Shown: positions 1-64,000 of the stretch, one piece after another | Position numbering within the stretch: the stretch's first letter is position 1 | How the letters are laid out: every line of letters begins with the position of its first letter | Assembly (NCBI RefSeq): GCF_007050985.1 | Contig: NZ_VHSF01000001.1 | Span: 186,001-250,000, forward strand | Source of the DNA: Christiangramia sabulilitoris | Lineage (GTDB): Bacteria > Bacteroidota > Bacteroidia > Flavobacteriales > Flavobacteriaceae | Direction: 5' to 3' | DNA: 64,000 bases | Notes under the pieces: model-generated | The model's input: only the letters and a program-made list of their open reading frames with translations | Database searches by the model: none | Told to the model about the DNA's origin: nothing | Position numbers and translations under genes: made by a program

Positions 1-1
1 A

Positions 2-283
2 AGAGAAGGACAGGCAGGTTCTCATCAGAAAAAAGGCTGGGAAACCTTCACCGATAAGGTCATTAAAACTATTTCAGAAGAAAAAGAAAATGTAGTTTTC
101 ATGCTTTGGGGTGGTTACGCACAAAAGAAAGTAAAGCTTATTGATGATTCTAAACATTTGATATTGACCAGTGGTCACCCTTCACCTTTAAGTGCGAATA
201 GAGGTTATTGGTTCGGGAATAAACATTTTAGCAAAGCCAATGATTATCTGCAAAAAACTGGTAAAAAAGCCATCGACTGGTAA
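2..283 (+). CDS. ung: Uracil-DNA glycosylase, C-terminal part (cut by window edge)
   Basis: This is the last ~93 residues of a family 1 uracil-DNA glycosylase, which removes uracil from DNA at the start of base excision repair. The frame is open from the first base. Visible family landmarks are the VREGQ-like segment followed by GSHQKKGW, the [11 protein letters not shown] strand, and the HPSPLSA loop that holds the catalytic or leucine-intercalating region, followed by the C-terminal GNKHFSKAN motif. The start lies outside the window. A hairpin just downstream separates it from the convergent thrombospondin-repeat gene. Confidence 0.93.
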
Positions 284-290
284 AAATAAA

Positions 291-331
291 AGCTGCCTCA
301 AAACTTATAATTATTTAGTTCTGAAGCAGCT
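291..331. terminator. Bidirectional terminator between ung and the TSP3 gene
   Basis: An imperfect hairpin pairs AGCTGCCTCA with TGAAGCAGCT. On the minus strand the single mismatch becomes a G-U wobble and a T-rich tract follows, so it fits best as the end of the minus-strand gene, while also lying just after the ung stop. Confidence 0.55.
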
Positions 332-355
332 ATTTTAATACAATTAATCCACCTA

Positions 356-3300
356 CTAATTAACTATGAGCTTTTTAGAAGTCCTATCTACTTCGTTAGC
401 CAACTGAATTATATAGGTTCCTGCAGGCAAAGAAGTATTTAAGGTAATCCTTCCTGACTGGACTGGATCTACTCTTTGTTCATGCAACTGAATTCCAACC
501 ATATTGAAAACTTTAATTACTGAAGGCCGGTCAACATTCTCAAGTTGAACATTAACCTGTGAATCTGAAGGATTCGGACTCAAACTAATTTCCATACTTA
601 TCTCTTCCGGATATACGATACTGGCTGTATTCACATTATTACACGGACCTTCGCTATCCCCATGGGCCAAATGCCTGCTTAACTGTTTTGAAGAAACACA
701 TAAGGTGGTGAACCTACCATTATTCTCATGACAGATCACGATCTTATCTCCCCTGCAGTATGGATTCGGGTCGTTACAATCAGGGATTTTATCATTATCT
801 GTATCGATACTATCATCCAGACCATCACAGACATCTTCACAATCAACCACGCCATCCCCATCTGAATCTATCGAAACTCCAAAGGCATCCACGCTTCCCG
901 GACATGGGGAATTTTTCTCTAGGTCAATACATCCAGGCACATTATCACCGTCCCTGTCACTTGTGTCTTCGCGATTTTCACATCCACAAATTCCAGGATC
1001 TGTTTTTTGAGGATTTTGCGGACAGGCATCTAAACAGTCTGGAGTTCCATCGTTATCAGAATCCAGAAGATCGTCTGCCCCGGGACAAATATCCTCTGCA
1101 TCACAAACAGTATCTCCATCGGCATCAGGACAATCCTCACAGGCATCTCCAATACCATCTCCATTGCTATCTGCCTGGTCAGGATTAGAATTTTCCGGAC
1201 AGTTATCATTACAATCCAGCACACCATCACCATCGGAATCTATATCAGCTAAACCACAACCGCAGGCTCCTGGGGTAGTTTTATCTGCATCAGATGGACA
1301 TTCGTCAAGACAATCTGGAGTTCCATCATTATCAGCATCTGCCAGATCATTCCCACCGGGACAAATATCCTCTGCATCACAAACGGTATCTCCATCGGCA
1401 TCAGGACAATCCTCACAGGCATCTCCTATACCATCACCATTGCTATCTGCCTGGTCAGGATTAGAAGTTCCCGGACAGTTATCATTACAATCTGGTACGT
1501 TATCCCCGTCTGAATCTATATCGGCTACACCGCATCCACAAATTCCTGCTTCGGTTTTGTTAGCATCATCCGGGCAACCATCGTTACAATCTGGAGTGCC
1601 ATCACCGTCTGAATCTGTATCAGCGACACCACAACCACAGGTTCCGGGTTCAGTCTTATTAATATCATTCGGGCAGTTGTCGCAAAAATCTGGAGTTCCA
1701 TCATTATCAGCATCTGCCAGATCATTTCCTCCGGGGCAGATATCCTCTGCATCACATACGGTATCTCCATCGGCATCAGGACAATCCTCACAGGCATCTC
1801 CTATACCATTTCCATTGCTATCTGCCTGGTCAGGATTAGAAGTTCCCGGACAGTTATCATTACAATCTGGTACGTTATCCCCGTCTGAATCTATATCAGC
1901 TACACCACAACCACAGGTTCCTGCTTCGGTTTTGTTAGCATCATCCGGACAACTGTCGTTACAATCTGGAGTTCCATCGCCATCTGAATCTGTATCCGCG
2001 ACACCACAACCACAGGTTCCGGGTTCAGTCTTATTAATATCATTCGGGCAGTTGTCGCAAAAATCTGGAGTTCCATCATTATCAGCATCTGCCAGATCAT
2101 TTCCTCCGGGGCAGATATCCTCTGCATCACAAACGGTATCTCCATCGGCATCAGGACAATCCTCACAGGCATCTCCTATACCATCTCCATTGCTATCTGC
2201 CTGGTCAGGATTAGAAATTCCCGGACAGTTATCATTACAATCTGGTACGTTATCCCCATCTGAATCTGTATCAGCTATACCGCATCCGCAAATTCCGGGT
2301 TCAGTCTTATTAATATCATTCGGGCAGTTGTCGCAGAAATCGGGAGTTCCATCGTTATCGGCATCTGCCAGATCATTTCCACCGGGACAAATATCCTCTG
2401 CATCACATACGGTATCTCCATCGCCATCAGGACAATTACAGGCTTCGGTGGTAATAAAATCTCGATTTTCGCATATACCACCGGGTCCACTGGCCGCGAT
2501 AACGACTTCATACTGTCCGCTATCAAAGGGTCCATAAACTCTATTAAAAGTGTCTGTATTACCTCCAATCTCATATGGTATATTCAGAACCTGTTCAGCA
2601 GTGGCAGTATTAATAATACTAATTTCAAGTAATGTAAAATTCTGAAGTTCCAGAATATCTACTACTATACCTGAACCCTCAGGACAATAAAAATCACTGG
2701 AATCCAGGCTGTATACAAATGGTTGTGTACATTCTGCTGGTTGACAGGTGTCATCTGAAAGCCCATTACAGTTTTCATCAATACCATTCCCACATATTTC
2801 CTCGGCCCCGGGATAGATTAAAGCATTAGTGTCGTCACAATCATCACTATTTTGAACATAGCCAGGCCCTAAATCTGTTAAGCAAGAAGTTATAAAGTTT
2901 AAAGAACCGAATCCATCGCGATCTGCATCTATATAAAACAGATTTTGTTGAAAACCTTCATCAATGTTTCCATCGCAATTGTTATCTACTCTATCGCAAA
3001 TTTCTGTTGCTCCAGGGTTCACATTTGGATTATTATCATTGCAATCTACATCTGCAGTATAACCGTCAAAATCTGAATCAATTTCTGAACAGGCAGGAAT
3101 GACCGAAGTAACAATCTGATCCGGACATTGTATTCCATTAATAGTTCCCAAAAAAACTATTGTATAATCGCCTGGAGCTATATTTTCAAATACAAATACA
3201 AAACTATCAACTCCATTTGTTGAGATTCCTTGTGAATCTACTGGAAAACCTAGTTCAGTGGATTCTAATATAACTTCTACTTCATCATAAGATGAAATTT

Positions 3301-3442
3301 CTAATAATAGAACCTCGAGGGGTATTCCATTTGGACAGCTATCTGTATTGACAATCGGTATAATTTGTACAGGTGTACACTCCTGTGCATTAAAAGACCA
3401 TGCACAAAGTATAAAAACCAGTGAGAGTATAATATTTTTCAT
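356..3442 (-). CDS. Secreted Ca-binding protein with thrombospondin type 3 repeats and T9SS sorting domain
   Basis: A 1028-residue secreted protein. Residues 1-19 form a signal peptide. Residues ~123-232 carry two MopE-like putative metal-binding repeats (DxDxDG, DCND, NPGA-EICD, DNNCDG). From ~337 to ~870 run many thrombospondin type 3-like repeats rich in DxDxDG and CPD, expected to bind calcium and be held by disulfides. A VICH...HLAHGD segment at ~900-932 is a motif often seen in flavobacterial surface proteins. The last ~80 residues (SLSPNPS...AGTYIIQL) are a type A T9SS C-terminal sorting domain, implying export and surface attachment or release. The repeat core is encoded by near-identical DNA units. 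Function is unknown; an adhesive or structural role is inference. Confidence 0.85.
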   Translation of the reverse strand: MKNIILSLVFILCAWSFNAQECTPVQIIPIVNTDSCPNGIPLEVLLLEISSYDEVEVILESTELGFPVDSQGISTNGVDSFVFVFENIAPGDYTIVFLGTINGIQCPDQIVTSVIPACSEIDSDFDGYTADVDCNDNNPNVNPGATEICDRVDNNCDGNIDEGFQQNLFYIDADRDGFGSLNFITSCLTDLGPGYVQNSDDCDDTNALIYPGAEEICGNGIDENCNGLSDDTCQPAECTQPFVYSLDSSDFYCPEGSGIVVDILELQNFTLLEISIINTATAEQVLNIPYEIGGNTDTFNRVYGPFDSGQYEVVIAASGPGGICENRDFITTEACNCPDGDGDTVCDAEDICPGGNDLADADNDGTPDFCDNCPNDINKTEPGICGCGIADTDSDGDNVPDCNDNCPGISNPDQADSNGDGIGDACEDCPDADGDTVCDAEDICPGGNDLADADNDGTPDFCDNCPNDINKTEPGTCGCGVADTDSDGDGTPDCNDSCPDDANKTEAGTCGCGVADIDSDGDNVPDCNDNCPGTSNPDQADSNGNGIGDACEDCPDADGDTVCDAEDICPGGNDLADADNDGTPDFCDNCPNDINKTEPGTCGCGVADTDSDGDGTPDCNDGCPDDANKTEAGICGCGVADIDSDGDNVPDCNDNCPGTSNPDQADSNGDGIGDACEDCPDADGDTVCDAEDICPGGNDLADADNDGTPDCLDECPSDADKTTPGACGCGLADIDSDGDGVLDCNDNCPENSNPDQADSNGDGIGDACEDCPDADGDTVCDAEDICPGADDLLDSDNDGTPDCLDACPQNPQKTDPGICGCENREDTSDRDGDNVPGCIDLEKNSPCPGSVDAFGVSIDSDGDGVVDCEDVCDGLDDSIDTDNDKIPDCNDPNPYCRGDKIVICHENNGRFTTLCVSSKQLSRHLAHGDSEGPCNNVNTASIVYPEEISMEISLSPNPSDSQVNVQLENVDRPSVIKVFNMVGIQLHEQRVDPVQSGRITLNTSLPAGTYIIQLANEVDRTSKKLIVN
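1135..2436. repeat. In-frame tandem repeats of 375 bp and 276 bp in the TSP3 gene
   Basis: The landmark CCTCACAGGC occurs at 1411, 1786 and 2161, exactly 375 bp apart, and its shorter form at 1135, 276 bp before 1411. The difference of 99 bp equals one 33-residue module beginning DSDGDGTPDC. The order is therefore a short unit, two long units and a further short unit, all in frame. Near-identity at DNA level indicates recent duplication or homogenisation. Confidence 0.85.
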
Positions 3443-3838
3443 GATTCAATTCTTTAAATGACTAAATATCAGAGCAATATTTGTAGGAAAGAGGTAATCT
3501 CACACGATTATCCGGGCTAAAATTAAAAACAGGAGAGAAGGAAAGTTATCGCTGTGCTTTTAATGAATTCAACACATTTATTAAAACCACTTGAATGCCA
3601 GATTTCAGAGTCACTTTAAATCACCTTTTTTTAGTTCGATTTGACTGATGACTTTTTGATTTAATGTGATTTTCAAATGATATATTCCCGGTAGCAGATG
3701 ATCGATACTTATATAAATGCTCTTGGGTTCTTTTTTATTCTCTGATCTGGCATTCATTATGGTTTGATAAGTTTCCACAGGCAAAACTCTATAAAGGGAG
3801 TTTAGTAGTTAAACTGTGCCTGTGGAATTTATAAAGTA
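3443..3838. other. 396-bp intergenic stretch
   Basis: This stretch separates two minus-strand genes. The part next to 3442 is AT-rich 5' leader. The centre holds one short minus-strand reading frame (3611-3757), listed separately. I see no convincing promoter, RNA gene or mobile-element end. Confidence 0.4.
3611..3757 (-). CDS. Possible 48-residue small protein or gene remnant
   Basis: A short ATG-initiated frame whose translation looks protein-like: a Lys/Glu-rich start, then HLLPGIYHLKITLN and a charged tail ending GDLK. The L-PG-Y-L-I pattern resembles the C-terminal strands of T9SS sorting or Ig-like domains, so it may be the surviving tail of a decayed secreted protein. The frame is open upstream for about 18 more codons to a TAA, without an ATG. 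No signal peptide is visible. It could equally be chance. Confidence 0.25.
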   Translation of the reverse strand: MNARSENKKEPKSIYISIDHLLPGIYHLKITLNQKVISQIELKKGDLK

Positions 3839-4810
3839 TTATTCTGTTGGTACGCTAAACTCCACCAGCATTCCTTTTCCACTTGCATCAGGAACTTCAG
3901 CGATAAAAGCATAATTTCCAGGCTTGAGAACAGTATTTATATAGGCTTTGCTGCCTGCCTGCATATCCTGAACACCACCTAAAAAGGTAAATCCTTCCGG
4001 CCCTGGAGATTCAAATTCGCCCGGAGTTGACCATACCATCCATTCTTCCAATGCGCTAAGATTGGCACCAGGATCATCAATTCGCACCAAATTGAAATCA
4101 TGTCCCAGGAAATGCGAATAAACGCTTTGGTCAACGAAATTCACACCTATAGTATGTTTTCCCGGTCTGATATTTCCGGAAACGATTTCGATGCCGCTGG
4201 TACTACTAAGATTGATCTCTATATTAGCCTTTGGTTCTTTTATGCGGGTTTCTTCTGAAGTGACCACTACATCTGTAAGCATTCCTTTGTAAGAATGGAA
4301 TTCCCCATTTTGGTTTTTTACATAACATTCCATGACATATCTTCCAGGTTCAGCAAAATGAGTGGTCATAGCAGTTTCCCCTCCGGAAACAAAGCCAACT
4401 CCACCAGAATACACAACACCAGCAAACCATGCAGGTAAACTTCCAAATGCTGCAAATGCTGCTTCGAAATCTCCTTGTGCGATATAATTCATACCGTCCT
4501 GAAATGGCGGGATTATCTCAGCTTCCCAGTCTGCCACGGTTTTACCCTCAGGTAATTTTGCGAAAGTAAAAAAGTGTGTTCCGGGTGTTTGGTTATGATA
4601 CCTGAAGGTGGTCCAGCCTGAAGGGATTTCTTCCGGTAAATTAAAATTTAAGCCTATGGAATAGACATCTACGATATTCGCATCAGACCTGGCAGAAATA
4701 TCTGAAACTTCGATATTTTCAGAATTGATTATTTCTGATTCACATGAAATCATAAATAAAGTTACCAGAAGAATCGAAATAGTTTTAAAGAAAAATTTAA
4801 GTGTTTTCAT
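3839..4810 (-). CDS. Cupredoxin-like lipoprotein
   Basis: A 323-residue lipoprotein. A hydrophobic signal ends at Cys23 (MISCESE), so it is probably anchored in the membrane facing the periplasm or surface. Residues ~50-180 resemble a cupredoxin-like domain, ending in PGRYVMECYVKN...HSYKGM, where a Cys, a His and a Met are spaced as in type I copper ligands. A second similar half runs from ~195 to 320 and ends with KPGNYAFIAEV...GKGM but lacks the Cys, which suggests an internal duplication with one possibly metal-free copy. It sits next to an orphan hybrid sensor kinase, without any close pathway partner. Copper binding is inferred from residue pattern only. Confidence 0.55.
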   Translation of the reverse strand: MKTLKFFFKTISILLVTLFMISCESEIINSENIEVSDISARSDANIVDVYSIGLNFNLPEEIPSGWTTFRYHNQTPGTHFFTFAKLPEGKTVADWEAEIIPPFQDGMNYIAQGDFEAAFAAFGSLPAWFAGVVYSGGVGFVSGGETAMTTHFAEPGRYVMECYVKNQNGEFHSYKGMLTDVVVTSEETRIKEPKANIEINLSSTSGIEIVSGNIRPGKHTIGVNFVDQSVYSHFLGHDFNLVRIDDPGANLSALEEWMVWSTPGEFESPGPEGFTFLGGVQDMQAGSKAYINTVLKPGNYAFIAEVPDASGKGMLVEFSVPTE

Positions 4811-4940
4811 AATAAAGAAATTAAGATTATTGATTTGTTAGGTTAACTACTTTTGTGTTTACCCTAAAACTATAATCTTAATACCTTGAAGGATTGCACG
4901 TATGTTTCTATGTGTTGCACAGATGTTGCACTACCCGTAA

Positions 4941-7900
4941 TCACTCATTACGCAAGGCGGTAGGAGAGGAGTTGAATTCCTGTTTGAAGGATTTTATGAA
5001 GTAAGAAGGAGAATTAAAACCAACTTTATAGGCGATTTCAGATATATTTAAATCTGTTTTATGTAAATAATCTTTTGCGATTTTACATCTGAATGACCTG
5101 ATAAACTGGGTGGTACTTTTTCCTGTAAGGGCGGTCAATTTTCTATGAAGTTGTGTTCGGCTTATTCCCAATTTTTCAGATAAACTCGCGGCAGTGAGCG
5201 AAGTATCTGTTAAATGCACTTCAAGGGTAGTATAAATCTTCTTAAGGAATTCATGATCTACATTGGAGCAGGGTATCTCCTGAAATTTATAAGTTTCGGA
5301 AAATTTTTCCTGCAACCTTTTTTGTAATTCAAGAAGATTGAAAACTTTCAATTTCAATGCAGTTTCGCTGAATGGCTTGGTGATATAATCGTCTGCCCCT
5401 GATTTAAGACCTTCAATTTCATTAAAGTTTCCCGATTTTGCGGTAAGCAGGATCACCGGAATATGGCTGGTTAACTCATGGGATTTTATCTTATGGGTCA
5501 TTTCAATTCCATCCATTTCAGGCATCATCACATCACTAATAATTACATCTGGAATATATTTTCTGCTTTTTTCAATTCCCTCAATTCCGTTCGTAGCAGT
5601 TTTTAATAGATAATCCTCCTTAAAAATAGATTTTATGAACTTCAAAACATCCCTGTTATCTTCCACCACTAACAAAACCGGCTTATTTTCTAAACCATTT
5701 TTTGAAGTTTCTATTTTCGAATTAAAGGATTTCTTTAAATTATCCTTTTCTACCTCCACTAATTCCGAAGGATGGTAGGCCTCCAGATTTACAGGTAACG
5801 TAACCGTAAACTGTATTTGATCCTGATTAAGAAGGTTGGCTACAATAGTTCCATGAGACAGAAAACATAATTCCTTCACCAAGGCAAGACCGATACCTGA
5901 CCCAGGGTTTTGAGTATTTCCCTGATAATACCTTTTAAACAATTTAGGTAGATCCTCAGGACTTAGATCAACACCATTATTTACCACATTGATGACCAAT
6001 GAATTTGCTGAAGTTTGAATATCACATATTATTTCCCCATTCTCGGGAGTATATTTAATGGCATTTGCCAGTAAGTTAGTAATAACCTTTTCCAATATTT
6101 CCGTATCTATCCATACTTTTTCTTTAACTGAAATTTCAGATCTAAGTAATATGTTTTTTTCTTCGGCCTGATATTTAAAAAGGGAAATTAACTGCGATAA
6201 TAATGGTTTTATCGGCTGATTTTTCACCGATATTTTTAAGTTTCCGGTTTCGAGTTTCGAAAGATCCAGCAGTTGATCCACCAGGCTTAAGAGTCGGTCT
6301 GAATTTCGCTGAATAAGTTTCAAATTTTCCTTATGTTCCGGATCTAATCCTTCCTTGCTCAATTGCCTCGTTACCGGCCCGCTGATAAGGGTTAACGGAG
6401 TTCTGAATTCATGTGAAACATTGGTATAAAGCCTGTTTTTCAGGACATCGAGTTCCTTTAACCTTTCGGCTTCTTTGTGTTCTGCTTCTAATTCTGCCTT
6501 TAAAAGCCATCTTGCTTTTAAATACCGGTATATACCGGTTGAAATAAACACTGCCAGAATTATGTATATGATCCAGGCCAGGTTAGTGCCATACCATGGT
6601 TTTAGTATAATGAAACTAAAAGTAGCCGGGCTTTGGTCCCAAACCCCATCGTGGTTACTCGAAATAACCTGGAATTCATAGTCACCTGGAGGAAGATTGG
6701 TATATCTAACCGAATTATCAATCCCGCCGGAAGACCAGTTATTGTCATATCCGGTTAATCTATATCTATATTCGTTTTTTTCAGGATGAGAAAAATGTAA
6801 ACTATTAAATTCAAAAGAAAAGGTGTTGTTTGAATGCTTAAAGCTTTTATCCCTATTATCTCCTAATGCTTCTGAAAACAAGTAAACCTGGGATATCACA
6901 GTTTCTGGCGGAAATGGATTTTTTTTGATATCATCCGGATGAAACCAGTTAATACCTTTCTCTCCTCCAAAAAAAAGAATGCCACTTTTGAAATCCTTAA
7001 TACGGGCTTTTGAATTAAATTCCAGCGATTGTAACCCATCAGAAATATCAAAACTTTCTACCTCAGAGGATTTTGGATTAAACCGAATTAAACCTCTACT
7101 GGTGCCCATCCATAAAAAATCATTTCCCGGTAAAATGGAATAAATGGTATTCTCTAAAAATCCATTTTTTTTATTGTAGAAAACCTGTTTGTTATTGGCG
7201 GGATTATAATAGATGAGACCACTCGTACCTGTAGTTAACCAGATAGAATCATTTTTGGCTATGTAAATATCGGTGATCACGTCATTCCTGCCAATATCAG
7301 GATGATAAGTGGTTTTTCCGGTATCTATATTATAACTGATTAATCCTTCGTTAAAGGTTCCAAACCAGAGATTTTTTTGCTTATCCTCAGCAATGGAGAA
7401 CACAAAATTTTCGGAAACATCAGTCGGTTTATCAACTAATTCCTTCCATGAAATAATTTCAGAGTCTTTATATAGAAGCATTTCTTTGGTCGTAAGAAAC
7501 CAGATAGCACCGTTGGAATCCTGATAGATATCCTTTACAGTACCAGCTTCCTGAAATTTTGGGTTTGAAGTTAGATCCAGATCGCGAAAATTACCGGCTC
7601 TATCTACAATCTGAATTTTTTCGTCAAGATTGTATAACCACATTTCACCATTGATATTTTTCACAAGAAATGTGCGATCTGTCAATAGTTCCGAATTCTT
7701 ACTGGTATAATGCTGATAGGTAGCATTTTTAAGGTCAAGTTTCAGAACACCATTCATTAAAGTTCCTAACCATACATTACCTTCATCATCTAAATCTATG
7801 GATCTTATAATAGAAATATCAGTCTCTTCCAGTTCGTTTGAAGTAAGCCGATTAAATTTTAAAAGATACTCATCAAAAAAGCTCGCGCCATTAACGGTTG

Positions 7901-8849
7901 AAATCCAGATCCTTTTATGCCTGTCCTCGTAAATGGAGTGCACGACATTGTTGGCAATAGAGTACTGGTTATCAGGATCAGATATTAAATGCCGTATTGT
8001 TTCTTTCTCAAAATCAATCTGAAAGACTCCCTCTCCAAAGGTGGCAACCCACAAACGGTCCCGACTATCAAAGAATAGGTAGCTTATATACAGGTCATTT
8101 CTAAACCTGTTATTTTTAAAACCCTTAAAAATATTGAATCTTTGAAGTTGGTCATCAAAACTTAATAAACCCATTTTTTTTGTTCCCAACCATAATCCAT
8201 GTTTTTCAGAAGAATTAAGCATAGTGTATAAAGAATCGATGCCAGGTGGGGTAATCAACGGTTTCAGATCATTATTTTGAGGTAATTCATAGACTCCGTG
8301 ATAGGTGTTCGTATAAATTCGGCCATCATATTCCGTGATAGATTGAAAGTCTTCTTTTCGAAATTGTTCTGAAATTATGTGGAGCGTATCTTTTTTCGAA
8401 GGTTTAATATTATAAATACCATTTCCTGAAGTACCTATAAAAATGACTCCACCAGATGTTTCAGCGACACTTTTTGGTCTTTTTATATTCTTGAGGCTAA
8501 CGATGGAATCTTTTTCAAAGTTGAATCTGGCCAATTCATTATCGCTTGAGAGGATCCATAGGTTACCACTGCTATCTGTAAAAAGTTTCTGGTCACGAAT
8601 AAACATATCTGCAGTACTCCGCAGAGATTTCTCATATAGTGAAAAAGTTTCACCATTATATTTATTTATTCCACTTGCATTAGCAAACCATAAATAACCA
8701 GTACTATCCTGGACAATAAAATCTACCTCATTTTGAGACAGACCGTCTTGAGAATTTAATGTGTTAAAATAGATTCTATCAGAACCAACTTGCCCGTATA
8801 GGAAAACGGGTAAAAAAGCTAAAAGGTATAATATAGATTTATACACCAA
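4941..8849 (-). CDS. Hybrid two-component regulator (sensor kinase / receiver / AraC HTH)
   Basis: A 1302-residue one-protein phosphorelay of the HTCS type. After a signal peptide, residues ~25-680 form a periplasmic double-propeller of repeated NLWIGT-like Reg_prop motifs, followed by a Y_Y_Y domain (~686-743) and a membrane helix (~750-770). The cytosolic part has HisKA with VSHEFRTPL (~810), a HATPase with NAIKYTP (~925) and GSGIGLALV (~985), a receiver with phospho-acceptor SDVMMPEMDG (~1103) and a C-terminal AraC HTH (~1215-1290). There is no ATG at the start: the frame opens with TTG at 8849 followed directly by GTG at 8846. HTCS proteins usually control neighbouring polysaccharide-utilisation loci; none is present here. 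Confidence 0.92.
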   Translation of the reverse strand: MVYKSILYLLAFLPVFLYGQVGSDRIYFNTLNSQDGLSQNEVDFIVQDSTGYLWFANASGINKYNGETFSLYEKSLRSTADMFIRDQKLFTDSSGNLWILSSDNELARFNFEKDSIVSLKNIKRPKSVAETSGGVIFIGTSGNGIYNIKPSKKDTLHIISEQFRKEDFQSITEYDGRIYTNTYHGVYELPQNNDLKPLITPPGIDSLYTMLNSSEKHGLWLGTKKMGLLSFDDQLQRFNIFKGFKNNRFRNDLYISYLFFDSRDRLWVATFGEGVFQIDFEKETIRHLISDPDNQYSIANNVVHSIYEDRHKRIWISTVNGASFFDEYLLKFNRLTSNELEETDISIIRSIDLDDEGNVWLGTLMNGVLKLDLKNATYQHYTSKNSELLTDRTFLVKNINGEMWLYNLDEKIQIVDRAGNFRDLDLTSNPKFQEAGTVKDIYQDSNGAIWFLTTKEMLLYKDSEIISWKELVDKPTDVSENFVFSIAEDKQKNLWFGTFNEGLISYNIDTGKTTYHPDIGRNDVITDIYIAKNDSIWLTTGTSGLIYYNPANNKQVFYNKKNGFLENTIYSILPGNDFLWMGTSRGLIRFNPKSSEVESFDISDGLQSLEFNSKARIKDFKSGILFFGGEKGINWFHPDDIKKNPFPPETVISQVYLFSEALGDNRDKSFKHSNNTFSFEFNSLHFSHPEKNEYRYRLTGYDNNWSSGGIDNSVRYTNLPPGDYEFQVISSNHDGVWDQSPATFSFIILKPWYGTNLAWIIYIILAVFISTGIYRYLKARWLLKAELEAEHKEAERLKELDVLKNRLYTNVSHEFRTPLTLISGPVTRQLSKEGLDPEHKENLKLIQRNSDRLLSLVDQLLDLSKLETGNLKISVKNQPIKPLLSQLISLFKYQAEEKNILLRSEISVKEKVWIDTEILEKVITNLLANAIKYTPENGEIICDIQTSANSLVINVVNNGVDLSPEDLPKLFKRYYQGNTQNPGSGIGLALVKELCFLSHGTIVANLLNQDQIQFTVTLPVNLEAYHPSELVEVEKDNLKKSFNSKIETSKNGLENKPVLLVVEDNRDVLKFIKSIFKEDYLLKTATNGIEGIEKSRKYIPDVIISDVMMPEMDGIEMTHKIKSHELTSHIPVILLTAKSGNFNEIEGLKSGADDYITKPFSETALKLKVFNLLELQKRLQEKFSETYKFQEIPCSNVDHEFLKKIYTTLEVHLTDTSLTAASLSEKLGISRTQLHRKLTALTGKSTTQFIRSFRCKIAKDYLHKTDLNISEIAYKVGFNSPSYFIKSFKQEFNSSPTALRNE

Positions 8850-9041
8850 AAAAGATTTGATATAGTTAATTAGTTAAAGGTCAATTAAATATAATCAAAA
8901 AAGCACTGTGAATCTAAACCGGAAATTTATAATATGATGAGTTGAGCTAACCAATTAAAATTTGTAAAAACCTGAATAAGCTGCCTTAAATTCAGAATTA
9001 TCTACAACCTATTCGTAAGGCTAATGAATACATGTAAAAAA

Positions 9042-9071
9042 GAAAGCCGGCAAAATCATTTGCCGGCTTTC
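9042..9071 (-). terminator. Terminator after the beta-barrel gene
   Basis: A perfect 13-bp stem (GAAAGCCGGCAAA pairing with its complement) closes a 4-base loop, 20 bases past the minus-strand stop at 9091. A T-rich run follows on the minus strand. Confidence 0.85.
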
Positions 9072-9090
9072 ATAATAAGGTGATCTTACT

Positions 9091-9660
9091 TTAAAACCTG
9101 TATCCAAGATTTACCATAAACTGGCCAACTATGGTGGGTGAGTTATCACTGAGTAAATTTCTGCCTATACCTGCATTCAGATCCAGAAGGAAACCGCCCT
9201 GGGATACAAATTTACCTCCCAGACCAAATCCGATAGCAAAATCGGTGTAATTTTCGGTTTCATATACATATTCCCCAGATGGTTCACTGAAGTAATAATC
9301 GATATCATATTCCCCATTGGAAAGCATCCCGAATCCATTCACATAAAAGCCACGGGCATATGTAGAACTAAAGAAATGTTTATACTTTCCTGTTAAAGAT
9401 GTATTTTTAAAAAATCCATCACCGTAGTAATCATCATTATTAGGATATAGATATCCCTCGATAGCCCAAGTAGAATTTTCGTCTATCACTCTTTCGTAGG
9501 CAATATCGATGATACCAAAGGCCACAAGATTAAATGCATTTATACTTAATTCATTTTTATTGATGTCTCTGCTATCGGGAACAGATTCTTCAGTAGTTTC
9601 CTGAGCATTAGACAAAGAAGTTGCGAAAAGCAGGATACCTGCCAGAAATAGGTTTTTCAT
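9091..9660 (-). CDS. Small outer-membrane beta-barrel protein (DUF3575-like)
   Basis: A 189-residue exported protein with a signal peptide ending at ~19 (SLSNAQ). The mature part shows alternating hydrophobic strands and ends in NLGYRF, with the terminal aromatic typical of outer-membrane barrels. Length and the NAFNLVAFG...IAYERV opening resemble the DUF3575 group of Bacteroidota. It is monocistronic, with its own strong terminator. No enzymatic function can be read from it. Confidence 0.65.
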   Translation of the reverse strand: MKNLFLAGILLFATSLSNAQETTEESVPDSRDINKNELSINAFNLVAFGIIDIAYERVIDENSTWAIEGYLYPNNDDYYGDGFFKNTSLTGKYKHFFSSTYARGFYVNGFGMLSNGEYDIDYYFSEPSGEYVYETENYTDFAIGFGLGGKFVSQGGFLLDLNAGIGRNLLSDNSPTIVGQFMVNLGYRF

Positions 9661-9827
9661 TGATTTGGTTAGAATTTATTGAAATCGAAAGTAGAACTTT
9701 TTTCCTATTATCTCCAACCGTAATAAAGGATATGTTTGAATAATTGATTTAAAAATCTATAGCATCAAAAATATTTAAGGATTGGTAAGTGGCTAATACC
9801 TTATTTTTCAAAATATTGCATAATAAA

Positions 9828-9847
9828 GACCGGTATGTTTACCGGTC
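9828..9847 (-). terminator. Terminator after the ScyD/ScyE-like gene
   Basis: GACCGGTA and its exact complement flank a 4-base loop about 25 bases beyond the minus-strand stop at 9872. TTTATT follows on that strand. Confidence 0.7.
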
Positions 9848-9871
9848 CTTATTATAAAAAAGAAAATTCCA

Positions 9872-11083
9872 TTAATTATCAAGTATTCTAACGATAGCAG
9901 ATTCGCCTATAAACAGTTTATTTTCTAATAACCAGAGATTACCTTTTTTATCAAAGGTTATTGCGCCTGGGTAGACCAATCCTGTGGCTACTTCTTTTTC
10001 CATTTCACCACTATCAGTATTATACGCCTTGACAGAACCACCTCCCCATGGGATACTTGGAACTACAGAAGACAACCAACTGTTCGCATCAAACTCGACT
10101 ACGTATAATAGCCCGTCCGGTCCAATTTCTAAATCAATAACTGAAGTTAATCCTTCAATTAGCAAATTGCATTCTGAAGATCCATCAATTTCAGAACAGA
10201 CCAGGTTTTTTGCCTCTGCAGGCATTTTCCATACCCTTGAAAGACCAATAGGAAGTCCGCCAGCTGTTCCACCGGTAAGCTCTCCAACATAAACATAACC
10301 ATCATCTCCAATAGCAACAGAGGTCGGTACGGGTTGGACATAACAGGTAATATCCTCTGAGCCGTCACTAGTTTCAAATAATTGCATCCACTCTCCATCA
10401 GAATTTAATGGCGGAGTTAGAATAGCTTTCCAATCTACATTGCCATCAGTGGTTGCCTGTAACAAGGTATTCCCGGCAGCATCAGCAACTAGTACTGTTT
10501 CTCCATCAAATGCTGAAACTTTATAAGGGTTGTTCTGTGGACCGGCCGTAAAAACGAGACCTCCATTGTCATCAAACTCTTCCTCGCATTGTTGATTTTT
10601 CCATTGAAGTCCTTCGAAGGCATCCGGATCCCTTTCTCTTTCAAATTTAGCCAGATCTGCTACCATTCTCACTTTCCCATTGGATGCCCTGTACAATTCT
10701 CCATTAATAGCGAGGTCTGTACCTCCAGTTGTGAAGAACGCATTTCCTGTACCAATAGATTCTATTCCCTGAATATCTGTTTCTGTATTCAAATCTATCA
10801 TTTTCTTTAACTGTCCATTTTTGATGAGCTGAATACTACGGTTCCCAGAAAATTCATTTACTCCTACCATCACACTACCATCTGGCGTAGCCGAAATATC
10901 AAAAACAATGGCCCCCGGGAACTCGAATGGACCGGAATTGTGATTTTCCATTTTGAGGTCTTTAACGCTTTCTGTTACTGTGTTGCTTTCAGTTTCACAC
11001 GCTACGAGACCAATTAATAAAATATTAAGTAAGATTAGCCAGCTTAATTTGAGGCTGATTGGTGGTTGTTTGAAATTTTTCAT
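9872..11083 (-). CDS. ScyD/ScyE-family lipoprotein (beta-propeller)
   Basis: A 403-residue lipoprotein. The ATG at 11083 gives a good lipoprotein signal with Cys29 (LVACETES); a frame extension to 11167 would put extra residues in front of the signal and is rejected. The mature part has six-bladed-propeller features: GGLVFTAG, NPYKVSAFDGETVLVADAAGNTLL, and GPDGLLYVVEF, the NHL/SMP-30-like pattern of the ScyD/ScyE family. Despite the name, no scytonemin genes are nearby. It probably binds or senses a small ligand at the cell surface; substrate unknown. Confidence 0.65.
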   Translation of the reverse strand: MKNFKQPPISLKLSWLILLNILLIGLVACETESNTVTESVKDLKMENHNSGPFEFPGAIVFDISATPDGSVMVGVNEFSGNRSIQLIKNGQLKKMIDLNTETDIQGIESIGTGNAFFTTGGTDLAINGELYRASNGKVRMVADLAKFERERDPDAFEGLQWKNQQCEEEFDDNGGLVFTAGPQNNPYKVSAFDGETVLVADAAGNTLLQATTDGNVDWKAILTPPLNSDGEWMQLFETSDGSEDITCYVQPVPTSVAIGDDGYVYVGELTGGTAGGLPIGLSRVWKMPAEAKNLVCSEIDGSSECNLLIEGLTSVIDLEIGPDGLLYVVEFDANSWLSSVVPSIPWGGGSVKAYNTDSGEMEKEVATGLVYPGAITFDKKGNLWLLENKLFIGESAIVRILDN

Positions 11084-11291
11084 AATAAATGATTTTAATT
11101 GAACTATTAATAAATAATATTCCAAGATGATGTTTAGAATCGTGAATTTTGGAAATCCTGATCTCAAATAGGCATAAGGGTTCCAGAACTTTTAAAGCTT
11201 TGCTGGGCATGAAGAAGTGGGGTGATTTGAATGAATTGCAGGAATCTTGTACTCGTCTATTTTGAAAAATTTTTATTTGACAACCATTTTA

Positions 11292-12977
11292 TTAATTTTT
11301 ACTCTGTTTAAGCTGCCCCATAAAACTCAGATTCTGATATTCATTTTTATTTATCGAGGTTTTTACCTGGTTCAAGGACTGTGCGGTTAAGATTAAATTA
11401 TTCTTGGATTTCTTCTTGTCGGTATAATGCATCTCAGTTATTAATCCCTCCGAAAATTGTTTGACCAGCCTTGGGTCTATATTTGGCATATTCATATTCT
11501 TAGCCCCGGAAAAATTAAACAGGTTGGTCATTTCTATTGGTGCCTGGGTGGTATGATAAACCTGTACTATATATTTATCATTTTCCATTTCAGTTCCTTT
11601 ACTGTTATAACCCATGATAGTTTTATCTGGTAGTTCTCTTATTTCAAAATCGCCAACATCACTTAAATCACCATTATTATCCGGTTTTTGCATAGGATGT
11701 ATCTGGAGGAATTTGCTGCCTCCAGATTCTACGAACATTAACAAAGCATTGATATCAAGATCAAATATCATCGTAGCTTCATCAAGTCCGCCAGATTTTG
11801 GATTCTCTACCTTGACCCCCTGATAATTAGTATTTTTCTTTAGAAGGAAAACAAGATCAAGCGGATCTTGTTTTTGATTGACCATCTCCATTTTTAAGCG
11901 ATATTCCCAATCAAAGTTATAGGTTGCCGGCAAATCCTCTGTACCGAGATCACTATTCTTAAGATTGTCTGTCATTTTATCCATACTCTTATGAGACATG
12001 CCATCGGAATCTACCGGCTCGCTGCTGTTATTGTTTCCAGAAGTTCCAGAAATAACCCCTGGGGGTGTTGCATCTGCACCGGTCATGAATAGATCCTGAA
12101 ATGGCATTTTTACTTCCTTGGCGTCGGGAAGGCTAACCGTCACCGGCTCGTACGAAAATTTATAGCTTCCATCACCCTGTGCCTGCTGAGTATTGACATT
12201 TGCATAGATCTCAGATAATCGTCCCTGATCATCAAAAAGAACCCAGGATCCTTTATATTCAGGATCTGTATATAGAAATTTAGGACAGGTACCGCCGCCA
12301 TTAGGACAAGGGACTGTTGTTTTCTCATAGTCTTCTGAACGAAAATGCTCAGGTTTATAAATAAAAGCCCATTCCACGATCTGGAAGGTATTCATGTTTA
12401 ATCCCTGTTCTTTAAATTTTTTCGATGTTTCCAGGGTTGGTCCGGCCGGAAGTTTTAGCATACCCATAGACATCATAGGCATCATGAAAGACATGGCATC
12501 AGAGCGCATTAACCCGGTTTTCTCCCAACGATTATTAGATTTGTTATAACCATATTGAAAACCTTCGCTATCTATAAAAATTGGGTCCTCACTTTTTGGA
12601 GATGTCCCGCGAGCAGCGATAGCATCGCTGTCAAAATAATAGACACTGCCATCTCCTTTACTGTCTGAAGTTCGTACCACCACATCAGCTGTATAAAAAG
12701 ACTGCTTGGCTTCAGTGTTTTTTAACTTTGCTTCATTCTTACCTTCTGTGAATTTTTCCGCGCTGTCTCCCTGGTCATTCCCGGTTTTTTCAGAGGTTCC
12801 AGAAATTCCGTCTATAGAGCCTTCAACTGTTTTTTCAGTGGCTTCTTCGGTTTTCTTCAGCAAGACCTTCTCAGTGGTTTTTTCAACTTTTTTCTTAAGT
12901 TTTTTTAAAATCTGAGCTTCCGCAGGTATAGTTGCGATCAATAAAATTATAATCGTGAGGATAAATCTTGTTTTCAT
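11292..12977 (-). CDS. Secreted protein of unknown function (DUF4412-like)
   Basis: A 561-residue exported protein with a signal peptide ending at ~22 (IPAEAQ). Residues ~23-75 are an extremely Lys/Glu/Thr-rich, probably coiled segment. The rest is a mostly beta region in two parts, the second (~345-550) with alternating strands similar to the DUF4412 group. Met-rich stretches such as MSFMMPMMSMGM are visible at ~165-180. It is flanked by single-gene units and has no recognisable catalytic motif. Location in the periplasm or outer surface is inferred from the signal only. Confidence 0.55.
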   Translation of the reverse strand: MKTRFILTIIILLIATIPAEAQILKKLKKKVEKTTEKVLLKKTEEATEKTVEGSIDGISGTSEKTGNDQGDSAEKFTEGKNEAKLKNTEAKQSFYTADVVVRTSDSKGDGSVYYFDSDAIAARGTSPKSEDPIFIDSEGFQYGYNKSNNRWEKTGLMRSDAMSFMMPMMSMGMLKLPAGPTLETSKKFKEQGLNMNTFQIVEWAFIYKPEHFRSEDYEKTTVPCPNGGGTCPKFLYTDPEYKGSWVLFDDQGRLSEIYANVNTQQAQGDGSYKFSYEPVTVSLPDAKEVKMPFQDLFMTGADATPPGVISGTSGNNNSSEPVDSDGMSHKSMDKMTDNLKNSDLGTEDLPATYNFDWEYRLKMEMVNQKQDPLDLVFLLKKNTNYQGVKVENPKSGGLDEATMIFDLDINALLMFVESGGSKFLQIHPMQKPDNNGDLSDVGDFEIRELPDKTIMGYNSKGTEMENDKYIVQVYHTTQAPIEMTNLFNFSGAKNMNMPNIDPRLVKQFSEGLITEMHYTDKKKSKNNLILTAQSLNQVKTSINKNEYQNLSFMGQLKQSKN

Positions 12978-13115
12978 GATATCTGCTTTTTTAGATCCAA
13001 AATAAATGGCATAAGCAGTTAGGCTGAAAAGCCAGGTAGAAGGGTGAAAACTGTGGGGGTGGATGGGAAATTAAAACTTTAAAAAAACGCGACCCATCTG
13101 ATTATGAGCTAAATG

Positions 13116-13123
13116 CAAAGATA
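13116..13123 (-). promoter_or_regulatory. -7 box for the DUF4412-like gene
   Basis: On the minus strand this reads TATCTTTG, an exact match to the Bacteroidota TAnnTTTG element, about 140 bases ahead of the ATG at 12977. The -33 element is not clear. Confidence 0.45.
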
Positions 13124-13192
13124 CAAAGTAAATATTTCAATTTTATAGATTTGAATATCATTTAACTGCAGAATTTTCATTTGAATCTAAGA

Positions 13193-14044
13193 TCAAAGCT
13201 TGAATGTTAATTCTTCTGAATTCAATTTTTTATCTATAAGGTCCAGAACAAAGAGGCTATTCTGAACATTCTCAAGGTCTTCATCGCTTATCTGTTCCTG
13301 GCTCCACCTGGTAAGATCCAGCCATTTTCTAATATCCTCTAGTTTTTGGCCGTATCTTTCAGAAAGCAGAATATCAACGTTCTTTTGAATTTTGAAATCT
13401 TTCGTCTCATCATTCAAAACTTCCAACATTGTTTTTAATGCTTCAGGATCATTTTTTATAATATCGTTTGTAGCTGCGATAACGAAACAAGGCCATGGAG
13501 TAGGGCAGTCGGCTACCAGTCTAAAAGTATGATTGTCTACCAAAGGCTTGGTGGTAAAATGCTCCCACATAAAGTATTGTGCCTTATCGTTTTTAAGTGC
13601 CTTGATCGCGCCTTCCAGGTTGTTGACTATCTGGAATTCCAGCATTTTTAAATCCCAGTTCTTATGCTGAGCATTCACATAGGCCATTAAATGTGAACCG
13701 CTACCTTCCCGGCTAATTGCTGCTTTGGTCCCTTCAAGGTCCTGCACATTTTTATATGGCGATCGTGCATCTACATGAATACCCCAAATAAGAGGACTGG
13801 CAATATAGGTTTGAATAATTTTACTTTGATTTCCATTGATAATATCCCGAATCACACCTTCAGTTAGGATCACCGCTATATCGATCTCTCCAGCTCTCAG
13901 GGCTTTACACATGGCTCCAGTACCTTCAGGAAAATCTTTCCAGATAACATTTATTCCTTTTGCTTCAAACTTTCCATTCTCTAAGCATAGATGCCAGGGC
14001 AGATTAAAGTGTTCCGGAACTCCACCAACTTTGATCGTTTTCAT
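13193..14044 (-). CDS. THI5/SsuA-type substrate-binding protein lacking a signal peptide
   Basis: A 283-residue periplasmic-binding-protein fold (type II) related to SsuA/THI5/NMT1 proteins: it opens KVGGVPEHFNLPWHLCLENGKF, here described as the KVGG motif followed by an N-terminal ligand loop, then FPEGTGAMCKALRAGEID and SREGSGSHLMAY. It begins directly at the fold without signal peptide or lipobox, so it should be cytosolic. No ABC permease or ATPase is adjacent. Its ATG overlaps the ppk1 stop as ATGA, indicating translational coupling. It could act as a cytosolic ligand sensor or as a THI5-like enzyme; neither can be decided from sequence. Confidence 0.7.
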   Translation of the reverse strand: MKTIKVGGVPEHFNLPWHLCLENGKFEAKGINVIWKDFPEGTGAMCKALRAGEIDIAVILTEGVIRDIINGNQSKIIQTYIASPLIWGIHVDARSPYKNVQDLEGTKAAISREGSGSHLMAYVNAQHKNWDLKMLEFQIVNNLEGAIKALKNDKAQYFMWEHFTTKPLVDNHTFRLVADCPTPWPCFVIAATNDIIKNDPEALKTMLEVLNDETKDFKIQKNVDILLSERYGQKLEDIRKWLDLTRWSQEQISDEDLENVQNSLFVLDLIDKKLNSEELTFKL

Positions 14045-16092
14045 ATCGAATGTTTTTCTTTTAAATAATTGTAGATCTCATACTGGGATCGGATACTTTT
14101 TTCACCTTTTTTCTTGTGGACATAAGTATTGGATTCTTCGGCATCCTGTATCCTGGCTTTTACATTATCGTTTAGCTGAATGTTAAGAATATCCTTGAAT
14201 TCTCTTTTTATATCTTCATCAAGAATAGGTGAAATCACCTCGATCCTTCGGTCAAGGTTCCTGTTCATCCAGTCTGCACTTCCAAAAAACATCAATTCAT
14301 CTCCGCCATTCTCAAAATGATAGATCCTGCCGTGCTCCAGAAAACGGTCTATAACGCTGGTGATATAAATATTTTCACTTAAATCTTTTACCCCGGGAAT
14401 CAAACAAGTAAAACCGCGTATCAACAACCTGATCTTTACCCCGGCCTTACTCGCCTTGTATAGAAGTTCAATCATTTCCTCGTCCTCCAGACTATTCATT
14501 TTGGCAGTGATGGCAGCCTTTTTCCCTTCCCGGGCATTTTCGATCTCATTATAAATCAATTTCAGGAATTCCTGCCTGGTTGAAAAGGGGGAGATAAGAA
14601 GATTTTTTTCCCGTGGAATAATAAGTTCTCCTTCTAAAACCTTGAAAAGTCTTTGCAATTCTTTCGTAATATGATTGTTGGCCGTAAAAACAGCATGATC
14701 ACAATATATCTTGGAAGTATCACTATTAAAGTTTCCGGTTCCAATGTAGGCATAGCGCATACTTGTATCACCTTCCTGCCGGCAAATTAGCATGATCTTG
14801 GAATGTACTTTAACCTTGGGGAAACTGTAAATTACATTGGCTCCTTTTTCTTCAAATTTTCGGCCCCAGCTTATATTATTCTCTTCATCAAAACGAGCCT
14901 TGGCTTCCACAAAAACAGTTACTTTTTTACCGTTTTCTAGGGCTTTCATCAGGGAATTAGTAAGATGAGACTCATCTGCAACCCGGTAGAGGGAGATGCT
15001 TATATCTGTAACATACTCATCTTCTGCTGCTATTGCTACAAACTTTTCCACATATGAAAAAGACATATATGGAAAATGTAAGGACTGATCTTTCTGGGCG
15101 ATCTCTTTAAAATAATCCTCACTTTTCTCTAAAACTGAATGTTTTAGAGGTTTTAGATTCTTATAATGCAGCTTTTTATTTTTGGTTGGATCTGGAAAGG
15201 TGAAAAAGTCTTTAAAATTATGATATTGCCCTCCTGGCATCATATCTATTTTTCCCAGTTTCAGCAATTTCCTGATCTTTTTCTGTACCTCTGTAGGCAT
15301 TTTTGCGTCATAGAGTAGGCGTGTGGGCTGTCCATCTGTACGCTGTTTGAGCGATTCATAGATCTTTTCTGCGAGGATGCCTTCATAAATGTCATCTATA
15401 TATAATTCGGCATCACGGGAAAGTTTTATTTCATAAATCCCAGTAATCTTATGCTCCGGAAAGATCTTATATGCTTCAAATCTAATTATTTCATCCAGGT
15501 AGGTGATCTCATGTTTATCCCTGATATCCAGATTTACGAATCTACCGCATTCCTCAACCGGAATATTTAAAACAGCAAGTTTATCTTCATTTTCGAAAGT
15601 GACCAGAAAATAAAGAATAGAGTTTTCCAGGAAAAGTTCATTTTCCTGTTTTAGATTAAGCATTACCGGCTTTAAATGTTTCTCTACCTTAGTCCTGAAA
15701 AAAGTGCTGATGAATTTCTTGTGTTCACTTTTGAAATGCTCCGCATTCAAAATATGAATCCCATTCGCGGCAAGTTCCGGAATAATTTCATTTTTATAAA
15801 TATGTCCGAATTGATCCTGTTGCATTTTGACCTCCTCTATGATCTGCTTGGTAATTTTTGAAGGTCTTAAAGCAAGCTTCTTGCGGATGCTTTTTTTAAC
15901 ACGTTTCATCTGCCGGAGCTGTGAAACCCTTACCCGGAAATATTCATCCAGATTAGAAGAGAAAATTGCCAGAAATTTGATCCTTTCGTAAAGTGGATTT
16001 AATTTATCTGTGGCCTCCTGAAGAACCCTTTCATTAAAACTTAACCAGTTCAGATCACGATGTCTGAAATGATCATTATTAGGTTGCTGCAT
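14041..16092 (-). CDS. ppk1: Polyphosphate kinase 1
   Basis: A 683-residue PPK1, which makes polyphosphate from ATP. The N-terminal domain starts HRDLNWLSFNERVL and includes the NLDEYFRVRV motif. The C-terminal phospholipase-D-like halves carry the phospho-accepting His in KVHSKIMLI (~residue 430) and a second His in EHGRIYHF (~589), with GTGNFN and FGSADWMNRNLDRR nearby. The ATG at 16092 is chosen because a frame extension to a TTG at 16122 would run through the -7 promoter box at 16112-16119. It overlaps the downstream binding-protein gene by 4 bases. Confidence 0.95.
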   Translation of the reverse strand: MQQPNNDHFRHRDLNWLSFNERVLQEATDKLNPLYERIKFLAIFSSNLDEYFRVRVSQLRQMKRVKKSIRKKLALRPSKITKQIIEEVKMQQDQFGHIYKNEIIPELAANGIHILNAEHFKSEHKKFISTFFRTKVEKHLKPVMLNLKQENELFLENSILYFLVTFENEDKLAVLNIPVEECGRFVNLDIRDKHEITYLDEIIRFEAYKIFPEHKITGIYEIKLSRDAELYIDDIYEGILAEKIYESLKQRTDGQPTRLLYDAKMPTEVQKKIRKLLKLGKIDMMPGGQYHNFKDFFTFPDPTKNKKLHYKNLKPLKHSVLEKSEDYFKEIAQKDQSLHFPYMSFSYVEKFVAIAAEDEYVTDISISLYRVADESHLTNSLMKALENGKKVTVFVEAKARFDEENNISWGRKFEEKGANVIYSFPKVKVHSKIMLICRQEGDTSMRYAYIGTGNFNSDTSKIYCDHAVFTANNHITKELQRLFKVLEGELIIPREKNLLISPFSTRQEFLKLIYNEIENAREGKKAAITAKMNSLEDEEMIELLYKASKAGVKIRLLIRGFTCLIPGVKDLSENIYITSVIDRFLEHGRIYHFENGGDELMFFGSADWMNRNLDRRIEVISPILDEDIKREFKDILNIQLNDNVKARIQDAEESNTYVHKKKGEKSIRSQYEIYNYLKEKHSI

Positions 16093-16111
16093 GGATTGTA
16101 AATTGTTTTCC

Positions 16112-16119
16112 CAAAAATA
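16112..16119 (-). promoter_or_regulatory. -7 box for ppk1
   Basis: Reads TATTTTTG on the minus strand, matching TAnnTTTG, and ends ~20 bases before the ATG at 16092. It helps decide the ppk1 start. Confidence 0.45.
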
Positions 16120-16165
16120 CAAAGTACCCCATGCTTTGCTTTTAATATATTGTTAAATAAGAAGT

Positions 16166-17035
16166 CTAGGAAACCAGCTTATCCAGCGTATAAATGATCA
16201 TTTCGTTCATTAGCACATCTGCATTCTCAGCGAATTCCCCAGTGGCACGGTTAGCCACTACAAGATTAATGGAAGCTGCGTTATGACCTAACAGCTTAGA
16301 CATCCCGTAAATCCCTGAAGTTTCCATTTCAAGATTGGTAATGAAGAGATCATTATGTTTGAAAGCAGCGATCTTATCATTCAATTCAGGGTCTGGCAAT
16401 TCCAGCCTTAGAACCCTGCCCTGGGGGCCATAAAAACCAATATTAGTTCCTGTAAATCCTGGAATCGTTTTAGCTGACCTTAGTTTTTTGAGAATATTCT
16501 CACCTCCTTTAACAACGTAAGGCGTCGCTTTTTTGGGCGACCAGTCTGTTTGACGTACAAAAGCTTCGGCTATATCTGTTTCCAAGATATCATCAGATTT
16601 ATAATAATACATCAATCCATCAAAACCTAAGGCCATTTCACTAAGAACAAAACTACCCGTTGGAATACTTTTATGTAAAGAACCGGTAGTACCAATTCGC
16701 ACGATATTCAGACTTTTTTGCTCTTTCTTTTCTTTTTTAGCCTTGAGATCTATGTTTACCAGAAGATCCAGTTCTGTTAGAGCAATATCGATATTATCTG
16801 TTCCCATTCCAGTCGACATGACCGTAATACGGGTGCCTTTATAAGTTCCGGTATGAGTGCAAAATTCCCTTTTATGTTTTCTAACTTTTATATTGTCAAA
16901 ATGTTCACTAATAAGGGGAACGCGATCCGGATCTCCAACCGTGATCACAATATTTGCCAGATCTTCTGGTAAAAGTCCAAGATGATAAACAGACCCATCC
17001 TTATTAAGGATAAGTGTAGAAGCATGTAAAGTCAT
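16166..17035 (-). CDS. Nucleoside phosphorylase (uridine phosphorylase-like)
   Basis: A 289-residue PNP/UDP-family enzyme that splits a nucleoside with phosphate. It shows the phosphate-binding GDPDRVPLIS near residue 33, the STGMGTDN motif (~74), RIGTTGSLH (~112) and the ribose/base-binding NLEMETSGIYG (~235), where the Glu-Met-Glu is typical. The motif set is closest to uridine phosphorylases, but substrate choice between uridine and purine nucleosides is not certain. It follows the DUF1835 gene by a single base, so the two are almost certainly co-transcribed. Confidence 0.85.
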   Translation of the reverse strand: MTLHASTLILNKDGSVYHLGLLPEDLANIVITVGDPDRVPLISEHFDNIKVRKHKREFCTHTGTYKGTRITVMSTGMGTDNIDIALTELDLLVNIDLKAKKEKKEQKSLNIVRIGTTGSLHKSIPTGSFVLSEMALGFDGLMYYYKSDDILETDIAEAFVRQTDWSPKKATPYVVKGGENILKKLRSAKTIPGFTGTNIGFYGPQGRVLRLELPDPELNDKIAAFKHNDLFITNLEMETSGIYGMSKLLGHNAASINLVVANRATGEFAENADVLMNEMIIYTLDKLVS

Positions 17036-17036
17036 T

Positions 17037-17966
17037 CTATAATTTTAATAAACGGTGAGATTCAGATTCGTAGAGAAAATCATATTTATTGGCCCCGCCA
17101 AAACAATCCTCATTCTTAAGATCTCTGTAATAATTTTTCTTATTAGCAAGTACCAGTTCTCCCTTTTCGGTAAGGATCAATTCCTCACCGTTATCCTTAT
17201 AAAAAATAGCGAGATTATCAAGTAGTCGCTGCATTTGGGTGTCACTGTAGCCATAGTAACCCTGGTATTGAAGAGCGTAGCCAAGGAGATGATTTCGATT
17301 TTTTATAGTATGATTCTCTATTATTTTGAGAATATTTCTTTCAAGAGTATTGATCCCGGTAATACTGTTAGGAAATCTCTCTATATGAGCCCTTATGCAG
17401 GATGATAAATACTCGAAGTTTGTAGACATTTTAATAAGTGGCTTAAGCTTCAAAGGATTATTTCCACAATATAATTCCCAGATTAAAAGAGCGGTTTCAA
17501 TATCGTCTGTATTTAATTCGATTCGGTTTTTATAGTGATTATGAAGTTCATTTTTGTTCAGCTGGGATAGAGGTTGAAATTCTTTTTCACCTTCCAGCTT
17601 CTTGCTGCATACCAGGGAAATTGGTTTAGTACGGTCTGTTTCAGCAATTAGATTGATCGCCGCCAGCATGTTTATATGACAAAAAAGATCAAATTCAAAC
17701 CAAAGAATGAACCTGTCGAATTTCTTAAGGTTTTTAAGCTTTTTAATCTCCTCGATAAATCGCTCTTCATAATTTTCTGCAGTGATATCGTAAGTGGTGC
17801 GGAGAAATTTTTTCCGAATCTTAAAGAATTCAGAATTAATATCTTTTATGGTTGGACCTTCACAAAGTAATTCTCTCCAAACAACGACCTTCCCGGGCAA
17901 ATCCAATTCCTGCATCTGCTCAGCCAGACTATCCCCATTTACTATGTGTAAGGTTTTATTATCCAT
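17037..17966 (-). CDS. DUF1835 domain protein
   Basis: A 309-residue cytosolic protein opening LHIVNGDSLAEQM and WRELLCEGP, the signature of DUF1835. The C-terminal half (~190-300) is helical and ends in a winged-helix-like segment. No catalytic role is established for the family. One base separates it from the nucleoside phosphorylase gene downstream; the SUI1-type gene lies 26 bases upstream on the same strand. Confidence 0.75.
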   Translation of the reverse strand: MDNKTLHIVNGDSLAEQMQELDLPGKVVVWRELLCEGPTIKDINSEFFKIRKKFLRTTYDITAENYEERFIEEIKKLKNLKKFDRFILWFEFDLFCHINMLAAINLIAETDRTKPISLVCSKKLEGEKEFQPLSQLNKNELHNHYKNRIELNTDDIETALLIWELYCGNNPLKLKPLIKMSTNFEYLSSCIRAHIERFPNSITGINTLERNILKIIENHTIKNRNHLLGYALQYQGYYGYSDTQMQRLLDNLAIFYKDNGEELILTEKGELVLANKKNYYRDLKNEDCFGGANKYDFLYESESHRLLKL

Positions 17967-17992
17967 TGATTATATTAAAGAAGCGTGTTAGA

Positions 17993-18349
17993 TTAACCTC
18001 CAACACGCTTTACATTATATCCTTCTTTCTTGAGAATTTGCATTATTTTTTCACGATCATCACCCTGAATAATAATTTCACCATCTTTTGTAGATCCACC
18101 AACACCGCACTTCTTCTTAAGCATTTTACCCAAAAGAATAAGCTCCTCTTCAGGACCTGTAAAACCTTTGATGATAGTAACGGTTTTACCACCGCGACCT
18201 TTGTTGCTGAAATGAGCTTCCAGGTTCTGATCTTCGGGTTTTAAATCTTCCTGATCTTCAGAATCTCCAAAAACAGATTCTTCAAAATCATCATTAGTAG
18301 AAAAAACAAAACCTCCAAGATCTTCCAGACCTAATTTTTTCTTTGCCAT
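17993..18349 (-). CDS. SUI1/eIF1-family translation factor (YciH-like)
   Basis: A 118-residue protein. Residues ~1-45 are an acidic, flexible tail; ~48-116 form the SUI1 fold with KTVTIIKGF, the conserved KKKCGVGGSTKDGEI loop (~82-97) and the final GYNVKRVGG. Bacterial YciH proteins are thought to influence start-site fidelity on the 30S subunit. It starts two bases after the oxygenase stop and is likely translated from the same message. Confidence 0.9.
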   Translation of the reverse strand: MAKKKLGLEDLGGFVFSTNDDFEESVFGDSEDQEDLKPEDQNLEAHFSNKGRGGKTVTIIKGFTGPEEELILLGKMLKKKCGVGGSTKDGEIIIQGDDREKIMQILKKEGYNVKRVGG

Positions 18350-18351
18350 AA

Positions 18352-19308
18352 CTATTTTTTAGCCAGTCCTATTTCTATAAGGCGCTGATTCAAAAATTCA
18401 CCGGCAGTGATATCTTCGTATTGTTTTGGATGATCTTCATCTATACATTCCTCTAAGCAATCCAGGCGCATTTCACTTCGCGGATGCATAAAGAAAGGAA
18501 TAGAATACCTTGGTTTGTCCCATTCTTCTTTTGGTGGATTGATCACACGGTGTATAGTAGACCTTAATTTATTATTAGTATGCCTTTCCAGCATATCCCC
18601 AACATTAATAACCAGTTCATCTTCCTGTGGGATAGCGTCTATCCATTCTCCATCTTTTCTTAAAACCTGCAGACCTCCTGTAGATGCACCCATTAAAAGG
18701 GTTATTAAATTAATATCTCCGTGTGCACCTGCTCTTTCAGCACCTTTTGGCTCTTCCTTGATAGGAGGGTAGTGGATAGGTCTTAAAATACTGTTCCCGT
18801 TACTTGCCCAATGATCAAAATAAAATTCATTAAGGCCAATGTATAATGCTAATGCTCTAAGAACATAGATGCCGGTTTTCTCCAGCATTCTGTATGCCTC
18901 CATTCCGGTTTTATTGAAATTCTCTAGCTCTTCCACCTGAACATTTTCCGGATATTCTTCGGTGAGATTAGCATCTTCTGTAGGTTCCTGTCCAAAATGC
19001 CAGAATTCCTTAAGGTCTCCTTCTTTTTTACCTTTGGCATGTTCTTTTCCAAAAGAAATATAACCTCTTTGACCCGCCAGCCCTTCAATTTCATACTTCT
19101 TCTTGGTTTCTTCAGGAAGGTCAAAAAACGATTTAACTTCTGTGTAGAGTTCATCAACCAGGTTATCACTTAAAAAGTGATTTTTTAAAGCTACAAAACC
19201 TATTTCTTCATAAGCTTTACCAATTTCATTTACGAACTTCTCTTTGCGCTTAGGATCGTCAGATAGAAAATCTGCCAAATCCACGCTTGGGATATTATTC
19301 ATTGCCAT
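18352..19308 (-). CDS. 2-oxoglutarate/Fe(II) oxygenase, isopenicillin N synthase-like
   Basis: A 318-residue non-haem iron oxygenase of the IPNS/DIOX group. The N-terminal DIOX_N part (IPSVDLADF, GFVALKNH) precedes the jelly-roll core with iron ligands HGDINL (~198-200) and the distal His in STIHRV (~256), then RYSIPFF for the 2-oxoacid carboxylate. The substrate cannot be told. It heads a probable minus-strand operon with the SUI1-type gene, and a clear -7 box lies ahead of it. An alternative start two codons later is possible. Confidence 0.88.
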   Translation of the reverse strand: MAMNNIPSVDLADFLSDDPKRKEKFVNEIGKAYEEIGFVALKNHFLSDNLVDELYTEVKSFFDLPEETKKKYEIEGLAGQRGYISFGKEHAKGKKEGDLKEFWHFGQEPTEDANLTEEYPENVQVEELENFNKTGMEAYRMLEKTGIYVLRALALYIGLNEFYFDHWASNGNSILRPIHYPPIKEEPKGAERAGAHGDINLITLLMGASTGGLQVLRKDGEWIDAIPQEDELVINVGDMLERHTNNKLRSTIHRVINPPKEEWDKPRYSIPFFMHPRSEMRLDCLEECIDEDHPKQYEDITAGEFLNQRLIEIGLAKK

Positions 19309-19339
19309 TTTAAGCAGTTTTTTAATTAATGGTAACAGG

Positions 19340-19347
19340 CAAAGTTA
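19340..19347 (-). promoter_or_regulatory. -7 box for the 2OG oxygenase operon
   Basis: Minus-strand TAACTTTG matches TAnnTTTG exactly and lies 31 bases before the ATG at 19308. Confidence 0.5.
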
Positions 19348-19405
19348 AGTAAAATTAGGGGATATGCTTCGCCTTTTTAATTTTCTTAGCATATGGAAAT
19401 TTGGT

Positions 19406-19413
19406 TACATTTG
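19406..19413 (+). promoter_or_regulatory. -7 box for the E1 dehydrogenase gene
   Basis: TACATTTG matches TAnnTTTG exactly, 17 bases before the ATG at 19431. Together with the minus-strand box at 19340 it makes this a divergent promoter region. Confidence 0.5.
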
Positions 19414-19430
19414 AGTTATAAACGAAATAT

Positions 19431-21437
19431 ATGTTCTCTGGTAAAACCAAATCTAAAGGCGTTATTTATAAAGATCATAAGTTAAACGCTACCCAATTAA
19501 CAGACCTATACACTTCTATGCTGAAACCCAGAATGATAGAAGAAAAGATGCTGATACTTCTTAGACAGGGTAAAATATCTAAATGGTTTAGCGGTATTGG
19601 GCAGGAGGCAATTTCTGTTGGGGTCACTAAAGCAATGCAGGAGGATGAATATATACTGCCTATGCATAGAAATCTCGGAGTATTTACCAGCAGGAATATT
19701 CCTTTATATAGATTATTTTCTCAATGGCAGGGGAAGGCATCTGGCTTTACTAAAGGTCGTGATCGTAGTTTCCACTTTGGGACCCAGGAATACAAAATAG
19801 TGGGCATGATTTCTCATTTAGGTCCGCAGTTGGGAGTGGCAGACGGAATTGCCCTGGCCCACAAACTAAAAAATGAAAAAAAGCTTAGTGCGGTTTTTAC
19901 CGGGGAAGGTGGAACCAGTGAAGGAGATTTTCACGAAGCCTTGAATATTGCTGCCGTTTGGGATCTGCCGGTTTTATTTTGCATTGAAAACAATGGTTAT
20001 GGACTGTCTACTCCCACAATAGAACAGTATAGATGTAAGGACCTGGCAGACCGCGGTCCAGGCTATGGTATAGAATCTCATATTATAGATGGTAATAATA
20101 TTATAGAGGTTTTCGAAAAGATTTCTGAACTGGCTCAAAGCATTCGAAACGAACCTAGACCTATTCTAATCGAATTTAAAACCTTCAGGATGAGGGGGCA
20201 TGAAGAGGCAAGTGGCACCAAGTATGTGCCTGAAGAGTTAATGGAAGAATGGGGTGATAAGGATCCTATTATAAATTTTGAAAATTACCTGCTTCAGGAA
20301 GGTATTTTGAATGAAGAAAAAATAAAAGGGTTCAGGAAATCTATTAAGAAAGAAATCGATGAGAACCTGCACAAAGCTTTTTCAGAAAATATAATTGAAT
20401 CTGATACCTCTCAGGAAATTGCAGATGTTTATGAAACATATGATCACCAGGAAATTATTTCAAAATCTAACAAGGAAAACATTCGTTTTGTAGATGCTAT
20501 CTCCCAAGCATTGAAACAATCGCTTGAACGACATTATGACCTGGTATTCATGGGCCAGGATATAGCAGATTATGGGGGAGTTTTCAAAATAACTGAAGGA
20601 TTTATGGGAGAATTCGGGAAAGACCGGGTTCGAAATACTCCCATTTGTGAATCTGCAGTTGTAGGCACAGCGATGGGACTATCTATTAAGGGAATGAAAG
20701 CTATGGTAGAGATGCAATTCAGCGATTTTGTAAGCTCAGGCTTCAATCCTATAGTAAATTACCTGGCAAAGGTGAAATACCGCTGGGATCAAAAAGCAGA
20801 TGTGGTAATAAGGATGCCCTGTGGGGGTGGAGTTGGTGCCGGCCCTTTTCACAGCCAGACCAATGAGGCCTGGTTTACCAAGGTTCCGGGTTTGAAAGTT
20901 ATTTATCCGGCTTTCCCATATGATGCAAAGGGACTATTAAATACAGCTTTTAACGATCCTAATCCGGTGCTTTTCTTCGAACATAAAGCATTGTACAGAA
21001 GTGTTAGACAAGATGTACCAGTAGATTACTACACTTTACCTTTTGGGAAGTCTTCTAGGATTAAAGAAGGGGAACAAATTAGTATTATAACATACGGGGC
21101 CGGAGTTCACTGGGCTCTGGATACCCTGGAAGAAATGAATTTTGCTGGTGCAGACTTATTAGACCTGAGGAGCTTACAACCGTTGGACCTAGAAGGTATT
21201 TGTGCCTCGGTCAACAAAACAGGAAAAGCAATAATATTAACTGAAGACAGTCTGGCTGGTAGTTTTGCTTCAGAAATAGCGGCATTAATATCAGAACATT
21301 GCTTTGAAAGCCTGGATGCTCCGGTATTGAGAGTAGGCAGCCTGGAAACTCCAATTCCATTCGCTCAAACCCTGGAAAGAGAATATTTGCCGAAGGAAAG
21401 ATTTAAAAATAAACTACAGGAATTAATAGAATATTAA
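19431..21437 (+). CDS. 2-oxoacid dehydrogenase E1, fused alpha and beta subunits
   Basis: A 668-residue thiamine-diphosphate enzyme that decarboxylates a 2-oxoacid, probably branched-chain, for transfer to an E2 lipoyl protein. Residues ~15-325 are the alpha part, with the TPP motif starting GEGGTSEGDFHEA and ending ENNGYG (~160-195). Residues ~345-668 are the beta part, with FMGQDIADYGG, ESAVVGTAMGLS and the PCGGGVGAGPFHSQ loop. Fused alpha/beta E1 proteins are common in Bacteroidota. No E2 or E3 gene is nearby. Substrate assignment (2-oxoisovalerate versus pyruvate) is by family resemblance only. Confidence 0.9.
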   Translation: MFSGKTKSKGVIYKDHKLNATQLTDLYTSMLKPRMIEEKMLILLRQGKISKWFSGIGQEAISVGVTKAMQEDEYILPMHRNLGVFTSRNIPLYRLFSQWQGKASGFTKGRDRSFHFGTQEYKIVGMISHLGPQLGVADGIALAHKLKNEKKLSAVFTGEGGTSEGDFHEALNIAAVWDLPVLFCIENNGYGLSTPTIEQYRCKDLADRGPGYGIESHIIDGNNIIEVFEKISELAQSIRNEPRPILIEFKTFRMRGHEEASGTKYVPEELMEEWGDKDPIINFENYLLQEGILNEEKIKGFRKSIKKEIDENLHKAFSENIIESDTSQEIADVYETYDHQEIISKSNKENIRFVDAISQALKQSLERHYDLVFMGQDIADYGGVFKITEGFMGEFGKDRVRNTPICESAVVGTAMGLSIKGMKAMVEMQFSDFVSSGFNPIVNYLAKVKYRWDQKADVVIRMPCGGGVGAGPFHSQTNEAWFTKVPGLKVIYPAFPYDAKGLLNTAFNDPNPVLFFEHKALYRSVRQDVPVDYYTLPFGKSSRIKEGEQISIITYGAGVHWALDTLEEMNFAGADLLDLRSLQPLDLEGICASVNKTGKAIILTEDSLAGSFASEIAALISEHCFESLDAPVLRVGSLETPIPFAQTLEREYLPKERFKNKLQELIEY

Positions 21438-21568
21438 TAAACTTCGGCTTTTTTCTAAAAATTTTTAAGATTCCTGAATAAAAGCATTGTTAAATTAATA
21501 ATAATCTTTTGTGGGAGGTAAACCACTGCTGTAATTTAGATTCAACTAATCAATTAAATCTATTAATT

Positions 21569-21730
21569 ATGGTACGTTTAATCGTTATTTTTCTGATCAT
21601 CGCGATCATCGCCGCAATCTTTGGATTTGGTGGTATTGCAGAAGGTGCAGCAGATATTGCCAAGATCATATTTTATATTTTCTTAGTTCTGTTGGTAATT
21701 TCACTTTTAAGCCGATTATTCAGAAGATAA
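21569..21730 (+). CDS. DUF1328 small membrane protein
   Basis: A 53-residue peptide with two hydrophobic segments around the conserved [16 protein letters not shown] motif and a basic tail (RLFRR), the DUF1328/YtjA signature. The ATG at 21569 is preferred because upstream in-frame residues are not conserved-looking and the peptide family starts here. It is probably an inner-membrane stress peptide. Confidence 0.9.
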
Positions 21731-21750
21731 AAAATAATTAAGTAACAGTA

Positions 21751-21792
21751 TCCAATGTGTTTTATGAAATTCATACTTCACATTGGATTTTT
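21751..21792 (+). terminator. Terminator after the DUF1328 gene
   Basis: TCCAATGTG and its exact complement CACATTGGA form a 9-bp stem enclosing a 19-base interior that itself can pair (ATGAA with TTCAT). TTTTTAGTTT follows. Confidence 0.7.
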
Positions 21793-21811
21793 AGTTTAAA
21801 TTAATCAGACA

Positions 21812-22291
21812 ATGAAGAAGTATCTAATCTTAATTTTTATCTCTGCATTTCTCCTTTCTTGCGGGGGAACCAGTAAGGTTGCCAAAGAGGCCAGGAAAAC
21901 CTTTGACGGGAACTGGACCTTGACCAGCATTACTTATCCTAATAATGCAGGGGATTTTAATGTAACCCTTTTTAACGAAGCCTCGGCCTCCTGTTTTGAA
22001 AACAGTACCTGGGATTTTGTATCTAATAATAATCGTGGAACCTATACCGTAAGCGGAATTGGTTGCGATGGTGATACAAATTACTTTATCTGGTCTATAG
22101 ATGAAGAAAATACTCCAGCGGGGTTGTATGATTTTCTTTTAAAGCCAACAAACGACGATTATAAATCTACTACTGGTAATCAGGGATTCAGATTAAATCT
22201 GAAAAACCTTTCAGAAACAAATATGGTTTGGGAACAAACTGTAAGTCTTGATGGATCCCCGTTCACCATAAGAATGAACTTTACTAAATAA
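21812..22291 (+). CDS. Lipocalin-like lipoprotein
   Basis: A 159-residue lipoprotein with Cys17 after a hydrophobic signal (FLLSCGGT). The mature part fits a small lipocalin-like barrel of flavobacterial type: GNWTLTSITYP near the start, a central WDFVSNNNRGTY, and MVWEQTV near the end. Ligand unknown. It lies 20 bases before an OmpA-family lipoprotein gene on the same strand and is probably co-transcribed with it. Confidence 0.7.
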   Translation: MKKYLILIFISAFLLSCGGTSKVAKEARKTFDGNWTLTSITYPNNAGDFNVTLFNEASASCFENSTWDFVSNNNRGTYTVSGIGCDGDTNYFIWSIDEENTPAGLYDFLLKPTNDDYKSTTGNQGFRLNLKNLSETNMVWEQTVSLDGSPFTIRMNFTK

Positions 22292-22311
22292 TATTTTAAA
22301 CTCAGATAGCT

Positions 22312-23016
22312 ATGAATAATGTAATAAACAGAATGTTCGCAATTTTGCTAGCTTCAACACTTTTATTTGGTTGTGAGGCCACCAAAAATGCGAATAACAA
22401 ACAAAAAGGTGCCGTGATAGGTGCTACCGGAGGTGCCGTTGTAGGAGGCGTGATAGGTAATAATACCGGAGATGGAAATACAGCTCTTGGGGCGATAATT
22501 GGAGGAGTCGTAGGTGGCGCTGCTGGGGCGATCATAGGTAATAGAATGGATAAACAGGCACAACAGATCGAGGAAGAAATTCCGGGTGCTGAAGTAGAAA
22601 GGGTAGGAGAAGGTATCAATGTTACCTTTGATGAAAAAAGCGGCGTTTACTTTGCCACAGAAAAGTATAACATTAACGATAAATCTGAGCAGACCTTAAA
22701 CAAGCTTGCCGATATCTTTAAAGAATATCCAAATACTAATATTCTTGTGGAGGGGCACACCGATAACACCGGTAGTGACAGCTATAACCTGACCTTATCC
22801 AAGAACAGAGCACAGGCTGTTACAAGTTTCCTTGTAGATCAAGGGATAGACAGAGGAAGGTTTACCACCAAATGGTATGGTGAATCTCAACCTAAATATG
22901 ATAACAGCACTGAGGAAGGTCGTGCCAAGAATAGAAGAGTTGAGCTCGCAATTGTGGCCAATGAAGAACTTAAAGAACAGGCAAAACAGCAGGCAGAGAA
23001 ATCTGATGGAAACTAA
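22312..23016 (+). CDS. OmpA-family lipoprotein with glycine zipper (YiaD-like)
   Basis: A 234-residue outer-membrane lipoprotein. Cys21 ends the signal (LLFGCEAT). Residues ~30-85 are a Gly/Ala-rich glycine-zipper region that can pack in the membrane. Residues ~110-225 form the OmpA peptidoglycan-binding domain with VEGHTDNTGS, LSKNRAQAV and NRRVELAI. It likely ties the outer membrane to peptidoglycan. A strong terminator follows at 23045, separating it from the polyketide operon. Confidence 0.9.
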   Translation: MNNVINRMFAILLASTLLFGCEATKNANNKQKGAVIGATGGAVVGGVIGNNTGDGNTALGAIIGGVVGGAAGAIIGNRMDKQAQQIEEEIPGAEVERVGEGINVTFDEKSGVYFATEKYNINDKSEQTLNKLADIFKEYPNTNILVEGHTDNTGSDSYNLTLSKNRAQAVTSFLVDQGIDRGRFTTKWYGESQPKYDNSTEEGRAKNRRVELAIVANEELKEQAKQQAEKSDGN

Positions 23017-23044
23017 TTTCTATATAAAATCATAGAAAAGATTT

Positions 23045-23074
23045 AAATCCCGGTACTATTCCGGGATTTTTTTT
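23045..23074 (+). terminator. Rho-independent terminator after the OmpA lipoprotein gene
   Basis: AAATCCCGG pairs with CCGGGATTT around a 7-base loop and is followed by eight Ts in a row, ending 24 bases before the polyketide operon start. Confidence 0.85.
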
Positions 23075-23097
23075 ATTCTTTTAAGTAAATTGAAAAG

Positions 23098-24225
23098 GTG
23101 AAGTGTACCCAGGTTATAATTATTGGTGGCGGGTTAGCTGGCCTTACTGCGGCCATAGATCTTTCTAATAAAGGGATCGAGGTTATCCTGTTCGAAAAAG
23201 AGAAATATCCGCATCATAAAGTCTGTGGTGAGTATCTTTCAGCCGAGATCCTGCCATACCTGAAATCAATAGGGGTAGACCTGGAAGATCTCAATCCCGC
23301 AAAAATAGATACTTTAGAATATTCCTCAAATTCAGGGAATTTGACCACCTGTCCATTAGAAATGGGAGGTTTAGGGATTAGCCGGTATAGTTTAGACTAT
23401 TACCTATATACAACTGCCCTTAATTCAGGATGCCAGATCATTAAGGCCACTGTAATGGACGCAGTATTTAGCGAGAATAGCTTCACCATCTCAACCAGTA
23501 CCGGCGAGAAATTAAATGCGGATTTCGTGCTAGGAGCTTATGGGAAAAGGTCTAATCTTGATAAAAAGCTGGATCGAACATTTTTTATGAACCAATCTTC
23601 CTGGCTTGCGGTAAAAGCTCACTATAAAAATGATCAATATCCTGATAATCTGGTATCACTGCATAATTTTGAAGGTGGCTACTGCGGATTATCTAAAACG
23701 GAGTTGGACACAATTAACGTCTGTTATCTGGCTACCTATAACAGTTTCAAAAAATATAAAAACACCGAAGAATACAGAACTGCAGTATTGATGCAGAACC
23801 CCAGACTGAAAGAATTCTTTCAAAATTCAGACCTTATTTTCGAAAAAGAATTAAGTATTGCCCAGGTAAATTTCGACAAAAAGTCTGTAGTAAAGGAGCA
23901 TATACTAATGCTGGGTGATGCCGCAGGCTTAATTCATCCTTTATGTGGTAACGGAATGGCTATGGCTATTCATAGTGCTAAACTGGCAACAGATCAGGTC
24001 CTCTCATATTACCAAAAATTTCCGGTGAGCCGTGAAATGATAGAAAACAATTTTGAAAAAAACTGGCGTATTAATTTTGAACAGAGAATTAAAACGGGAA
24101 GGATATTGCAGAGGATACTTTTAAATAATTCATTCGCAACTATGTCGCAAAGGCTGGTTAATACCTTCCCGGGAATTATGCCCTATATTATCAAAAATAC
24201 GCACGGACAACCAGTATATGTATAA
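23098..24225 (+). CDS. FAD-dependent oxidoreductase of the polyketide operon
   Basis: A 375-residue flavoprotein of the geranylgeranyl-reductase/aromatic-hydroxylase group. It has the Rossmann IIIGGGLAGLTAAIDL (~7-22), FEKEKYPHHKVCGEYLS and the second FAD motif LGDAAGLIHPLCGNGM (~272-287). The start is a GTG placed right at the fold; no ATG is available. It is the first gene of an eight-gene operon, and its end overlaps the methyltransferase start by 8 bases. In analogous type III PKS clusters (Streptomyces srsABC) a flavin monooxygenase hydroxylates the resorcinol, so late ring or chain oxidation is a reasonable inference; a double-bond reductase role is the alternative. Confidence 0.85.
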   Translation: MKCTQVIIIGGGLAGLTAAIDLSNKGIEVILFEKEKYPHHKVCGEYLSAEILPYLKSIGVDLEDLNPAKIDTLEYSSNSGNLTTCPLEMGGLGISRYSLDYYLYTTALNSGCQIIKATVMDAVFSENSFTISTSTGEKLNADFVLGAYGKRSNLDKKLDRTFFMNQSSWLAVKAHYKNDQYPDNLVSLHNFEGGYCGLSKTELDTINVCYLATYNSFKKYKNTEEYRTAVLMQNPRLKEFFQNSDLIFEKELSIAQVNFDKKSVVKEHILMLGDAAGLIHPLCGNGMAMAIHSAKLATDQVLSYYQKFPVSREMIENNFEKNWRINFEQRIKTGRILQRILLNNSFATMSQRLVNTFPGIMPYIIKNTHGQPVYV

Positions 24226-24931
24226 AATAGATACCTCCATTCGCAGTGATGAGAGCGAGATCATGGATAATTTTAAACTCCAGGGATCCGCTCTGGGAAA
24301 AACGTTGGATGATCTCGAAAATATCAATACCTGGCTTGGGGGGAATAGAATTACGATTAAAGGAGTAGAAGAACTTTTAAAAAATTCCCCGACAGACCGG
24401 GAAATAAGAATTGCAGATATAGGCTGCGGTAATGGAGCTGTGCTCAGAAAGATTTCAGCCTGGGCCGGAAAAAAAAATTATAAACTACAATTAACCGGTA
24501 TCGATGCTAATGATCATGCGATCAAAATTGGGGAAGAATTATCGGCAGACCATTCCAATCTTGATTTTAAATGTCTGAACATTTTTAGTGAAGAATTTAA
24601 GCAAATGAAGTTTGACATAATTCTTTGTACGCTCACCTTGCATCATTTCAAAGATCAGCAAATCATCAACCTTCTGGATCAATTAACCGGGCAGGCAGAG
24701 TTGGGAATAGTGATTAATGATTTACATCGCAGCAGTACAGCATATTTCTTATTTAAAGCATTTTGCGCTGTTTTTGTCAATAACGATATCGCCAGGAAAG
24801 ACGGGCTAATATCAATTTTAAGAGGTTTTAAAAAAGAGGATCTTGCCGGTTATAAAGATCGCATATCTGCCAGCAATCATTCCATAAAATGGAAATGGGC
24901 TTTCAGGTATCAGTGGATCATAAAAAAATAA
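24218..24931 (+). CDS. SAM-dependent methyltransferase of the polyketide operon
   Basis: A 237-residue class I methyltransferase. Motif I is IADIGCGNGAVL (~66-77), followed by GIDANDHAI for ribose binding and the LTLHHF motif (~142). The length and FKDQQIINLLDQL region resemble the small methyltransferases found next to type III PKS genes. The start overlaps the flavoprotein gene by 8 bases, though a second ATG at 24263 is possible. O- or C-methylation of the polyketide product is inferred from position only. Confidence 0.85.
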   Translation: MYKIDTSIRSDESEIMDNFKLQGSALGKTLDDLENINTWLGGNRITIKGVEELLKNSPTDREIRIADIGCGNGAVLRKISAWAGKKNYKLQLTGIDANDHAIKIGEELSADHSNLDFKCLNIFSEEFKQMKFDIILCTLTLHHFKDQQIINLLDQLTGQAELGIVINDLHRSSTAYFLFKAFCAVFVNNDIARKDGLISILRGFKKEDLAGYKDRISASNHSIKWKWAFRYQWIIKK

Positions 24932-24941
24932 AAAGGAATTA

Positions 24942-25994
24942 ATGAGTGTAAAAATCGTCAGGGCAGAAAAAGAATTACCGCAATATTCGCGTGAAACCAA
25001 AGATATATTACCTTTTGTAGAGGCTTGGCTTGCCGGGCAGGAGGAAAGATTTAAACGGAAGGTTCTTAAAATATTTGAAGGTGCGGCAGTGGATAAGAGA
25101 TATTCCATAATGTCTCCTGAAGAGGTTTTTACTACAACTACTTTCGAAGATAAGAATGATATTTATATACGAGAGGTAAAAAAGCTGGGCAGGAATGTTC
25201 TTGAGAAATCTTTAAAAAATACCGGTTGGGATCCGGCTTCTCTGGACTATATCATTACCGTTAGCTGTACGGGGATCATGATTCCATCTCTTGATGCTTA
25301 TTTGATCAATGAACTGGACCTTAAGCGCAACATCACTCGACTGCCGGTAACAGAAATGGGCTGTGCTGCCGGGATAAGCGGGATGATCTATGCATATAAT
25401 TTCCTGAAGTCGAATCCGGGAAAAAGAGCTGCCGTGATCGCAGTTGAAAGTCCTTCAGCAACTTTTCAACTTGAAGATTACAGCATGGCCAATATGGTAA
25501 GCGCAGCTATTTTTGGCGATGGAGCTGCATGTGTCTTATTGTCTTCTGAAGATAATATTGATGCACCCCGAATTCTGGCTGAAGAAATGTACCATTTCTA
25601 CGATGCCACTAATTTAATGGGATTTGATCTGAGAAACAGCGGTTTGCAAATGATCCTCGATCCGGAGGTACCAGCCACCATTTCTGAACATTTTCCAGAG
25701 ATCATTCATCCTTTCCTTAAGAAACATAATACCTCCATTGAAAATATTGAGCATTTGATCTTTCACCCCGGGGGACGAAAGATCGTTCAAACCGTTTCTG
25801 ATCTTTTTGGTAACTTAGGTAAGAATATTGACGACACCCGGGAGGTTTTACGTTTGTATGGAAATATGAGCAGTGCGACCGTAATATATGTTCTGGAAAG
25901 ATTCCTTAAAAAAGAGATCCCTAAAGGAGACCAGGGAATTATGCTCAGTTTTGGACCCGGATTTTCAGCTCAAAGAATTTTAATAGAATGGTAG
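24942..25994 (+). CDS. Type III polyketide synthase
   Basis: A 350-residue chalcone/stilbene-synthase-fold enzyme. The catalytic triad is intact: Cys141 in EMGCAAGISG, His275 in IFHPGGRK and Asn308 in YGNMSSATV. The GFGPG-like loop near the C terminus reads SFGPGFSA. Such enzymes extend an acyl starter with malonyl-CoA and cyclise it to pyrones, resorcinols or phloroglucinol. The surrounding fatty-acid-type genes suggest a long acyl starter rather than malonyl alone. It ends 7 bases inside the enoyl-reductase gene, so translation is coupled. Confidence 0.95.
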   Translation: MSVKIVRAEKELPQYSRETKDILPFVEAWLAGQEERFKRKVLKIFEGAAVDKRYSIMSPEEVFTTTTFEDKNDIYIREVKKLGRNVLEKSLKNTGWDPASLDYIITVSCTGIMIPSLDAYLINELDLKRNITRLPVTEMGCAAGISGMIYAYNFLKSNPGKRAAVIAVESPSATFQLEDYSMANMVSAAIFGDGAACVLLSSEDNIDAPRILAEEMYHFYDATNLMGFDLRNSGLQMILDPEVPATISEHFPEIIHPFLKKHNTSIENIEHLIFHPGGRKIVQTVSDLFGNLGKNIDDTREVLRLYGNMSSATVIYVLERFLKKEIPKGDQGIMLSFGPGFSAQRILIEW

Positions 25995-26782
25995 CAGAAT
26001 TTAAAGATCAGAATTATTGGGCTCTTGTACTGGGCGGAAGCAGCGGCCTGGGTTACGCCAGTGCCAAGAAACTGGCCAGACATGGGATGAATATTATCAT
26101 TATTCATAGGGATCGTCGAAGTGAAATTCCCGATATAGAAGAAGCTTTTGATGAGATCAGGAGATCTGGAGTGCAATTTGAAAGTTTTAATGCCGATGCG
26201 GTTAAAAAAGAAAGTAGAAAAGACTTAGTTGATAAGATAAAAAATGTTCTGGGTGAAAAAGGCAGGATCAGAACCCTGTTACACAGCATCGCTAAAGGAA
26301 ATCTCAAACCTATGATTGGTGAAGATAATATCCTGGAGAATATAGATTTTCAACTTACTATAGATGCCATGGCTTTAAGCCTGTATGACTGGACCCAGGC
26401 TGTTTACAGGGAAGGTCTGTTCACGAAAGATGCTAGAGTGCTGTCCTTCACCAGCGATGGTAATCGCAAAGCATGGAAGAATTACGCGGCTGTATCTGCG
26501 GCCAAGGTCACCCTGGAAGCCTTAACACGAAGTATGGCATTGGAGTTTGCGCGTCATGGCATCAGAGCTAATTGTATACAGGCCGGGATAACTGTAACCA
26601 GGTCTTTCCAGATGATCCCGGGAAATGAAACTTTGAGAGTTCATGCATTAAAACACAATCCATTTAGAAGACTTACCGTACCAGATGATGTTGCCAACGT
26701 GGTATACCTTTTAAGCAAGGATGAAGCCAGCTGGATCACCGGTACGATCATTCCTGTAAATGGTGGAGAACACTTGATGTAA
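25988..26782 (+). CDS. SDR enoyl-ACP reductase-like (FabI/FabL type)
   Basis: A 264-residue short-chain dehydrogenase with VLGGSSGLG (14-22) for the dinucleotide. The active site is Tyr166 and Lys173, separated by six residues, as in the enoyl reductases FabI and FabL, not the Y-x3-K of ketoreductases. IIPVNGGEHLM ends the protein. It should reduce the 2-enoyl group of a carrier-bound chain. It overlaps the PKS gene by 7 bases and abuts the dehydratase gene with no gap. Confidence 0.88.
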   Translation: MVAEFKDQNYWALVLGGSSGLGYASAKKLARHGMNIIIIHRDRRSEIPDIEEAFDEIRRSGVQFESFNADAVKKESRKDLVDKIKNVLGEKGRIRTLLHSIAKGNLKPMIGEDNILENIDFQLTIDAMALSLYDWTQAVYREGLFTKDARVLSFTSDGNRKAWKNYAAVSAAKVTLEALTRSMALEFARHGIRANCIQAGITVTRSFQMIPGNETLRVHALKHNPFRRLTVPDDVANVVYLLSKDEASWITGTIIPVNGGEHLM

Positions 26783-27229
26783 ATGCAGGAATTACTCGAA
26801 CAACTTCCATATTCCCGCCCGTTCCTATTTGTGGATGAGATCCTTCAGGTTAGCGATAATAATATTGAAGGTATTTATACCTTCTCTCCTGATCTTTTCT
26901 TTTATAAGGGACATTTTAAAGAAAACCCGGTCACGCCGGGAGTTATAATTACAGAATGTATGGCCCAGATCGGGCTGGTATGTCTCGGAATCTACCTTTC
27001 CAATAAACAATCATCGCTTAGATCTGAAGCAAAAATTGCTATGACTTCTACAGATATTGAATTTTTGAAGCCAGTATTTCCCGGAGAAAAGGTGCGGGTA
27101 TGTTCAGAAAAGCAATACTTCAGGTTTAATAAGCTAAAATGTAAAGTTGAGATGTACAATTGTGAAAATATTATAGTTGCTAAAGGAACCATTGCGGGAA
27201 TGATCATAAAGGACAATAGCAGGATTTAA
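26783..27229 (+). CDS. 3-hydroxyacyl-ACP dehydratase, FabZ-like hotdog protein
   Basis: A 148-residue hotdog-fold protein with the FabZ signature: RPFLFVDEI (~12-20), catalytic His44 in KGHFKENPVTPG and Glu58 in ITECMAQIG. It removes water from a 3-hydroxyacyl chain. The start follows the reductase stop directly, and the end shares one base with the ketosynthase start (TAATG). Its presence beside an enoyl reductase, but without a dedicated ketoreductase, implies use of the housekeeping FabG or of another enzyme for the first reduction. Confidence 0.88.
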   Translation: MQELLEQLPYSRPFLFVDEILQVSDNNIEGIYTFSPDLFFYKGHFKENPVTPGVIITECMAQIGLVCLGIYLSNKQSSLRSEAKIAMTSTDIEFLKPVFPGEKVRVCSEKQYFRFNKLKCKVEMYNCENIIVAKGTIAGMIIKDNSRI

Positions 27230-28503
27230 TGGGAAAAAGAGTAGTTATAACCGGTATGGGCGTTGCCGCACCAAATGGTGTGGGATTAGAAAACTTTAAT
27301 TCTTCACTAAAAGCAATGAAAAGTGGGATTCAATTTTTCCCCGAATTGGAGAAATTGAAATTTAGCTGCCAGATAGGTGGAAAACCAGAAATTAGTGAGG
27401 AAATATTAAACCGTTATTTTACCCCGTTACAACTGCGGGGACTTAAAAGCAGCGGAATTATTTATGGAGTTATATCTGGTACTGAAGCCTGGGAAGATGC
27501 CGGTCTAAAAATATCAAAAGAAGAATCTCCAGACTGGGATACCGGGATTATTTTTGGAACGGGCATACTTGGGGTTGATAAATTCAGGGAAGCAATCCAC
27601 CTGATAGATGAGGGTAAAACCCGCAGGCTGGGTAGCACAAGTGTTGTACAAACTATGGCAAGTGGAATAAGTGCATACCTGGGCGGAATACTTGGATGTG
27701 GAAACCAGGTAACCACAAATTCTTCAGCCTGCACAACAGGAACTGAAGCTCTTTTAATGGGATTTGAACGAATCCAAACTGGTAAAGCGAAACGAATGCT
27801 TGTTGGCAGTTGTGGTGACCACGGGCCTTATGTATGGGGTGGGTTTGATGCAATGAGAATTCTTCCAAATAAATTTAATAAAGAGCCGGAAAATGCTTCT
27901 AAACCTATGAGTCGGGAGGCGGCGGGTTTTGTACCGGGAAGCGGGGCAGGAGCTCTAGTTCTAGAAGATCTTGAGGTTGCTTTAGAAAGAGGAGCAAAGA
28001 TCTATGCAGAAGTTCTTGGAGGAGATATAAATAGTGGAGGCCAGAGGGGAGAAGGAAGTATGACGGCCGCCAATAATGAGGCTGTAGTGCGTTGTATTCA
28101 AAAAGCGATTAAAAATTCAGGAATAACAGCTGATAAAATAGACGCTGTAAACGGTCATCTAACCGCTACCACCAAGGATGCAGTAGAAATAATGAACTGG
28201 ACAGAAGCATTGAAACTAAAAGGAGGTTCTTTTCCTTTTATAAATTCATTAAAAGGAATGACAGGCCATTGTTTAAGCGCGTCAGGTTCTATAGAAAGCG
28301 TGGCATCTGTACTTCAGATTTCGAACAATTTTATTTTTGGCAACCTCAATTGCGAGGAAATTCATCCCGAAATTTCAGATCTTATTAGCCATAAATGTAT
28401 ACCCACTACCATGCTTGAAAAAAAGATAAATATTCTGGCTAAAGCCAGCTTTGGTTTTGGTGATGTGAATGCTGTGGCTATCTTTAAAAGATATAAAGCT
28501 TAA
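27229..28503 (+). CDS. Beta-ketoacyl-ACP synthase (FabF-like) of the polyketide operon
   Basis: A 424-residue thiolase-fold ketosynthase with active Cys168 in NSSACTTGTEAL and both histidines, His310 in VNGHLTATT and His347 in MTGHCLSASG, so it is a complete Cys-His-His KAS rather than a chain-length factor. The second site reads NGHLTATTKD instead of the common HGTGT, as in the KAS proteins of aryl-polyene and dialkylresorcinol-type clusters. It probably elongates the chain on the adjacent carrier protein. It follows the dehydratase gene with a 1-base overlap. Confidence 0.9.
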   Translation: MGKRVVITGMGVAAPNGVGLENFNSSLKAMKSGIQFFPELEKLKFSCQIGGKPEISEEILNRYFTPLQLRGLKSSGIIYGVISGTEAWEDAGLKISKEESPDWDTGIIFGTGILGVDKFREAIHLIDEGKTRRLGSTSVVQTMASGISAYLGGILGCGNQVTTNSSACTTGTEALLMGFERIQTGKAKRMLVGSCGDHGPYVWGGFDAMRILPNKFNKEPENASKPMSREAAGFVPGSGAGALVLEDLEVALERGAKIYAEVLGGDINSGGQRGEGSMTAANNEAVVRCIQKAIKNSGITADKIDAVNGHLTATTKDAVEIMNWTEALKLKGGSFPFINSLKGMTGHCLSASGSIESVASVLQISNNFIFGNLNCEEIHPEISDLISHKCIPTTMLEKKINILAKASFGFGDVNAVAIFKRYKA

Positions 28504-28513
28504 TTTATTTACC

Positions 28514-28768
28514 ATGAGTGAAAAAGAAATTTTAACCAGACTGAAAAAGATCGTAGAACCCTATGTGCAAAGCCTGGAAGGTCTGCAAAATTTTAAGGAG
28601 GAAACTGATTTTCTAAATGATCTGCAGATCAATTCTGCAAACCTTGTGGATGTCATCCTGGATGTGGAAGATGAATTTAATATTGAAATTGATAATGACA
28701 GCATGGAAGGAATGCTAACGGTTGGCGATGCGAAAGCAATTATTCAAAGAAAACTACCGCAAGGGTGA
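28514..28768 (+). CDS. Dedicated acyl carrier protein
   Basis: An 84-residue helical carrier protein. The phosphopantetheine Ser is Ser41 in DLQINSANLVDVILD; the usual Asp before it is Asn here, a variant typical of specialised rather than FabF-system carriers. The acidic recognition helix (LDVEDEFNIEID) is present. The ATG at 28514 is used because the frame upstream runs through the ketosynthase end. The stop overlaps the PPTase GTG as GTGA. Confidence 0.9.
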   Translation: MSEKEILTRLKKIVEPYVQSLEGLQNFKEETDFLNDLQINSANLVDVILDVEDEFNIEIDNDSMEGMLTVGDAKAIIQRKLPQG

Positions 28769-29316
28769 TTGGAAATGATATCATAGATCTTAACCTAGCC
28801 AGGACGGAAAAGAAATCGGAAAACCTCCGGATTCTTCAGAAAATTTGTACTGAAGGAGAAATAGAATTAATTAAAAGTTCTGAGGACCCTGAACTTTTTT
28901 TCTGGAAAGTCTGGTCTATGAAGGAAACTGCCTATAAGGCACATCAAAGATTATTTGATATCCCGAGAAAATTAAATCCGCAGAAATATGAATGCCATTT
29001 TAATCCTGGAAATAAGGTTGGCTTGGTTTCTATTGATGGGTGCGATTATAATGTAAAACTTTCCATTTCAGCAGATTCTATTCATTGCCATACCCGGGAT
29101 GCTAGCATTGAGGTTTTTACTGGTGTAAAAAATAAAGATCAGATTTTAATCAACTTTCTGGCAAGCCATTATACAAAAGAAAGAACATTTGATCTTAGAA
29201 AAAATTCACAGGGAATACCTTCCTGTTATCTGCATAATTTGAAAAAAATAATTCCCTTATCTGTTAGTCACCACGGGAAATTTACTGCTTTTGCGATTCC
29301 GTTAATTAAGTCCTAA
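28765..29316 (+). CDS. 4'-phosphopantetheinyl transferase superfamily protein
   Basis: A 183-residue PPTase that loads the phosphopantetheine arm onto the operon's carrier protein. Magnesium and CoA motifs are GNDIIDL with Asp5 and WSMKETAYKA with Glu54 and Lys58. It starts with GTG inside the ACP stop codon, a tight coupling that strongly suggests it serves that ACP. It is the last gene of the operon. Confidence 0.9.
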   Translation: MIGNDIIDLNLARTEKKSENLRILQKICTEGEIELIKSSEDPELFFWKVWSMKETAYKAHQRLFDIPRKLNPQKYECHFNPGNKVGLVSIDGCDYNVKLSISADSIHCHTRDASIEVFTGVKNKDQILINFLASHYTKERTFDLRKNSQGIPSCYLHNLKKIIPLSVSHHGKFTAFAIPLIKS

Positions 29317-29398
29317 AAGCAGTTAAACATTTAAAAACAGCATTGACCTCTCCCTGCTTGTTTTGTATCTTCAATCATCAATTAAAAATAATTTTTAT

Positions 29399-30115
29399 AT
29401 GAAGACAGTAGATAAAATGGAGGTGATTCATAGCCAGACGGCTGAGTTTATTGAGCAGGGAGAAACAGGTAAATTTTTAAAATTAATACCTGATACTTTT
29501 GTAATCAAAGGAGAAAAAGAAAACGGTGTCTTTAATCAGGGTTACGCGATTAGACACTTGAACCGAAGGGATATGCTTCTCATTGATGTTGTTGAAGAAT
29601 CTAGCAAACCAGCGATAAAAAAACTGGTTGATGAAGGTTACATTATTAAAGGAATACTAATCACTTGTGATGCTGTTTTAAAATCTGCTTATGCAGACCT
29701 TAAGACCATTTCTGAAGATGCTGGCGGAGCACCAATCTATGCTCATCCAAGGAATAATATAAAAGATGATTTTAAAACAAAAGATATAACCGCCAAAGAT
29801 AAAGTGTTGGAAAGTTTTTCTATTAATATCTTTGATCTGCCCGGTAGTGAAGGAGCTTCGGTTGTGGTATATTCTGAAATTAATGATGGAATGTTATTTC
29901 CGGGGGAAGATGCTGTTGGATCTGATTATGATTCAGAATTGAATACATTCATTAGACCGGAAAAAAAGAATGAAAATAATGACTATGGTCTGGCAGAAAG
30001 CTGGTCTGCCTTTGATACTCCATTTAGCTTTCTTTTTCCGCGGAAAGGAAAACCGGGGTTCAACCTTGAAGAAGGGGAACAAATAGATATTCTTAATAAA
30101 CTAGGTAAAAGCTAA
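29399..30115 (+). CDS. Degenerate metallo-beta-lactamase-fold protein
   Basis: A 238-residue cytosolic protein that follows the MBL fold plan: strands opening KFLKLIPDTFVIKG, then GYIIKGILITCDAVLKSAYADL, APIYAHPRN, and FDLPGSEGASVVVYSEI. Where the zinc motif HxHxDH should stand there is CDAVLKSAY, so metal ligands are lost and a metal-dependent hydrolase activity is unlikely. The ATG at 29399 is chosen over an upstream TTG. It sits 82 bases after the polyketide operon on the same strand and may be separately transcribed. The fold call is by pattern and moderately certain. Confidence 0.5.
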   Translation: MKTVDKMEVIHSQTAEFIEQGETGKFLKLIPDTFVIKGEKENGVFNQGYAIRHLNRRDMLLIDVVEESSKPAIKKLVDEGYIIKGILITCDAVLKSAYADLKTISEDAGGAPIYAHPRNNIKDDFKTKDITAKDKVLESFSINIFDLPGSEGASVVVYSEINDGMLFPGEDAVGSDYDSELNTFIRPEKKNENNDYGLAESWSAFDTPFSFLFPRKGKPGFNLEEGEQIDILNKLGKS

Positions 30116-30140
30116 AATTCAGTAAAAATAAAATTTTCGA

Positions 30141-30230
30141 AAGGGTTGTTTTGAAAGATAAAATTTGACTTTGATTACCTTGAATTCAGTAAATCCGTCA
30201 AATAAGTTTTCTTTCAGAACAACCTTTATC
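30141..30230. terminator. Long convergent hairpin between 30115 and 30233
   Basis: Two arms, AAGGGTTGTTTTGAAAG and CTTTCAGAACAACCTT, are almost complementary and enclose an AT-rich interior. The convergent position fits a bidirectional terminator, though the loop is unusually large. Confidence 0.4.
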
Positions 30231-30232
30231 TT

Positions 30233-30808
30233 TTAGGATTTTTCTGAAGATTCTTCTTTTTCCTGTTCCTTTTGTTGCTCTTCGGCCTCTTCGGCTCCCT
30301 CTTCAGAAATTAGCGGATGATCCTTAATATTAAGACCTACAATAAGGATAACATTGGTGATAGTACCATAGAGCATCATGACCACCGCAATAAAACCACC
30401 TCCAAGCAAAGAAGCCATTCCCAGGCTAACATAATAGATAGTCTCATACCATGATGTTACTACCTCTTTAGATTCACTAATAGGCAGGTTTAGCATCAAA
30501 AAGGTAATAACTGCGGCTACAATTAAAATAGTGTCAGATTTAGCGATCATAAGAACGTCCTTGTAATGCCTGTCTGTTAACCTGGATTCTGAAGACCGGC
30601 TCAACCCCAGTAAAGTAAGCATAAGCGCCAGGATCGTTGTCGAGCCCAGGATTACTGTATTACAAAGCATGTTGATCCCAGACATAGAATTCTGAAGTAG
30701 ATCTAATGCTTTATATCCGGAGATCTGACCTAAAATAAAAGTACCTGAACCCATCACAATGGTAGAAACAACTCCGCCAACAATGGCTCGTTTTACTATG
30801 GCATTCAT
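30233..30808 (-). CDS. Four-helix membrane protein of unknown function
   Basis: A 191-residue integral membrane protein with about four transmembrane helices (near 5-30, 40-65, 90-110, 122-155) and a highly acidic Glu/Gln-rich cytosolic tail. The ATG at 30808 is preferred to the TTG two codons earlier. No family is recognised. It is monocistronic and transcribed away from aconitase. Confidence 0.65.
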   Translation of the reverse strand: MNAIVKRAIVGGVVSTIVMGSGTFILGQISGYKALDLLQNSMSGINMLCNTVILGSTTILALMLTLLGLSRSSESRLTDRHYKDVLMIAKSDTILIVAAVITFLMLNLPISESKEVVTSWYETIYYVSLGMASLLGGGFIAVVMMLYGTITNVILIVGLNIKDHPLISEEGAEEAEEQQKEQEKEESSEKS

Positions 30809-30873
30809 GATCAAGAAAAATTAGATGATGCTAATAATATTTCAATTTCTAAATTGGTAAAAAATAACTTCAA

Positions 30874-30908
30874 TTTGGCTAAGGTTCTGTTAAATACCGA
30901 TATTTTTC
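30874..30908 (+). promoter_or_regulatory. Possible promoter for aconitase
   Basis: TTTG at 30874-30877 and TATTTTTC at 30901-30908 resemble the -33 and -7 elements, with one mismatch in the latter and slightly long spacing. The start codon is 40 bases further on. Confidence 0.35.
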
Positions 30909-30947
30909 CTACAAAAGTGATTAATTTAATGATTAAAACTTCCAATT

Positions 30948-32933
30948 ATGTCAAAACTGAATGTCACTCAAAAGCTGATCAAGGAACACCTTTTAAAAGG
31001 TAATATGGAACCGGGAAAAGAGATTGGTATAAAAATAGACCAGGCGCTATTACAGGATGCCACTGGTACATTGGTTCAGTTGGAATTGGAAGCAATGGGC
31101 TTAAAAAAAGCCCAGACAGAAGTTGCCGTGCAATATGTAGATCATAACCTTTTACAGACAGATTTCAAAAATGCCGATGATCATTTGTTTTTGCATTCTG
31201 CAGCCCAGCGTTTTGGCTTGTGGTATAGCAGACCTGGAAATGGAGTGAGTCATCCCGTACATATGCAAAGATTTGGTAAGCCCGGCAAAACCATGGTAGG
31301 ATCAGATAGCCATACTCCTGCGGCAGGGTCCCTTGGGATGCTGGCCATAGGTACCGGTGGACTTGATGTGGCTGCAGCTATTGCGGGGCAACCGTATTTT
31401 GTAAAAATGCCTGAAGTCATGGGCGTTAAACTAACGGGTAAATTGCCAGATTGGGTGAGTGCCAAGGATGTGATCCTGGAGATGCTCAGGAGATATGATG
31501 TAAAAGGAGGAGTAGGCAAAGTAATAGAATATTATGGGCATGGCCTTAATAATTTAAGCGCTATGGATCGCCATGTAATCGCTAATATGGGTGCAGAACT
31601 TGGAGCAACCACCACCGTCTTTCCCAGCGACGAGGAAACGAAAAGATTTTTAAAAGCCCAGGGCAGGGAGGAAGACTGGATCGAACTAAAGGCTGATGAT
31701 GACTGTAAATACGATTATCATGATGAGATTATTTTAGATGAATTAATTCCGCTCATAGCCCTGCCTACAAGTCCAGGCAATGTAGTTCCGGTAAGAGAGG
31801 TTGAAGGCAAGGAAATAAGCCAGGTTGTGATAGGATCTTCAGCAAATCCGGGTTTGAGGGATTTTTGGATCGCCGGAGCAATTGTGGAAGGCAAATCTGT
31901 AAACAATGATGTCTCTTTTGATATTAATCCAACCTCAAGGCAAATGATCCAGAACATGATCGATAATCGAGCCTTTGCAAATTTAATCAAAGCAGGAGCT
32001 AGATTTCATCAGTCCGGATGTATGGGTTGTATCGGGATGGGACAGGCACCGGCATCTGGCACCATAAGTTTAAGAACCATGCCACGAAATTTTCCTGACA
32101 GATCTGGAACCAAAGATGACCAGGTGCATTTGTGTAGTCCTGAAACTGCAGCAGCATCGGCATTAACTGGAAAGATCACAGATCCAAGAGATCTGGAAAA
32201 ACTTTATGATATGAAGTATCCTGTCTTTAAACATCCGGAGACAGAAATTATTAATACAGAGATGCTGGTAGCACCACCAGAGGATGGATCAAATATAGAA
32301 TTGAAAAAAGGACCAAATATTAAATCACTGCCCTATATAGAACCGATGCAGGAAAAATACTGTGTACCTGTATTGCTGAAAATGGGTGATAATATCTCTA
32401 CAGATGAAATTTTAAAGGCCGGAGCTGAAGTTCTGCCATTTAGAAGTAATCTTCCCGAGATAAGTAAATACTCCTACACGGTAATAGACGAAAGCTTTTA
32501 CGATCGCGCTATGGAAGCTAAAACCACCCATGGTGGACATATAGTAGTTGCTAAAGATAATTATGCCCAGGGTTCCAGTAGAGAACATGCGGCAATTGCA
32601 CCAAAATATCTCGGACAGGTAGCGGTTATCGCAAATTCCTATGCACGTATTGCCTGGCAGAACCTGGTTAACTTTGGAATTCTACCACTCGAATTTATTG
32701 ATATTAAGGATTATGATAAAATAGACCAGGGCGATACCATTTACTTTAGAAATCTTCGCGATGATGTTAAAGAAAGGAATAATATAAAAGTCATTGTTAA
32801 AAATGATAATGGGAAGAAAGAAGAATTTGAAACTAAACATTCCATGAGTGACAGGCAGATAGATGTACTTCTAAAAGGTGGAATTATTAACGAATTTAAA
32901 GATAGACTGGAAGAAGAGGACCTGAAGGCTTAA
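30948..32933 (+). CDS. Aconitate hydratase, Aquifex type
   Basis: A 661-residue aconitase that interconverts citrate and isocitrate in the TCA cycle. The large catalytic part includes SDSHTPAAG and QSGCMGCIGMGQAP (~355-366), which gives two iron-sulfur Cys. The third usual Cys, in a GSCTN loop, is Ser here (GSSANPG), while a Cys is present in HLCSPETAA (~395). The swivel domain has GDNISTDEIL and QGSSREHAA (~540). This arrangement matches the single-chain Aquifex-type family rather than AcnA or AcnB. It ends at a very strong terminator. Confidence 0.93.
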   Translation: MSKLNVTQKLIKEHLLKGNMEPGKEIGIKIDQALLQDATGTLVQLELEAMGLKKAQTEVAVQYVDHNLLQTDFKNADDHLFLHSAAQRFGLWYSRPGNGVSHPVHMQRFGKPGKTMVGSDSHTPAAGSLGMLAIGTGGLDVAAAIAGQPYFVKMPEVMGVKLTGKLPDWVSAKDVILEMLRRYDVKGGVGKVIEYYGHGLNNLSAMDRHVIANMGAELGATTTVFPSDEETKRFLKAQGREEDWIELKADDDCKYDYHDEIILDELIPLIALPTSPGNVVPVREVEGKEISQVVIGSSANPGLRDFWIAGAIVEGKSVNNDVSFDINPTSRQMIQNMIDNRAFANLIKAGARFHQSGCMGCIGMGQAPASGTISLRTMPRNFPDRSGTKDDQVHLCSPETAAASALTGKITDPRDLEKLYDMKYPVFKHPETEIINTEMLVAPPEDGSNIELKKGPNIKSLPYIEPMQEKYCVPVLLKMGDNISTDEILKAGAEVLPFRSNLPEISKYSYTVIDESFYDRAMEAKTTHGGHIVVAKDNYAQGSSREHAAIAPKYLGQVAVIANSYARIAWQNLVNFGILPLEFIDIKDYDKIDQGDTIYFRNLRDDVKERNNIKVIVKNDNGKKEEFETKHSMSDRQIDVLLKGGIINEFKDRLEEEDLKA

Positions 32934-32954
32934 ACATTTTGAGCAGTTAGAAAA

Positions 32955-32986
32955 AAAAAGCCCTTTCATTTCTGAAAGGGCTTTTT
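32955..32986 (+). terminator. Rho-independent terminator after aconitase
   Basis: A perfect 14-bp stem (AAAAAGCCCTTTCA and complement) closes a 4-base loop. Both flanks are A- or T-rich, so it can also end the convergent HPF transcript. Confidence 0.9.
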
Positions 32987-32999
32987 AAATTAATTTGAC

Positions 33000-33299
33000 C
33001 TAGTGGGTACTCATTTTAGATTTACGCTTACTGCATTGTCTTTCTATATCGCTTGTGGATTTAGCAATTGCTGCCTCAAAAGAATCTTCGTTAGATTCTG
33101 CAAAAATTTCAGGGCCCGGGGCACTTAATCTTATTTCTGTGATATACCCATTTGGTTTCTGATTTTCGTCTCTTTTAAAGAATACATTCGCTCTAACTAC
33201 CCAGTCATATTTATTCTCTATTTTATCAAGTTTTTTCTGAGTTAAAGCTTCAAGACTATTGCTCTTGTCTATGTTTACGAATTCAAAAATAGCTTCCAT
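33000..33299 (-). CDS. hpf: Ribosome hibernation-promoting factor, short form
   Basis: A 99-residue HPF/RaiA domain that binds the 30S subunit in stationary phase. The beta-alpha-beta-beta-beta-alpha plan is clear: ALTQKKLDKIENKY, VVRANVFFKRDE, ITEIRLSAPG, IFAESNEDSFEAAI and the final helix SDIERQCSKRK. The long-form dimerisation domain is absent. It is single-gene and convergent with aconitase. Confidence 0.88.
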   Translation of the reverse strand: MEAIFEFVNIDKSNSLEALTQKKLDKIENKYDWVVRANVFFKRDENQKPNGYITEIRLSAPGPEIFAESNEDSFEAAIAKSTSDIERQCSKRKSKMSTH

Positions 33300-33489
33300 A
33301 TAAATTTCTTTTTATTTATTTAAATAAACTTATTTCTTTAAGGTTGACCAAGGCTCTTAGGGTAGAATTGGCAAAGTTTTAGGAGTATTTTTAGACTTTT
33401 AAGGTGATACCTTAAATTATAATTGAACGCAAGGTAAATAGTGTGAAAATTTAAACCAGGGATATATAATTGCTTATTTTTATTATGTT

Positions 33490-33966
33490 ATGGAAACAAA
33501 CAAATTACATAGAAAAATGATGGAACGGGCTATTGAATTAGCCCGGGAAGGTCGTGATATGGATAATGGAGGACCCTTTGGGGCAGTAATTGCCAAAGGA
33601 GATGAAATTATTGCCGAAACCAGGAATGAAGTTCTCTGTAAAGGAGATTGCACACAGCATGCTGAACTTAGAGCTATTCAAAGAGCATGTAGAAAATTAA
33701 ACAGCCTGAATTTGAAAGGTTGTGTATTGTATACGAGTTGTGAACCCTGTATGATGTGTCTTGGCGCTGCTTACTGGGCAGATCTGGATTATATCTATTA
33801 TGGAGCTTCTGCCGATGATGCTAAAGAATATGGATTTAAATACAGTGACATGTACTATAATTCAAATGCGGAAGAAAGGCATAGAGAATTTAGAATGTTC
33901 CAGATATCCAGGGAGGATGCAGTAGGCTTATGGGATAGTGTAAGTAGAAAGGAACTTAACGTATAA
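33490..33966 (+). CDS. Nucleoside/guanine deaminase
   Basis: A 158-residue cytidine-deaminase-fold enzyme. Zinc ligands are His57 in QHAEL with catalytic Glu59, and Cys87 and Cys90 in EPCMMC. The N-terminal NGGPFGAVIA and C-terminal YYNSNAEERHREF are typical of the GuaD guanine deaminase group, so hydrolysis of guanine to xanthine is likely; tRNA adenosine deaminase is less likely because the TadA C-terminal helix is missing. Confidence 0.88.
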   Translation: METNKLHRKMMERAIELAREGRDMDNGGPFGAVIAKGDEIIAETRNEVLCKGDCTQHAELRAIQRACRKLNSLNLKGCVLYTSCEPCMMCLGAAYWADLDYIYYGASADDAKEYGFKYSDMYYNSNAEERHREFRMFQISREDAVGLWDSVSRKELNV

Positions 33967-33986
33967 AATAAAAAGTTTAACTTTTA

Positions 33987-34017
33987 GAACCGAAGTGATG
34001 GCAATTGCTTCGGATTC
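33987..34017 (+). terminator. Terminator after the deaminase gene
   Basis: GAACCGAAG pairs with CTTCGGATTC with one bulged base, followed by TTTATTTTA. Confidence 0.55.
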
Positions 34018-34050
34018 TTTATTTTAAATAACGAAATATTTTTTGAACTA

Positions 34051-34926
34051 ATGGGCCGGAATAGCGAAGAAAAAACCAAGAAAGAAAAGGAACAGCAGGA
34101 AAAGGTAGATGAAGAACTGGATAAATCTGGTAACGAAAATGATGATAATGCTAAAACCCATGGTGAGATTCTCCGGCAACAGATCATTGATGGGTGTGAA
34201 ACCTTTGACAGAAGCCCAAGTAGTATACTTTTAAGCTCATTCACTGCCGGTCTAGAACTGGGTTTTAGTTTTCTTTTGTTATGCTCGGTTTTCAGCTTTT
34301 TTCAGGGTAGTGTAGAAGAAGAAACTTTATATAAAACCATTTCTTTCGTCTATCCGGTTGGTTTTATCCTGGTAATTTTAGGTCAGTCTATTTTATTTAC
34401 AGAACAAACCTCGCTGCTCACTTTACCAGTACTTAGTAATAAAAGAAGTGTATCCAGTCTTTTAAAAATCTGGGGGATAGTAATAATCGGAAATCTTGCA
34501 GGAGGTATTTTAATTGGTTTGACCTTAACCTGGATAGGACCACAACTGGGATTATTCCAGACAGATGTAATTGCAAAGATTGGAGAACACTATGCCAGTT
34601 ACGGAATTCTAACCATCCTGGTAAGTGCATTGTTAGCCGGGTGGTTAATGGGATTACTTAGCTGGCTGGTGACCTATTCCAGGGAAACTACTTCAGAAAT
34701 AATCATAATTTATATAATTACTGCCGTCATGGGCTTTACAGGCTTGCATCATAGTATCATTGGAAATATTGAAATATTCTCAGCAATGTTGATCTCTCCC
34801 GAAATCGATTTTTTGAGCTATTTAAAAGTTCTGATTACAGCATTAATTGGTAATGCCCTTGGTGGAGCAATTTTCGTAGCCTTGCTTAAATACAGGGCTT
34901 TTGTATTCAATGTGAAATTGCCCTAA
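34051..34926 (+). CDS. Formate/nitrite transporter family membrane channel (YfdC-like)
   Basis: A 291-residue FNT-family protein. Residues 1-55 are a very charged cytosolic segment rich in Lys, Glu and Asp. Six transmembrane helices follow, with GLELGFSFLLL, FTEQTSLLTLPVL in the re-entrant loop, GNLAGGILIG, GFTGLHHSIIGN (His in the pore position) and GNALGGAIFVALL. It conducts small monovalent anions; the YfdC subgroup has an unknown substrate. Monocistronic. Confidence 0.85.
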   Translation: MGRNSEEKTKKEKEQQEKVDEELDKSGNENDDNAKTHGEILRQQIIDGCETFDRSPSSILLSSFTAGLELGFSFLLLCSVFSFFQGSVEEETLYKTISFVYPVGFILVILGQSILFTEQTSLLTLPVLSNKRSVSSLLKIWGIVIIGNLAGGILIGLTLTWIGPQLGLFQTDVIAKIGEHYASYGILTILVSALLAGWLMGLLSWLVTYSRETTSEIIIIYIITAVMGFTGLHHSIIGNIEIFSAMLISPEIDFLSYLKVLITALIGNALGGAIFVALLKYRAFVFNVKLP

Positions 34927-34999
34927 TTCCATGTTAAATGAATTTTAATGTATCAGGTTGAGGTCGATGTAATTATTAAATTGAAGAAAAATTAAAACT

Positions 35000-35215
35000 A
35001 TGTCTGAAGATAAAAATAACCAACAAGCCGATTGGCAAAAAAATTCAGGAAGATCTTCTAATTTCAACTCTAAAGATGAAGACTTGAAGAAAGATGGGGA
35101 TGGCAACTTAAAGATCAGAAAAGAAAATCAGGGATTGAGCGAAGAAGAAAATGAAAGTATCCGGGAAACTCTCGATTCGCTATCTGATGAAGATAAAAAT
35201 GAAGAAGAGGAATAG
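35000..35215 (+). CDS. Small hydrophilic protein of unknown function
   Basis: A 71-residue, very charged protein with no hydrophobic core, rich in Lys, Asp, Glu and Asn. It is probably disordered. Composition resembles other flavobacterial stress-related hydrophilins, but no family is recognised. A terminator follows at 35240. Confidence 0.6.
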   Translation: MSEDKNNQQADWQKNSGRSSNFNSKDEDLKKDGDGNLKIRKENQGLSEEENESIRETLDSLSDEDKNEEEE

Positions 35216-35239
35216 ATTGTGATTGAATATTAATTAAAG

Positions 35240-35262
35240 ATCTGATGCAAACGCCATCGGAT
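35240..35262 (+). terminator. Terminator after the small hydrophilic protein gene
   Basis: ATCTGATG pairs with CATCGGAT (one G-U) around a 7-base loop, then TTTTAATTTTT. Confidence 0.65.
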
Positions 35263-35375
35263 TTTTAATTTTTGTTAAGTTATAGGTATAAATAGGGGGG
35301 AGGCACTTAGTATAAATCTGTATCTTTATTGGAATTGAGACTTCTATTCGACTGTAAATTACAGATTTATCAAAT

Positions 35376-37313
35376 ATGAGATTGAAAGAATTCCTGAAAG
35401 AATGCCATGACAAAGGCGTCGTCAAACTGCTGTCCATATATGTGCTCTCGGGTTGGATCATTCTTCAGGTTTTATCTGTAATCCAGGATCCACTAAGTCT
35501 ACCTTTGAAAACGATCACTTATTTTATAATTGCCCTACTGATAGGCTTTCCTGTTTATATCTATATCATTTGGAAATTCCAGCTCGAACCCAGGGAGAAA
35601 AATCCTGGTAGATCACATAATTTCCAAAGGATGTATTTTACCGGTCTTGGAATAACTGCTTTCCTGTCTTTTATAATTGCATTTTTAATAGGCGCTAACA
35701 ATTTTGTGGCACAGAATTTATTAGTGCCTGATCTTACAACAACAGAAAAAATTGCCGTTTTGGAATTCGGCAATAATACAGGTGATTCCAGGAATGAAAT
35801 TCTGGGAAAAATGGCTGCAGACTGGATTGTACATGGTATTAACTCTACGCAGGTCGCAGAGGTGATATCTCCTGAACTTGTTACTTCTTATGCTTCAATG
35901 ATCTCAGATCAACCACCTTCTGCAGATAAAGAATTTATCAAGAGATATTTTAAACCGGCAATGATTATCTCTGGTAATTTTTACAGGGAAGGAGAGAACC
36001 TTATTCTTCAATCCCGGATACTTAATAGTGAAAACGACGAAGTCGTCATAGCCTTTAAAAAACAGCAATGCGATATAAATAAACCGCTGGAATGTATAGA
36101 AAATCTAAAACAATTGATCTTGAGTTTTCTTGCCACAAACCAAGATCCCGATATTAATCTTCAGGAAGATCCACCAACTTTTGAAGCTTATCAATACCTG
36201 CTAAATGCAAAAACTCTGGGTAATAATTCAGATAAATATCTGGAATTAATTAATCTGGCAATTGAAGCAGATGCAACATATTTTGAACCTAAGGTTTTAA
36301 GGATAGCACATTATTATAATAAAGGGGATTATAAGACTGCAGATTCGTTGAGAAAAGCAATAGACGAAACTATTTATAATGATAAGCGGCAATTAAATTT
36401 ATTAACTCTTTATAAAAGTTTACTGGAAGGTAACAACCGGAAGATCTTCACAACAATGATGAAAGAATATGCCTATGCACCTTATGAGTTGGGAAGTAAT
36501 TCCAGTGCCATGGTGATAGCCCTGCAATTTGTAAACAAACCGGAATTGGTAGATACCATTTACAACCAAATCGAAAAAAGTATAAATGACCTGGAAAATT
36601 GCCAGGAGTGCAGGTCCCGGATTTACATCAAAGCTCTTGCAGATATTGAATTAGGTAATTATCAGGAGGTTATTAAATTAATGCAGCCCGTGGTAAAAAA
36701 TTCAGATTTGGAATATTTACAGAAACCATTATTGGTGGCATTTATACGGTCAAATAACGAAGAGGAACTGGAAAATTATTTTTCAAATAAAAAACCAGGC
36801 CTGGAACCTGAAGTTCTTCAATCGCTTTACCTGATGGTTGCCAGGGAATACCTTTTACAGAATAATAGCGAAAAGGCCAATTTATATCTTAATAGAATTA
36901 TTAATACTAAGGTTGCAAAAAATCCTGGTTTAATGGCTGAAGCATATTTTTTGCTTGAAGAATATGAGCAGGCATTTTCTATCTATCGGGAGATAATTTC
37001 CGAAGCACCTGAAAATATTACAGCGTTGGGAAGATTGGCCATAATCTCATCCAGATTAGGAGAAAAGGATAGGTCTCAGAAATATTTAGAAAAATTAAAT
37101 TCAATTAGAGGAAATTACCAGTACGGCAGCATAGATTATCAGATGGCCATATTTCATAAAATGGAAGATAACTGGGATAAAACCTATGAATTTCTACTGA
37201 AGTCTATCGCCCGGGGAAACACCTATACTTCAGATAATTTTCAAAATGATCCTCTCTTACTGGATTATAAGGACAGGCCTGAATTTAATAAAATACTAAC
37301 CTATTGGCATTAA
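35376..37313 (+). CDS. Membrane-anchored TPR protein
   Basis: A 645-residue protein. Residues 1-130 hold three hydrophobic segments (~17-35, 45-68, 88-110) in the arrangement found ahead of TPR domains in adenylate-cyclase-related regulators. Residues ~125-255 (KIAVLEFGNNTGD, LGKMAADWIVHGI, ISGNFYREGENL) form the alpha/beta domain seen with those TPR proteins, here without a DNA-binding or cyclase domain. Several TPR helices follow from ~255 to 640. It may assemble a complex at the inner membrane; no partner is encoded nearby. Confidence 0.65.
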   Translation: MRLKEFLKECHDKGVVKLLSIYVLSGWIILQVLSVIQDPLSLPLKTITYFIIALLIGFPVYIYIIWKFQLEPREKNPGRSHNFQRMYFTGLGITAFLSFIIAFLIGANNFVAQNLLVPDLTTTEKIAVLEFGNNTGDSRNEILGKMAADWIVHGINSTQVAEVISPELVTSYASMISDQPPSADKEFIKRYFKPAMIISGNFYREGENLILQSRILNSENDEVVIAFKKQQCDINKPLECIENLKQLILSFLATNQDPDINLQEDPPTFEAYQYLLNAKTLGNNSDKYLELINLAIEADATYFEPKVLRIAHYYNKGDYKTADSLRKAIDETIYNDKRQLNLLTLYKSLLEGNNRKIFTTMMKEYAYAPYELGSNSSAMVIALQFVNKPELVDTIYNQIEKSINDLENCQECRSRIYIKALADIELGNYQEVIKLMQPVVKNSDLEYLQKPLLVAFIRSNNEEELENYFSNKKPGLEPEVLQSLYLMVAREYLLQNNSEKANLYLNRIINTKVAKNPGLMAEAYFLLEEYEQAFSIYREIISEAPENITALGRLAIISSRLGEKDRSQKYLEKLNSIRGNYQYGSIDYQMAIFHKMEDNWDKTYEFLLKSIARGNTYTSDNFQNDPLLLDYKDRPEFNKILTYWH

Positions 37314-37354
37314 TAGAATTTTATCGGGGAAGTGAATGTAATGCTAACAATCTC

Positions 37355-37813
37355 TCATTGGGCAGGTAAATTTCCTGTAAATGCTAGTGCCTCTTTAAGG
37401 TCTGTAAAATGCTTAATTTCACCTTCTTTATAGAAAAGTCGTTCTATCTTGATATTGGTAGTACCGGTCCATCCATGGGTAACTATACAAAAACTCCTAA
37501 ATTTTCTATTCTGATTAAAGAATTTGAGCCAATCCTGGGCAACTACAGAATAATCATACATACGGTTAGAAATATAATTCACATGAAGGTCTTTCCCGTA
37601 AACTTTTTCAGCTAAAGCAATTACCTGTTTTGCTAATTCCCAGCCAAAAGTAATTCCTTCATTTAATTCGGCTACAATGGTGTTTTCTAAAAATATAAAA
37701 TCCCCAAAATCGAGCTGATGTTTCTGAAGAACATCTTTAGAAGGAATTATATTTAAAACCGAATTAGGATGAATGGCCACGTGAAAATCAATATTAGAGC
37801 ACAAAAATAACAT
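37355..37813 (-). CDS. Protein of unknown function, possibly STAS/SpoIIAA-like
   Basis: A 152-residue cytosolic protein with no signal or membrane segment. The alternation of strands and helices (FIFLENTIVAEL, ELAKQVIALAEKVYG, RMYDYSVVAQDWLKF, FCIVTHGWTG) is reminiscent of STAS/SpoIIAA-like domains common in flavobacteria, but no diagnostic residue is visible. It is convergent with the TPR gene and separated from the acyl-CoA dehydrogenase by an AT-rich gap. Confidence 0.5.
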   Translation of the reverse strand: MLFLCSNIDFHVAIHPNSVLNIIPSKDVLQKHQLDFGDFIFLENTIVAELNEGITFGWELAKQVIALAEKVYGKDLHVNYISNRMYDYSVVAQDWLKFFNQNRKFRSFCIVTHGWTGTTNIKIERLFYKEGEIKHFTDLKEALAFTGNLPAQ

Positions 37814-37989
37814 CTAATTATCTAATATTCATTTTATTATGAATTATAAATACCTTTCTTATTTTATCACTCCAGGATAAAACCTGTCTAAAGCGTATGG
37901 AAAAGGGGGAGATTTTATATATAGCCTATTCTTCATATAAATTATTCTATTTTACATAATATAAATTATAGTTCAAACAGGTTGTTTAT

Positions 37990-39180
37990 TCAAGAGGAGT
38001 TTATTTGTTTATTATCTTTTAATTTAGCTGTAAGTTCCCTGAACAACCCACGAGCGATCAATACCTTCATTATTTCATTGGTACCGGCATAAATTCTGGC
38101 AGCTCTGTTATCTGCATACATTCTGGCAATTGGATAATCCAACATATACCCATAACCTCCAAATAACTGAAGACATTCATCTACAACTTTATTATGCATT
38201 TCTGTTGTTGAATATTTCGCTATGGATGCACTTTCAGTACTGAGTTTATTTTCTGAAAGTAATTTTGTACATCGATCTATGAAAGCCTGATGTATTTGCA
38301 ACTGGCTGGCGCACTCTGCCAGTTTAAACTGAGTATTTTGAAATAAGGCAATTGGCTGCCTGAATGCTCCCCGTGTGGATGTATATTCAATGGTTTGTTC
38401 AATAGCTCCCTGAGCACCACCAATGGCATTTAAAGCCACTATTAATCTTTCTCTGGCTAATTCCTTCATCATAATTTTAAATCCGGAACCTTCTTCTCCA
38501 AGCAAATTTTCCTTCGGTACCATAACGTCATCAAAGAATAATTCACATGTATCCTGGGATTTCATCCCAATTTTCTTCAAGGGAAGGCCTTTTTGGAATC
38601 CCCTGGATCCGCTTTCAACTATTAATAAGGAAACCTTATTATTGATCTTGACTGCTACAATTGTCATATCGCTCATATAACCATTTGTAATAAAGGTTTT
38701 TTGGCCATTAACCAGGTAGTGGTCGCCTTTATCCTGAGCATGTGTTTTTATCGCTTTTAGATCACTTCCACAGTCTGGTTCGGTCATACCCAGAGAGGTG
38801 ATCATTTTCCCGGCAGCCATTTGAGGCAGATACTTTTTCTTTTGGGTCTCAGTACCATATTTAAGCAAATATGGAGCAATAACATCTGAATGTAATGAAA
38901 AACCCGGCCCGGAAATTCCTTTTCTGGCTAGTTCTTCTATGAATAAAGCATTAAAACTAAAATCTAAACCGCTCCCACCATATTCTTCTGGTATATCAAT
39001 ACATAATAAACCTAATTCACCTGCTCGTTCCCATATTTTCCGACTAACCATTCCATTTTTTTCCCATTCATCTAACTGATCCATTATTTCATTTTGGATG
39101 AAATCCTGAATCATTTTTTGTGTCATTAAATGCTCTTGAGTTGAATATATCTCACGTTCTATTAAAACATTCTGTAACAT
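37990..39180 (-). CDS. Acyl-CoA dehydrogenase
   Basis: A 396-residue flavoenzyme oxidising an acyl-CoA to the 2-enoyl-CoA. The family signatures are present: GMTEPDCGSDL (~134-144), QTFITNGYMSDM, QLFGGYGYMLDYPIAR (~345) and RIYAGTNEIMKV (~370) near the C terminus. It has no beta-oxidation neighbours, so chain specificity (short, medium, glutaryl or branched) is undetermined. Confidence 0.92.
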   Translation of the reverse strand: MLQNVLIEREIYSTQEHLMTQKMIQDFIQNEIMDQLDEWEKNGMVSRKIWERAGELGLLCIDIPEEYGGSGLDFSFNALFIEELARKGISGPGFSLHSDVIAPYLLKYGTETQKKKYLPQMAAGKMITSLGMTEPDCGSDLKAIKTHAQDKGDHYLVNGQKTFITNGYMSDMTIVAVKINNKVSLLIVESGSRGFQKGLPLKKIGMKSQDTCELFFDDVMVPKENLLGEEGSGFKIMMKELARERLIVALNAIGGAQGAIEQTIEYTSTRGAFRQPIALFQNTQFKLAECASQLQIHQAFIDRCTKLLSENKLSTESASIAKYSTTEMHNKVVDECLQLFGGYGYMLDYPIARMYADNRAARIYAGTNEIMKVLIARGLFRELTAKLKDNKQINSS

Positions 39181-39356
39181 ACCGGTTGGTTTTAAATTTG
39201 AGCACTATACAGGACCCTATGAAATCAATACTTTATTTAGAATTATACCGTATTTAAAGAGTAAAAGAATATATTAAGTGAAATTCCTGAAGCTTTAATT
39301 ACATTCTTTATGCTTTGGTAATTTTAGAATTTAATCAGGCTCATCCTTTTTGTAAT

Positions 39357-39704
39357 ATGACATTTCTTACTTTTTTGGTAATCTTCTCTTCAGGCTCCTT
39401 TTTATTTTTTGGAGTCAGCTGTTTTTTTACAGAACATATGCGAAATGAATTTATTCGGTATGGTCTTGGAAAGCAGCTAAAACTTGTCGGCTCTTTGCAA
39501 ATTGCAGGGGCAATTGGTCTTGGCCTGGGATATTTGTACCTGTTAGAATTGAGTATTCTGGCAGCCTCCGGTTTAATGGTATTAATGATTCTCGGCTTTG
39601 GAGTACGTTTAAAGATCAGGGATACTTTTCTGCAGTCTTCTCCATCTATACTCTATGCCCTGATAAATGCTTATATCGCACTCAGCCTGTATAACGCACT
39701 TTAA
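39357..39704 (+). CDS. DoxX-like small membrane protein, copy A
   Basis: A 115-residue protein with four hydrophobic helices. The conserved EFIRYGLGKQLKLVGSLQIAG block between the first two helices follows the DoxX_2 plan (E-F-x-x-Y-G, then a helix rich in Gly/Ala). The ATG at 39357 is used; the upstream TTG adds residues that do not fit. It is convergent with a similar protein at 39713. Confidence 0.65.
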   Translation: MTFLTFLVIFSSGSFLFFGVSCFFTEHMRNEFIRYGLGKQLKLVGSLQIAGAIGLGLGYLYLLELSILAASGLMVLMILGFGVRLKIRDTFLQSSPSILYALINAYIALSLYNAL

Positions 39705-39712
39705 AATTCCAA

Positions 39713-40078
39713 TTAGACGACAAAAACTATTAACAGGCATAGAATTAAAAACAATAATGCCGGAATCGATTTTTTAAGAGGATCATTTATTTTAATATGC
39801 ATAAAAACAGATCCTGCTAAAAGAAAAGCCAGTCCAAGAGCTGAAGGATTAACAAGTTCAGGATACCAGATTCCCGCGATTAATGCAATTGCCAGGGTGA
39901 CCTTGAGAAATCCAATTAGATATAAACTCCATTCAGGCATGCCATAAACGGCAAATTCTTCTTTTAAGGTAGTGGCATTTCCACCCCGCCATTGTGTACT
40001 TTTATTATATTGAATGAGCCATACATTAAGAATACTTAATCCTACAATTAATTGTAGTGCAATTGATATGTAATCCAT
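39713..40078 (-). CDS. DoxX-like small membrane protein, copy B
   Basis: A 121-residue four-helix protein with the same layout as its convergent neighbour: EFAVYGMPEWSLYLIGFLKV between helices one and two, and HIKINDPLKKSIPALL before the last helix, matching RLKIRDTFLQSSPSIL in copy A. The two stops lie 8 bases apart. Function unknown. Confidence 0.65.
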   Translation of the reverse strand: MDYISIALQLIVGLSILNVWLIQYNKSTQWRGGNATTLKEEFAVYGMPEWSLYLIGFLKVTLAIALIAGIWYPELVNPSALGLAFLLAGSVFMHIKINDPLKKSIPALLFLILCLLIVFVV

Positions 40079-40217
40079 TTTCCCTGTTTTTTGAAGTAAT
40101 ATTAATCCTAATCTACTAAGATTATTTCGAATTGTATGGCATGTAAAGGGATTAATTGAGAAAACCTGCCGGTAAATCTAATTTTTGATACGAATTTTAT
40201 AATATTTTAAGATTTGA

Positions 40218-40718
40218 TTAGCCTATCCCTTTTTTAAAATGTTCCTCGAATTCATTCCTCAGTATTTTTAACTTCGGTTCAATATATGTTTTACAAAATG
40301 GTCTTTCCGGATCTGTCTTATAATAGTTTATTATTTCTGGTCTCGATGCTTTGAAATCTTTGATTCTGATTGGCCTGGTAATAAGTCGATCTTCTGTTTG
40401 TGAAGTAAAAATTTTAAGTATTTTCTCTACTTCCCGAAACTGTTTCTGATCAAAAGTATATACTGCAGAAAGATATTTAGATCGCATACTGTGATTGGAG
40501 GTGCTTTTGTGTGAAGAAATATGAACCTTAATTAAAGTTTTCAGACTTATTGAATCGGGATCATAGCGAACAAGTACACCCTCATAAAATTCCTCTGGCG
40601 CCTCCCTGGTGGAGATATATCCCTGTCCTACCTTCTCCACTCCTATTAAAGATTGAAAAACCGCTTCGGTACACCAGTGACATCCCCCGCCAAATCCTAT
40701 TTTAATTAACTTTGACAT
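40218..40718 (-). CDS. msrA: Peptide-methionine (S)-S-oxide reductase, variant
   Basis: A 166-residue MsrA-fold protein repairing oxidised methionine. The catalytic Cys13 lies in GGGCHWCTE, where the usual Phe after Cys is His14; Glu18 and a second Cys16 are present. The region HKSTSNHSMRSKYLSAVY matches the family's substrate loop but is shortened, and FCKTYIEPKL is the usual C-terminal motif. It follows the PepSY-like gene by 14 bases on the same strand. Confidence 0.8.
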   Translation of the reverse strand: MSKLIKIGFGGGCHWCTEAVFQSLIGVEKVGQGYISTREAPEEFYEGVLVRYDPDSISLKTLIKVHISSHKSTSNHSMRSKYLSAVYTFDQKQFREVEKILKIFTSQTEDRLITRPIRIKDFKASRPEIINYYKTDPERPFCKTYIEPKLKILRNEFEEHFKKGIG

Positions 40719-40732
40719 CCTGAATATGAGTT

Positions 40733-41164
40733 TTACTCATTCATTTCTGTCCCGTCCTTCCGAAACATTATATCTTTATTTTTACCCTTTTGTTTAAATT
40801 CAACATCATAGAATTCCCCTTTTTTAGCATTCAGAACATGTTCTACCTCCGTAATCTCAAGTTTTGAATATTTTTCCCTGATCACCTTTTTGATTGCATC
40901 TGGCAGATTTTGTTTTTTAATATCATTTTCGGTTTCTACCCATGTACCATCAGCTTTAAAATCTGCTCTGTATTTCTCACCTTTCTTTTTAAAATGTGAT
41001 TCCCAGTACCCATGATCATCTTTTTCCCAGTCCGGGTCATCCTCACCAGGGTATTTTTTCTGAAAAGAAACTTTAACGGCTTCTGGTACATCCTCTTTCT
41101 TTTTCTGACAACTAAGCATTCCGGATATCAGGCATATTACAGTCAAAAGTGAAATTGTTCTCAT
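40733..41164 (-). CDS. PepSY-like lipoprotein
   Basis: A 143-residue lipoprotein with Cys19 (GMLSCQKK). Two repeats of the PepSY-like (BLIP-like) beta unit follow: VKVSFQKKYPG..WEKDDHGYWESHF and IKKVIREKYSKLEITEVEH..YDVEFKQ. These domains usually sit in the periplasm and may inhibit or bind a partner. It precedes msrA by 14 bases, so a link to oxidative repair is possible but unproved. Confidence 0.7.
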   Translation of the reverse strand: MRTISLLTVICLISGMLSCQKKKEDVPEAVKVSFQKKYPGEDDPDWEKDDHGYWESHFKKKGEKYRADFKADGTWVETENDIKKQNLPDAIKKVIREKYSKLEITEVEHVLNAKKGEFYDVEFKQKGKNKDIMFRKDGTEMNE

Positions 41165-41297
41165 AATATATTTTCTATAAAGCTAATCATGACTGTTTTG
41201 AATAAGGGCTAATGAAATCATAAATTTGAAATTTATCACCCTAAAGGTTTTAATATTAAGCATGTATAAATTAAATTAAGGTTTATTTTTAAAGGCA

Positions 41298-41756
41298 ATG
41301 ATCAAATTAATCAAGACGAACTCAGAAAATGGAGATTTTCAGGAACTGGTTAAAATGCTTGATTCATACCTGTCGGTAACAGACGGAGATGAACATGAGT
41401 TCTATGACCAATTCAATAAACTGGATAATCTGGACCAGGTCGTTGTCCTGTATAAAGAAAATGAGCCGGTAGCATGCGGAGCTATTAAAGAGTTTGGTCC
41501 TGGTGTTATGGAAGTAAAAAGAATGTTTGTTAAACCGGGATTCAGGAATAAGGGTTACGCCAGTAAAGTTCTGAAGATTCTTGAGTTGTGGGCTATGGAA
41601 CTGGGTTATAAAAAGTGTATTCTGGAAACAGGATTAAGACAGGTGGAGGCAATTGGCCTGTATCACCGCAACAATTACAAAGTAATAAAGAATTACGAAC
41701 CGTATAGCAACAGGCCCAATAGCAAATGTTTTGAAAAGGTTCTCGCTCAACCTTAA
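41298..41756 (+). CDS. GNAT-family N-acetyltransferase
   Basis: A 152-residue acetyltransferase. Motif A is RMFVKPGFRNKGYASKVL (~75-92) for the pyrophosphate of acetyl-CoA, preceded by AcCoA strand VMEVK and followed by CILETGLRQVEAIGLYHRNNY typical of motif B. The acceptor is unknown. Confidence 0.88.
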   Translation: MIKLIKTNSENGDFQELVKMLDSYLSVTDGDEHEFYDQFNKLDNLDQVVVLYKENEPVACGAIKEFGPGVMEVKRMFVKPGFRNKGYASKVLKILELWAMELGYKKCILETGLRQVEAIGLYHRNNYKVIKNYEPYSNRPNSKCFEKVLAQP

Positions 41757-41792
41757 ATTTAAAATTAAAACAGTTCATGTCTGTCTTAATTT

Positions 41793-41811
41793 GTTGTTAT
41801 TAATAAACAAC
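41793..41811. terminator. Weak hairpin between the GNAT gene and the EF-G-like gene
   Basis: GTTGTT and AACAAC pair around an ATTAATA interior between two convergent genes. It is short and AT-rich, so only a weak terminator candidate. Confidence 0.3.
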
Positions 41812-41823
41812 ATACTCCCTGCG

Positions 41824-43932
41824 CTATTTCTCTAAATCAACTAAAGTCTTCTGAATATTCCCTGGTACGGGTTGGTAAGACGCAAAATTGGCCTTAAAAG
41901 TTGCTCTCCCCTGTGTCTGGGATCTAAGGTCTGTGGAATAGGCATGCAGTTCTGATTCCGGAGCCAGACATTTGAGAATCTGAAAATTCTCTCTGCTCTC
42001 TATTCCCTGAATAATAGCTCTGCGGGATTGTAAATCTGTCATTACATTTCCCAGCATTTCTTCAGGAACTTTAACGATAAGCTCAATAATTGGTTCAAGT
42101 AATCTAGGGTTGGCATTAAGGAAAGCTTCTCTAAAAGCATGGGCTCCCGCTATTTTGAATGAGATATCATTGGAGTCTACAGAATGCATCTTTCCGTCAT
42201 AAACCATTACCCGCACATCCCTTATATAAGAACCGGTTAAAGGACCTTCTTCCATAACTTCCAGAATACCTTTCATTATGGAGGGAAGATATCGCTGATC
42301 TATAGCGCCACCTACGATACAGTTATAAAAAATGAGTTTTCCTCCCCAGGCAAGATCAATTTCTTCTTTTCCACGAATATTGAAACCCTCTGGTTCGCCT
42401 AATTCTTCGTACCAAGGTTCAATTTTCATATGCACCTGGGCAAACTGACCTGAGCCGCCAGATTGTTTTTTATGACGATAGTTCGCATTCGCTGAGCGTA
42501 AAATAGTCTCCCGGAATGCGATCTTTGGTTTTTGCCAGGTAACCTCGATATTGAATTGATTATTCAGGATCCATTCTACAATCGCCAGGTGAAGTTCACC
42601 CTGACAATTTATAATTAATTGCCTGCTTTCCTTAGCATAGGAAACAATTACCGTTGGATCCTGACTACTGATCTTCTTCAGAGCGTCACTCATTTTTTCT
42701 TCATCCTTATTATTCACTGCAGAAATTGCCATACTATATCTGGAATCGGGATATTGGATAGGCTTTAAAATAACTTCTGTTTCAGGATTACTTAAGGTGT
42801 CACCGGTTTCGGTTGCTTTTAATTTCAAGGTTGCGCCCATATCCCCTACCGTAAGCCTGGAGACTGAAATCCTCTCTTTTCCATCCATAATAAATAACTG
42901 GTTGAACACTTCTACTTCCCCGCTTCTTGTGTTGAGGAGCTTGTCATTAATGGTGACCTGGCCCCTTTTTACTTTAAAGAAGCTAACCTGACCCAAATTA
43001 GACTGATGCACGGTTTTATATATTAACAGGACACTCGAACCGTCGATTTCAGGTTTAATTTCACGGCCATCGAGACTTTGTTCAGGTCCTAAATCTGCTG
43101 CCGCGGGTGCAACATTATCTATAAATCCCATTAAGCGACCACTTCCCATATCACTAAGGGCAGAAATACAGAAAACCGGAAATAGTTCATGGTTCAACAT
43201 CCCGGCTTTTATACCTTTTCTCATCTCATCTTCGGTAAGGGAATTGTTTTCGAAAAACTTTTCCAGCAATTCCTCATCATTTTCAGCAGCCTTTTCCACC
43301 AGTTCATTATGCAAGTAATCTGCTTTTTCCTTTTCCTCTACAGGAATGGATAATTTTTCTGGCTTCCCTCCTTCCGGAGAAAATTTATACATTTTCATTT
43401 TTAAAATATCTATGATACAATAAGAGCCTGATACGATGAGAGGATATTGTATCTGCACTACATTGTTGCCCACGAGGTTGTGGATACTTTGGAGACTTTT
43501 TTCGAAGTTAAAGGCGGGATGATCCAATTGATTTATGACAAATAAAGTAGGTTTCCGGTACCTGTCAATATAGTTCCAGATAATCTCTGTCCCCACTTCC
43601 ACCCCATGCTGACCGTTAAGAATAGTAAGAACGGTATCTGCAACTCTAATAGAACTAATCACTTCCCCTATGAAATCATCAAGACCCGGTGTGTCGATGA
43701 TATTGATCTTATAATTACGCCATTCGGTATAGAGTGGGGTCGCAAATATGGAGTTCCCCTTTTCATGTTCTACCTCATGATAGTCTGATACTGTATTCTT
43801 ATTTTCGACACTACCTCGCCTGTTAATTAGTTTAGCTTCATACAGCATTGTTTCAGCCAACGTAGTTTTACCACTATTGTGAGCGCCAACAAAAACAACA
43901 TTTTTAATGTGCTTTTCATCATATACCTTCAT
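41824..43932 (-). CDS. Elongation factor G-like protein
   Basis: A 702-residue EF-G paralogue. The G1 motif GAHNSGKT (16-23) is intact. The G3 motif reads DTPGLDDF (80-87), with Leu84 at the place of the catalytic His of EF-G, and G4 is NQLD (134-137) rather than NKxD. Domain II, III, the RKHKKQSGGSGQFAQVH-type domain IV and V (LQSRRAIIQGIES) all follow, so the translocase body is complete. It resembles flavobacterial secondary EF-G proteins that work with reduced or no GTPase activity. It is single-gene and has no fusidic-acid resistance features. Confidence 0.88.
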   Translation of the reverse strand: MKVYDEKHIKNVVFVGAHNSGKTTLAETMLYEAKLINRRGSVENKNTVSDYHEVEHEKGNSIFATPLYTEWRNYKINIIDTPGLDDFIGEVISSIRVADTVLTILNGQHGVEVGTEIIWNYIDRYRKPTLFVINQLDHPAFNFEKSLQSIHNLVGNNVVQIQYPLIVSGSYCIIDILKMKMYKFSPEGGKPEKLSIPVEEKEKADYLHNELVEKAAENDEELLEKFFENNSLTEDEMRKGIKAGMLNHELFPVFCISALSDMGSGRLMGFIDNVAPAAADLGPEQSLDGREIKPEIDGSSVLLIYKTVHQSNLGQVSFFKVKRGQVTINDKLLNTRSGEVEVFNQLFIMDGKERISVSRLTVGDMGATLKLKATETGDTLSNPETEVILKPIQYPDSRYSMAISAVNNKDEEKMSDALKKISSQDPTVIVSYAKESRQLIINCQGELHLAIVEWILNNQFNIEVTWQKPKIAFRETILRSANANYRHKKQSGGSGQFAQVHMKIEPWYEELGEPEGFNIRGKEEIDLAWGGKLIFYNCIVGGAIDQRYLPSIMKGILEVMEEGPLTGSYIRDVRVMVYDGKMHSVDSNDISFKIAGAHAFREAFLNANPRLLEPIIELIVKVPEEMLGNVMTDLQSRRAIIQGIESRENFQILKCLAPESELHAYSTDLRSQTQGRATFKANFASYQPVPGNIQKTLVDLEK

Positions 43933-44090
43933 CTGTTGTTAGTTTTAATAACAGCAAAGCAGGTTTTTAGAAAAATAAGAATGGGTTATAAAGTTGCAGA
44001 AATGCTTCTTAAAGATAAGGATTCCTGATATAATTCAAACAATTTCAAGTTAGGTTTACCTGATAAAATAAGACATTAAGTTTTTTTATA

Positions 44091-45152
44091 TTAGGAATCT
44101 GACTCTTTGGGAAATTCTCTTTTACTGAACAATATGCCATAGGGTTCCAGGGATTTAATGTTCAAAAGGACTACGGTAATGATCCCCATCACCGGGATGG
44201 CCAGGATCATTCCAATCACTCCCCATACTAAATTACCCAGAATTACAGATAGTATTACAAAAAAGGGATGCACATCTACCCTCTCACCAACGACATATGG
44301 CTGAAGAACATAGCTCTCCATAAACTGGGTGACGGTAAAGGTTAGCGCAATCCCGATAAGCACTGTGGTGTCACCAGAGGTTAAAAACCCAAATGCTACC
44401 GCCATGGTAAAACCTATGATATTACCAATATATGGAATTAGCGTTAGCACCGCTGCGATCACACTTACCAGTATAAAATTATTTACGCCTGATATACCAA
44501 GACCTATTGAATAAAGTACGGCCAGAAGCCCCATCAAAATGAGTTTACCTAATAAGTATTGTGGAGCGACCCGTGCCGATTTATTTATAATTGTCTTAAC
44601 AGTTTCCCTTTTCTCGTCTGGAAAAACAGTAAGCAGAAAATTTTTGAAAATATGCCGATAATTTAGTAGAAAAAATACGTAGACGAACGTGAGCAGATAA
44701 TTGGCAAAGAAACTGGATAAACTACTCATAAAAGCAGTGATTTTATCGCTAGCCCCGGAGCTAACATCTGAAGAACTATTTTTGGCTTCTTTAATATCTT
44801 CCTGATCCAGGGGAGAATGTGCTAAGGCAAATTCTTTGAGCTGTTCGATTTTGGGAGCCATTGTTTCCTTGATCTGAGGCCAGTCATCTGCAAATGATCT
44901 TATTTGATAAGATACCAGGGCCATTAATCCAACCGAAATCAGAAAGAGCAATAAACTGTTTAAAATAGCCGCGACAGGTTTCTTTATCTTTTTTTCCAGT
45001 CTTTGTGACAATGGTAAAACAACCAGGCTAAGAATTATTGCGGTAAATAATGGTGCAAAAAAACCTTTGGCTTTGGTCATGCCCAGGAACAGAAAATAGA
45101 TAGACACGATTATAGCGGTTACATAAAATAATAGCTTTTTATTGGTAAACAT
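44091..45152 (-). CDS. AI-2E family transporter (TqsA-like permease)
   Basis: A 353-residue integral membrane protein with about eight helices. It has the family hallmark GLLAVLYSIGLGISGVNN region, VLTLIPYIGNIIGF and the C-terminal GVIGMILAIPVMGI. Members export small molecules such as AI-2 or are involved in Na+/Li+ antiport; substrate here is open. The ATG at 45152 is used, not a TTG ten codons earlier. No luxS is nearby. Confidence 0.85.
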   Translation of the reverse strand: MFTNKKLLFYVTAIIVSIYFLFLGMTKAKGFFAPLFTAIILSLVVLPLSQRLEKKIKKPVAAILNSLLLFLISVGLMALVSYQIRSFADDWPQIKETMAPKIEQLKEFALAHSPLDQEDIKEAKNSSSDVSSGASDKITAFMSSLSSFFANYLLTFVYVFFLLNYRHIFKNFLLTVFPDEKRETVKTIINKSARVAPQYLLGKLILMGLLAVLYSIGLGISGVNNFILVSVIAAVLTLIPYIGNIIGFTMAVAFGFLTSGDTTVLIGIALTFTVTQFMESYVLQPYVVGERVDVHPFFVILSVILGNLVWGVIGMILAIPVMGIITVVLLNIKSLEPYGILFSKREFPKESDS

Positions 45153-45373
45153 TTGGTTGGTTTTCTGGTATGTATGAACCAATATCGGAAATGTTTTAAG
45201 TTCTTTCTATTAAAGAAATCTAAAAGCATCTGAATTTTTATGATACGAAAGAGCATTTGCTTTTAAAATCCTGAAGTTGCCATCTCCTTTCTAACTATCA
45301 AACCTAAAATTTTATAGAATTAACCAGGTATATAAATATAAGGATATTGGTTATCCCGAATTCAAACATAAAA

Positions 45374-45397
45374 AAAGCCATCATTTCTGATGGCTTT
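45374..45397 (-). terminator. Terminator after the cold-shock gene triplet
   Basis: A 10-bp perfect stem (AAAGCCATCA and complement) with a 4-base loop lies 25 bases past the minus-strand stop at 45422, followed by a T run on that strand. Confidence 0.85.
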
Positions 45398-45421
45398 AAT
45401 TTTTCGAAAAAGAAAAACGTC

Positions 45422-45616
45422 TTAGTCGATTAGCTCAACATTAACAGCGTTTAATCCTTTTTTTCCTTGCTCAGTTTCGAACTGAACTCTATCGTCTTCT
45501 CTAATCTCGTCGATAAGTCCACTTGAGTGTACAAATATATCTTCGTTAGAACCTTCAGTCTGAATAAAACCGAATCCTTTTGTATTATTGAAAAACTTTA
45601 CTTTACCTTCTTGCAT
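45422..45616 (-). CDS. Cold-shock protein, copy 1
   Basis: A 64-residue OB-fold RNA chaperone. RNP1 is KGFGFIQ and RNP2 is DIFVHSS. It differs from copies 2 and 3 at the DDDSNED region (here EGSNED) and the end (VELID rather than VEVID). It is last in a tandem array of three genes on the same strand and is followed by the array's terminator. Confidence 0.95.
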   Translation of the reverse strand: MQEGKVKFFNNTKGFGFIQTEGSNEDIFVHSSGLIDEIREDDRVQFETEQGKKGLNAVNVELID

Positions 45617-45720
45617 TACTATACTTATTAAATGTTATAAAATCACCATGACAATTTAGAGATCACATGGTGCACGATCTTTATTATTTTAAATCTACCA
45701 GGAAGGCAGTTTAAAAATAC

Positions 45721-45915
45721 TTAGTCGATCACTTCAACGTTTACAGCGTTAAGGCCTTTTTTGCCTTGCTCAACTTCGAACTGTACTCTGTCGTCTTCAC
45801 GAATTTCATCGATTAAACCACTTGAGTGTACGAAGATGTCTTCGTTTGAATCGTCATCTTTAATAAAACCAAATCCTTTGGTATTATTGAAAAACTTTAC
45901 TTTACCTTCTTGCAT
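45721..45915 (-). CDS. Cold-shock protein, copy 2
   Basis: A 64-residue cold-shock protein, nearly identical to copy 3 (one difference: KDDDSNED versus KADDSNED). It has the RNP motifs KGFGFIK and DIFVHSS. A leader element GATCGTACGACATCCAATC lies 45 bases ahead of its start and is shared with copy 3. Confidence 0.95.
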   Translation of the reverse strand: MQEGKVKFFNNTKGFGFIKDDDSNEDIFVHSSGLIDEIREDDRVQFEVEQGKKGLNAVNVEVID

Positions 45916-45959
45916 TACTATACTTATTAATTGTTACAAATTTGCCGTCTTTGTTTAAA

Positions 45960-45978
45960 GATCGTACGACATCCAATC
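45960..45978 (-). promoter_or_regulatory. Conserved leader element of cold-shock copy 2
   Basis: This 19-base element, containing the palindrome TCGTACGA, is identical at 46255-46273 ahead of copy 3 and has a diverged counterpart at 45661-45679 ahead of copy 1. It lies in the untranslated leader, where cold-shock mRNAs often hold thermosensing structures. Confidence 0.4.
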
Positions 45979-46015
45979 TACATTATAATCAGATCCCTAA
46001 AGACCTTGAAAATAC

Positions 46016-46210
46016 TTAGTCGATCACTTCAACGTTTACAGCGTTAAGGCCTTTTTTACCTTGCTCAACCTCGAACTGTACTCTGTCGTCCTCACGAATT
46101 TCATCGATTAAACCACTTGAGTGTACGAAGATGTCTTCGTTTGAATCGTCAGCTTTAATAAAACCAAATCCTTTGGTATTATTGAAAAACTTTACTTTAC
46201 CTTCTTGCAT
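46016..46210 (-). CDS. Cold-shock protein, copy 3
   Basis: A 64-residue cold-shock protein, first of the three in transcription order. It is almost identical to copy 2, including RNP motifs and C-terminal GLNAVNVEVID. The upstream desaturase ends 71 bases before its start, on the same strand. Confidence 0.95.
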   Translation of the reverse strand: MQEGKVKFFNNTKGFGFIKADDSNEDIFVHSSGLIDEIREDDRVQFEVEQGKKGLNAVNVEVID

Positions 46211-46254
46211 TACTATACTTGTTATTATTTATAAAATTGTCGTTTTTGTTTATA

Positions 46255-46273
46255 GATCGTACGACATCCAATC
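46255..46273 (-). promoter_or_regulatory. Conserved leader element of cold-shock copy 3
   Basis: Identical 19-base copy of the element at 45960-45978, at the same distance from the start codon. Confidence 0.4.
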
Positions 46274-46281
46274 TTTTCTTA

Positions 46282-47265
46282 TTATCCTGCTCTAAGATTA
46301 TCCATCCTTCCTAACTGGCGAAGCATTTTAAAATGTTCCCCAACCGCCGAGACAAAATTATGTTTATTATGATACGGCAAGCCGTATTCTTTAGCAGTTT
46401 CTGCTACTATATGTGAAATTTTTCGATAATGAACATGACATATATTGGGTAATAAATGATGCTCAATCTGGTAATTTAATCCACCGATAAACCAGGAAAA
46501 CAACCTGCTTTTTGGAGAAAAATTACTGGTAGTCATTAACTGGTGACTTGCCCAATCTCCTTCTACAATACCATCTTCATTAGGAAGAGGATAATCTGTG
46601 GTAGGAACTATATGCGCCAACTGGAATACGGTAGTGATTAAAAGTCCGGTAACAAAATGCATACTAATAAAAGCTAGTACCACGATCCACCAGGCTACCG
46701 GGGCCATAATAATAGGTAATATTAATACGAAACTAAAAGATACAATCTTCCAGGCAATAACACTCATTAATTCTTTACTGAAAGGCTTGTCATCATTAAA
46801 GAATCCCATCTTTTTAAACTTTGCCATTCTTACAAAATCCTTTGCGGTTACCCAGGATACTGTAGACAGACCATAAAAAAACCAGGAATAAAAATGCTGA
46901 AATTTATGAATATAATACCTTTTGGTATGCGGTGTAAACCTTAAGAAGAAAGGAGGATTTATATCATCATCTGCTTCCTCTATATTGGTAAATGTATGGT
47001 GTAATACGTTATGCTGTATTTTCCAGATACTGGCATTTGCCCCTATTAGGTTAAGCGTGTATCCTAAAAACTGATTTACCTTCTGGTTCTTTGAATAAGA
47101 ATTATGAATTGCATCATGCATGATACCCATTCCAATTCCTGCCATTCCAAAACCACTCGTAATATATAAAGCGAAGATCATCCATACACTAGACACCATA
47201 CCCGTATTTATAATCACTAACGGAGTAATAAAGGCTAAAAGCATTAAAACCGTTTTTACGATCAT
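46282..47265 (-). CDS. Membrane fatty-acid desaturase (linoleoyl-CoA desaturase-like)
   Basis: A di-iron membrane desaturase introducing a double bond into acyl chains, probably in the cold. The three His boxes are HDAIH (50-54), HNVLHH (85-90) and QIEHH (~270). Four hydrophobic segments surround them. The ATG at 47265 leaves only 327 residues and starts inside the first membrane region. In-frame sequence up to 47394 translates into 43 further residues (NNPKFAQKRASEF, RVNSYFKTNNISK) that look like the family's normal N terminus but contain no ATG, GTG or TTG. The real start is therefore uncertain. Confidence 0.88.
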   Translation of the reverse strand: MIVKTVLMLLAFITPLVIINTGMVSSVWMIFALYITSGFGMAGIGMGIMHDAIHNSYSKNQKVNQFLGYTLNLIGANASIWKIQHNVLHHTFTNIEEADDDINPPFFLRFTPHTKRYYIHKFQHFYSWFFYGLSTVSWVTAKDFVRMAKFKKMGFFNDDKPFSKELMSVIAWKIVSFSFVLILPIIMAPVAWWIVVLAFISMHFVTGLLITTVFQLAHIVPTTDYPLPNEDGIVEGDWASHQLMTTSNFSPKSRLFSWFIGGLNYQIEHHLLPNICHVHYRKISHIVAETAKEYGLPYHNKHNFVSAVGEHFKMLRQLGRMDNLRAG

Positions 47266-47394
47266 ACTGCCATTGGCGTGTTTACTAATATTATTAGTTT
47301 TAAAATATGAATTTACACGGCTTCTAAGAGTCTTGGAAAATTCGGAGGCCCTTTTTTGGGCAAATTTTGGATTATTGATATTTGTACTGTTTAA
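47266..47394 (-). other. In-frame N-terminal extension of the desaturase without a standard start codon
   Basis: Forty-three sense codons lie between a TAA at 47395-47397 and the first ATG. Their translation matches the soluble N-terminal segment usual in this family. The best candidate initiator is ATC at 47377-47379, followed by NNPKFAQK. A base error, a start lost by mutation, or a rare near-cognate start would all explain it. Confidence 0.55.
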
Positions 47395-47481
47395 TTACTG
47401 TCTAAATACTGAAGTGAACAAAACTTGGAATATCCTGAACGGATTTACTAAAGTGAAGAAAACTAAATTATTTTTACATGG

Positions 47482-47489
47482 CAAATGTA
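47482..47489 (-). promoter_or_regulatory. -7 box for the desaturase gene
   Basis: Minus-strand TACATTTG matches TAnnTTTG. It lies about 100 bases before the presumed true N terminus, supporting a transcript that includes the extension. Confidence 0.45.
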
Positions 47490-47597
47490 CAGTTTTATAT
47501 TGAACACCCACCATAATAATTAATTAATTTTCAATAAATTACAATTCAGGATACCTTAGGTAATGTGAAAAGGCTTAAAATCAGCCTCTGGAAGATC

Positions 47598-48056
47598 TTA
47601 GATAAGTTTTACTCTTACGGCATTAAGGCCTTTCATTCCCTGTTCTAATTCGAAACTTACTTTGTCGTTTTCATCGATCTCGTCTATAAGACCGCTAACA
47701 TGCACAAAATATTTCTCACCGGTAGTTTTACCAATAATAAATCCGAAACCTTTTGAATGATCGAAAAATGAAACTTTTCCTTCTGTATCTGTAACTTCCT
47801 CCTCATAATCCCTATCTTCCTTCTTTGGGATAGCGATCTCAATATCTTCTACCTCTACCTCTACCTTCTGGGAAGGATCTGGTGGAGTATCTGTAAGGTT
47901 TCCATCTGCATCTACATAAGCGATCATATCCTCGAAAGATCCTCCCTTGTTGGAATTTTCTTTTCTCTCAAGTTTTTTCGCTTCTTTCTCCTTACGCTTT
48001 TTAAGCTTTTTCTTTTCTTTCTCTCTTTTGTTTTGGGTTTGTCCGGATCTTGCCAT
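47598..48056 (-). CDS. Cold-shock-domain protein with charged N-terminal extension
   Basis: A 152-residue protein. Residues 1-40 are almost all Lys, Glu and Arg (KREKEKKKLKKRKEKE) and may bind nucleic acid or ribosome. Residues ~41-85 are an acidic linker. Residues ~90-152 are a cold-shock domain with KGFGFII and YFVHVSG. The fusion differs from the three short cold-shock genes nearby. It is single-gene. Confidence 0.85.
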   Translation of the reverse strand: MARSGQTQNKREKEKKKLKKRKEKEAKKLERKENSNKGGSFEDMIAYVDADGNLTDTPPDPSQKVEVEVEDIEIAIPKKEDRDYEEEVTDTEGKVSFFDHSKGFGFIIGKTTGEKYFVHVSGLIDEIDENDKVSFELEQGMKGLNAVRVKLI

Positions 48057-48358
48057 TCACTAAAATTTAATTACTATTCGTTTCTAGTTTTAATGCACTG
48101 CACCAACCAAACGAATACCAGAAAAATTTAATGTGTAAGATTATCTTTTGAAGGTTTAATTCAGAGAGAGCAATTGCCAGTATCGGCCTGCATCAAAATT
48201 TTGGTAAAGATAGTTAACCGAATCCGATTATAAAAGATTTATAGCTGAGACTTAAAAAGAAAATGGATCTATAAAGTAATTTTATGGTTTTTCAACTTAA
48301 AAAACCCTGATCCCATATGAGATTATCGTGTGGAAACGCTTTGGTGTAATTCAAATTA
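48057..48358. other. 302-bp intergenic stretch
   Basis: This AT-rich stretch holds the leader of the cold-shock-domain gene and the downstream region of the CheB gene, both on the minus strand. I see no reading frame, convincing promoter box or hairpin in it. Confidence 0.4.
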
Positions 48359-49339
48359 CTAATCGGGGATATTCATTAATTGCCTTAACTTCTGGATATG
48401 CTGTTCAACTTCCCTGATCTTATCTTCATAAGATCTGGCAATCTGTTTAGAGCCTTTATTTTGAAATTTTTCAACCATATCCCGTAATAAATTTTTCTTT
48501 TCTTCCAGAGTCCTGAAACAAACCCAAAGCGTTTCTTCCAGATTTTCATTCTGTGCGAGAAGCAATGCTTCCTGAGAAAATGAATGCCCTACATGACAGC
48601 GATATCTATCGATTTCTGTATCCTTAATCTTCCATAGTGGCCCACCGCAACTGGCGCAACTTAAAGGAACTTTTTTACCGAGATAATTTTCCTTTCTTAT
48701 CTGGCTTTTAATATTCTGGGCTATTTCAGCTTCCCTTCTGATTGTTTCCGGAATTTTTCCTGTTTCTGGCAGTGCATCCTTAATAATAGTATTTAAATAT
48801 TCGCCCATATCCTCAAGATTAACGGTATGATCTATACTCACAAATTTCTGTGCGGTTAAGGGCATACCAGCAAATTCTGCCGTATCAGGATCCTGAATTA
48901 CAGTAATTCCGCCGCAACGTTTTATAGCTTCCAAACCCACGGTACCGTCATTTAATCTACCTGAAAGCAAAACACCTACGCATCTATGGGCATAATGGAC
49001 TGCCGCTGAACGAAACAAAACGTCAATAGAAGGTCTGAATAAATTCTCCCGGGGTCCATGGGTGTTTTTTAACCGCCCATCCTCCACTACCATATGCTGG
49101 TTGGGTACAGCCAGGTAAACTTTTCCTTTCTCGATTTCCAGATCATGCCTGGAGTCAAGTACAGGAATTTGCAATTTTTGATTCAGATATGTAGAAAAGC
49201 TGGAGATCATATCGAAAGATGTGTGCACGACCACAAGAAAAGATGCGTCAACATCTGAAGTAAAGTTTTTTAAGACGGTCTCTACCGCTATTCTTCCTCC
49301 AGCTGAAGCTCCAATAAGAATAATGCGATGTTCTTTCAT
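48359..49339 (-). CDS. CheB-type methylesterase with zinc-finger-like insert
   Basis: A 326-residue protein. Residues 1-190 are the CheB methylesterase domain without a receiver: catalytic Ser12 in GASAGG, His near VVHTS, and Asp in LSGRLNDGT. Residues ~200-326 contain SCASCGGPLW and YRCHVGHSFS, a CxxC...C-H zinc-ribbon-like element, then a coiled-coil tail. In classical systems CheB removes methyl groups from chemoreceptors. No motility or receptor gene is in this window, so a non-chemotactic role is likely. Dodecin and UspA genes precede it on the same strand. Confidence 0.85.
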   Translation of the reverse strand: MKEHRIILIGASAGGRIAVETVLKNFTSDVDASFLVVVHTSFDMISSFSTYLNQKLQIPVLDSRHDLEIEKGKVYLAVPNQHMVVEDGRLKNTHGPRENLFRPSIDVLFRSAAVHYAHRCVGVLLSGRLNDGTVGLEAIKRCGGITVIQDPDTAEFAGMPLTAQKFVSIDHTVNLEDMGEYLNTIIKDALPETGKIPETIRREAEIAQNIKSQIRKENYLGKKVPLSCASCGGPLWKIKDTEIDRYRCHVGHSFSQEALLLAQNENLEETLWVCFRTLEEKKNLLRDMVEKFQNKGSKQIARSYEDKIREVEQHIQKLRQLMNIPD

Positions 49340-49353
49340 TTTTTATTTTCTTA

Positions 49354-49384
49354 TAAAAAAAGCCGGTATTTCTACCAGCCTTTC
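49354..49384 (-). terminator. Terminator after dodecin
   Basis: On the minus strand GCTGGTA pairs with TACCGGC (one G-U) around a 4-base loop, with a T run behind it, 20 bases after the dodecin stop and just before the CheB start. Confidence 0.6.
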
Positions 49385-49404
49385 AAAATTATTTGCTACA
49401 AATT

Positions 49405-49608
49405 CTAACTATCCTTTTCGAAAGATATTTTAGCATTTACAGCGTAAGAAGTAATTGCGTCACCGGAGACATGAGCTTTCATTTCCTTGATATAGACAGA
49501 CCTGATATTCTTTACGGATTTGGCGGCTTCTTTAACGGCATTTTTTGTAGCATCGTCAAAACTTTTTTCTGAAGAAGCAATAACTTCGATCACTTTTACT
49601 ATTCCCAT
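49405..49608 (-). CDS. Dodecin
   Basis: A 67-residue flavin-binding storage protein that forms dodecamers. It shows the helix-strand pattern KVIEVIASSEKSFDDATKNAV, KNIRSVYIKEMKAHV and the final strand YAVNAKISFE. The family's usual Trp that stacks on the flavin is replaced in this sequence by Tyr/Ile positions (SVYIKEM), so flavin affinity may differ. Confidence 0.88.
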   Translation of the reverse strand: MGIVKVIEVIASSEKSFDDATKNAVKEAAKSVKNIRSVYIKEMKAHVSGDAITSYAVNAKISFEKDS

Positions 49609-49718
49609 AATTTAAAAATTTAGATGTAAAAAATATTTTCACCTGAATTTACCTATTACAATATTGTATTTCAAATCATTAACACAACATTATAAGATCG
49701 AAAAGTAATCGCATCTGC

Positions 49719-50180
49719 TCATGCCTCTTTTACTGGTATTAAATAAACAGGAATTTTTGTGCGTTCAAGAATTCTGCTGGCCGTGGTACCCATTAATACT
49801 TTTTCAAGGACCGAGTGGCTGTGAGTTCCCAAAACTAGCAGATCTGCATTCCATTCTTTTGAATAAGTAAGAATAGCCGAAGAAGTCGGGCCTTCTGCCA
49901 GATGTGTGGTTACCCCCGGATCCTCCAAATGTTCAGCTGCGGTTAAAAGGAATTTCTTAGCAACTTCTCTAAGTTCAGAAATTACATTAAGATCCACCTG
50001 CATTTCATTATAGCCTTCAAATCCCATAAAATTAGGATAATTGATCCCATAGTAACTCACATCTGCCAGGACATGGATTAGGCAGACCTGTGCTCCTAAT
50101 TTTTTGGCCAGGTTATAACCTTCCTGGACTACTTTTTCTGATCTTGGATTATAATCCACCCCTATTAAAACCCGTTTCAT
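49719..50180 (-). CDS. Universal stress protein UspA family
   Basis: A 153-residue single Usp domain with the ATP-binding motif G-x2-G-x9-G(S/T) visible as GTHSHSVLEKVLMGTTASRI (~117-136), and VLIGVDYNPRS at the N terminus. It is expected to be cytosolic and stress-inducible. It lies between a cupin gene and dodecin on the same strand. Confidence 0.92.
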   Translation of the reverse strand: MKRVLIGVDYNPRSEKVVQEGYNLAKKLGAQVCLIHVLADVSYYGINYPNFMGFEGYNEMQVDLNVISELREVAKKFLLTAAEHLEDPGVTTHLAEGPTSSAILTYSKEWNADLLVLGTHSHSVLEKVLMGTTASRILERTKIPVYLIPVKEA

Positions 50181-50232
50181 ATTTTATATGTCTTGATTAT
50201 TACATCAAGTTAATCAAAATAGTGATAAGATA

Positions 50233-50691
50233 TTAATCAGGGCTACCTTCCATGGCATCTACTGCCCCTATAAAAGCTATGAATAATACACAAGGTCCGG
50301 CATCTTTACACCTGGCTGTATGTGCTTTCCTCGCCGGACCGTAGGCATAGGTTCCCGGTTTTAATTGCTGTGTCTCTTCACCTTCATAAGTAACATCCAT
50401 TTCTCCGGATAACAGGACCATGCGTTCAGCTGAATTGTGCCAATGCAACGGAATATCTGTATTTGCGGGTACTTTGAAAAGAACATCTGCATTGCCGGCA
50501 TTTGGATCACCATGCAAGACACTAATATTGCAACCTACTGGCATAAACTCAGGGCAGCCTCCCCATTCCAGAGAACTGTCATAGATGTCTATGGCCAAAG
50601 AAGACTCCTGTGAATAAGAATCAATTGTAAAGAACAGGGAAATTAGCATTCCCAGGAACACGTGTTTCAAGTTGTAAAGGAAAGTTTTCAT
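50233..50691 (-). CDS. Secreted cupin-domain protein
   Basis: A 152-residue protein with a signal peptide ending at ~27 (SYSQES). The cupin core carries the metal ligands HWHNSAERM (~83-91) with His, His and Glu, and the second motif GTYAYGPARKAH (~112-123). The extra Cys pairs (CPEFMPVGC, CKDAGPC) fit disulfides in the periplasm. Ligand or enzyme function unknown. Confidence 0.75.
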   Translation of the reverse strand: MKTFLYNLKHVFLGMLISLFFTIDSYSQESSLAIDIYDSSLEWGGCPEFMPVGCNISVLHGDPNAGNADVLFKVPANTDIPLHWHNSAERMVLLSGEMDVTYEGEETQQLKPGTYAYGPARKAHTARCKDAGPCVLFIAFIGAVDAMEGSPD

Positions 50692-50932
50692 ATTAAATAA
50701 ATTAAAGTGACAGTAATTGAAATCATCATTTCAGGTATTTGATCTGCCAGTTAGAAATTAAAGTAAGTTACCCTTCTCACTGTTAGAATTAAATAGGTAT
50801 AAACATGTAATTTTATTTTAGAGAGAATTGCGAAAACCATGACCATTGTCATTTTAATTTACCCCTTATTTCTTCAGTTTTGACTGTGTAATAATTATCT
50901 TTAATAAGGCAATCCAATTAAATTTAAGAGTC

Positions 50933-51389
50933 ATGAAAACTACAAGAGAAGCAGCCAGAGAAGCGAGTCATAAAAATCTTGTTCAGGTTCTAACAGATCT
51001 TCTGGAAAAGAATTATGATGCAGAAAAAGGATATAAGAAAGCTATTGAGCACACGAGTAATCAAGATCTTAAAGAGTTTTTAAAAAAACAGGCATTACAG
51101 CGCAATCATTTTGCTACTGAAATTGACAAGCACATACATTTACTAAATGAGCACCCTTGCTGGTATTCATAGACTCTGGATAGACGTAAAAGCTACCTGG
51201 AGTAAAAAAGATGATGAAGCTATTCTGGAAGAATGTATACGTGGTGAGAAATCCAGTCTGAAAGAATACCAGGAAAAAATAGATAACAATCTTTTAACCC
51301 CGGAAATTAAAACTATGCTGGAGATGCAAAGGGATAAGATTGCAAAAACGATTAGGCAGATCAAAATTCTAGAAGATCTTAAAGCTTAA
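50933..51389 (+). pseudogene. DUF2383 (PA2169 family) four-helix-bundle gene split by a frame change
   Basis: Two overlapping frames together cover one DUF2383 protein. The first, 50933-51172, gives the N-terminal helix pair (ASHKNLVQVLTDLLEKNYD ... LKEFLKKQALQRNHFA) and stops after HLLNEHPCWYS. The second, 51147-51389 in the next frame, begins MSTLAGIHRLWIDVKATW and continues to KILEDLKA, the family's normal C-terminal half. A few bases appear to be lost near 51147-51170, where homologues have a short Gly/Ser-rich linker. Either the gene is broken, or two half-proteins are made by coupled translation. Confidence 0.75.
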
Positions 51390-51396
51390 AAATAAA

Positions 51397-51419
51397 CAGC
51401 CGGTCAATTAAACCGGCTG
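51397..51419. terminator. Bidirectional terminator between convergent genes
   Basis: CAGCCGGT and its exact complement flank a 7-base loop, with A-rich and T-rich sides, 8 bases after the DUF2383 stop and 22 before the minus-strand stop at 51441. Confidence 0.8.
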
Positions 51420-51440
51420 AAATTTTATATAATTAGGAAA

Positions 51441-52061
51441 TTAATTCTTTACTACGATCAACTCTGCCTTGGCGCCCGTTAAAAGGTTCCATTCTTTCAC
51501 TGCTATCTGCTCCCCTTTCTCGCTTAGCACCCGTAATTCGGCAGTATTGGGACCAGAACTTCCCTGGTTCAAAGCTACGAACTGAATGCTGTTAAAGCCA
51601 TCCTGTAAAGTAACCAGTATCGGCTGAAACCCGGCATGAAGACTCACACTTGCTGCAACCATTTCCCCGTTTACAAAGATCTGCACCTTGTCACCATCAA
51701 TATACTGATGATCCCGGCAATAAACTTCTACAAACCTGCCTTTGGTGACAACATTCCCAAGGCTTTGGTCCCGGCGGTATTCCTCTTTAATTTCCTTATC
51801 CTTGCTCCATTTCTTTTTGATCACATCGGCTTCAGTCAATAACCCATTAGGATTTTCCCTAAGGTCTATAGGCTTGGGCTTTTCTTTTAAAAATCTGCTT
51901 TCTGTTTCAGCCTCTTCTCTTTTAAGGATAGGAAAGCCTGTAGAATTGGATTCTTCAGCCCTGATGACTCTGCCAGTATTTACAGTACGCGGGATCTCAA
52001 TTTGTGCCTCAGCCGCAAATGCCACGCAAAAAAAATAAACGAATAGAAATTTGATTCTCAT
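51441..52061 (-). CDS. Secreted protein of unknown function
   Basis: A 206-residue exported protein. The ATG at 52061 gives a signal peptide ending at AAEAQ (~19); an in-frame TTG at 52079 is rejected. Its mature part has an extended, Glu/Lys/Pro-rich first half (~25-95), then a beta-rich domain with VEVYCRDHQYIDGDKVQIFVNG and VALNQGSSGPNTAELRV. The second half resembles Ig-like or C2-like folds, but no family is certain. Confidence 0.6.
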   Translation of the reverse strand: MRIKFLFVYFFCVAFAAEAQIEIPRTVNTGRVIRAEESNSTGFPILKREEAETESRFLKEKPKPIDLRENPNGLLTEADVIKKKWSKDKEIKEEYRRDQSLGNVVTKGRFVEVYCRDHQYIDGDKVQIFVNGEMVAASVSLHAGFQPILVTLQDGFNSIQFVALNQGSSGPNTAELRVLSEKGEQIAVKEWNLLTGAKAELIVVKN

Positions 52062-52144
52062 AATATAGGATTCATTCAATAATCCATTATCAAAAATACA
52101 GCCAATTTATTAAACATTCTATACAGAGCAGATTTTGGTCCATA

Positions 52145-52777
52145 CTAAGGAAATTCGGGATTTGATTTTAGCTCCTCTATCTGAGCCGTATGTCGGGCCG
52201 TATGACCAGCCATGAATAATACAGTTTGATAGGCATCTATCTTCCCGAAAGGGAATTCATTTACATAATTACGCATATCTGCATCAGATTCTTTAAGCCA
52301 TTCAACAATATTTTCACGCTGATCTTCAAAGGCTTCCAGTGCTTCTTCTGAACTCGAGAATTTGCCGCTGGGCTGAAACTGATCCTGGGTTTGTATAGTT
52401 CCGCTGCGATCTGTAATAAAACCGACTACTTCTTCATCTGTCATTTTCACCTCTTCTTTCTGGTCCAAGGTTTCTCCGGAATTAATCCTTGCCTCCAGCA
52501 TAGATTTTAAAGCTCCTTCTACTATGATAACGTGTTCAACGATCTCTGCTACAGACCAACTATCATCAGATGCCTGGTAAGACATCTGTTCTTCAGAAAG
52601 GCCATCTACCTCTTCTTCCAAAGCCATCCTTGTTTCCTCCAGGTACTCGAAAACATCTATGTTATCAATTAAGATTTCCTCTGCCATTTGCTTTTCGTAT
52701 GTCGCATGGCACCCCTCTTTTTTAACAAAGTCTGAACTGAAAAATGCCAGACTTAAAAATGTGATTAAAATTTTCAT
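52145..52777 (-). CDS. DinB-family protein with possible signal peptide
   Basis: A 210-residue DinB/YfiT four-helix bundle. Metal ligands are suggested by a His in EIVEHVIIVE (~83) and the pair in AGHTARHTAQ (~193-197). A hydrophobic N terminus (ITFLSLAFFSS) suggests export, unusual for cytosolic DinB thiol-transferases. Substrate unknown. Confidence 0.75.
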   Translation of the reverse strand: MKILITFLSLAFFSSDFVKKEGCHATYEKQMAEEILIDNIDVFEYLEETRMALEEEVDGLSEEQMSYQASDDSWSVAEIVEHVIIVEGALKSMLEARINSGETLDQKEEVKMTDEEVVGFITDRSGTIQTQDQFQPSGKFSSSEEALEAFEDQRENIVEWLKESDADMRNYVNEFPFGKIDAYQTVLFMAGHTARHTAQIEELKSNPEFP

Positions 52778-52803
52778 GATTAAGATTTTAATTATTTACA
52801 ACT

Positions 52804-53172
52804 TTATTTTTTCTTTTTCAAGTGAGCAACATAGGTTCTTAGTTCTTTAAATTTTTGTTCATCATTTTCTGCAAAGACATAAATATCACAGAAAGCATAC
52901 TTTTTCTTCTTACCGGGCTCTACCTGGAATTCCACTATTCCTTCTACTACCGATTTTTCGTCAGAGATGATTATCTGACTAACCTTAATCTCTACCGGTC
53001 CTCCCAACCGCATCCGGTCAAGTGACTTTTCAAAATTCTTCTTGCCTGAAATGGTCTTTTCCCCCACGATCTGCCATGATACATCATCGGTTACACTCGC
53101 CGTAAGAAAATCTGTATTGCAACTTGCAAATGCCTCATTCAATTTTTTCAACAGCTCTTCTCTATCCTTCAT
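52804..53172 (-). CDS. SnoaL-like/NTF2-fold protein
   Basis: A 122-residue protein fitting the NTF2/SnoaL cone: LLKKLNEAFASCNTDFL, DVSWQIVGEKTISGKKNF and VVEGIVEFQVEPG. The ATG at 53172 is used in place of the TTG at 53193, which would overlap the preceding VOC gene. It follows that gene by 4 bases. Confidence 0.75.
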   Translation of the reverse strand: MKDREELLKKLNEAFASCNTDFLTASVTDDVSWQIVGEKTISGKKNFEKSLDRMRLGGPVEIKVSQIIISDEKSVVEGIVEFQVEPGKKKKYAFCDIYVFAENDEQKFKELRTYVAHLKKKK

Positions 53173-53176
53173 TTTC

Positions 53177-53557
53177 TCAGTTGTTTTGTTCAATCAGTGA
53201 CAATATATTACCAGCCGGATCCCTGAACCATGCGATCCCCGGGGTGTCTCCTCCTCTATGGATACCTTTTTCATTAGTGCGCACCTCCCCATCATAAATC
53301 TCAAATTTGACCCCTTTGGCTGTAAGCAGGTCTACCTGCTTTTCAAGGTCAGGGACATAAAAATTCAACACCGTGAATTCTGCCGGCTCATGATTTTCTT
53401 TAGGGTAGATAAGCACAGAGCAATGTTCCGGATCCAGTTCCAGAAAACCCATACTGTTGTCCTTTATTTTCATTCCCAGTATATTTTCGTAGAACTCTTT
53501 AGTCTTATTAATATCATTGGTTGAGAAAGAAGAAAAAGCATCACAGTTTTTAAGCAT
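53177..53557 (-). CDS. VOC-family (glyoxalase-fold) protein
   Basis: A 126-residue glyoxalase/bleomycin-resistance-fold protein: FSSFSTNDINKTKEFYENIL, LDPEHCSVLIYPKE, and the final FRDPAGNILSLIEQ. The second beta-alpha-beta-beta-beta unit supplies Glu in LIEQ as a possible metal ligand. It is followed 4 bases later by a SnoaL-like gene. No substrate is evident. Confidence 0.85.
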   Translation of the reverse strand: MLKNCDAFSSFSTNDINKTKEFYENILGMKIKDNSMGFLELDPEHCSVLIYPKENHEPAEFTVLNFYVPDLEKQVDLLTAKGVKFEIYDGEVRTNEKGIHRGGDTPGIAWFRDPAGNILSLIEQNN

Positions 53558-53718
53558 AGAACTGATTTTTAGATTCTTACTATATAAATTTACGCTATTA
53601 TTTTTGAATATCTAATATCCTTTTGATTCGGGCTGATATTCATTAAAACATTTACTTTTTCAATCCTGGAGTAATTTCAGATGTTTAAGGAAATATTCGG
53701 GTTCTAGCTGGAAAACCT

Positions 53719-53726
53719 TAAATTTG
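53719..53726 (+). promoter_or_regulatory. -7 box for the upp-like gene
   Basis: TAAATTTG matches TAnnTTTG exactly, 23 bases before the ATG at 53750. Confidence 0.5.
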
Positions 53727-53749
53727 ACCTGCAAAACAGACAGCATTCT

Positions 53750-54409
53750 ATGAAAGTTCAGGAAATACTGAAAGAAAATTCTATAGCGAACCGGTTTATT
53801 TCACAATTAAGAGATACGAATATCCAACATGATCGTATGAGGTTCAGAAGAAATATTGAACGTCTTGGTGAGATCATGGCTTACGAACTTAGCAAAGAAC
53901 TGGAATATGAAAACAAAAATGTAGAGACGCCGCTGGGATCTGTCACTGTTGCCACACCTCAAGACGAACTCGTGATCTGCTCTATCCTTAGAGCGGGTTT
54001 ACCTTTGCACCAGGGAATATTGAATTATTTTGATGATGCAGAAAATTCCTTTATTTCGGCTTACAGACATCATCCCGATAATGATGAGAAATTTGAGATC
54101 CTGGTAGAATATCTGGCCTCACCTTCCCTGGAAGGTAAAACTTTGATTCTTGCAGATCCCATGCTGGCCACCGGCAGGTCTTTCAGTAATGTTTTGAAGG
54201 CATTAGAGTCAATGGGAAATCCTGCTATGATACATCTGGTATCTGTAATTGGTTCTCAAGAAGGTGTAGAATATCTTAAAACAGTTTTCCCTGAAAATTC
54301 CAAATTATGGATCGCTACTATTGATAAGGAACTTGATGCTAATGGCTATATTGTTCCAGGGCTTGGAGATGCAGGTGATCTTTGTTTCGGAAATAAATTA
54401 CAGCATTAG
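53750..54409 (+). CDS. upp: Uracil phosphoribosyltransferase
   Basis: A 219-residue PRTase converting uracil and PRPP to UMP. The PRPP loop is LILADPMLATGRS (~131-143), with SILRAGLPLHQGIL (~77-90) before it and the uracil-binding C-terminal DANGYIVPGLGDAGDLCFG (~200-215). The 5' half contains the family RDTNIQHDRMRF motif. It ends 4 bases inside the convergent tamL stop region. Its family closely resembles true upp proteins. Confidence 0.92.
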   Translation: MKVQEILKENSIANRFISQLRDTNIQHDRMRFRRNIERLGEIMAYELSKELEYENKNVETPLGSVTVATPQDELVICSILRAGLPLHQGILNYFDDAENSFISAYRHHPDNDEKFEILVEYLASPSLEGKTLILADPMLATGRSFSNVLKALESMGNPAMIHLVSVIGSQEGVEYLKTVFPENSKLWIATIDKELDANGYIVPGLGDAGDLCFGNKLQH

Positions 54410-56739
54410 AAAGGATACCCAATAGCAAAGTTAAAGACGGGACTGCCAAATTCATTCACCCATCTTTCTCCCACAGGTTTGCGGGGATCATGAAGAGGAA
54501 ATGCCAGGTCGAATCTTATTACAAAACTCTGAATATCTATTCTGAGACCGGTACCGGCTCCTATCCCTAATTCGTTCAGGAAATCTGACCCAAATTTGCC
54601 ATTCTGTCCATTTTCATTGGTTGTTTCCGGCTGGGCATCAGAAGTCCACACATTCCCGGCATCCACAAAAAAAGCACCATTTAAAAATTGTACTATAGGA
54701 AACCTGTATTCAGCATTGGCCTCGAAGCGGATATTTCCATTCTGATCCCGATAGCCAATATTTTCCTCGTCTGCACCTTCATTAGGATCAAATGTTCCCG
54801 GTCCCAGAGATCTGGTTCTAAATGCACGAACACTATACGGCCCTCCTGAAAAATATTGTTTGCTAAAAGGCAGGACTTCTGAATTTCCATAAGACAGACC
54901 ATAACCTGCAAATAGCCGGGTGGCAATAGTTTGATTCTTCGCGAACCTGAAATGATATCTCAAATCCATATCTAGCTTGGCATATTGGGCATATTCCAGA
55001 CCTAAAACCTCTTTTTTACCATCCTGAGCTTCCTTACCAATAAGGCTCATCGTATTCCCTGCCATGTCAAAATTGGTATTTAAGAAGAAAGCATGTTTCT
55101 TTTGACTATCAATCAATTCATTATAGGTAAATGAATATGTTAAGCCGGCAATAAATTCCTGGTCAAAACTACTTTCCAGGAAGGGATTCTCTGTTAATAT
55201 TTGCTGAAACTCGTCACTAACATTGGTAAGGCTCACGTAATTGAGATCTACAGGATTAAATTCATGAGTTACATAGCGGTTTGCGTTCCAGTAATAGCCA
55301 AAGGATGAATTGATGGAAGAAAGCGAAAATAACTGGCTCCTGGTCAGGTAATCGGCACCTAACCGAATGCGGGTTTTCGGGATATCATATTTGAAGAAAT
55401 TCTTGCTGAATTTCACCGGAAATAAAAGCCTTGGAATAATCAGATCGTTGGAAATTCCCAATTGAAGGGAATTACTTCCCGGAGCTCCCGATGTTCCCTG
55501 TTGAACTTCATATCCAAAATTAGCCGAAACATTCAGGGTTTCACCGCCATTAAATAAATTCCGGTTTATAAAGGTCAAGGCAAGGTGAGGCCCGGTAAAA
55601 CTATTCGATTTGGTTACTGCCTGCAACTCAGCTCTGATCGCGCGTTTTTTCAGCGGAGAAAGAAAAATATTGGCTTCAAGCAAACCGAGGTTATCCTGAG
55701 CCAGGGTATCTATCTCTTCATAACGAATATTCACAAATTTATATACCCCGATCGTACCCAACCTTCTACTGGTACTTCTTGATAACTTAGGACTGTAATA
55801 ATCTCCCGTTTCAAGAAGGATATATGGATCCAGGTATTCCGGTTTAAAAAAGAGTTCATCCTGGAAGTAATTCTTGTCCTTGTAACGCTTATAATTTCGG
55901 GTTATAGAATCTTCATCCACGTTATAATTAACATACACATTTACATTAGAGATCTGGTATGGTATTACAGATTTTGAGGGTACATCTTTCTTTAGGCGCA
56001 GGAAAAGATCAAATTTCTTTTGATCGTATTGATTTGTATCTGCTTCAAAAATCAGGAACCCCGGGTTAAAATTATAATAGCCTTCTTTCTTTAAATGGTT
56101 GTCTATTCGTTCCCTCTCATTCTTAAATTCTGGCAGGTCAAAACGCATTCCTTCTTCAAGCAAAGTATTATCAAGGTTTTCCTTAATATCCCGGTATACC
56201 AGTAAAGAATCTGAATCCAGCTGGTATGTGGCCATGGTATATGGCTCTAGAACCGAAAGTTTGTAAGTGGCAGATGCAGTCCTGGATTCTTCATTGGTTT
56301 TAGTATCTGAGCTTACCCGACTATAGAAAAAACCTCTGTTCTCCAGCCTGTTGATTAAGAGCTCTTCCGTATTATTAAGTTCAATATCTGACAGGTAAAC
56401 CGGCTCCTCGCCAATTTTCTTATTCAAAAATTTATTAATAAAACCGGGTTTATCCCGTTGCGCTTTATAGTGATAATATAAGCCAGGTCTCATTCCCAGG
56501 AACTTCGAATTAGGATTAGGTCTAAGTACGTTAGTAAGTTCTGCTTCCAGTTCTTCCCGGTCTGTTATAGTGGAATCTGCTTCTATTTCTATTTCTCCAC
56601 CGGTATACAGGAATTCCCCTTCAGGAATGAATTTTTCAACACTACAGGAGGAAAAAGCACCCAGAATCAGGAGAATGATGAAAAATTTAGTTCTTATCCT
56701 CACTATTTTCTTTTTTATCGTTTTCATCGGTGTCTTCAT
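54406..56739 (-). CDS. tamL: TamL-like BamA-family outer-membrane lipoprotein
   Basis: A 777-residue BamA/TamA-fold protein with a lipoprotein signal ending at Cys32 (AFSSCSVE), the Bacteroidota TamL form. Residues ~35-360 hold POTRA-like repeats; residues ~370-777 form the 16-stranded barrel, with SGGPYSVRAFRTRSLGPG near the VRGF-type loop and a C-terminal FAIGYPF strand. With TamB it is thought to insert or move outer-membrane components. Its 5' end overlaps tamB by 53 bases, so translation is coupled. Confidence 0.9.
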   Translation of the reverse strand: MKTPMKTIKKKIVRIRTKFFIILLILGAFSSCSVEKFIPEGEFLYTGGEIEIEADSTITDREELEAELTNVLRPNPNSKFLGMRPGLYYHYKAQRDKPGFINKFLNKKIGEEPVYLSDIELNNTEELLINRLENRGFFYSRVSSDTKTNEESRTASATYKLSVLEPYTMATYQLDSDSLLVYRDIKENLDNTLLEEGMRFDLPEFKNERERIDNHLKKEGYYNFNPGFLIFEADTNQYDQKKFDLFLRLKKDVPSKSVIPYQISNVNVYVNYNVDEDSITRNYKRYKDKNYFQDELFFKPEYLDPYILLETGDYYSPKLSRSTSRRLGTIGVYKFVNIRYEEIDTLAQDNLGLLEANIFLSPLKKRAIRAELQAVTKSNSFTGPHLALTFINRNLFNGGETLNVSANFGYEVQQGTSGAPGSNSLQLGISNDLIIPRLLFPVKFSKNFFKYDIPKTRIRLGADYLTRSQLFSLSSINSSFGYYWNANRYVTHEFNPVDLNYVSLTNVSDEFQQILTENPFLESSFDQEFIAGLTYSFTYNELIDSQKKHAFFLNTNFDMAGNTMSLIGKEAQDGKKEVLGLEYAQYAKLDMDLRYHFRFAKNQTIATRLFAGYGLSYGNSEVLPFSKQYFSGGPYSVRAFRTRSLGPGTFDPNEGADEENIGYRDQNGNIRFEANAEYRFPIVQFLNGAFFVDAGNVWTSDAQPETTNENGQNGKFGSDFLNELGIGAGTGLRIDIQSFVIRFDLAFPLHDPRKPVGERWVNEFGSPVFNFAIGYPF

Positions 56740-59700
56740 TCTGCACCTTTTCCATCACCGCCTTTTCAAACATATTCTTGAATTTATTGAACTCTTTGGT
56801 AAAAATAAGGGCGATACCACTTACCACTACCTGCCCGTCTATTACATTCTCAAATTGACTACGACTAAATCCTTTTAATCTCCATACTCCGTTTTCATCC
56901 AGTAAATAAGAAATGCTAACATTCCCTATCAAGGGTGTGGAAGCCTGTCCAGACTGATTTCCACCCTGGACATCGACTTCACTTCCTACTTCCACGATTA
57001 AACGATCATCCAGAAATGCTTTCTGGGCGCTGATCCCTAATTGAGTTCGCTCTTGTGGGCTGTCACCCTGATAATCTGTAAAACTATCCACATCAAAATT
57101 CAATTTAACACCACTCTCTCCAAGGATCTTACTGGATAGCATATTCAATTGGTCTGATAATGCAGAATTCAGGTTGTCCCGGGCCACGGCTAAGGTACCA
57201 CCACTACTGCCATCAGCTCCCGATGCGGGGAAAAAACGATTTAATACAAGTAAAGAAAATACCTGTTTATTTAATTCCTGTTCCTGGTTATTTAGTTGTT
57301 GGACCCTGCCAAAGATCTCCCCACCGGCAATTCCCTGTTGCTCCTCAGGCATATCCAGGCCAAAACTAATTTTAGGCTCCATAAGGTCACCATCAATGTT
57401 TAAATAGACCAGGAAAGGTAATTTTTGACGAAATCTATCTGTACTTCCGGCATCTGAAGCTGAAATTTGAGTGGCCATTAATGCCGATGCCGAGGTTTCT
57501 ACCCTGTAAATAGCTCTTACATCCAATTGTGCATCAAAAGGATCCCCGGCCCATGAAACCCGACTTCCATCAGCTATTTCAAATCTTCTTTTTACCAGGT
57601 TATAAAGGCTCATCTCGTAGAATCCATCATTGATCTCATAAATTCCGGTGAGTGAGGTACGCCCATTTGGATACATATTAAACAGGAGGTCTCCTTCACC
57701 CTGAACCTGAAATTTATCTCCTGTTTCAGGATTAATGATAACATTAAACTTTGCTCCCTCAACTACTGAAATTCGAGCAAAAATTTTATAGCCCGAAACC
57801 ACATAGGATTCTTCCTCGGTCTGAGATAGAATAGCATCAGGATTTTCTTTATTTAAGAAAATGACCACACCCTCACGCTCTTTTATCTGAAGTTCTGTTT
57901 CTGGTACCACATAGGTGAAATCGGTGCTTTCGTTAATTTCAACATTCATATCAACCTCCGGCAAATTGAGGTCTCCGGTGATCTGCGCATCAACATCTAC
58001 AGAGGCCGTTCCGTAGAAAAGATCATTATCATCTACAGTAGAATTCAAAAGCCGGAAATCGCTCGCCTGTATATCCAGATCGAAAGTTGGGTTTAGCAGG
58101 TTTTCAGTCAGCACTTCTCCATTGACAACTATGGAATTATTATTCGTGTCGTTGATATTGAAATTTTGGAAATAAACTCCATCATTGTCCATGGTCAGGT
58201 TTTCATCAGGAAGAATAAAGGCTGCATTTAAGTATGCCACATTGAACCTGGCCTGGTCAAAATTCAGGCTGCCTTTATATTCCGGCTCCAGGACGGTCCC
58301 ATTCAGAGTGAAATTACCGCTAAAACTGCCACTGGCATTCTTGATCTCACCCTGAGAGAAACCTTCCAGTGCGGTCATTTTCACAGAATTTAGATCGAGG
58401 TTCATATCAATTTCTGCGGAAGGTTCTGCAGCGGTGTAAGTCCCGGTAAGGTCAAGGTCTACTTCACCGCCTTTTAAGGCCAGGGCAAAGTCATAGGTAC
58501 TGAATCCCGCAGAGTTCCCTTCAAGACTTAAGGTGTTGAGATCTACTCCCAATATTTTAAAATCGTTGATTTCCATATCTGCCAGCAAGCCGGTTTCACC
58601 AAATGGTTCTTCGTAGATTATATTTCCGTTCAACTGCCCGGTAGCCAATTGCTCTTCAGGATTGAAATAATTAAGAAGAGCTTCCAGCTTAAAATTTCGA
58701 AAATCCAGGCTCAGATGCTCTTTTTCTATGCCCGGCTTGTCATTACTAAGCTGCATTTCCTGGTTATTTCTGAAGATCCTGAAATTCTGAAAATCCAGAT
58801 AATCTGTATCAAAGCTTAACTGGTTGGATTCGTCTATATTCCATTCCTTAGTATTGAGAATAAGATCCTGTGGGTTTATATGGTATCTCAGGGTATCACC
58901 CTGAAAATTCAATTCAGAATTTACATGAACCAATTGAGTTTCATCATAAAAAGAAGCGAAGTCCAGGTTTAACTTTTGCTGCACCACTTTTCCTTTTAAT
59001 ATAGTTTCTTTGATAGCCAACGGGCCAACGTCGAGCGAATTAAAGGCAAATTCAAAATTTAAATCCTCAGGGTCAGATTTCATGCTTAGTTTTAAACTAT
59101 CGATCTTACTGCTGTAATAATTTAAATACGGGATAGAGACAAAAGCATCCATCACCCGGTCTTTTTCTCTGAAATCTATATTTATATCTACCGTATCTAA
59201 CTCTTCAAGATTTACCAGGAATACTTCGTTTAAAATTGGCGCCTCACTAATAGTAGCATCCAGTTTTAAGTTCACCGGGTTAACGAGGGAATCCTCCTGG
59301 TAATCTTCAGAAATATACCTCTTGAAATGCCTGTCTATCGCGTTGGAAAATGCAACCGGGCTGGCATTAGACTGAAGATCAAGATCCAAAATCCGGTTAT
59401 TGATCTTCACCGAAGTAGTATCCTCTCCCACGAAGGCTGCAGCATCAAAACTACCCAAAAGGTAAGTTTCATTATTATAAACCGCTACTCCATCTTTGAT
59501 CTTAGCTTCCAGTTCATAGGCTGTAGAATTTCCTTTAAACCAACCACTTAATTCAAAGCCTGTTTTAATCTCTTTTCGCGTAATTCCAAGAGCCTCAAGA
59601 TCTGCTCCTATAATATTAAGATCAAACCCAAACCTTGGCGATATGGAATCGAGATCCACGATCACCTTAGAATTCATATTAAGATTGGTATCCTGATAAT

Positions 59701-61690
59701 CCAGGTTTAAAGGCCCCTGCCCATCTTTGATATCGCCGGTAATATTTATGTCCCTGAACTCATAGTTATTATAGGTAAAGGAAGAAATTTTGCTATCCAG
59801 GTCTGCATTAAGATCGTTGATATTACTTCCACTTCCGGAGGCTTTCAGATTTATCTGAAGGTCTCCAAGAGCATCATTCTGCAGCAAAGTACCAAGAGCA
59901 ATGCTGTCACCTTGGATTTCAGCATTAAACACAATATTATCCTGTACATCAAATTTTCCATCAACCTGAATGCTGCCCAGGTCAGTTTTTAAAACTGAAT
60001 TTGTTTTAATCTCAGTAGCAGACCCGGCAAAACTTCCATTTAAGCTAACCTGTTTGGGTAACTGAATGCCCAGTTCCTTTTCCTTTACAAATTTCTGCAG
60101 GTCCTTCCTGTTAGAACTTACCTTTAGATCTGGTAAGTTAAAAGCAATATTATCAGGATCCTGGAGGTTTATAACCGTACCATAACCCGAGATACTGGTA
60201 CTACTCCATTTAAGTCTCAATGATTGAAGATCCAGGTTAGCAAGTTTACCTGAGGTAGTTAAACTTCCCCTGATTGGAGACGAAGCAAGGGCTTTAAAGT
60301 ATTCGTTCTTGCGCAAATCTGGCTGGAAACGATATATATCCTGCAGATCCAGGAAAATATCTCCCAGATCTATATTCAAACCGGCATCCCCGGGTTCCTT
60401 GATAAAGCTGTTTAGACTCTTATAATCTATGGCGATCTTACCGCTAAGGCTATTTTGATTAATGTCAAGGTCGATTCCCGATAATTCTATTTTTTGATCT
60501 GTAATTACCGCATTGATATTAAATTCATTTAAATCGAGACCTGATGCCTCCTTAAATCTGAATTCATCAATGGCAAGGTTTAACCTTTCCTCTGCGTAGG
60601 TTAAATTTCCCGCAGAGAAAGTAAGGCTATCCAGTTTTACTGCATCAGGGTTAAAAACTCCTTTTTCTACCGTTGCATTGTTTACGAAATAATTAAAGGA
60701 ATTATTTTCCAGGTTGATACCGGTAATATCAATTTTCCAGTCTGGCCACTCAAAATCTGAAGGAGAGTCTTCCTGCTTACTTTCCTTTGACTTAATCTGC
60801 TGCATTTTAAGTGTGATCCGGGATTTTGAAAGATCAATTCCATCACTTTTTATAAACTGTTCTTTTAGGTCGAATTCTGTATTATCCAACTCGAAATTCG
60901 CAATATCGAAACTGCTATATAGAGAATCCGGCTGGGAATCATAAACTCCCTTGACCTCTGTAAACTTCAGATTTCTAATATCAATGACCGGTAAAGGAGC
61001 TTCTTCAGAATCACTTTCAGGAAAAGGTTTGGTCTGTTTATAGTTGATAACAGCATTACCTAGCATAGCATCATTTACCCTGAAGATCATATTCTGAAGA
61101 TCGGTTTCAGAAAACTCAAGTTGTAAATTTTCAAATTTCACTTCAGAATCAATACCTGTCACATCATCCTTATATATTATATCGAAATCCTGAAGATCTA
61201 TATCTCCGATATTTATTTGCATGGGTGCCGCAGAAGTATCTACAGCAGCCGCAGTCTGGGTGGTGTCTGAAGCATAGGCTTTCATTAAAAAATCAAAATT
61301 GAAACCTTTAAGAGAATCTTTTCTGATTATTTTTGCTTTCACCTGCGAGGCTTCCAGATCATTCAGATCGAAACTATTTCCTTTGATGAGGGGCATGAAA
61401 GGAATATTTGCAGACAGACTACCGGCATATGCCACGGTATCCCCTGCAGGATCTTCGATAAGTAGTTCATCTACCTGAATATCACCATTAAACTTAACAT
61501 ACAGTCGCTCAAGGTCAATATTAGCACCGGTTTTTTCTTCAATAGAACTAATTACCTTATCCTTTATAATACCCTGCCCCCAGGGACTTCGAACGAACAA
61601 TATTACAAGCAAAAGAAAAATAAGAATCCCCAGGAAAATTTTTCCCAGTATTCTTAATATCTTATATATCCTTTTTTTCGCTTTGCTCAA
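56687..61690 (-). CDS. tamB: TamB-family translocation/assembly module protein
   Basis: A 1667-residue inner-membrane-anchored protein. One N-terminal helix (~15-35) precedes a long chain of beta-taco (AsmA/DUF490) repeats and a C-terminal DUF490 domain (~1230-1640) with the usual LMEPKISFGLDMPE. It probably forms a lipid-conducting groove to the outer membrane, working with TamL. No ATG exists at the N terminus; TTG at 61690, in front of SKAKKRIYKIL, is the start. A -7 box at 61713-61720 lies just upstream and supports it. Confidence 0.9.
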   Translation of the reverse strand: MSKAKKRIYKILRILGKIFLGILIFLLLVILFVRSPWGQGIIKDKVISSIEEKTGANIDLERLYVKFNGDIQVDELLIEDPAGDTVAYAGSLSANIPFMPLIKGNSFDLNDLEASQVKAKIIRKDSLKGFNFDFLMKAYASDTTQTAAAVDTSAAPMQINIGDIDLQDFDIIYKDDVTGIDSEVKFENLQLEFSETDLQNMIFRVNDAMLGNAVINYKQTKPFPESDSEEAPLPVIDIRNLKFTEVKGVYDSQPDSLYSSFDIANFELDNTEFDLKEQFIKSDGIDLSKSRITLKMQQIKSKESKQEDSPSDFEWPDWKIDITGINLENNSFNYFVNNATVEKGVFNPDAVKLDSLTFSAGNLTYAEERLNLAIDEFRFKEASGLDLNEFNINAVITDQKIELSGIDLDINQNSLSGKIAIDYKSLNSFIKEPGDAGLNIDLGDIFLDLQDIYRFQPDLRKNEYFKALASSPIRGSLTTSGKLANLDLQSLRLKWSSTSISGYGTVINLQDPDNIAFNLPDLKVSSNRKDLQKFVKEKELGIQLPKQVSLNGSFAGSATEIKTNSVLKTDLGSIQVDGKFDVQDNIVFNAEIQGDSIALGTLLQNDALGDLQINLKASGSGSNINDLNADLDSKISSFTYNNYEFRDINITGDIKDGQGPLNLDYQDTNLNMNSKVIVDLDSISPRFGFDLNIIGADLEALGITRKEIKTGFELSGWFKGNSTAYELEAKIKDGVAVYNNETYLLGSFDAAAFVGEDTTSVKINNRILDLDLQSNASPVAFSNAIDRHFKRYISEDYQEDSLVNPVNLKLDATISEAPILNEVFLVNLEELDTVDINIDFREKDRVMDAFVSIPYLNYYSSKIDSLKLSMKSDPEDLNFEFAFNSLDVGPLAIKETILKGKVVQQKLNLDFASFYDETQLVHVNSELNFQGDTLRYHINPQDLILNTKEWNIDESNQLSFDTDYLDFQNFRIFRNNQEMQLSNDKPGIEKEHLSLDFRNFKLEALLNYFNPEEQLATGQLNGNIIYEEPFGETGLLADMEINDFKILGVDLNTLSLEGNSAGFSTYDFALALKGGEVDLDLTGTYTAAEPSAEIDMNLDLNSVKMTALEGFSQGEIKNASGSFSGNFTLNGTVLEPEYKGSLNFDQARFNVAYLNAAFILPDENLTMDNDGVYFQNFNINDTNNNSIVVNGEVLTENLLNPTFDLDIQASDFRLLNSTVDDNDLFYGTASVDVDAQITGDLNLPEVDMNVEINESTDFTYVVPETELQIKEREGVVIFLNKENPDAILSQTEEESYVVSGYKIFARISVVEGAKFNVIINPETGDKFQVQGEGDLLFNMYPNGRTSLTGIYEINDGFYEMSLYNLVKRRFEIADGSRVSWAGDPFDAQLDVRAIYRVETSASALMATQISASDAGSTDRFRQKLPFLVYLNIDGDLMEPKISFGLDMPEEQQGIAGGEIFGRVQQLNNQEQELNKQVFSLLVLNRFFPASGADGSSGGTLAVARDNLNSALSDQLNMLSSKILGESGVKLNFDVDSFTDYQGDSPQERTQLGISAQKAFLDDRLIVEVGSEVDVQGGNQSGQASTPLIGNVSISYLLDENGVWRLKGFSRSQFENVIDGQVVVSGIALIFTKEFNKFKNMFEKAVMEKVQNEDTDENDKKENSEDKN

Positions 61691-62114
61691 ACAGTAAAAT
61701 TTAGGAAGTTTCCAAAGTTATCGTTTAGAGGCTATTTCACGAAACCTGTTGGTAGTATTTTCTAATAAACTTCTGTTAAAATACCCTGCTTTTAATAGTT
61801 CTCAGGCTGTTCTCAACATGTTTTTAATAGAAAAGTGTGGATTTTATTTACACAACTAAACTAAAATTCTACAGTTTTATATGTAAGGAGTTGCTGTGTT
61901 TTTTTGTATAAATTATAATAATAAGACTTTCTCAAAATATACAAATGAGCTCTGTGCTCCCGCTATACCTGGATTCTATTCTTGTATTCTTTCGACTAAA
62001 AGAAAAGGTAAACAGGCCAAACATTCATAATTAATGGCAATGGCATTATTATCGCTTTTAACAAAATGAATATTTAAACTACAATCAACTTTTTAATTTT
62101 AAAAAATATCATTT
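61691..62114. other. 424-bp divergent intergenic region
   Basis: This lies between tamB (minus strand) and the OmpA lipoprotein (plus strand). It contains the tamB -7 box near 61713. The rest is AT-rich; I see no second gene, no RNA gene, and no exact -7 element for the OmpA gene. Confidence 0.4.
61713..61720 (-). promoter_or_regulatory. -7 box for tamB
   Basis: Minus-strand TAACTTTG matches TAnnTTTG, 22 bases before the TTG start at 61690. Confidence 0.5.
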
Positions 62115-62960
62115 ATGAAAAGAGTAATAACTGTAACAGTCCTGGCAGCCACAATGCTAACTTCCTGTGTTTCTAAAAAGAAATATGTAGCTCTGGAAGG
62201 TGAATTGAATGATACCAGAAGTACTTTGCAAAAAACTCGTGTTGAGAAAGAAGAAATTGAAGATAAGTACGCACGTATCGAAGAGAGAGTTGCAGAATAC
62301 AACGCCAAGATCAATTCCCTTAGAACTGAAAATGACGGTATGATGGAAATGAATGATCTTACTGTGATGTCTAACAACACTAAAGAAAAGATGCGTAGTA
62401 CCATCGCTAAGATGGATCCAGAGAAGGTAAAAGGAGCTGAAACTCTGGAAGATTCAATCAACCTGGCAGTATCTTACAACCTTAAAAAGAACATTACAGA
62501 AGGTGCAGATGAAGACGATATTGAAATTAGCGTAGATGAAACTGTGGTAATGATCAATGTATCTGATAAACTTCTTTTTGGTAGTGGAAGCTATAGAGTA
62601 ACCAAAGAAGCTCAGCCATTGCTGAAAAAGTTAGCCGAAGTGATTAATAGTGAACCTGCTATGGAGGTTATGATCGAAGGACATACAGATGATCGCACTA
62701 TGGTAAAGGATTCCTACCTTAAAGATAACTGGGATCTAAGTGTAAGAAGAGCCACTTCTATTGTTAGATTGCTCCAGGATAAATATGATGTAGAGCCGTC
62801 TAAACTTATTGCTGCAGGAAGAAGTAGCTACCAGCCACTTGTTGAAAACACCAGTAAGGAAAATATGGCTAAGAACCGTAGAACAAGAATTGTTATCATT
62901 CCAAATCTGGATAAGTTCTTTGCTATGCTGGAAGGTGATGCCTCTGTAGCTAAAAACTAG
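62115..62960 (+). CDS. OmpA-family lipoprotein with coiled coil
   Basis: A 281-residue lipoprotein with Cys18 (AATMLTSCVSKKKY). Residues ~25-75 form a coiled coil (ELNDTRSTLQKTRVEKEEIEDKY region, described here by its heptads). Residues ~150-275 are the OmpA peptidoglycan-binding domain: VMIEGHTDDRTM, LSVRRATSIVRLL, and NRRTRIVIIP. It should tether the outer membrane to the cell wall. A strong terminator follows. Confidence 0.92.
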   Translation: MKRVITVTVLAATMLTSCVSKKKYVALEGELNDTRSTLQKTRVEKEEIEDKYARIEERVAEYNAKINSLRTENDGMMEMNDLTVMSNNTKEKMRSTIAKMDPEKVKGAETLEDSINLAVSYNLKKNITEGADEDDIEISVDETVVMINVSDKLLFGSGSYRVTKEAQPLLKKLAEVINSEPAMEVMIEGHTDDRTMVKDSYLKDNWDLSVRRATSIVRLLQDKYDVEPSKLIAAGRSSYQPLVENTSKENMAKNRRTRIVIIPNLDKFFAMLEGDASVAKN

Positions 62961-62981
62961 GACATAAATTAAATTTCATAT

Positions 62982-63012
62982 AAAAAGGAAAGCCTGAAAA
63001 GCTTTCCTTTTT
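62982..63012 (+). terminator. Rho-independent terminator after the OmpA lipoprotein gene
   Basis: A 12-bp stem (AAAAAGGAAAGC and complement) with a 7-base loop is followed by more Ts. Confidence 0.9.
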
Positions 63013-63100
63013 TTTATCCTGTTTTAACCAGAATTTAACCGTCTGCCTTCTGTATTACCTGGGATAATCTTTAAATTGAAAGGACAAAAAAATTAAAATC

Positions 63101-63427
63101 ATGGAAAAGGGTAAAAAGACCAATGCAGATAATCTAAAAACCGATTCTGAAGAGACTACTTATAATCCTGAGGTTACTAAAGAGGATAAACAGGCCCTTA
63201 ATGAAAAAGGTCGTAGTATGAATAAGGGACAGGATAGAGCCCTGGACCGGGAAAGGGAGGTAGACTTTACCGCTAGTGAACTGGATATACCCGGCAGTAA
63301 CGATGCTCGTCCCACGAAGGAAGGTGAAATTCCAGATGAGCAAAACTTGCAGTATAATGACCGTGGTTCCAGGCCGGAGCATAAGAAAAAACCGACCATC
63401 CAGATTCCGACAAAGGAATATAATTAA
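63101..63427 (+). CDS. Small hydrophilic protein of unknown function
   Basis: A 108-residue, strongly hydrophilic and probably disordered protein, rich in Lys, Glu, Asp, Asn and Arg. No domain is recognised. Codon use and a clear start make it a likely real gene. It is convergent with a DoxX gene 8 bases away. Confidence 0.55.
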   Translation: MEKGKKTNADNLKTDSEETTYNPEVTKEDKQALNEKGRSMNKGQDRALDREREVDFTASELDIPGSNDARPTKEGEIPDEQNLQYNDRGSRPEHKKKPTIQIPTKEYN

Positions 63428-63434
63428 CCCGTTT

Positions 63435-63848
63435 TCATTTTTTTGTCTGGATGAAATAATCCAAGGAGTATCTACCGGCTCCGGTAAAGAATAATAACAA
63501 AAAGGCAAAGAGATAAAGCAATGGCAGTTCTTGTTTTGCAAAGGGATCTGCCTGGTGCACTATGAGGGCCGCTGTGGCCATAGTAATCACAATGGGCACT
63601 GCCGCCAGTCTGGTGATATACCCAATAATTATCAGGATAGCACAAAAGAACTCAGCGAAAACAGCCAGCATAAAGGTAGTTTCCATTCCCAGACCAAACG
63701 GATCTGCAAACTCAATGGGTTCTCCCCCAAAGAATTTCAACATTTTAGGATAACCATGGGTTAACATAAGACAGGAAATAGCTATACGATATATAACCAG
63801 GCCAATATCTATAAGATTAGGATTCAAAATCGTTTTGTAAGATTTCAT
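63435..63848 (-). CDS. DoxX-family membrane protein
   Basis: A 137-residue DoxX protein with four helices: DIGLVIYRIAISCLMLTHGYPKML, FMLAVFAEFFCAILIIIGYITRLAAVPIVITM, and a last helix LYLFAFLLLFFTGAGRYSLDYFI, each given here by its core. The ATG at 63848 is used instead of a GTG at 63872. DoxX proteins are often linked to redox or sulfur metabolism in membranes; no partner is nearby. Confidence 0.85.
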   Translation of the reverse strand: MKSYKTILNPNLIDIGLVIYRIAISCLMLTHGYPKMLKFFGGEPIEFADPFGLGMETTFMLAVFAEFFCAILIIIGYITRLAAVPIVITMATAALIVHQADPFAKQELPLLYLFAFLLLFFTGAGRYSLDYFIQTKK

Positions 63849-64000
63849 TTTCCAGCTGTTTTTAGTTAGCACTATAGTGTAAATATAATGTTTTCAGAAA
63901 CTTACAGAATTATAACACACAAAAACGTGACTTATGAGAGAAATATATTGTTAAAATAATTTAAATATTTTGTGTATTTCGTCGATTTATTGTGCTTTTC

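Follow-up and report, generated by a model that had tools for sequence, protein, structure and literature searches.

A type III polyketide synthase operon with a candidate acyl-carrier starter module in Christiangramia sabulilitoris and other Flavobacteriaceae

The window, a 64,000-nucleotide stretch of the Christiangramia sabulilitoris genome, carries an operon in which an FAD enzyme, a methyltransferase and a type III polyketide synthase (PKS) are joined to discrete chain-building enzymes with their own acyl carrier protein (ACP). The chain-building genes are inherited together with the PKS across the family Flavobacteriaceae. We propose that a carrier-fed chain is closed into a ring by the PKS and is then methylated and oxidised, which would give a methylated, oxidised alkyl-aromatic lipid. 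The probability of this reading is put at roughly 0.6. The initial annotation, which had suggested direct hand-over of a custom acyl chain from the ACP to the PKS followed by methylation and oxidation, is partly supported as a whole.

Gene content and layout of the operon

Eight plus-strand genes had been annotated at 23098-29316, and an ORF check found every one of them in its place. The features are as follows.

23045..23069, + strand: terminator-like hairpin, 9-bp stem with 5 G-C pairs, then a T tract
A, 23098..24225, + strand: FAD-dependent oxidoreductase/monooxygenase of the geranylgeranyl-reductase/halogenase/UbiH superfamily (PF01494, 8e-15)
B, 24218..24931, + strand: class I SAM methyltransferase, NF004851/PRK06202-like (PF13649, 2.6e-12)
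C, 24942..25994, + strand: type III PKS with the CHS/STS fold (PF00195/PF02797)
D, 25988..26782, + strand: SDR enoyl-ACP reductase, FabL/FabI-like, optional (PF13561, 2e-43)
E, 26783..27229, + strand: FabZ-type 3-hydroxyacyl dehydratase (PF07977, 2.9e-16)
F, 27229..28503, + strand: FabB/FabF-type condensing ketosynthase (KS) (PF00109, 8.6e-30)
G, 28514..28768, + strand: private ACP (matches NCBIfam ACP models, under their cut-offs)
H, 28765..29316, + strand: 4'-phosphopantetheinyl transferase (PPTase), optional accessory (PF01648, 5.5e-12)

The overlaps reported for A/B (8 bases), C/D (7), E/F (1) and G/H (4) were exact. D and E abut (0 bases), and the B/C and F/G gaps are 10 bases each. The start of G at 28514 was chosen by us; its longest ORF starts at 28469. 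Genes A and H begin with GTG. The gene identities given in the initial annotation are backed by Pfam, with G just under the cut-off (20.7 bits against 20.8 for PP-binding). No ketoreductase gene was found among the eight.

Gaps of at most 30 bases recur among 146 related loci, a set in which certain genomes are included twice: 144/144 for A/B, 131/145 for B/C, 82/109 for C/D, 78/104 for D/E, 109/139 for E/F, 98/137 for F/G and 73/75 for G/H. Therefore, the operon spacing is not due to chance. The hairpin, whose stem ends 28 bases before the start of A, divides the operon from an OmpA-like gene upstream. Because the region directly 5' of A gave no match to a simple Bacteroidota-type promoter pattern, it is the gene spacing that suggests a single transcript for the eight genes.

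The starter module D-E-F-G looks catalytic from its sequences, since the active-site residues of the KS, the dehydratase and the enoyl reductase and the ACP serine are conserved. At least 97% conservation was seen for Cys168-His310-His347 of F (59 sequences), His44 and Glu58 of E (57 sequences), Y166-x6-K173 of D (55 sequences) and N40-S41 of G (56 sequences). F is classed as a condensing enzyme and not as a chain-length factor. F is 34% identical to the FabF of its own genome and 54-73% identical to its orthologs in 61 other genera. G has N-S-A in place of D-S-L at Ser41, the presumed pantetheine site, whereas the housekeeping ACP has DSL. D was assigned as an enoyl reductase from its Y-x6-K spacing of the FabI/FabL type and from FabL as its best PDB match; its score against the NCBIfam FabL model was 140.9 bits, under the cut-off of 328. 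A ketoreductase was excluded because FabG has Yx3K at this site.

For A, ring oxidation is proposed as the role. Its score against TIGR02032 was 120 bits, under the NCBIfam cut-off of 158.8, and its predicted structure (AF2, pLDDT 89.4) has among its best PDB folds the halogenases CndH and PltA, a geranylgeranyl reductase-like protein and 3-hydroxybenzoate 6-hydroxylase. Flavin-dependent halogenases carry a WxWxIP motif. A was rejected as such a halogenase; the fold is alike, but inspection of the sequence by eye found no WxW. For B, ring methylation is proposed; its score against NF004851 was 132.7 bits, under the NCBIfam cut-off of 243. In locus L083 a small additional ORF separates A from B, and in L096 one separates B from C.

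Distribution and co-inheritance in Flavobacteriaceae

The survey covered 199 genomes, one per genus of the family. A PKS ortholog was found in 63 of them (E<=1e-100) and an ortholog of F in 62 (E<=1e-70). The KS ortholog is present in 62/63 PKS-positive genomes and in 0/136 PKS-negative ones. Moreover, the E-F-G block has moved elsewhere yet is kept in two genera (genomes G190 and G144). On these sequence grounds the starter module is tied to the PKS, and the functional tie drawn earlier between the KS/ACP module and the PKS is borne out. The single exception, genome G138, holds A-D with other genes after D on the contig, and no KS was detectable genome-wide. The co-occurrence of KS and PKS denotes a shared pathway and is silent on the direction of chain flow.

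A and B are each present in 63/63 loci, and the order A, B, C, mutually adjacent, is kept in all of them. The logic of FAD enzyme, methyltransferase and type III PKS in the initial annotation thus gains support. The eight-gene order holds across flavobacteria for A-B-C, whereas D and H are optional. D is found as a whole ORF in 55/63 family loci. Some of the named relatives lack it, and so do 15/15 Flavobacterium-named loci. The PPTase gene H is real, but it is no fixed member of the set, being adjacent to the operon in only 20/63 PKS-positive genera. All 20 genomes with an adjacent PPTase carry at least one further PPTase, and a second one is present in the genome of the window. A dedicated PPTase was therefore dropped as a core need.

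Of the 59 family loci holding F, the window included, 58 have E next to it; the exception is L083 (genome G118). This adjacency stands against a scheme in which F hands a beta-ketoacyl chain directly to C, by the logic of CylH-CylI or Gcs, while E and D serve earlier rounds or edit side products. In its favour, E is not beside F in L083, PDB entry titles name a beta-ketoacyl-SNAC substrate as the ligand in CylI crystals, and the sphingomonad clusters described below have KS and ACP without an adjacent dehydratase or enoyl reductase. The review PMC6274091 also cites a paper whose title names a beta-ketoacyl-ACP starter for a type III PKS. Such a hand-over is considered quite unlikely for this operon.

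The upstream OmpA-like and lipocalin-like genes were rejected as operon members, since they are found also without the PKS. The OmpA-like cluster has members in 40/63 PKS loci and in 16/20 PKS-negative genomes tested, and the gene adjoins the lipocalin-like gene in 16/16 PKS-negative loci fetched. Locus L243 keeps both flanks of the site, the OmpA-like gene and the downstream gene, but lacks the operon between them. Genes for YceI, a lipid-binding protein (labelled by Pfam on one representative per group), lie directly upstream of the operon in 5 loci and downstream on the opposite strand in 16. Their link to the operon is weak because clade synteny might account for it.

The type III PKS and the proposed route

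The triad Cys141-His275-Asn308 of C is invariant in 38 aligned PKSs. Foldseek matched its predicted structure (AF2, pLDDT 94.4) best with Mtb PKS11, an alkylpyrone synthase, and then with CylI (TM 0.92 to both). Identity to solved enzymes is 20-27% among the best 50 structural matches, so C may form a pyrone, a resorcinol or another ring. Phe228 of the C clade is Trp in 15 aligned distant Bacteroidota PKSs.

In the proposed route, F would start from an acyl chain, for which the housekeeping fatty-acid pool is the simplest source, and condense this chain with malonyl carried on G, the private ACP. The ketone would be reduced by the host FabG, which is invoked since the operon encodes no ketoreductase. 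E would then dehydrate the chain, and saturation would fall to D or, in loci that have lost D, to the enoyl reductase of the host. From G the chain would move to Cys141 of C, be extended with malonyl-CoA and be cyclised. Finally, B may methylate the ring and A may oxidise it. The product would be derived from an alkylresorcinol or an alkylpyrone and is perhaps a quinone. The direction of chain flow, the hand-over from ACP to PKS, the ring type, the order of tailoring and the biological role are what we infer here.

Two other products of C were weighed against this carrier-fed route. Firstly, C could make a small aromatic starter, DpgA- or phloroglucinol-like, which is loaded on G and elongated by F and E (and D), as in aryl-polyene logic. 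DpgA (NF042429) is the best of 10 NCBIfam models matching C and the sole type III PKS model, but its 179.7 bits are far under the cut-off of 425, so the DpgA test failed. The operon holds neither DpgB-D-like genes nor a CoA ligase or acyltransferase to put an aromatic acid on G, and the fold of C is nearest to long-chain enzymes. Several genera have lost D and retain an aryl-polyene-like set of KS, dehydratase and ACP, but D is kept in most family loci, as counted above. A 'T3pks-arylpolyene' cluster was called by antiSMASH in Aequorivita, according to the accessible text of PMC6139392. This ring-first order is judged unlikely.

Secondly, C could make phloroglucinol or another malonyl-only product, while the KS and ACP genes feed a separate lipid that is attached later. 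Ectocarpus PKS-I and THNS rank among the better structural matches of C. Cys109 presumably aligns with the second cysteine of THNS; residue comparisons with PKS18, THNS and ArsB, this one included, carry no weight. A Zobellia type III PKS is reportedly a phloroglucinol synthase; no report of its product was found among the literature matches listed. An Aequorivita type III PKS is given as 69% identical to a Zobellia one in the accessible text of PMC6139392. By itself, however, a malonyl-only product leaves the co-inheritance of KS and PKS unexplained, and it is distinctly unlikely.

If the carrier-fed route is true, a bacterial family common in marine and fresh waters has a dedicated, uncharacterised pathway to a phenolic or quinone lipid, and the optional enoyl reductase is a natural experiment on chain saturation.

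Comparison with known systems

Streptomyces srsABC combines a PKS, a methyltransferase and a flavoprotein and gives methylated alkylresorcinols or quinones. The same set is found here; srsABC is not known to include starter-building genes, such as our operon has. In the hierridin (hidABC) and planctomycete clusters, likewise, a type III PKS, a methyltransferase and an oxidoreductase form a tight operon. The available text describes these as three-gene operons without the KS, dehydratase, enoyl reductase, ACP and PPTase, all of which are present here, and with the order MT-FAD-PKS (or cyanobacterial PKS-MT-FAD) against FAD-MT-PKS. The planctomycete PKSs gave alkylresorcinols. For one PKS, its partner genes introduced a single methylation, probably C-linked (PMC10896814, as far as its text was available). 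The order PKS-MT-FAD occurs in loci L159-L161 of other Bacteroidota. The trio is also contiguous on Falsirhodobacter, Paracoccus, Mesorhizobium and Roseomonas plasmids.

Hand-over from a carrier to a type III PKS, as the initial annotation suggested, is already known. In the accessible parts of the sources, ArsA serves ArsB and ArsC, Gcs/SCO7671 uses hexanoyl-ACP (PMC6274091), and HidC and CylI reportedly accept carrier-bound chains (PMC8086630). The ars system of Azotobacter vinelandii has a dedicated chain-builder whose carrier-bound acyl products go to type III PKSs, as is inferred here, and an acyl-chain builder was indeed co-inherited with our PKS across the genera surveyed. The ars builder is described as a type I (PUFA-synthase-like) megasynthase, whereas single-domain enzymes, a free ACP, a methyltransferase and an FAD enzyme make up our operon. 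CylI of cylindrocyclophane biosynthesis, the second-best kind of structural match of C, takes a chain built on a carrier by the type I PKSs CylD/CylH, unlike the discrete enzymes here. Carrier recognition by type III PKSs is described, in the same partial sources, for ArsA, a type I synthase, and for Gcs/SCO7671. If our reading is true, the operon offers a simple, separable system of single-domain enzymes and one small ACP for its study.

The nearest likeness is in sphingomonads, where clusters of the form ACP-KS-type III PKS-(MT)-FAD (Novosphingobium US6-1, Sphingobium yanoikuyae) place a discrete KS and ACP by the trio, as here. KS and ACP lie beside it in 5/6 loci examined, which represent 6 of 16 Sphingobium/Novosphingobium records. 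Two of these ACPs were inspected and, like G, have no Asp before the serine. Unlike our operon, the clusters have no dehydratase, enoyl reductase or PPTase beside the KS; with neither a dehydratase nor an enoyl reductase adjacent, the chain passed on in these bacteria might be a beta-ketoacyl one. The sphingomonad KS is 24-26% identical to F, and by sequence the KS and ACP there are apparently a separate recruitment. Among the matches listed in searches of open-licence papers, sphingomonads included, no title or opening of an abstract described the flavobacterial operon. The starter-building genes had been called the unusual part; they are present, but the claim is weakened by family-wide conservation and by the sphingomonad analogue.

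Tentatively, at somewhat less than even odds, private discrete starter modules, with their own KS and non-DSL ACP and built on or drawn from fatty-acid synthesis of the host, may define a recurring class of type III PKS systems. The class would have arisen at least twice, in Flavobacteria and in sphingomonads, would occur in about one third of Flavobacteriaceae genera and would make an undescribed quinone or phenol lipid whose saturation is tuned by gain and loss of the enoyl reductase. In the operon itself, the known module of FAD enzyme, methyltransferase and type III PKS is joined to a discrete starter module, plus a PPTase.

Operon layout and active sites

23098-29316, + strand: eight genes, A (FAD enzyme), B (methyltransferase), C (type III polyketide synthase, PKS), D (enoyl reductase), E (FabZ-type dehydratase), F (ketosynthase, KS), G (ACP) and H (PPTase)

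The eight reading frames, their strand and the four overlaps reported in the initial annotation were exact on re-reading of the sequence, and its gene labels agreed with Pfam and NCBIfam. At the other junctions there is a 10-base gap (two) or the genes are flush (one). A terminator-like hairpin lies between the upstream OmpA-like gene and the operon. Since a simple Bacteroidota-type promoter pattern was not matched just upstream of A, co-transcription of A-H is inferred from the spacing. The same junctions are mostly tight across 146 related loci, with a gap of at most 30 bases for A/B in 144/144, for D/E in 78/104 and for F/G in 98/137.

All 38 PKSs aligned share the Cys141-His275-Asn308 triad without change. 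Alignments across the Flavobacteriaceae (55-63 rows for A-G, 18 for H) showed conservation of Cys168, His310 and His347 in F, His44 and Glu58 in E, Tyr166-x6-Lys173 in D, which is the enoyl-reductase spacing, and Asn40-Ser41 in G; the genome's own housekeeping ACP has Asp-Ser. None of the eight genes encodes a ketoreductase. Therefore, a host enzyme must serve.

Co-inheritance of the starter module and the PKS

The family was sampled with 199 genomes, one per genus. A PKS ortholog was found in 63 of them, own genome counted (E<=1e-100; next best match 1e-50), and a KS ortholog (E<=1e-70) in 62, every one PKS-positive. The KS thus occurs in 62/63 PKS-positive vs 0/136 PKS-negative genera (Fisher p 2.5e-51, which disregards relatedness and overstates the strength). 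This co-occurrence is the main evidence that the starter module (D-G) serves the PKS. In G138, the sole PKS-positive genome lacking a KS ortholog among the 63 searched, other genes come after D on a 15.9-kb contig, so the E-F-G block was either lost or left unassembled. The block is sited away from the PKS locus in G190 and G144, and the operon of G066 is divided between two contigs.

A, B and C stand in this order at 63/63 PKS loci, and the KS lies within the locus in 59/63, with E adjoining F in 58 of these 59 (exception, L083). D and H are optional: a whole D is found at 55/63 loci, and the PPTase adjoins the ACP in 20/63 genera. All 20 of those genomes encode an additional PPTase, and the remaining 43 carry one or two elsewhere. 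D is absent at 15/15 loci with Flavobacterium in the record title, both Arenibacter loci and 3/4 Winogradskyella loci. Eight family genomes lack a whole D; the seven other than G177 were searched for a D ortholog elsewhere, and none had one at E<=1e-25, although one of the seven, G103, retains a short D-like remnant. In G150 the PKS and FAD genes match in two pieces each (L096), either by decay or by sequencing error.

Of 320 places where the PKS was confirmed, the 80 best include Christiangramia, Salegentibacter, Salinimicrobium, Arenibacter, Aquimarina, Aequorivita, Winogradskyella, Flavobacterium, Kaistella, Chitinophaga sp. YR573 and a Saprospiraceae MAG. Phylum-wide, 171/395 genomes matched at E<=1e-25, but the form with roughly 70% identity was found outside the family in only three of the 395 (G275, G328, G437), with the same gene order and D absent in two, which suggests transfer. 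At L243, in PKS-negative G100, the flanking genes are present and the operon is absent.

Several neighbours were also observed. By eye, accB-accC-like genes with a fabH-like gene lie upstream of the operon at L072, L076, L081, L082, L088 and L089; the former would supply malonyl-CoA. YceI-family (lipid/isoprenoid-binding) genes are near the operon, upstream at L072, L073, L081, L082 and L083, and downstream on the other strand at 16 other loci. They might encode a carrier of the product or reflect clade synteny. Three ketosynthase-type matches and, separately, a DSI-type ACP lie at C1:138141-141591 of the own genome (in L262), some 45 kb upstream of where the window begins; they may form a cluster of the aryl-polyene/flexirubin kind, different from the operon.

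Relatives of the PKS-methyltransferase-FAD trio

At three loci of other Bacteroidota (L159-L161; PKS 27-28% and FAD enzyme 39-42% identical) the trio stands in the order PKS-methyltransferase-FAD, and no KS or ACP was matched; plasmids of Falsirhodobacter, Paracoccus, Mesorhizobium and Roseomonas carry the trio as well. For most of the remaining distant loci (L146-L158), neither the FAD enzyme nor any adjacent partner was matched, and FAD-enzyme matches in Bernardetia and Hymenobacter had no type III PKS annotated alongside. On the Hymenobacter sp. DG01 plasmid (L264), a 36% identical FAD-enzyme homolog adjoins an isonitrile synthase family gene and a TauD-type dioxygenase, which may be a further biosynthetic role for flavoproteins of this kind. 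Stenotrophomonas rhizophila GA1 'plasmid' CP031730 (L266) and Lysinibacillus fusiformis pMGMM7 (L267) have in common the order PKS, methyltransferase, GTP-binding protein, rpmG and following genes; therefore, CP031730 may be a misassigned Bacillales plasmid.

Six of 16 Sphingobium/Novosphingobium records were compared. Plasmids of Novosphingobium US6-1 and Sphingobium yanoikuyae carry ACP, KS and type III PKS with the FAD enzyme and methyltransferase, and all five parts were matched on three more Novosphingobium plasmids; next to the trio of Sphingobium indicum, neither a KS nor an ACP was matched. The sphingomonad KS shares only 24-26% identity with F, so these genes appear to have been recruited independently, on a second occasion. 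These clusters lack dehydratase and enoyl reductase, which favours hand-over of a beta-ketoacyl chain to the PKS, as in the CylI/Gcs logic, and this alternative is kept.

Proposed route and known systems

The simplest reading of the operon is a route F-G-E-D-C-B-A. A host acyl chain would enter on KS F, be condensed on ACP G, be reduced by host FabG and then by E and D, and be handed to PKS C for ring formation, with methylation by B and oxidation by A following. The direction of the chain and the hand-over to C are the inferred steps; ring-first elongation is kept as a second alternative. Carrier-to-type III PKS transfer is itself already known. Among the matches listed from open-licence papers, no description of the operon or its product was found; one survey counts type III clusters in Flavobacteriaceae (PMC7440613). 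According to another study, planctomycete trio PKSs produce alkylresorcinols, and addition of the methyltransferase/FAD pair belonging to one of them gave a single methylation, probably C-linked (PMC10896814).

The model of A (pLDDT 89.4) is closest to flavin halogenases, and a GG reductase-like protein and 3-hydroxybenzoate 6-hydroxylase also rank high, which is compatible with a ring hydroxylase but is not proof. The model of C (pLDDT 94.4) is closest to M. tuberculosis PKS11, which makes alkylpyrones, and then to CylI, which makes an alkylresorcinol from a carrier-built chain.
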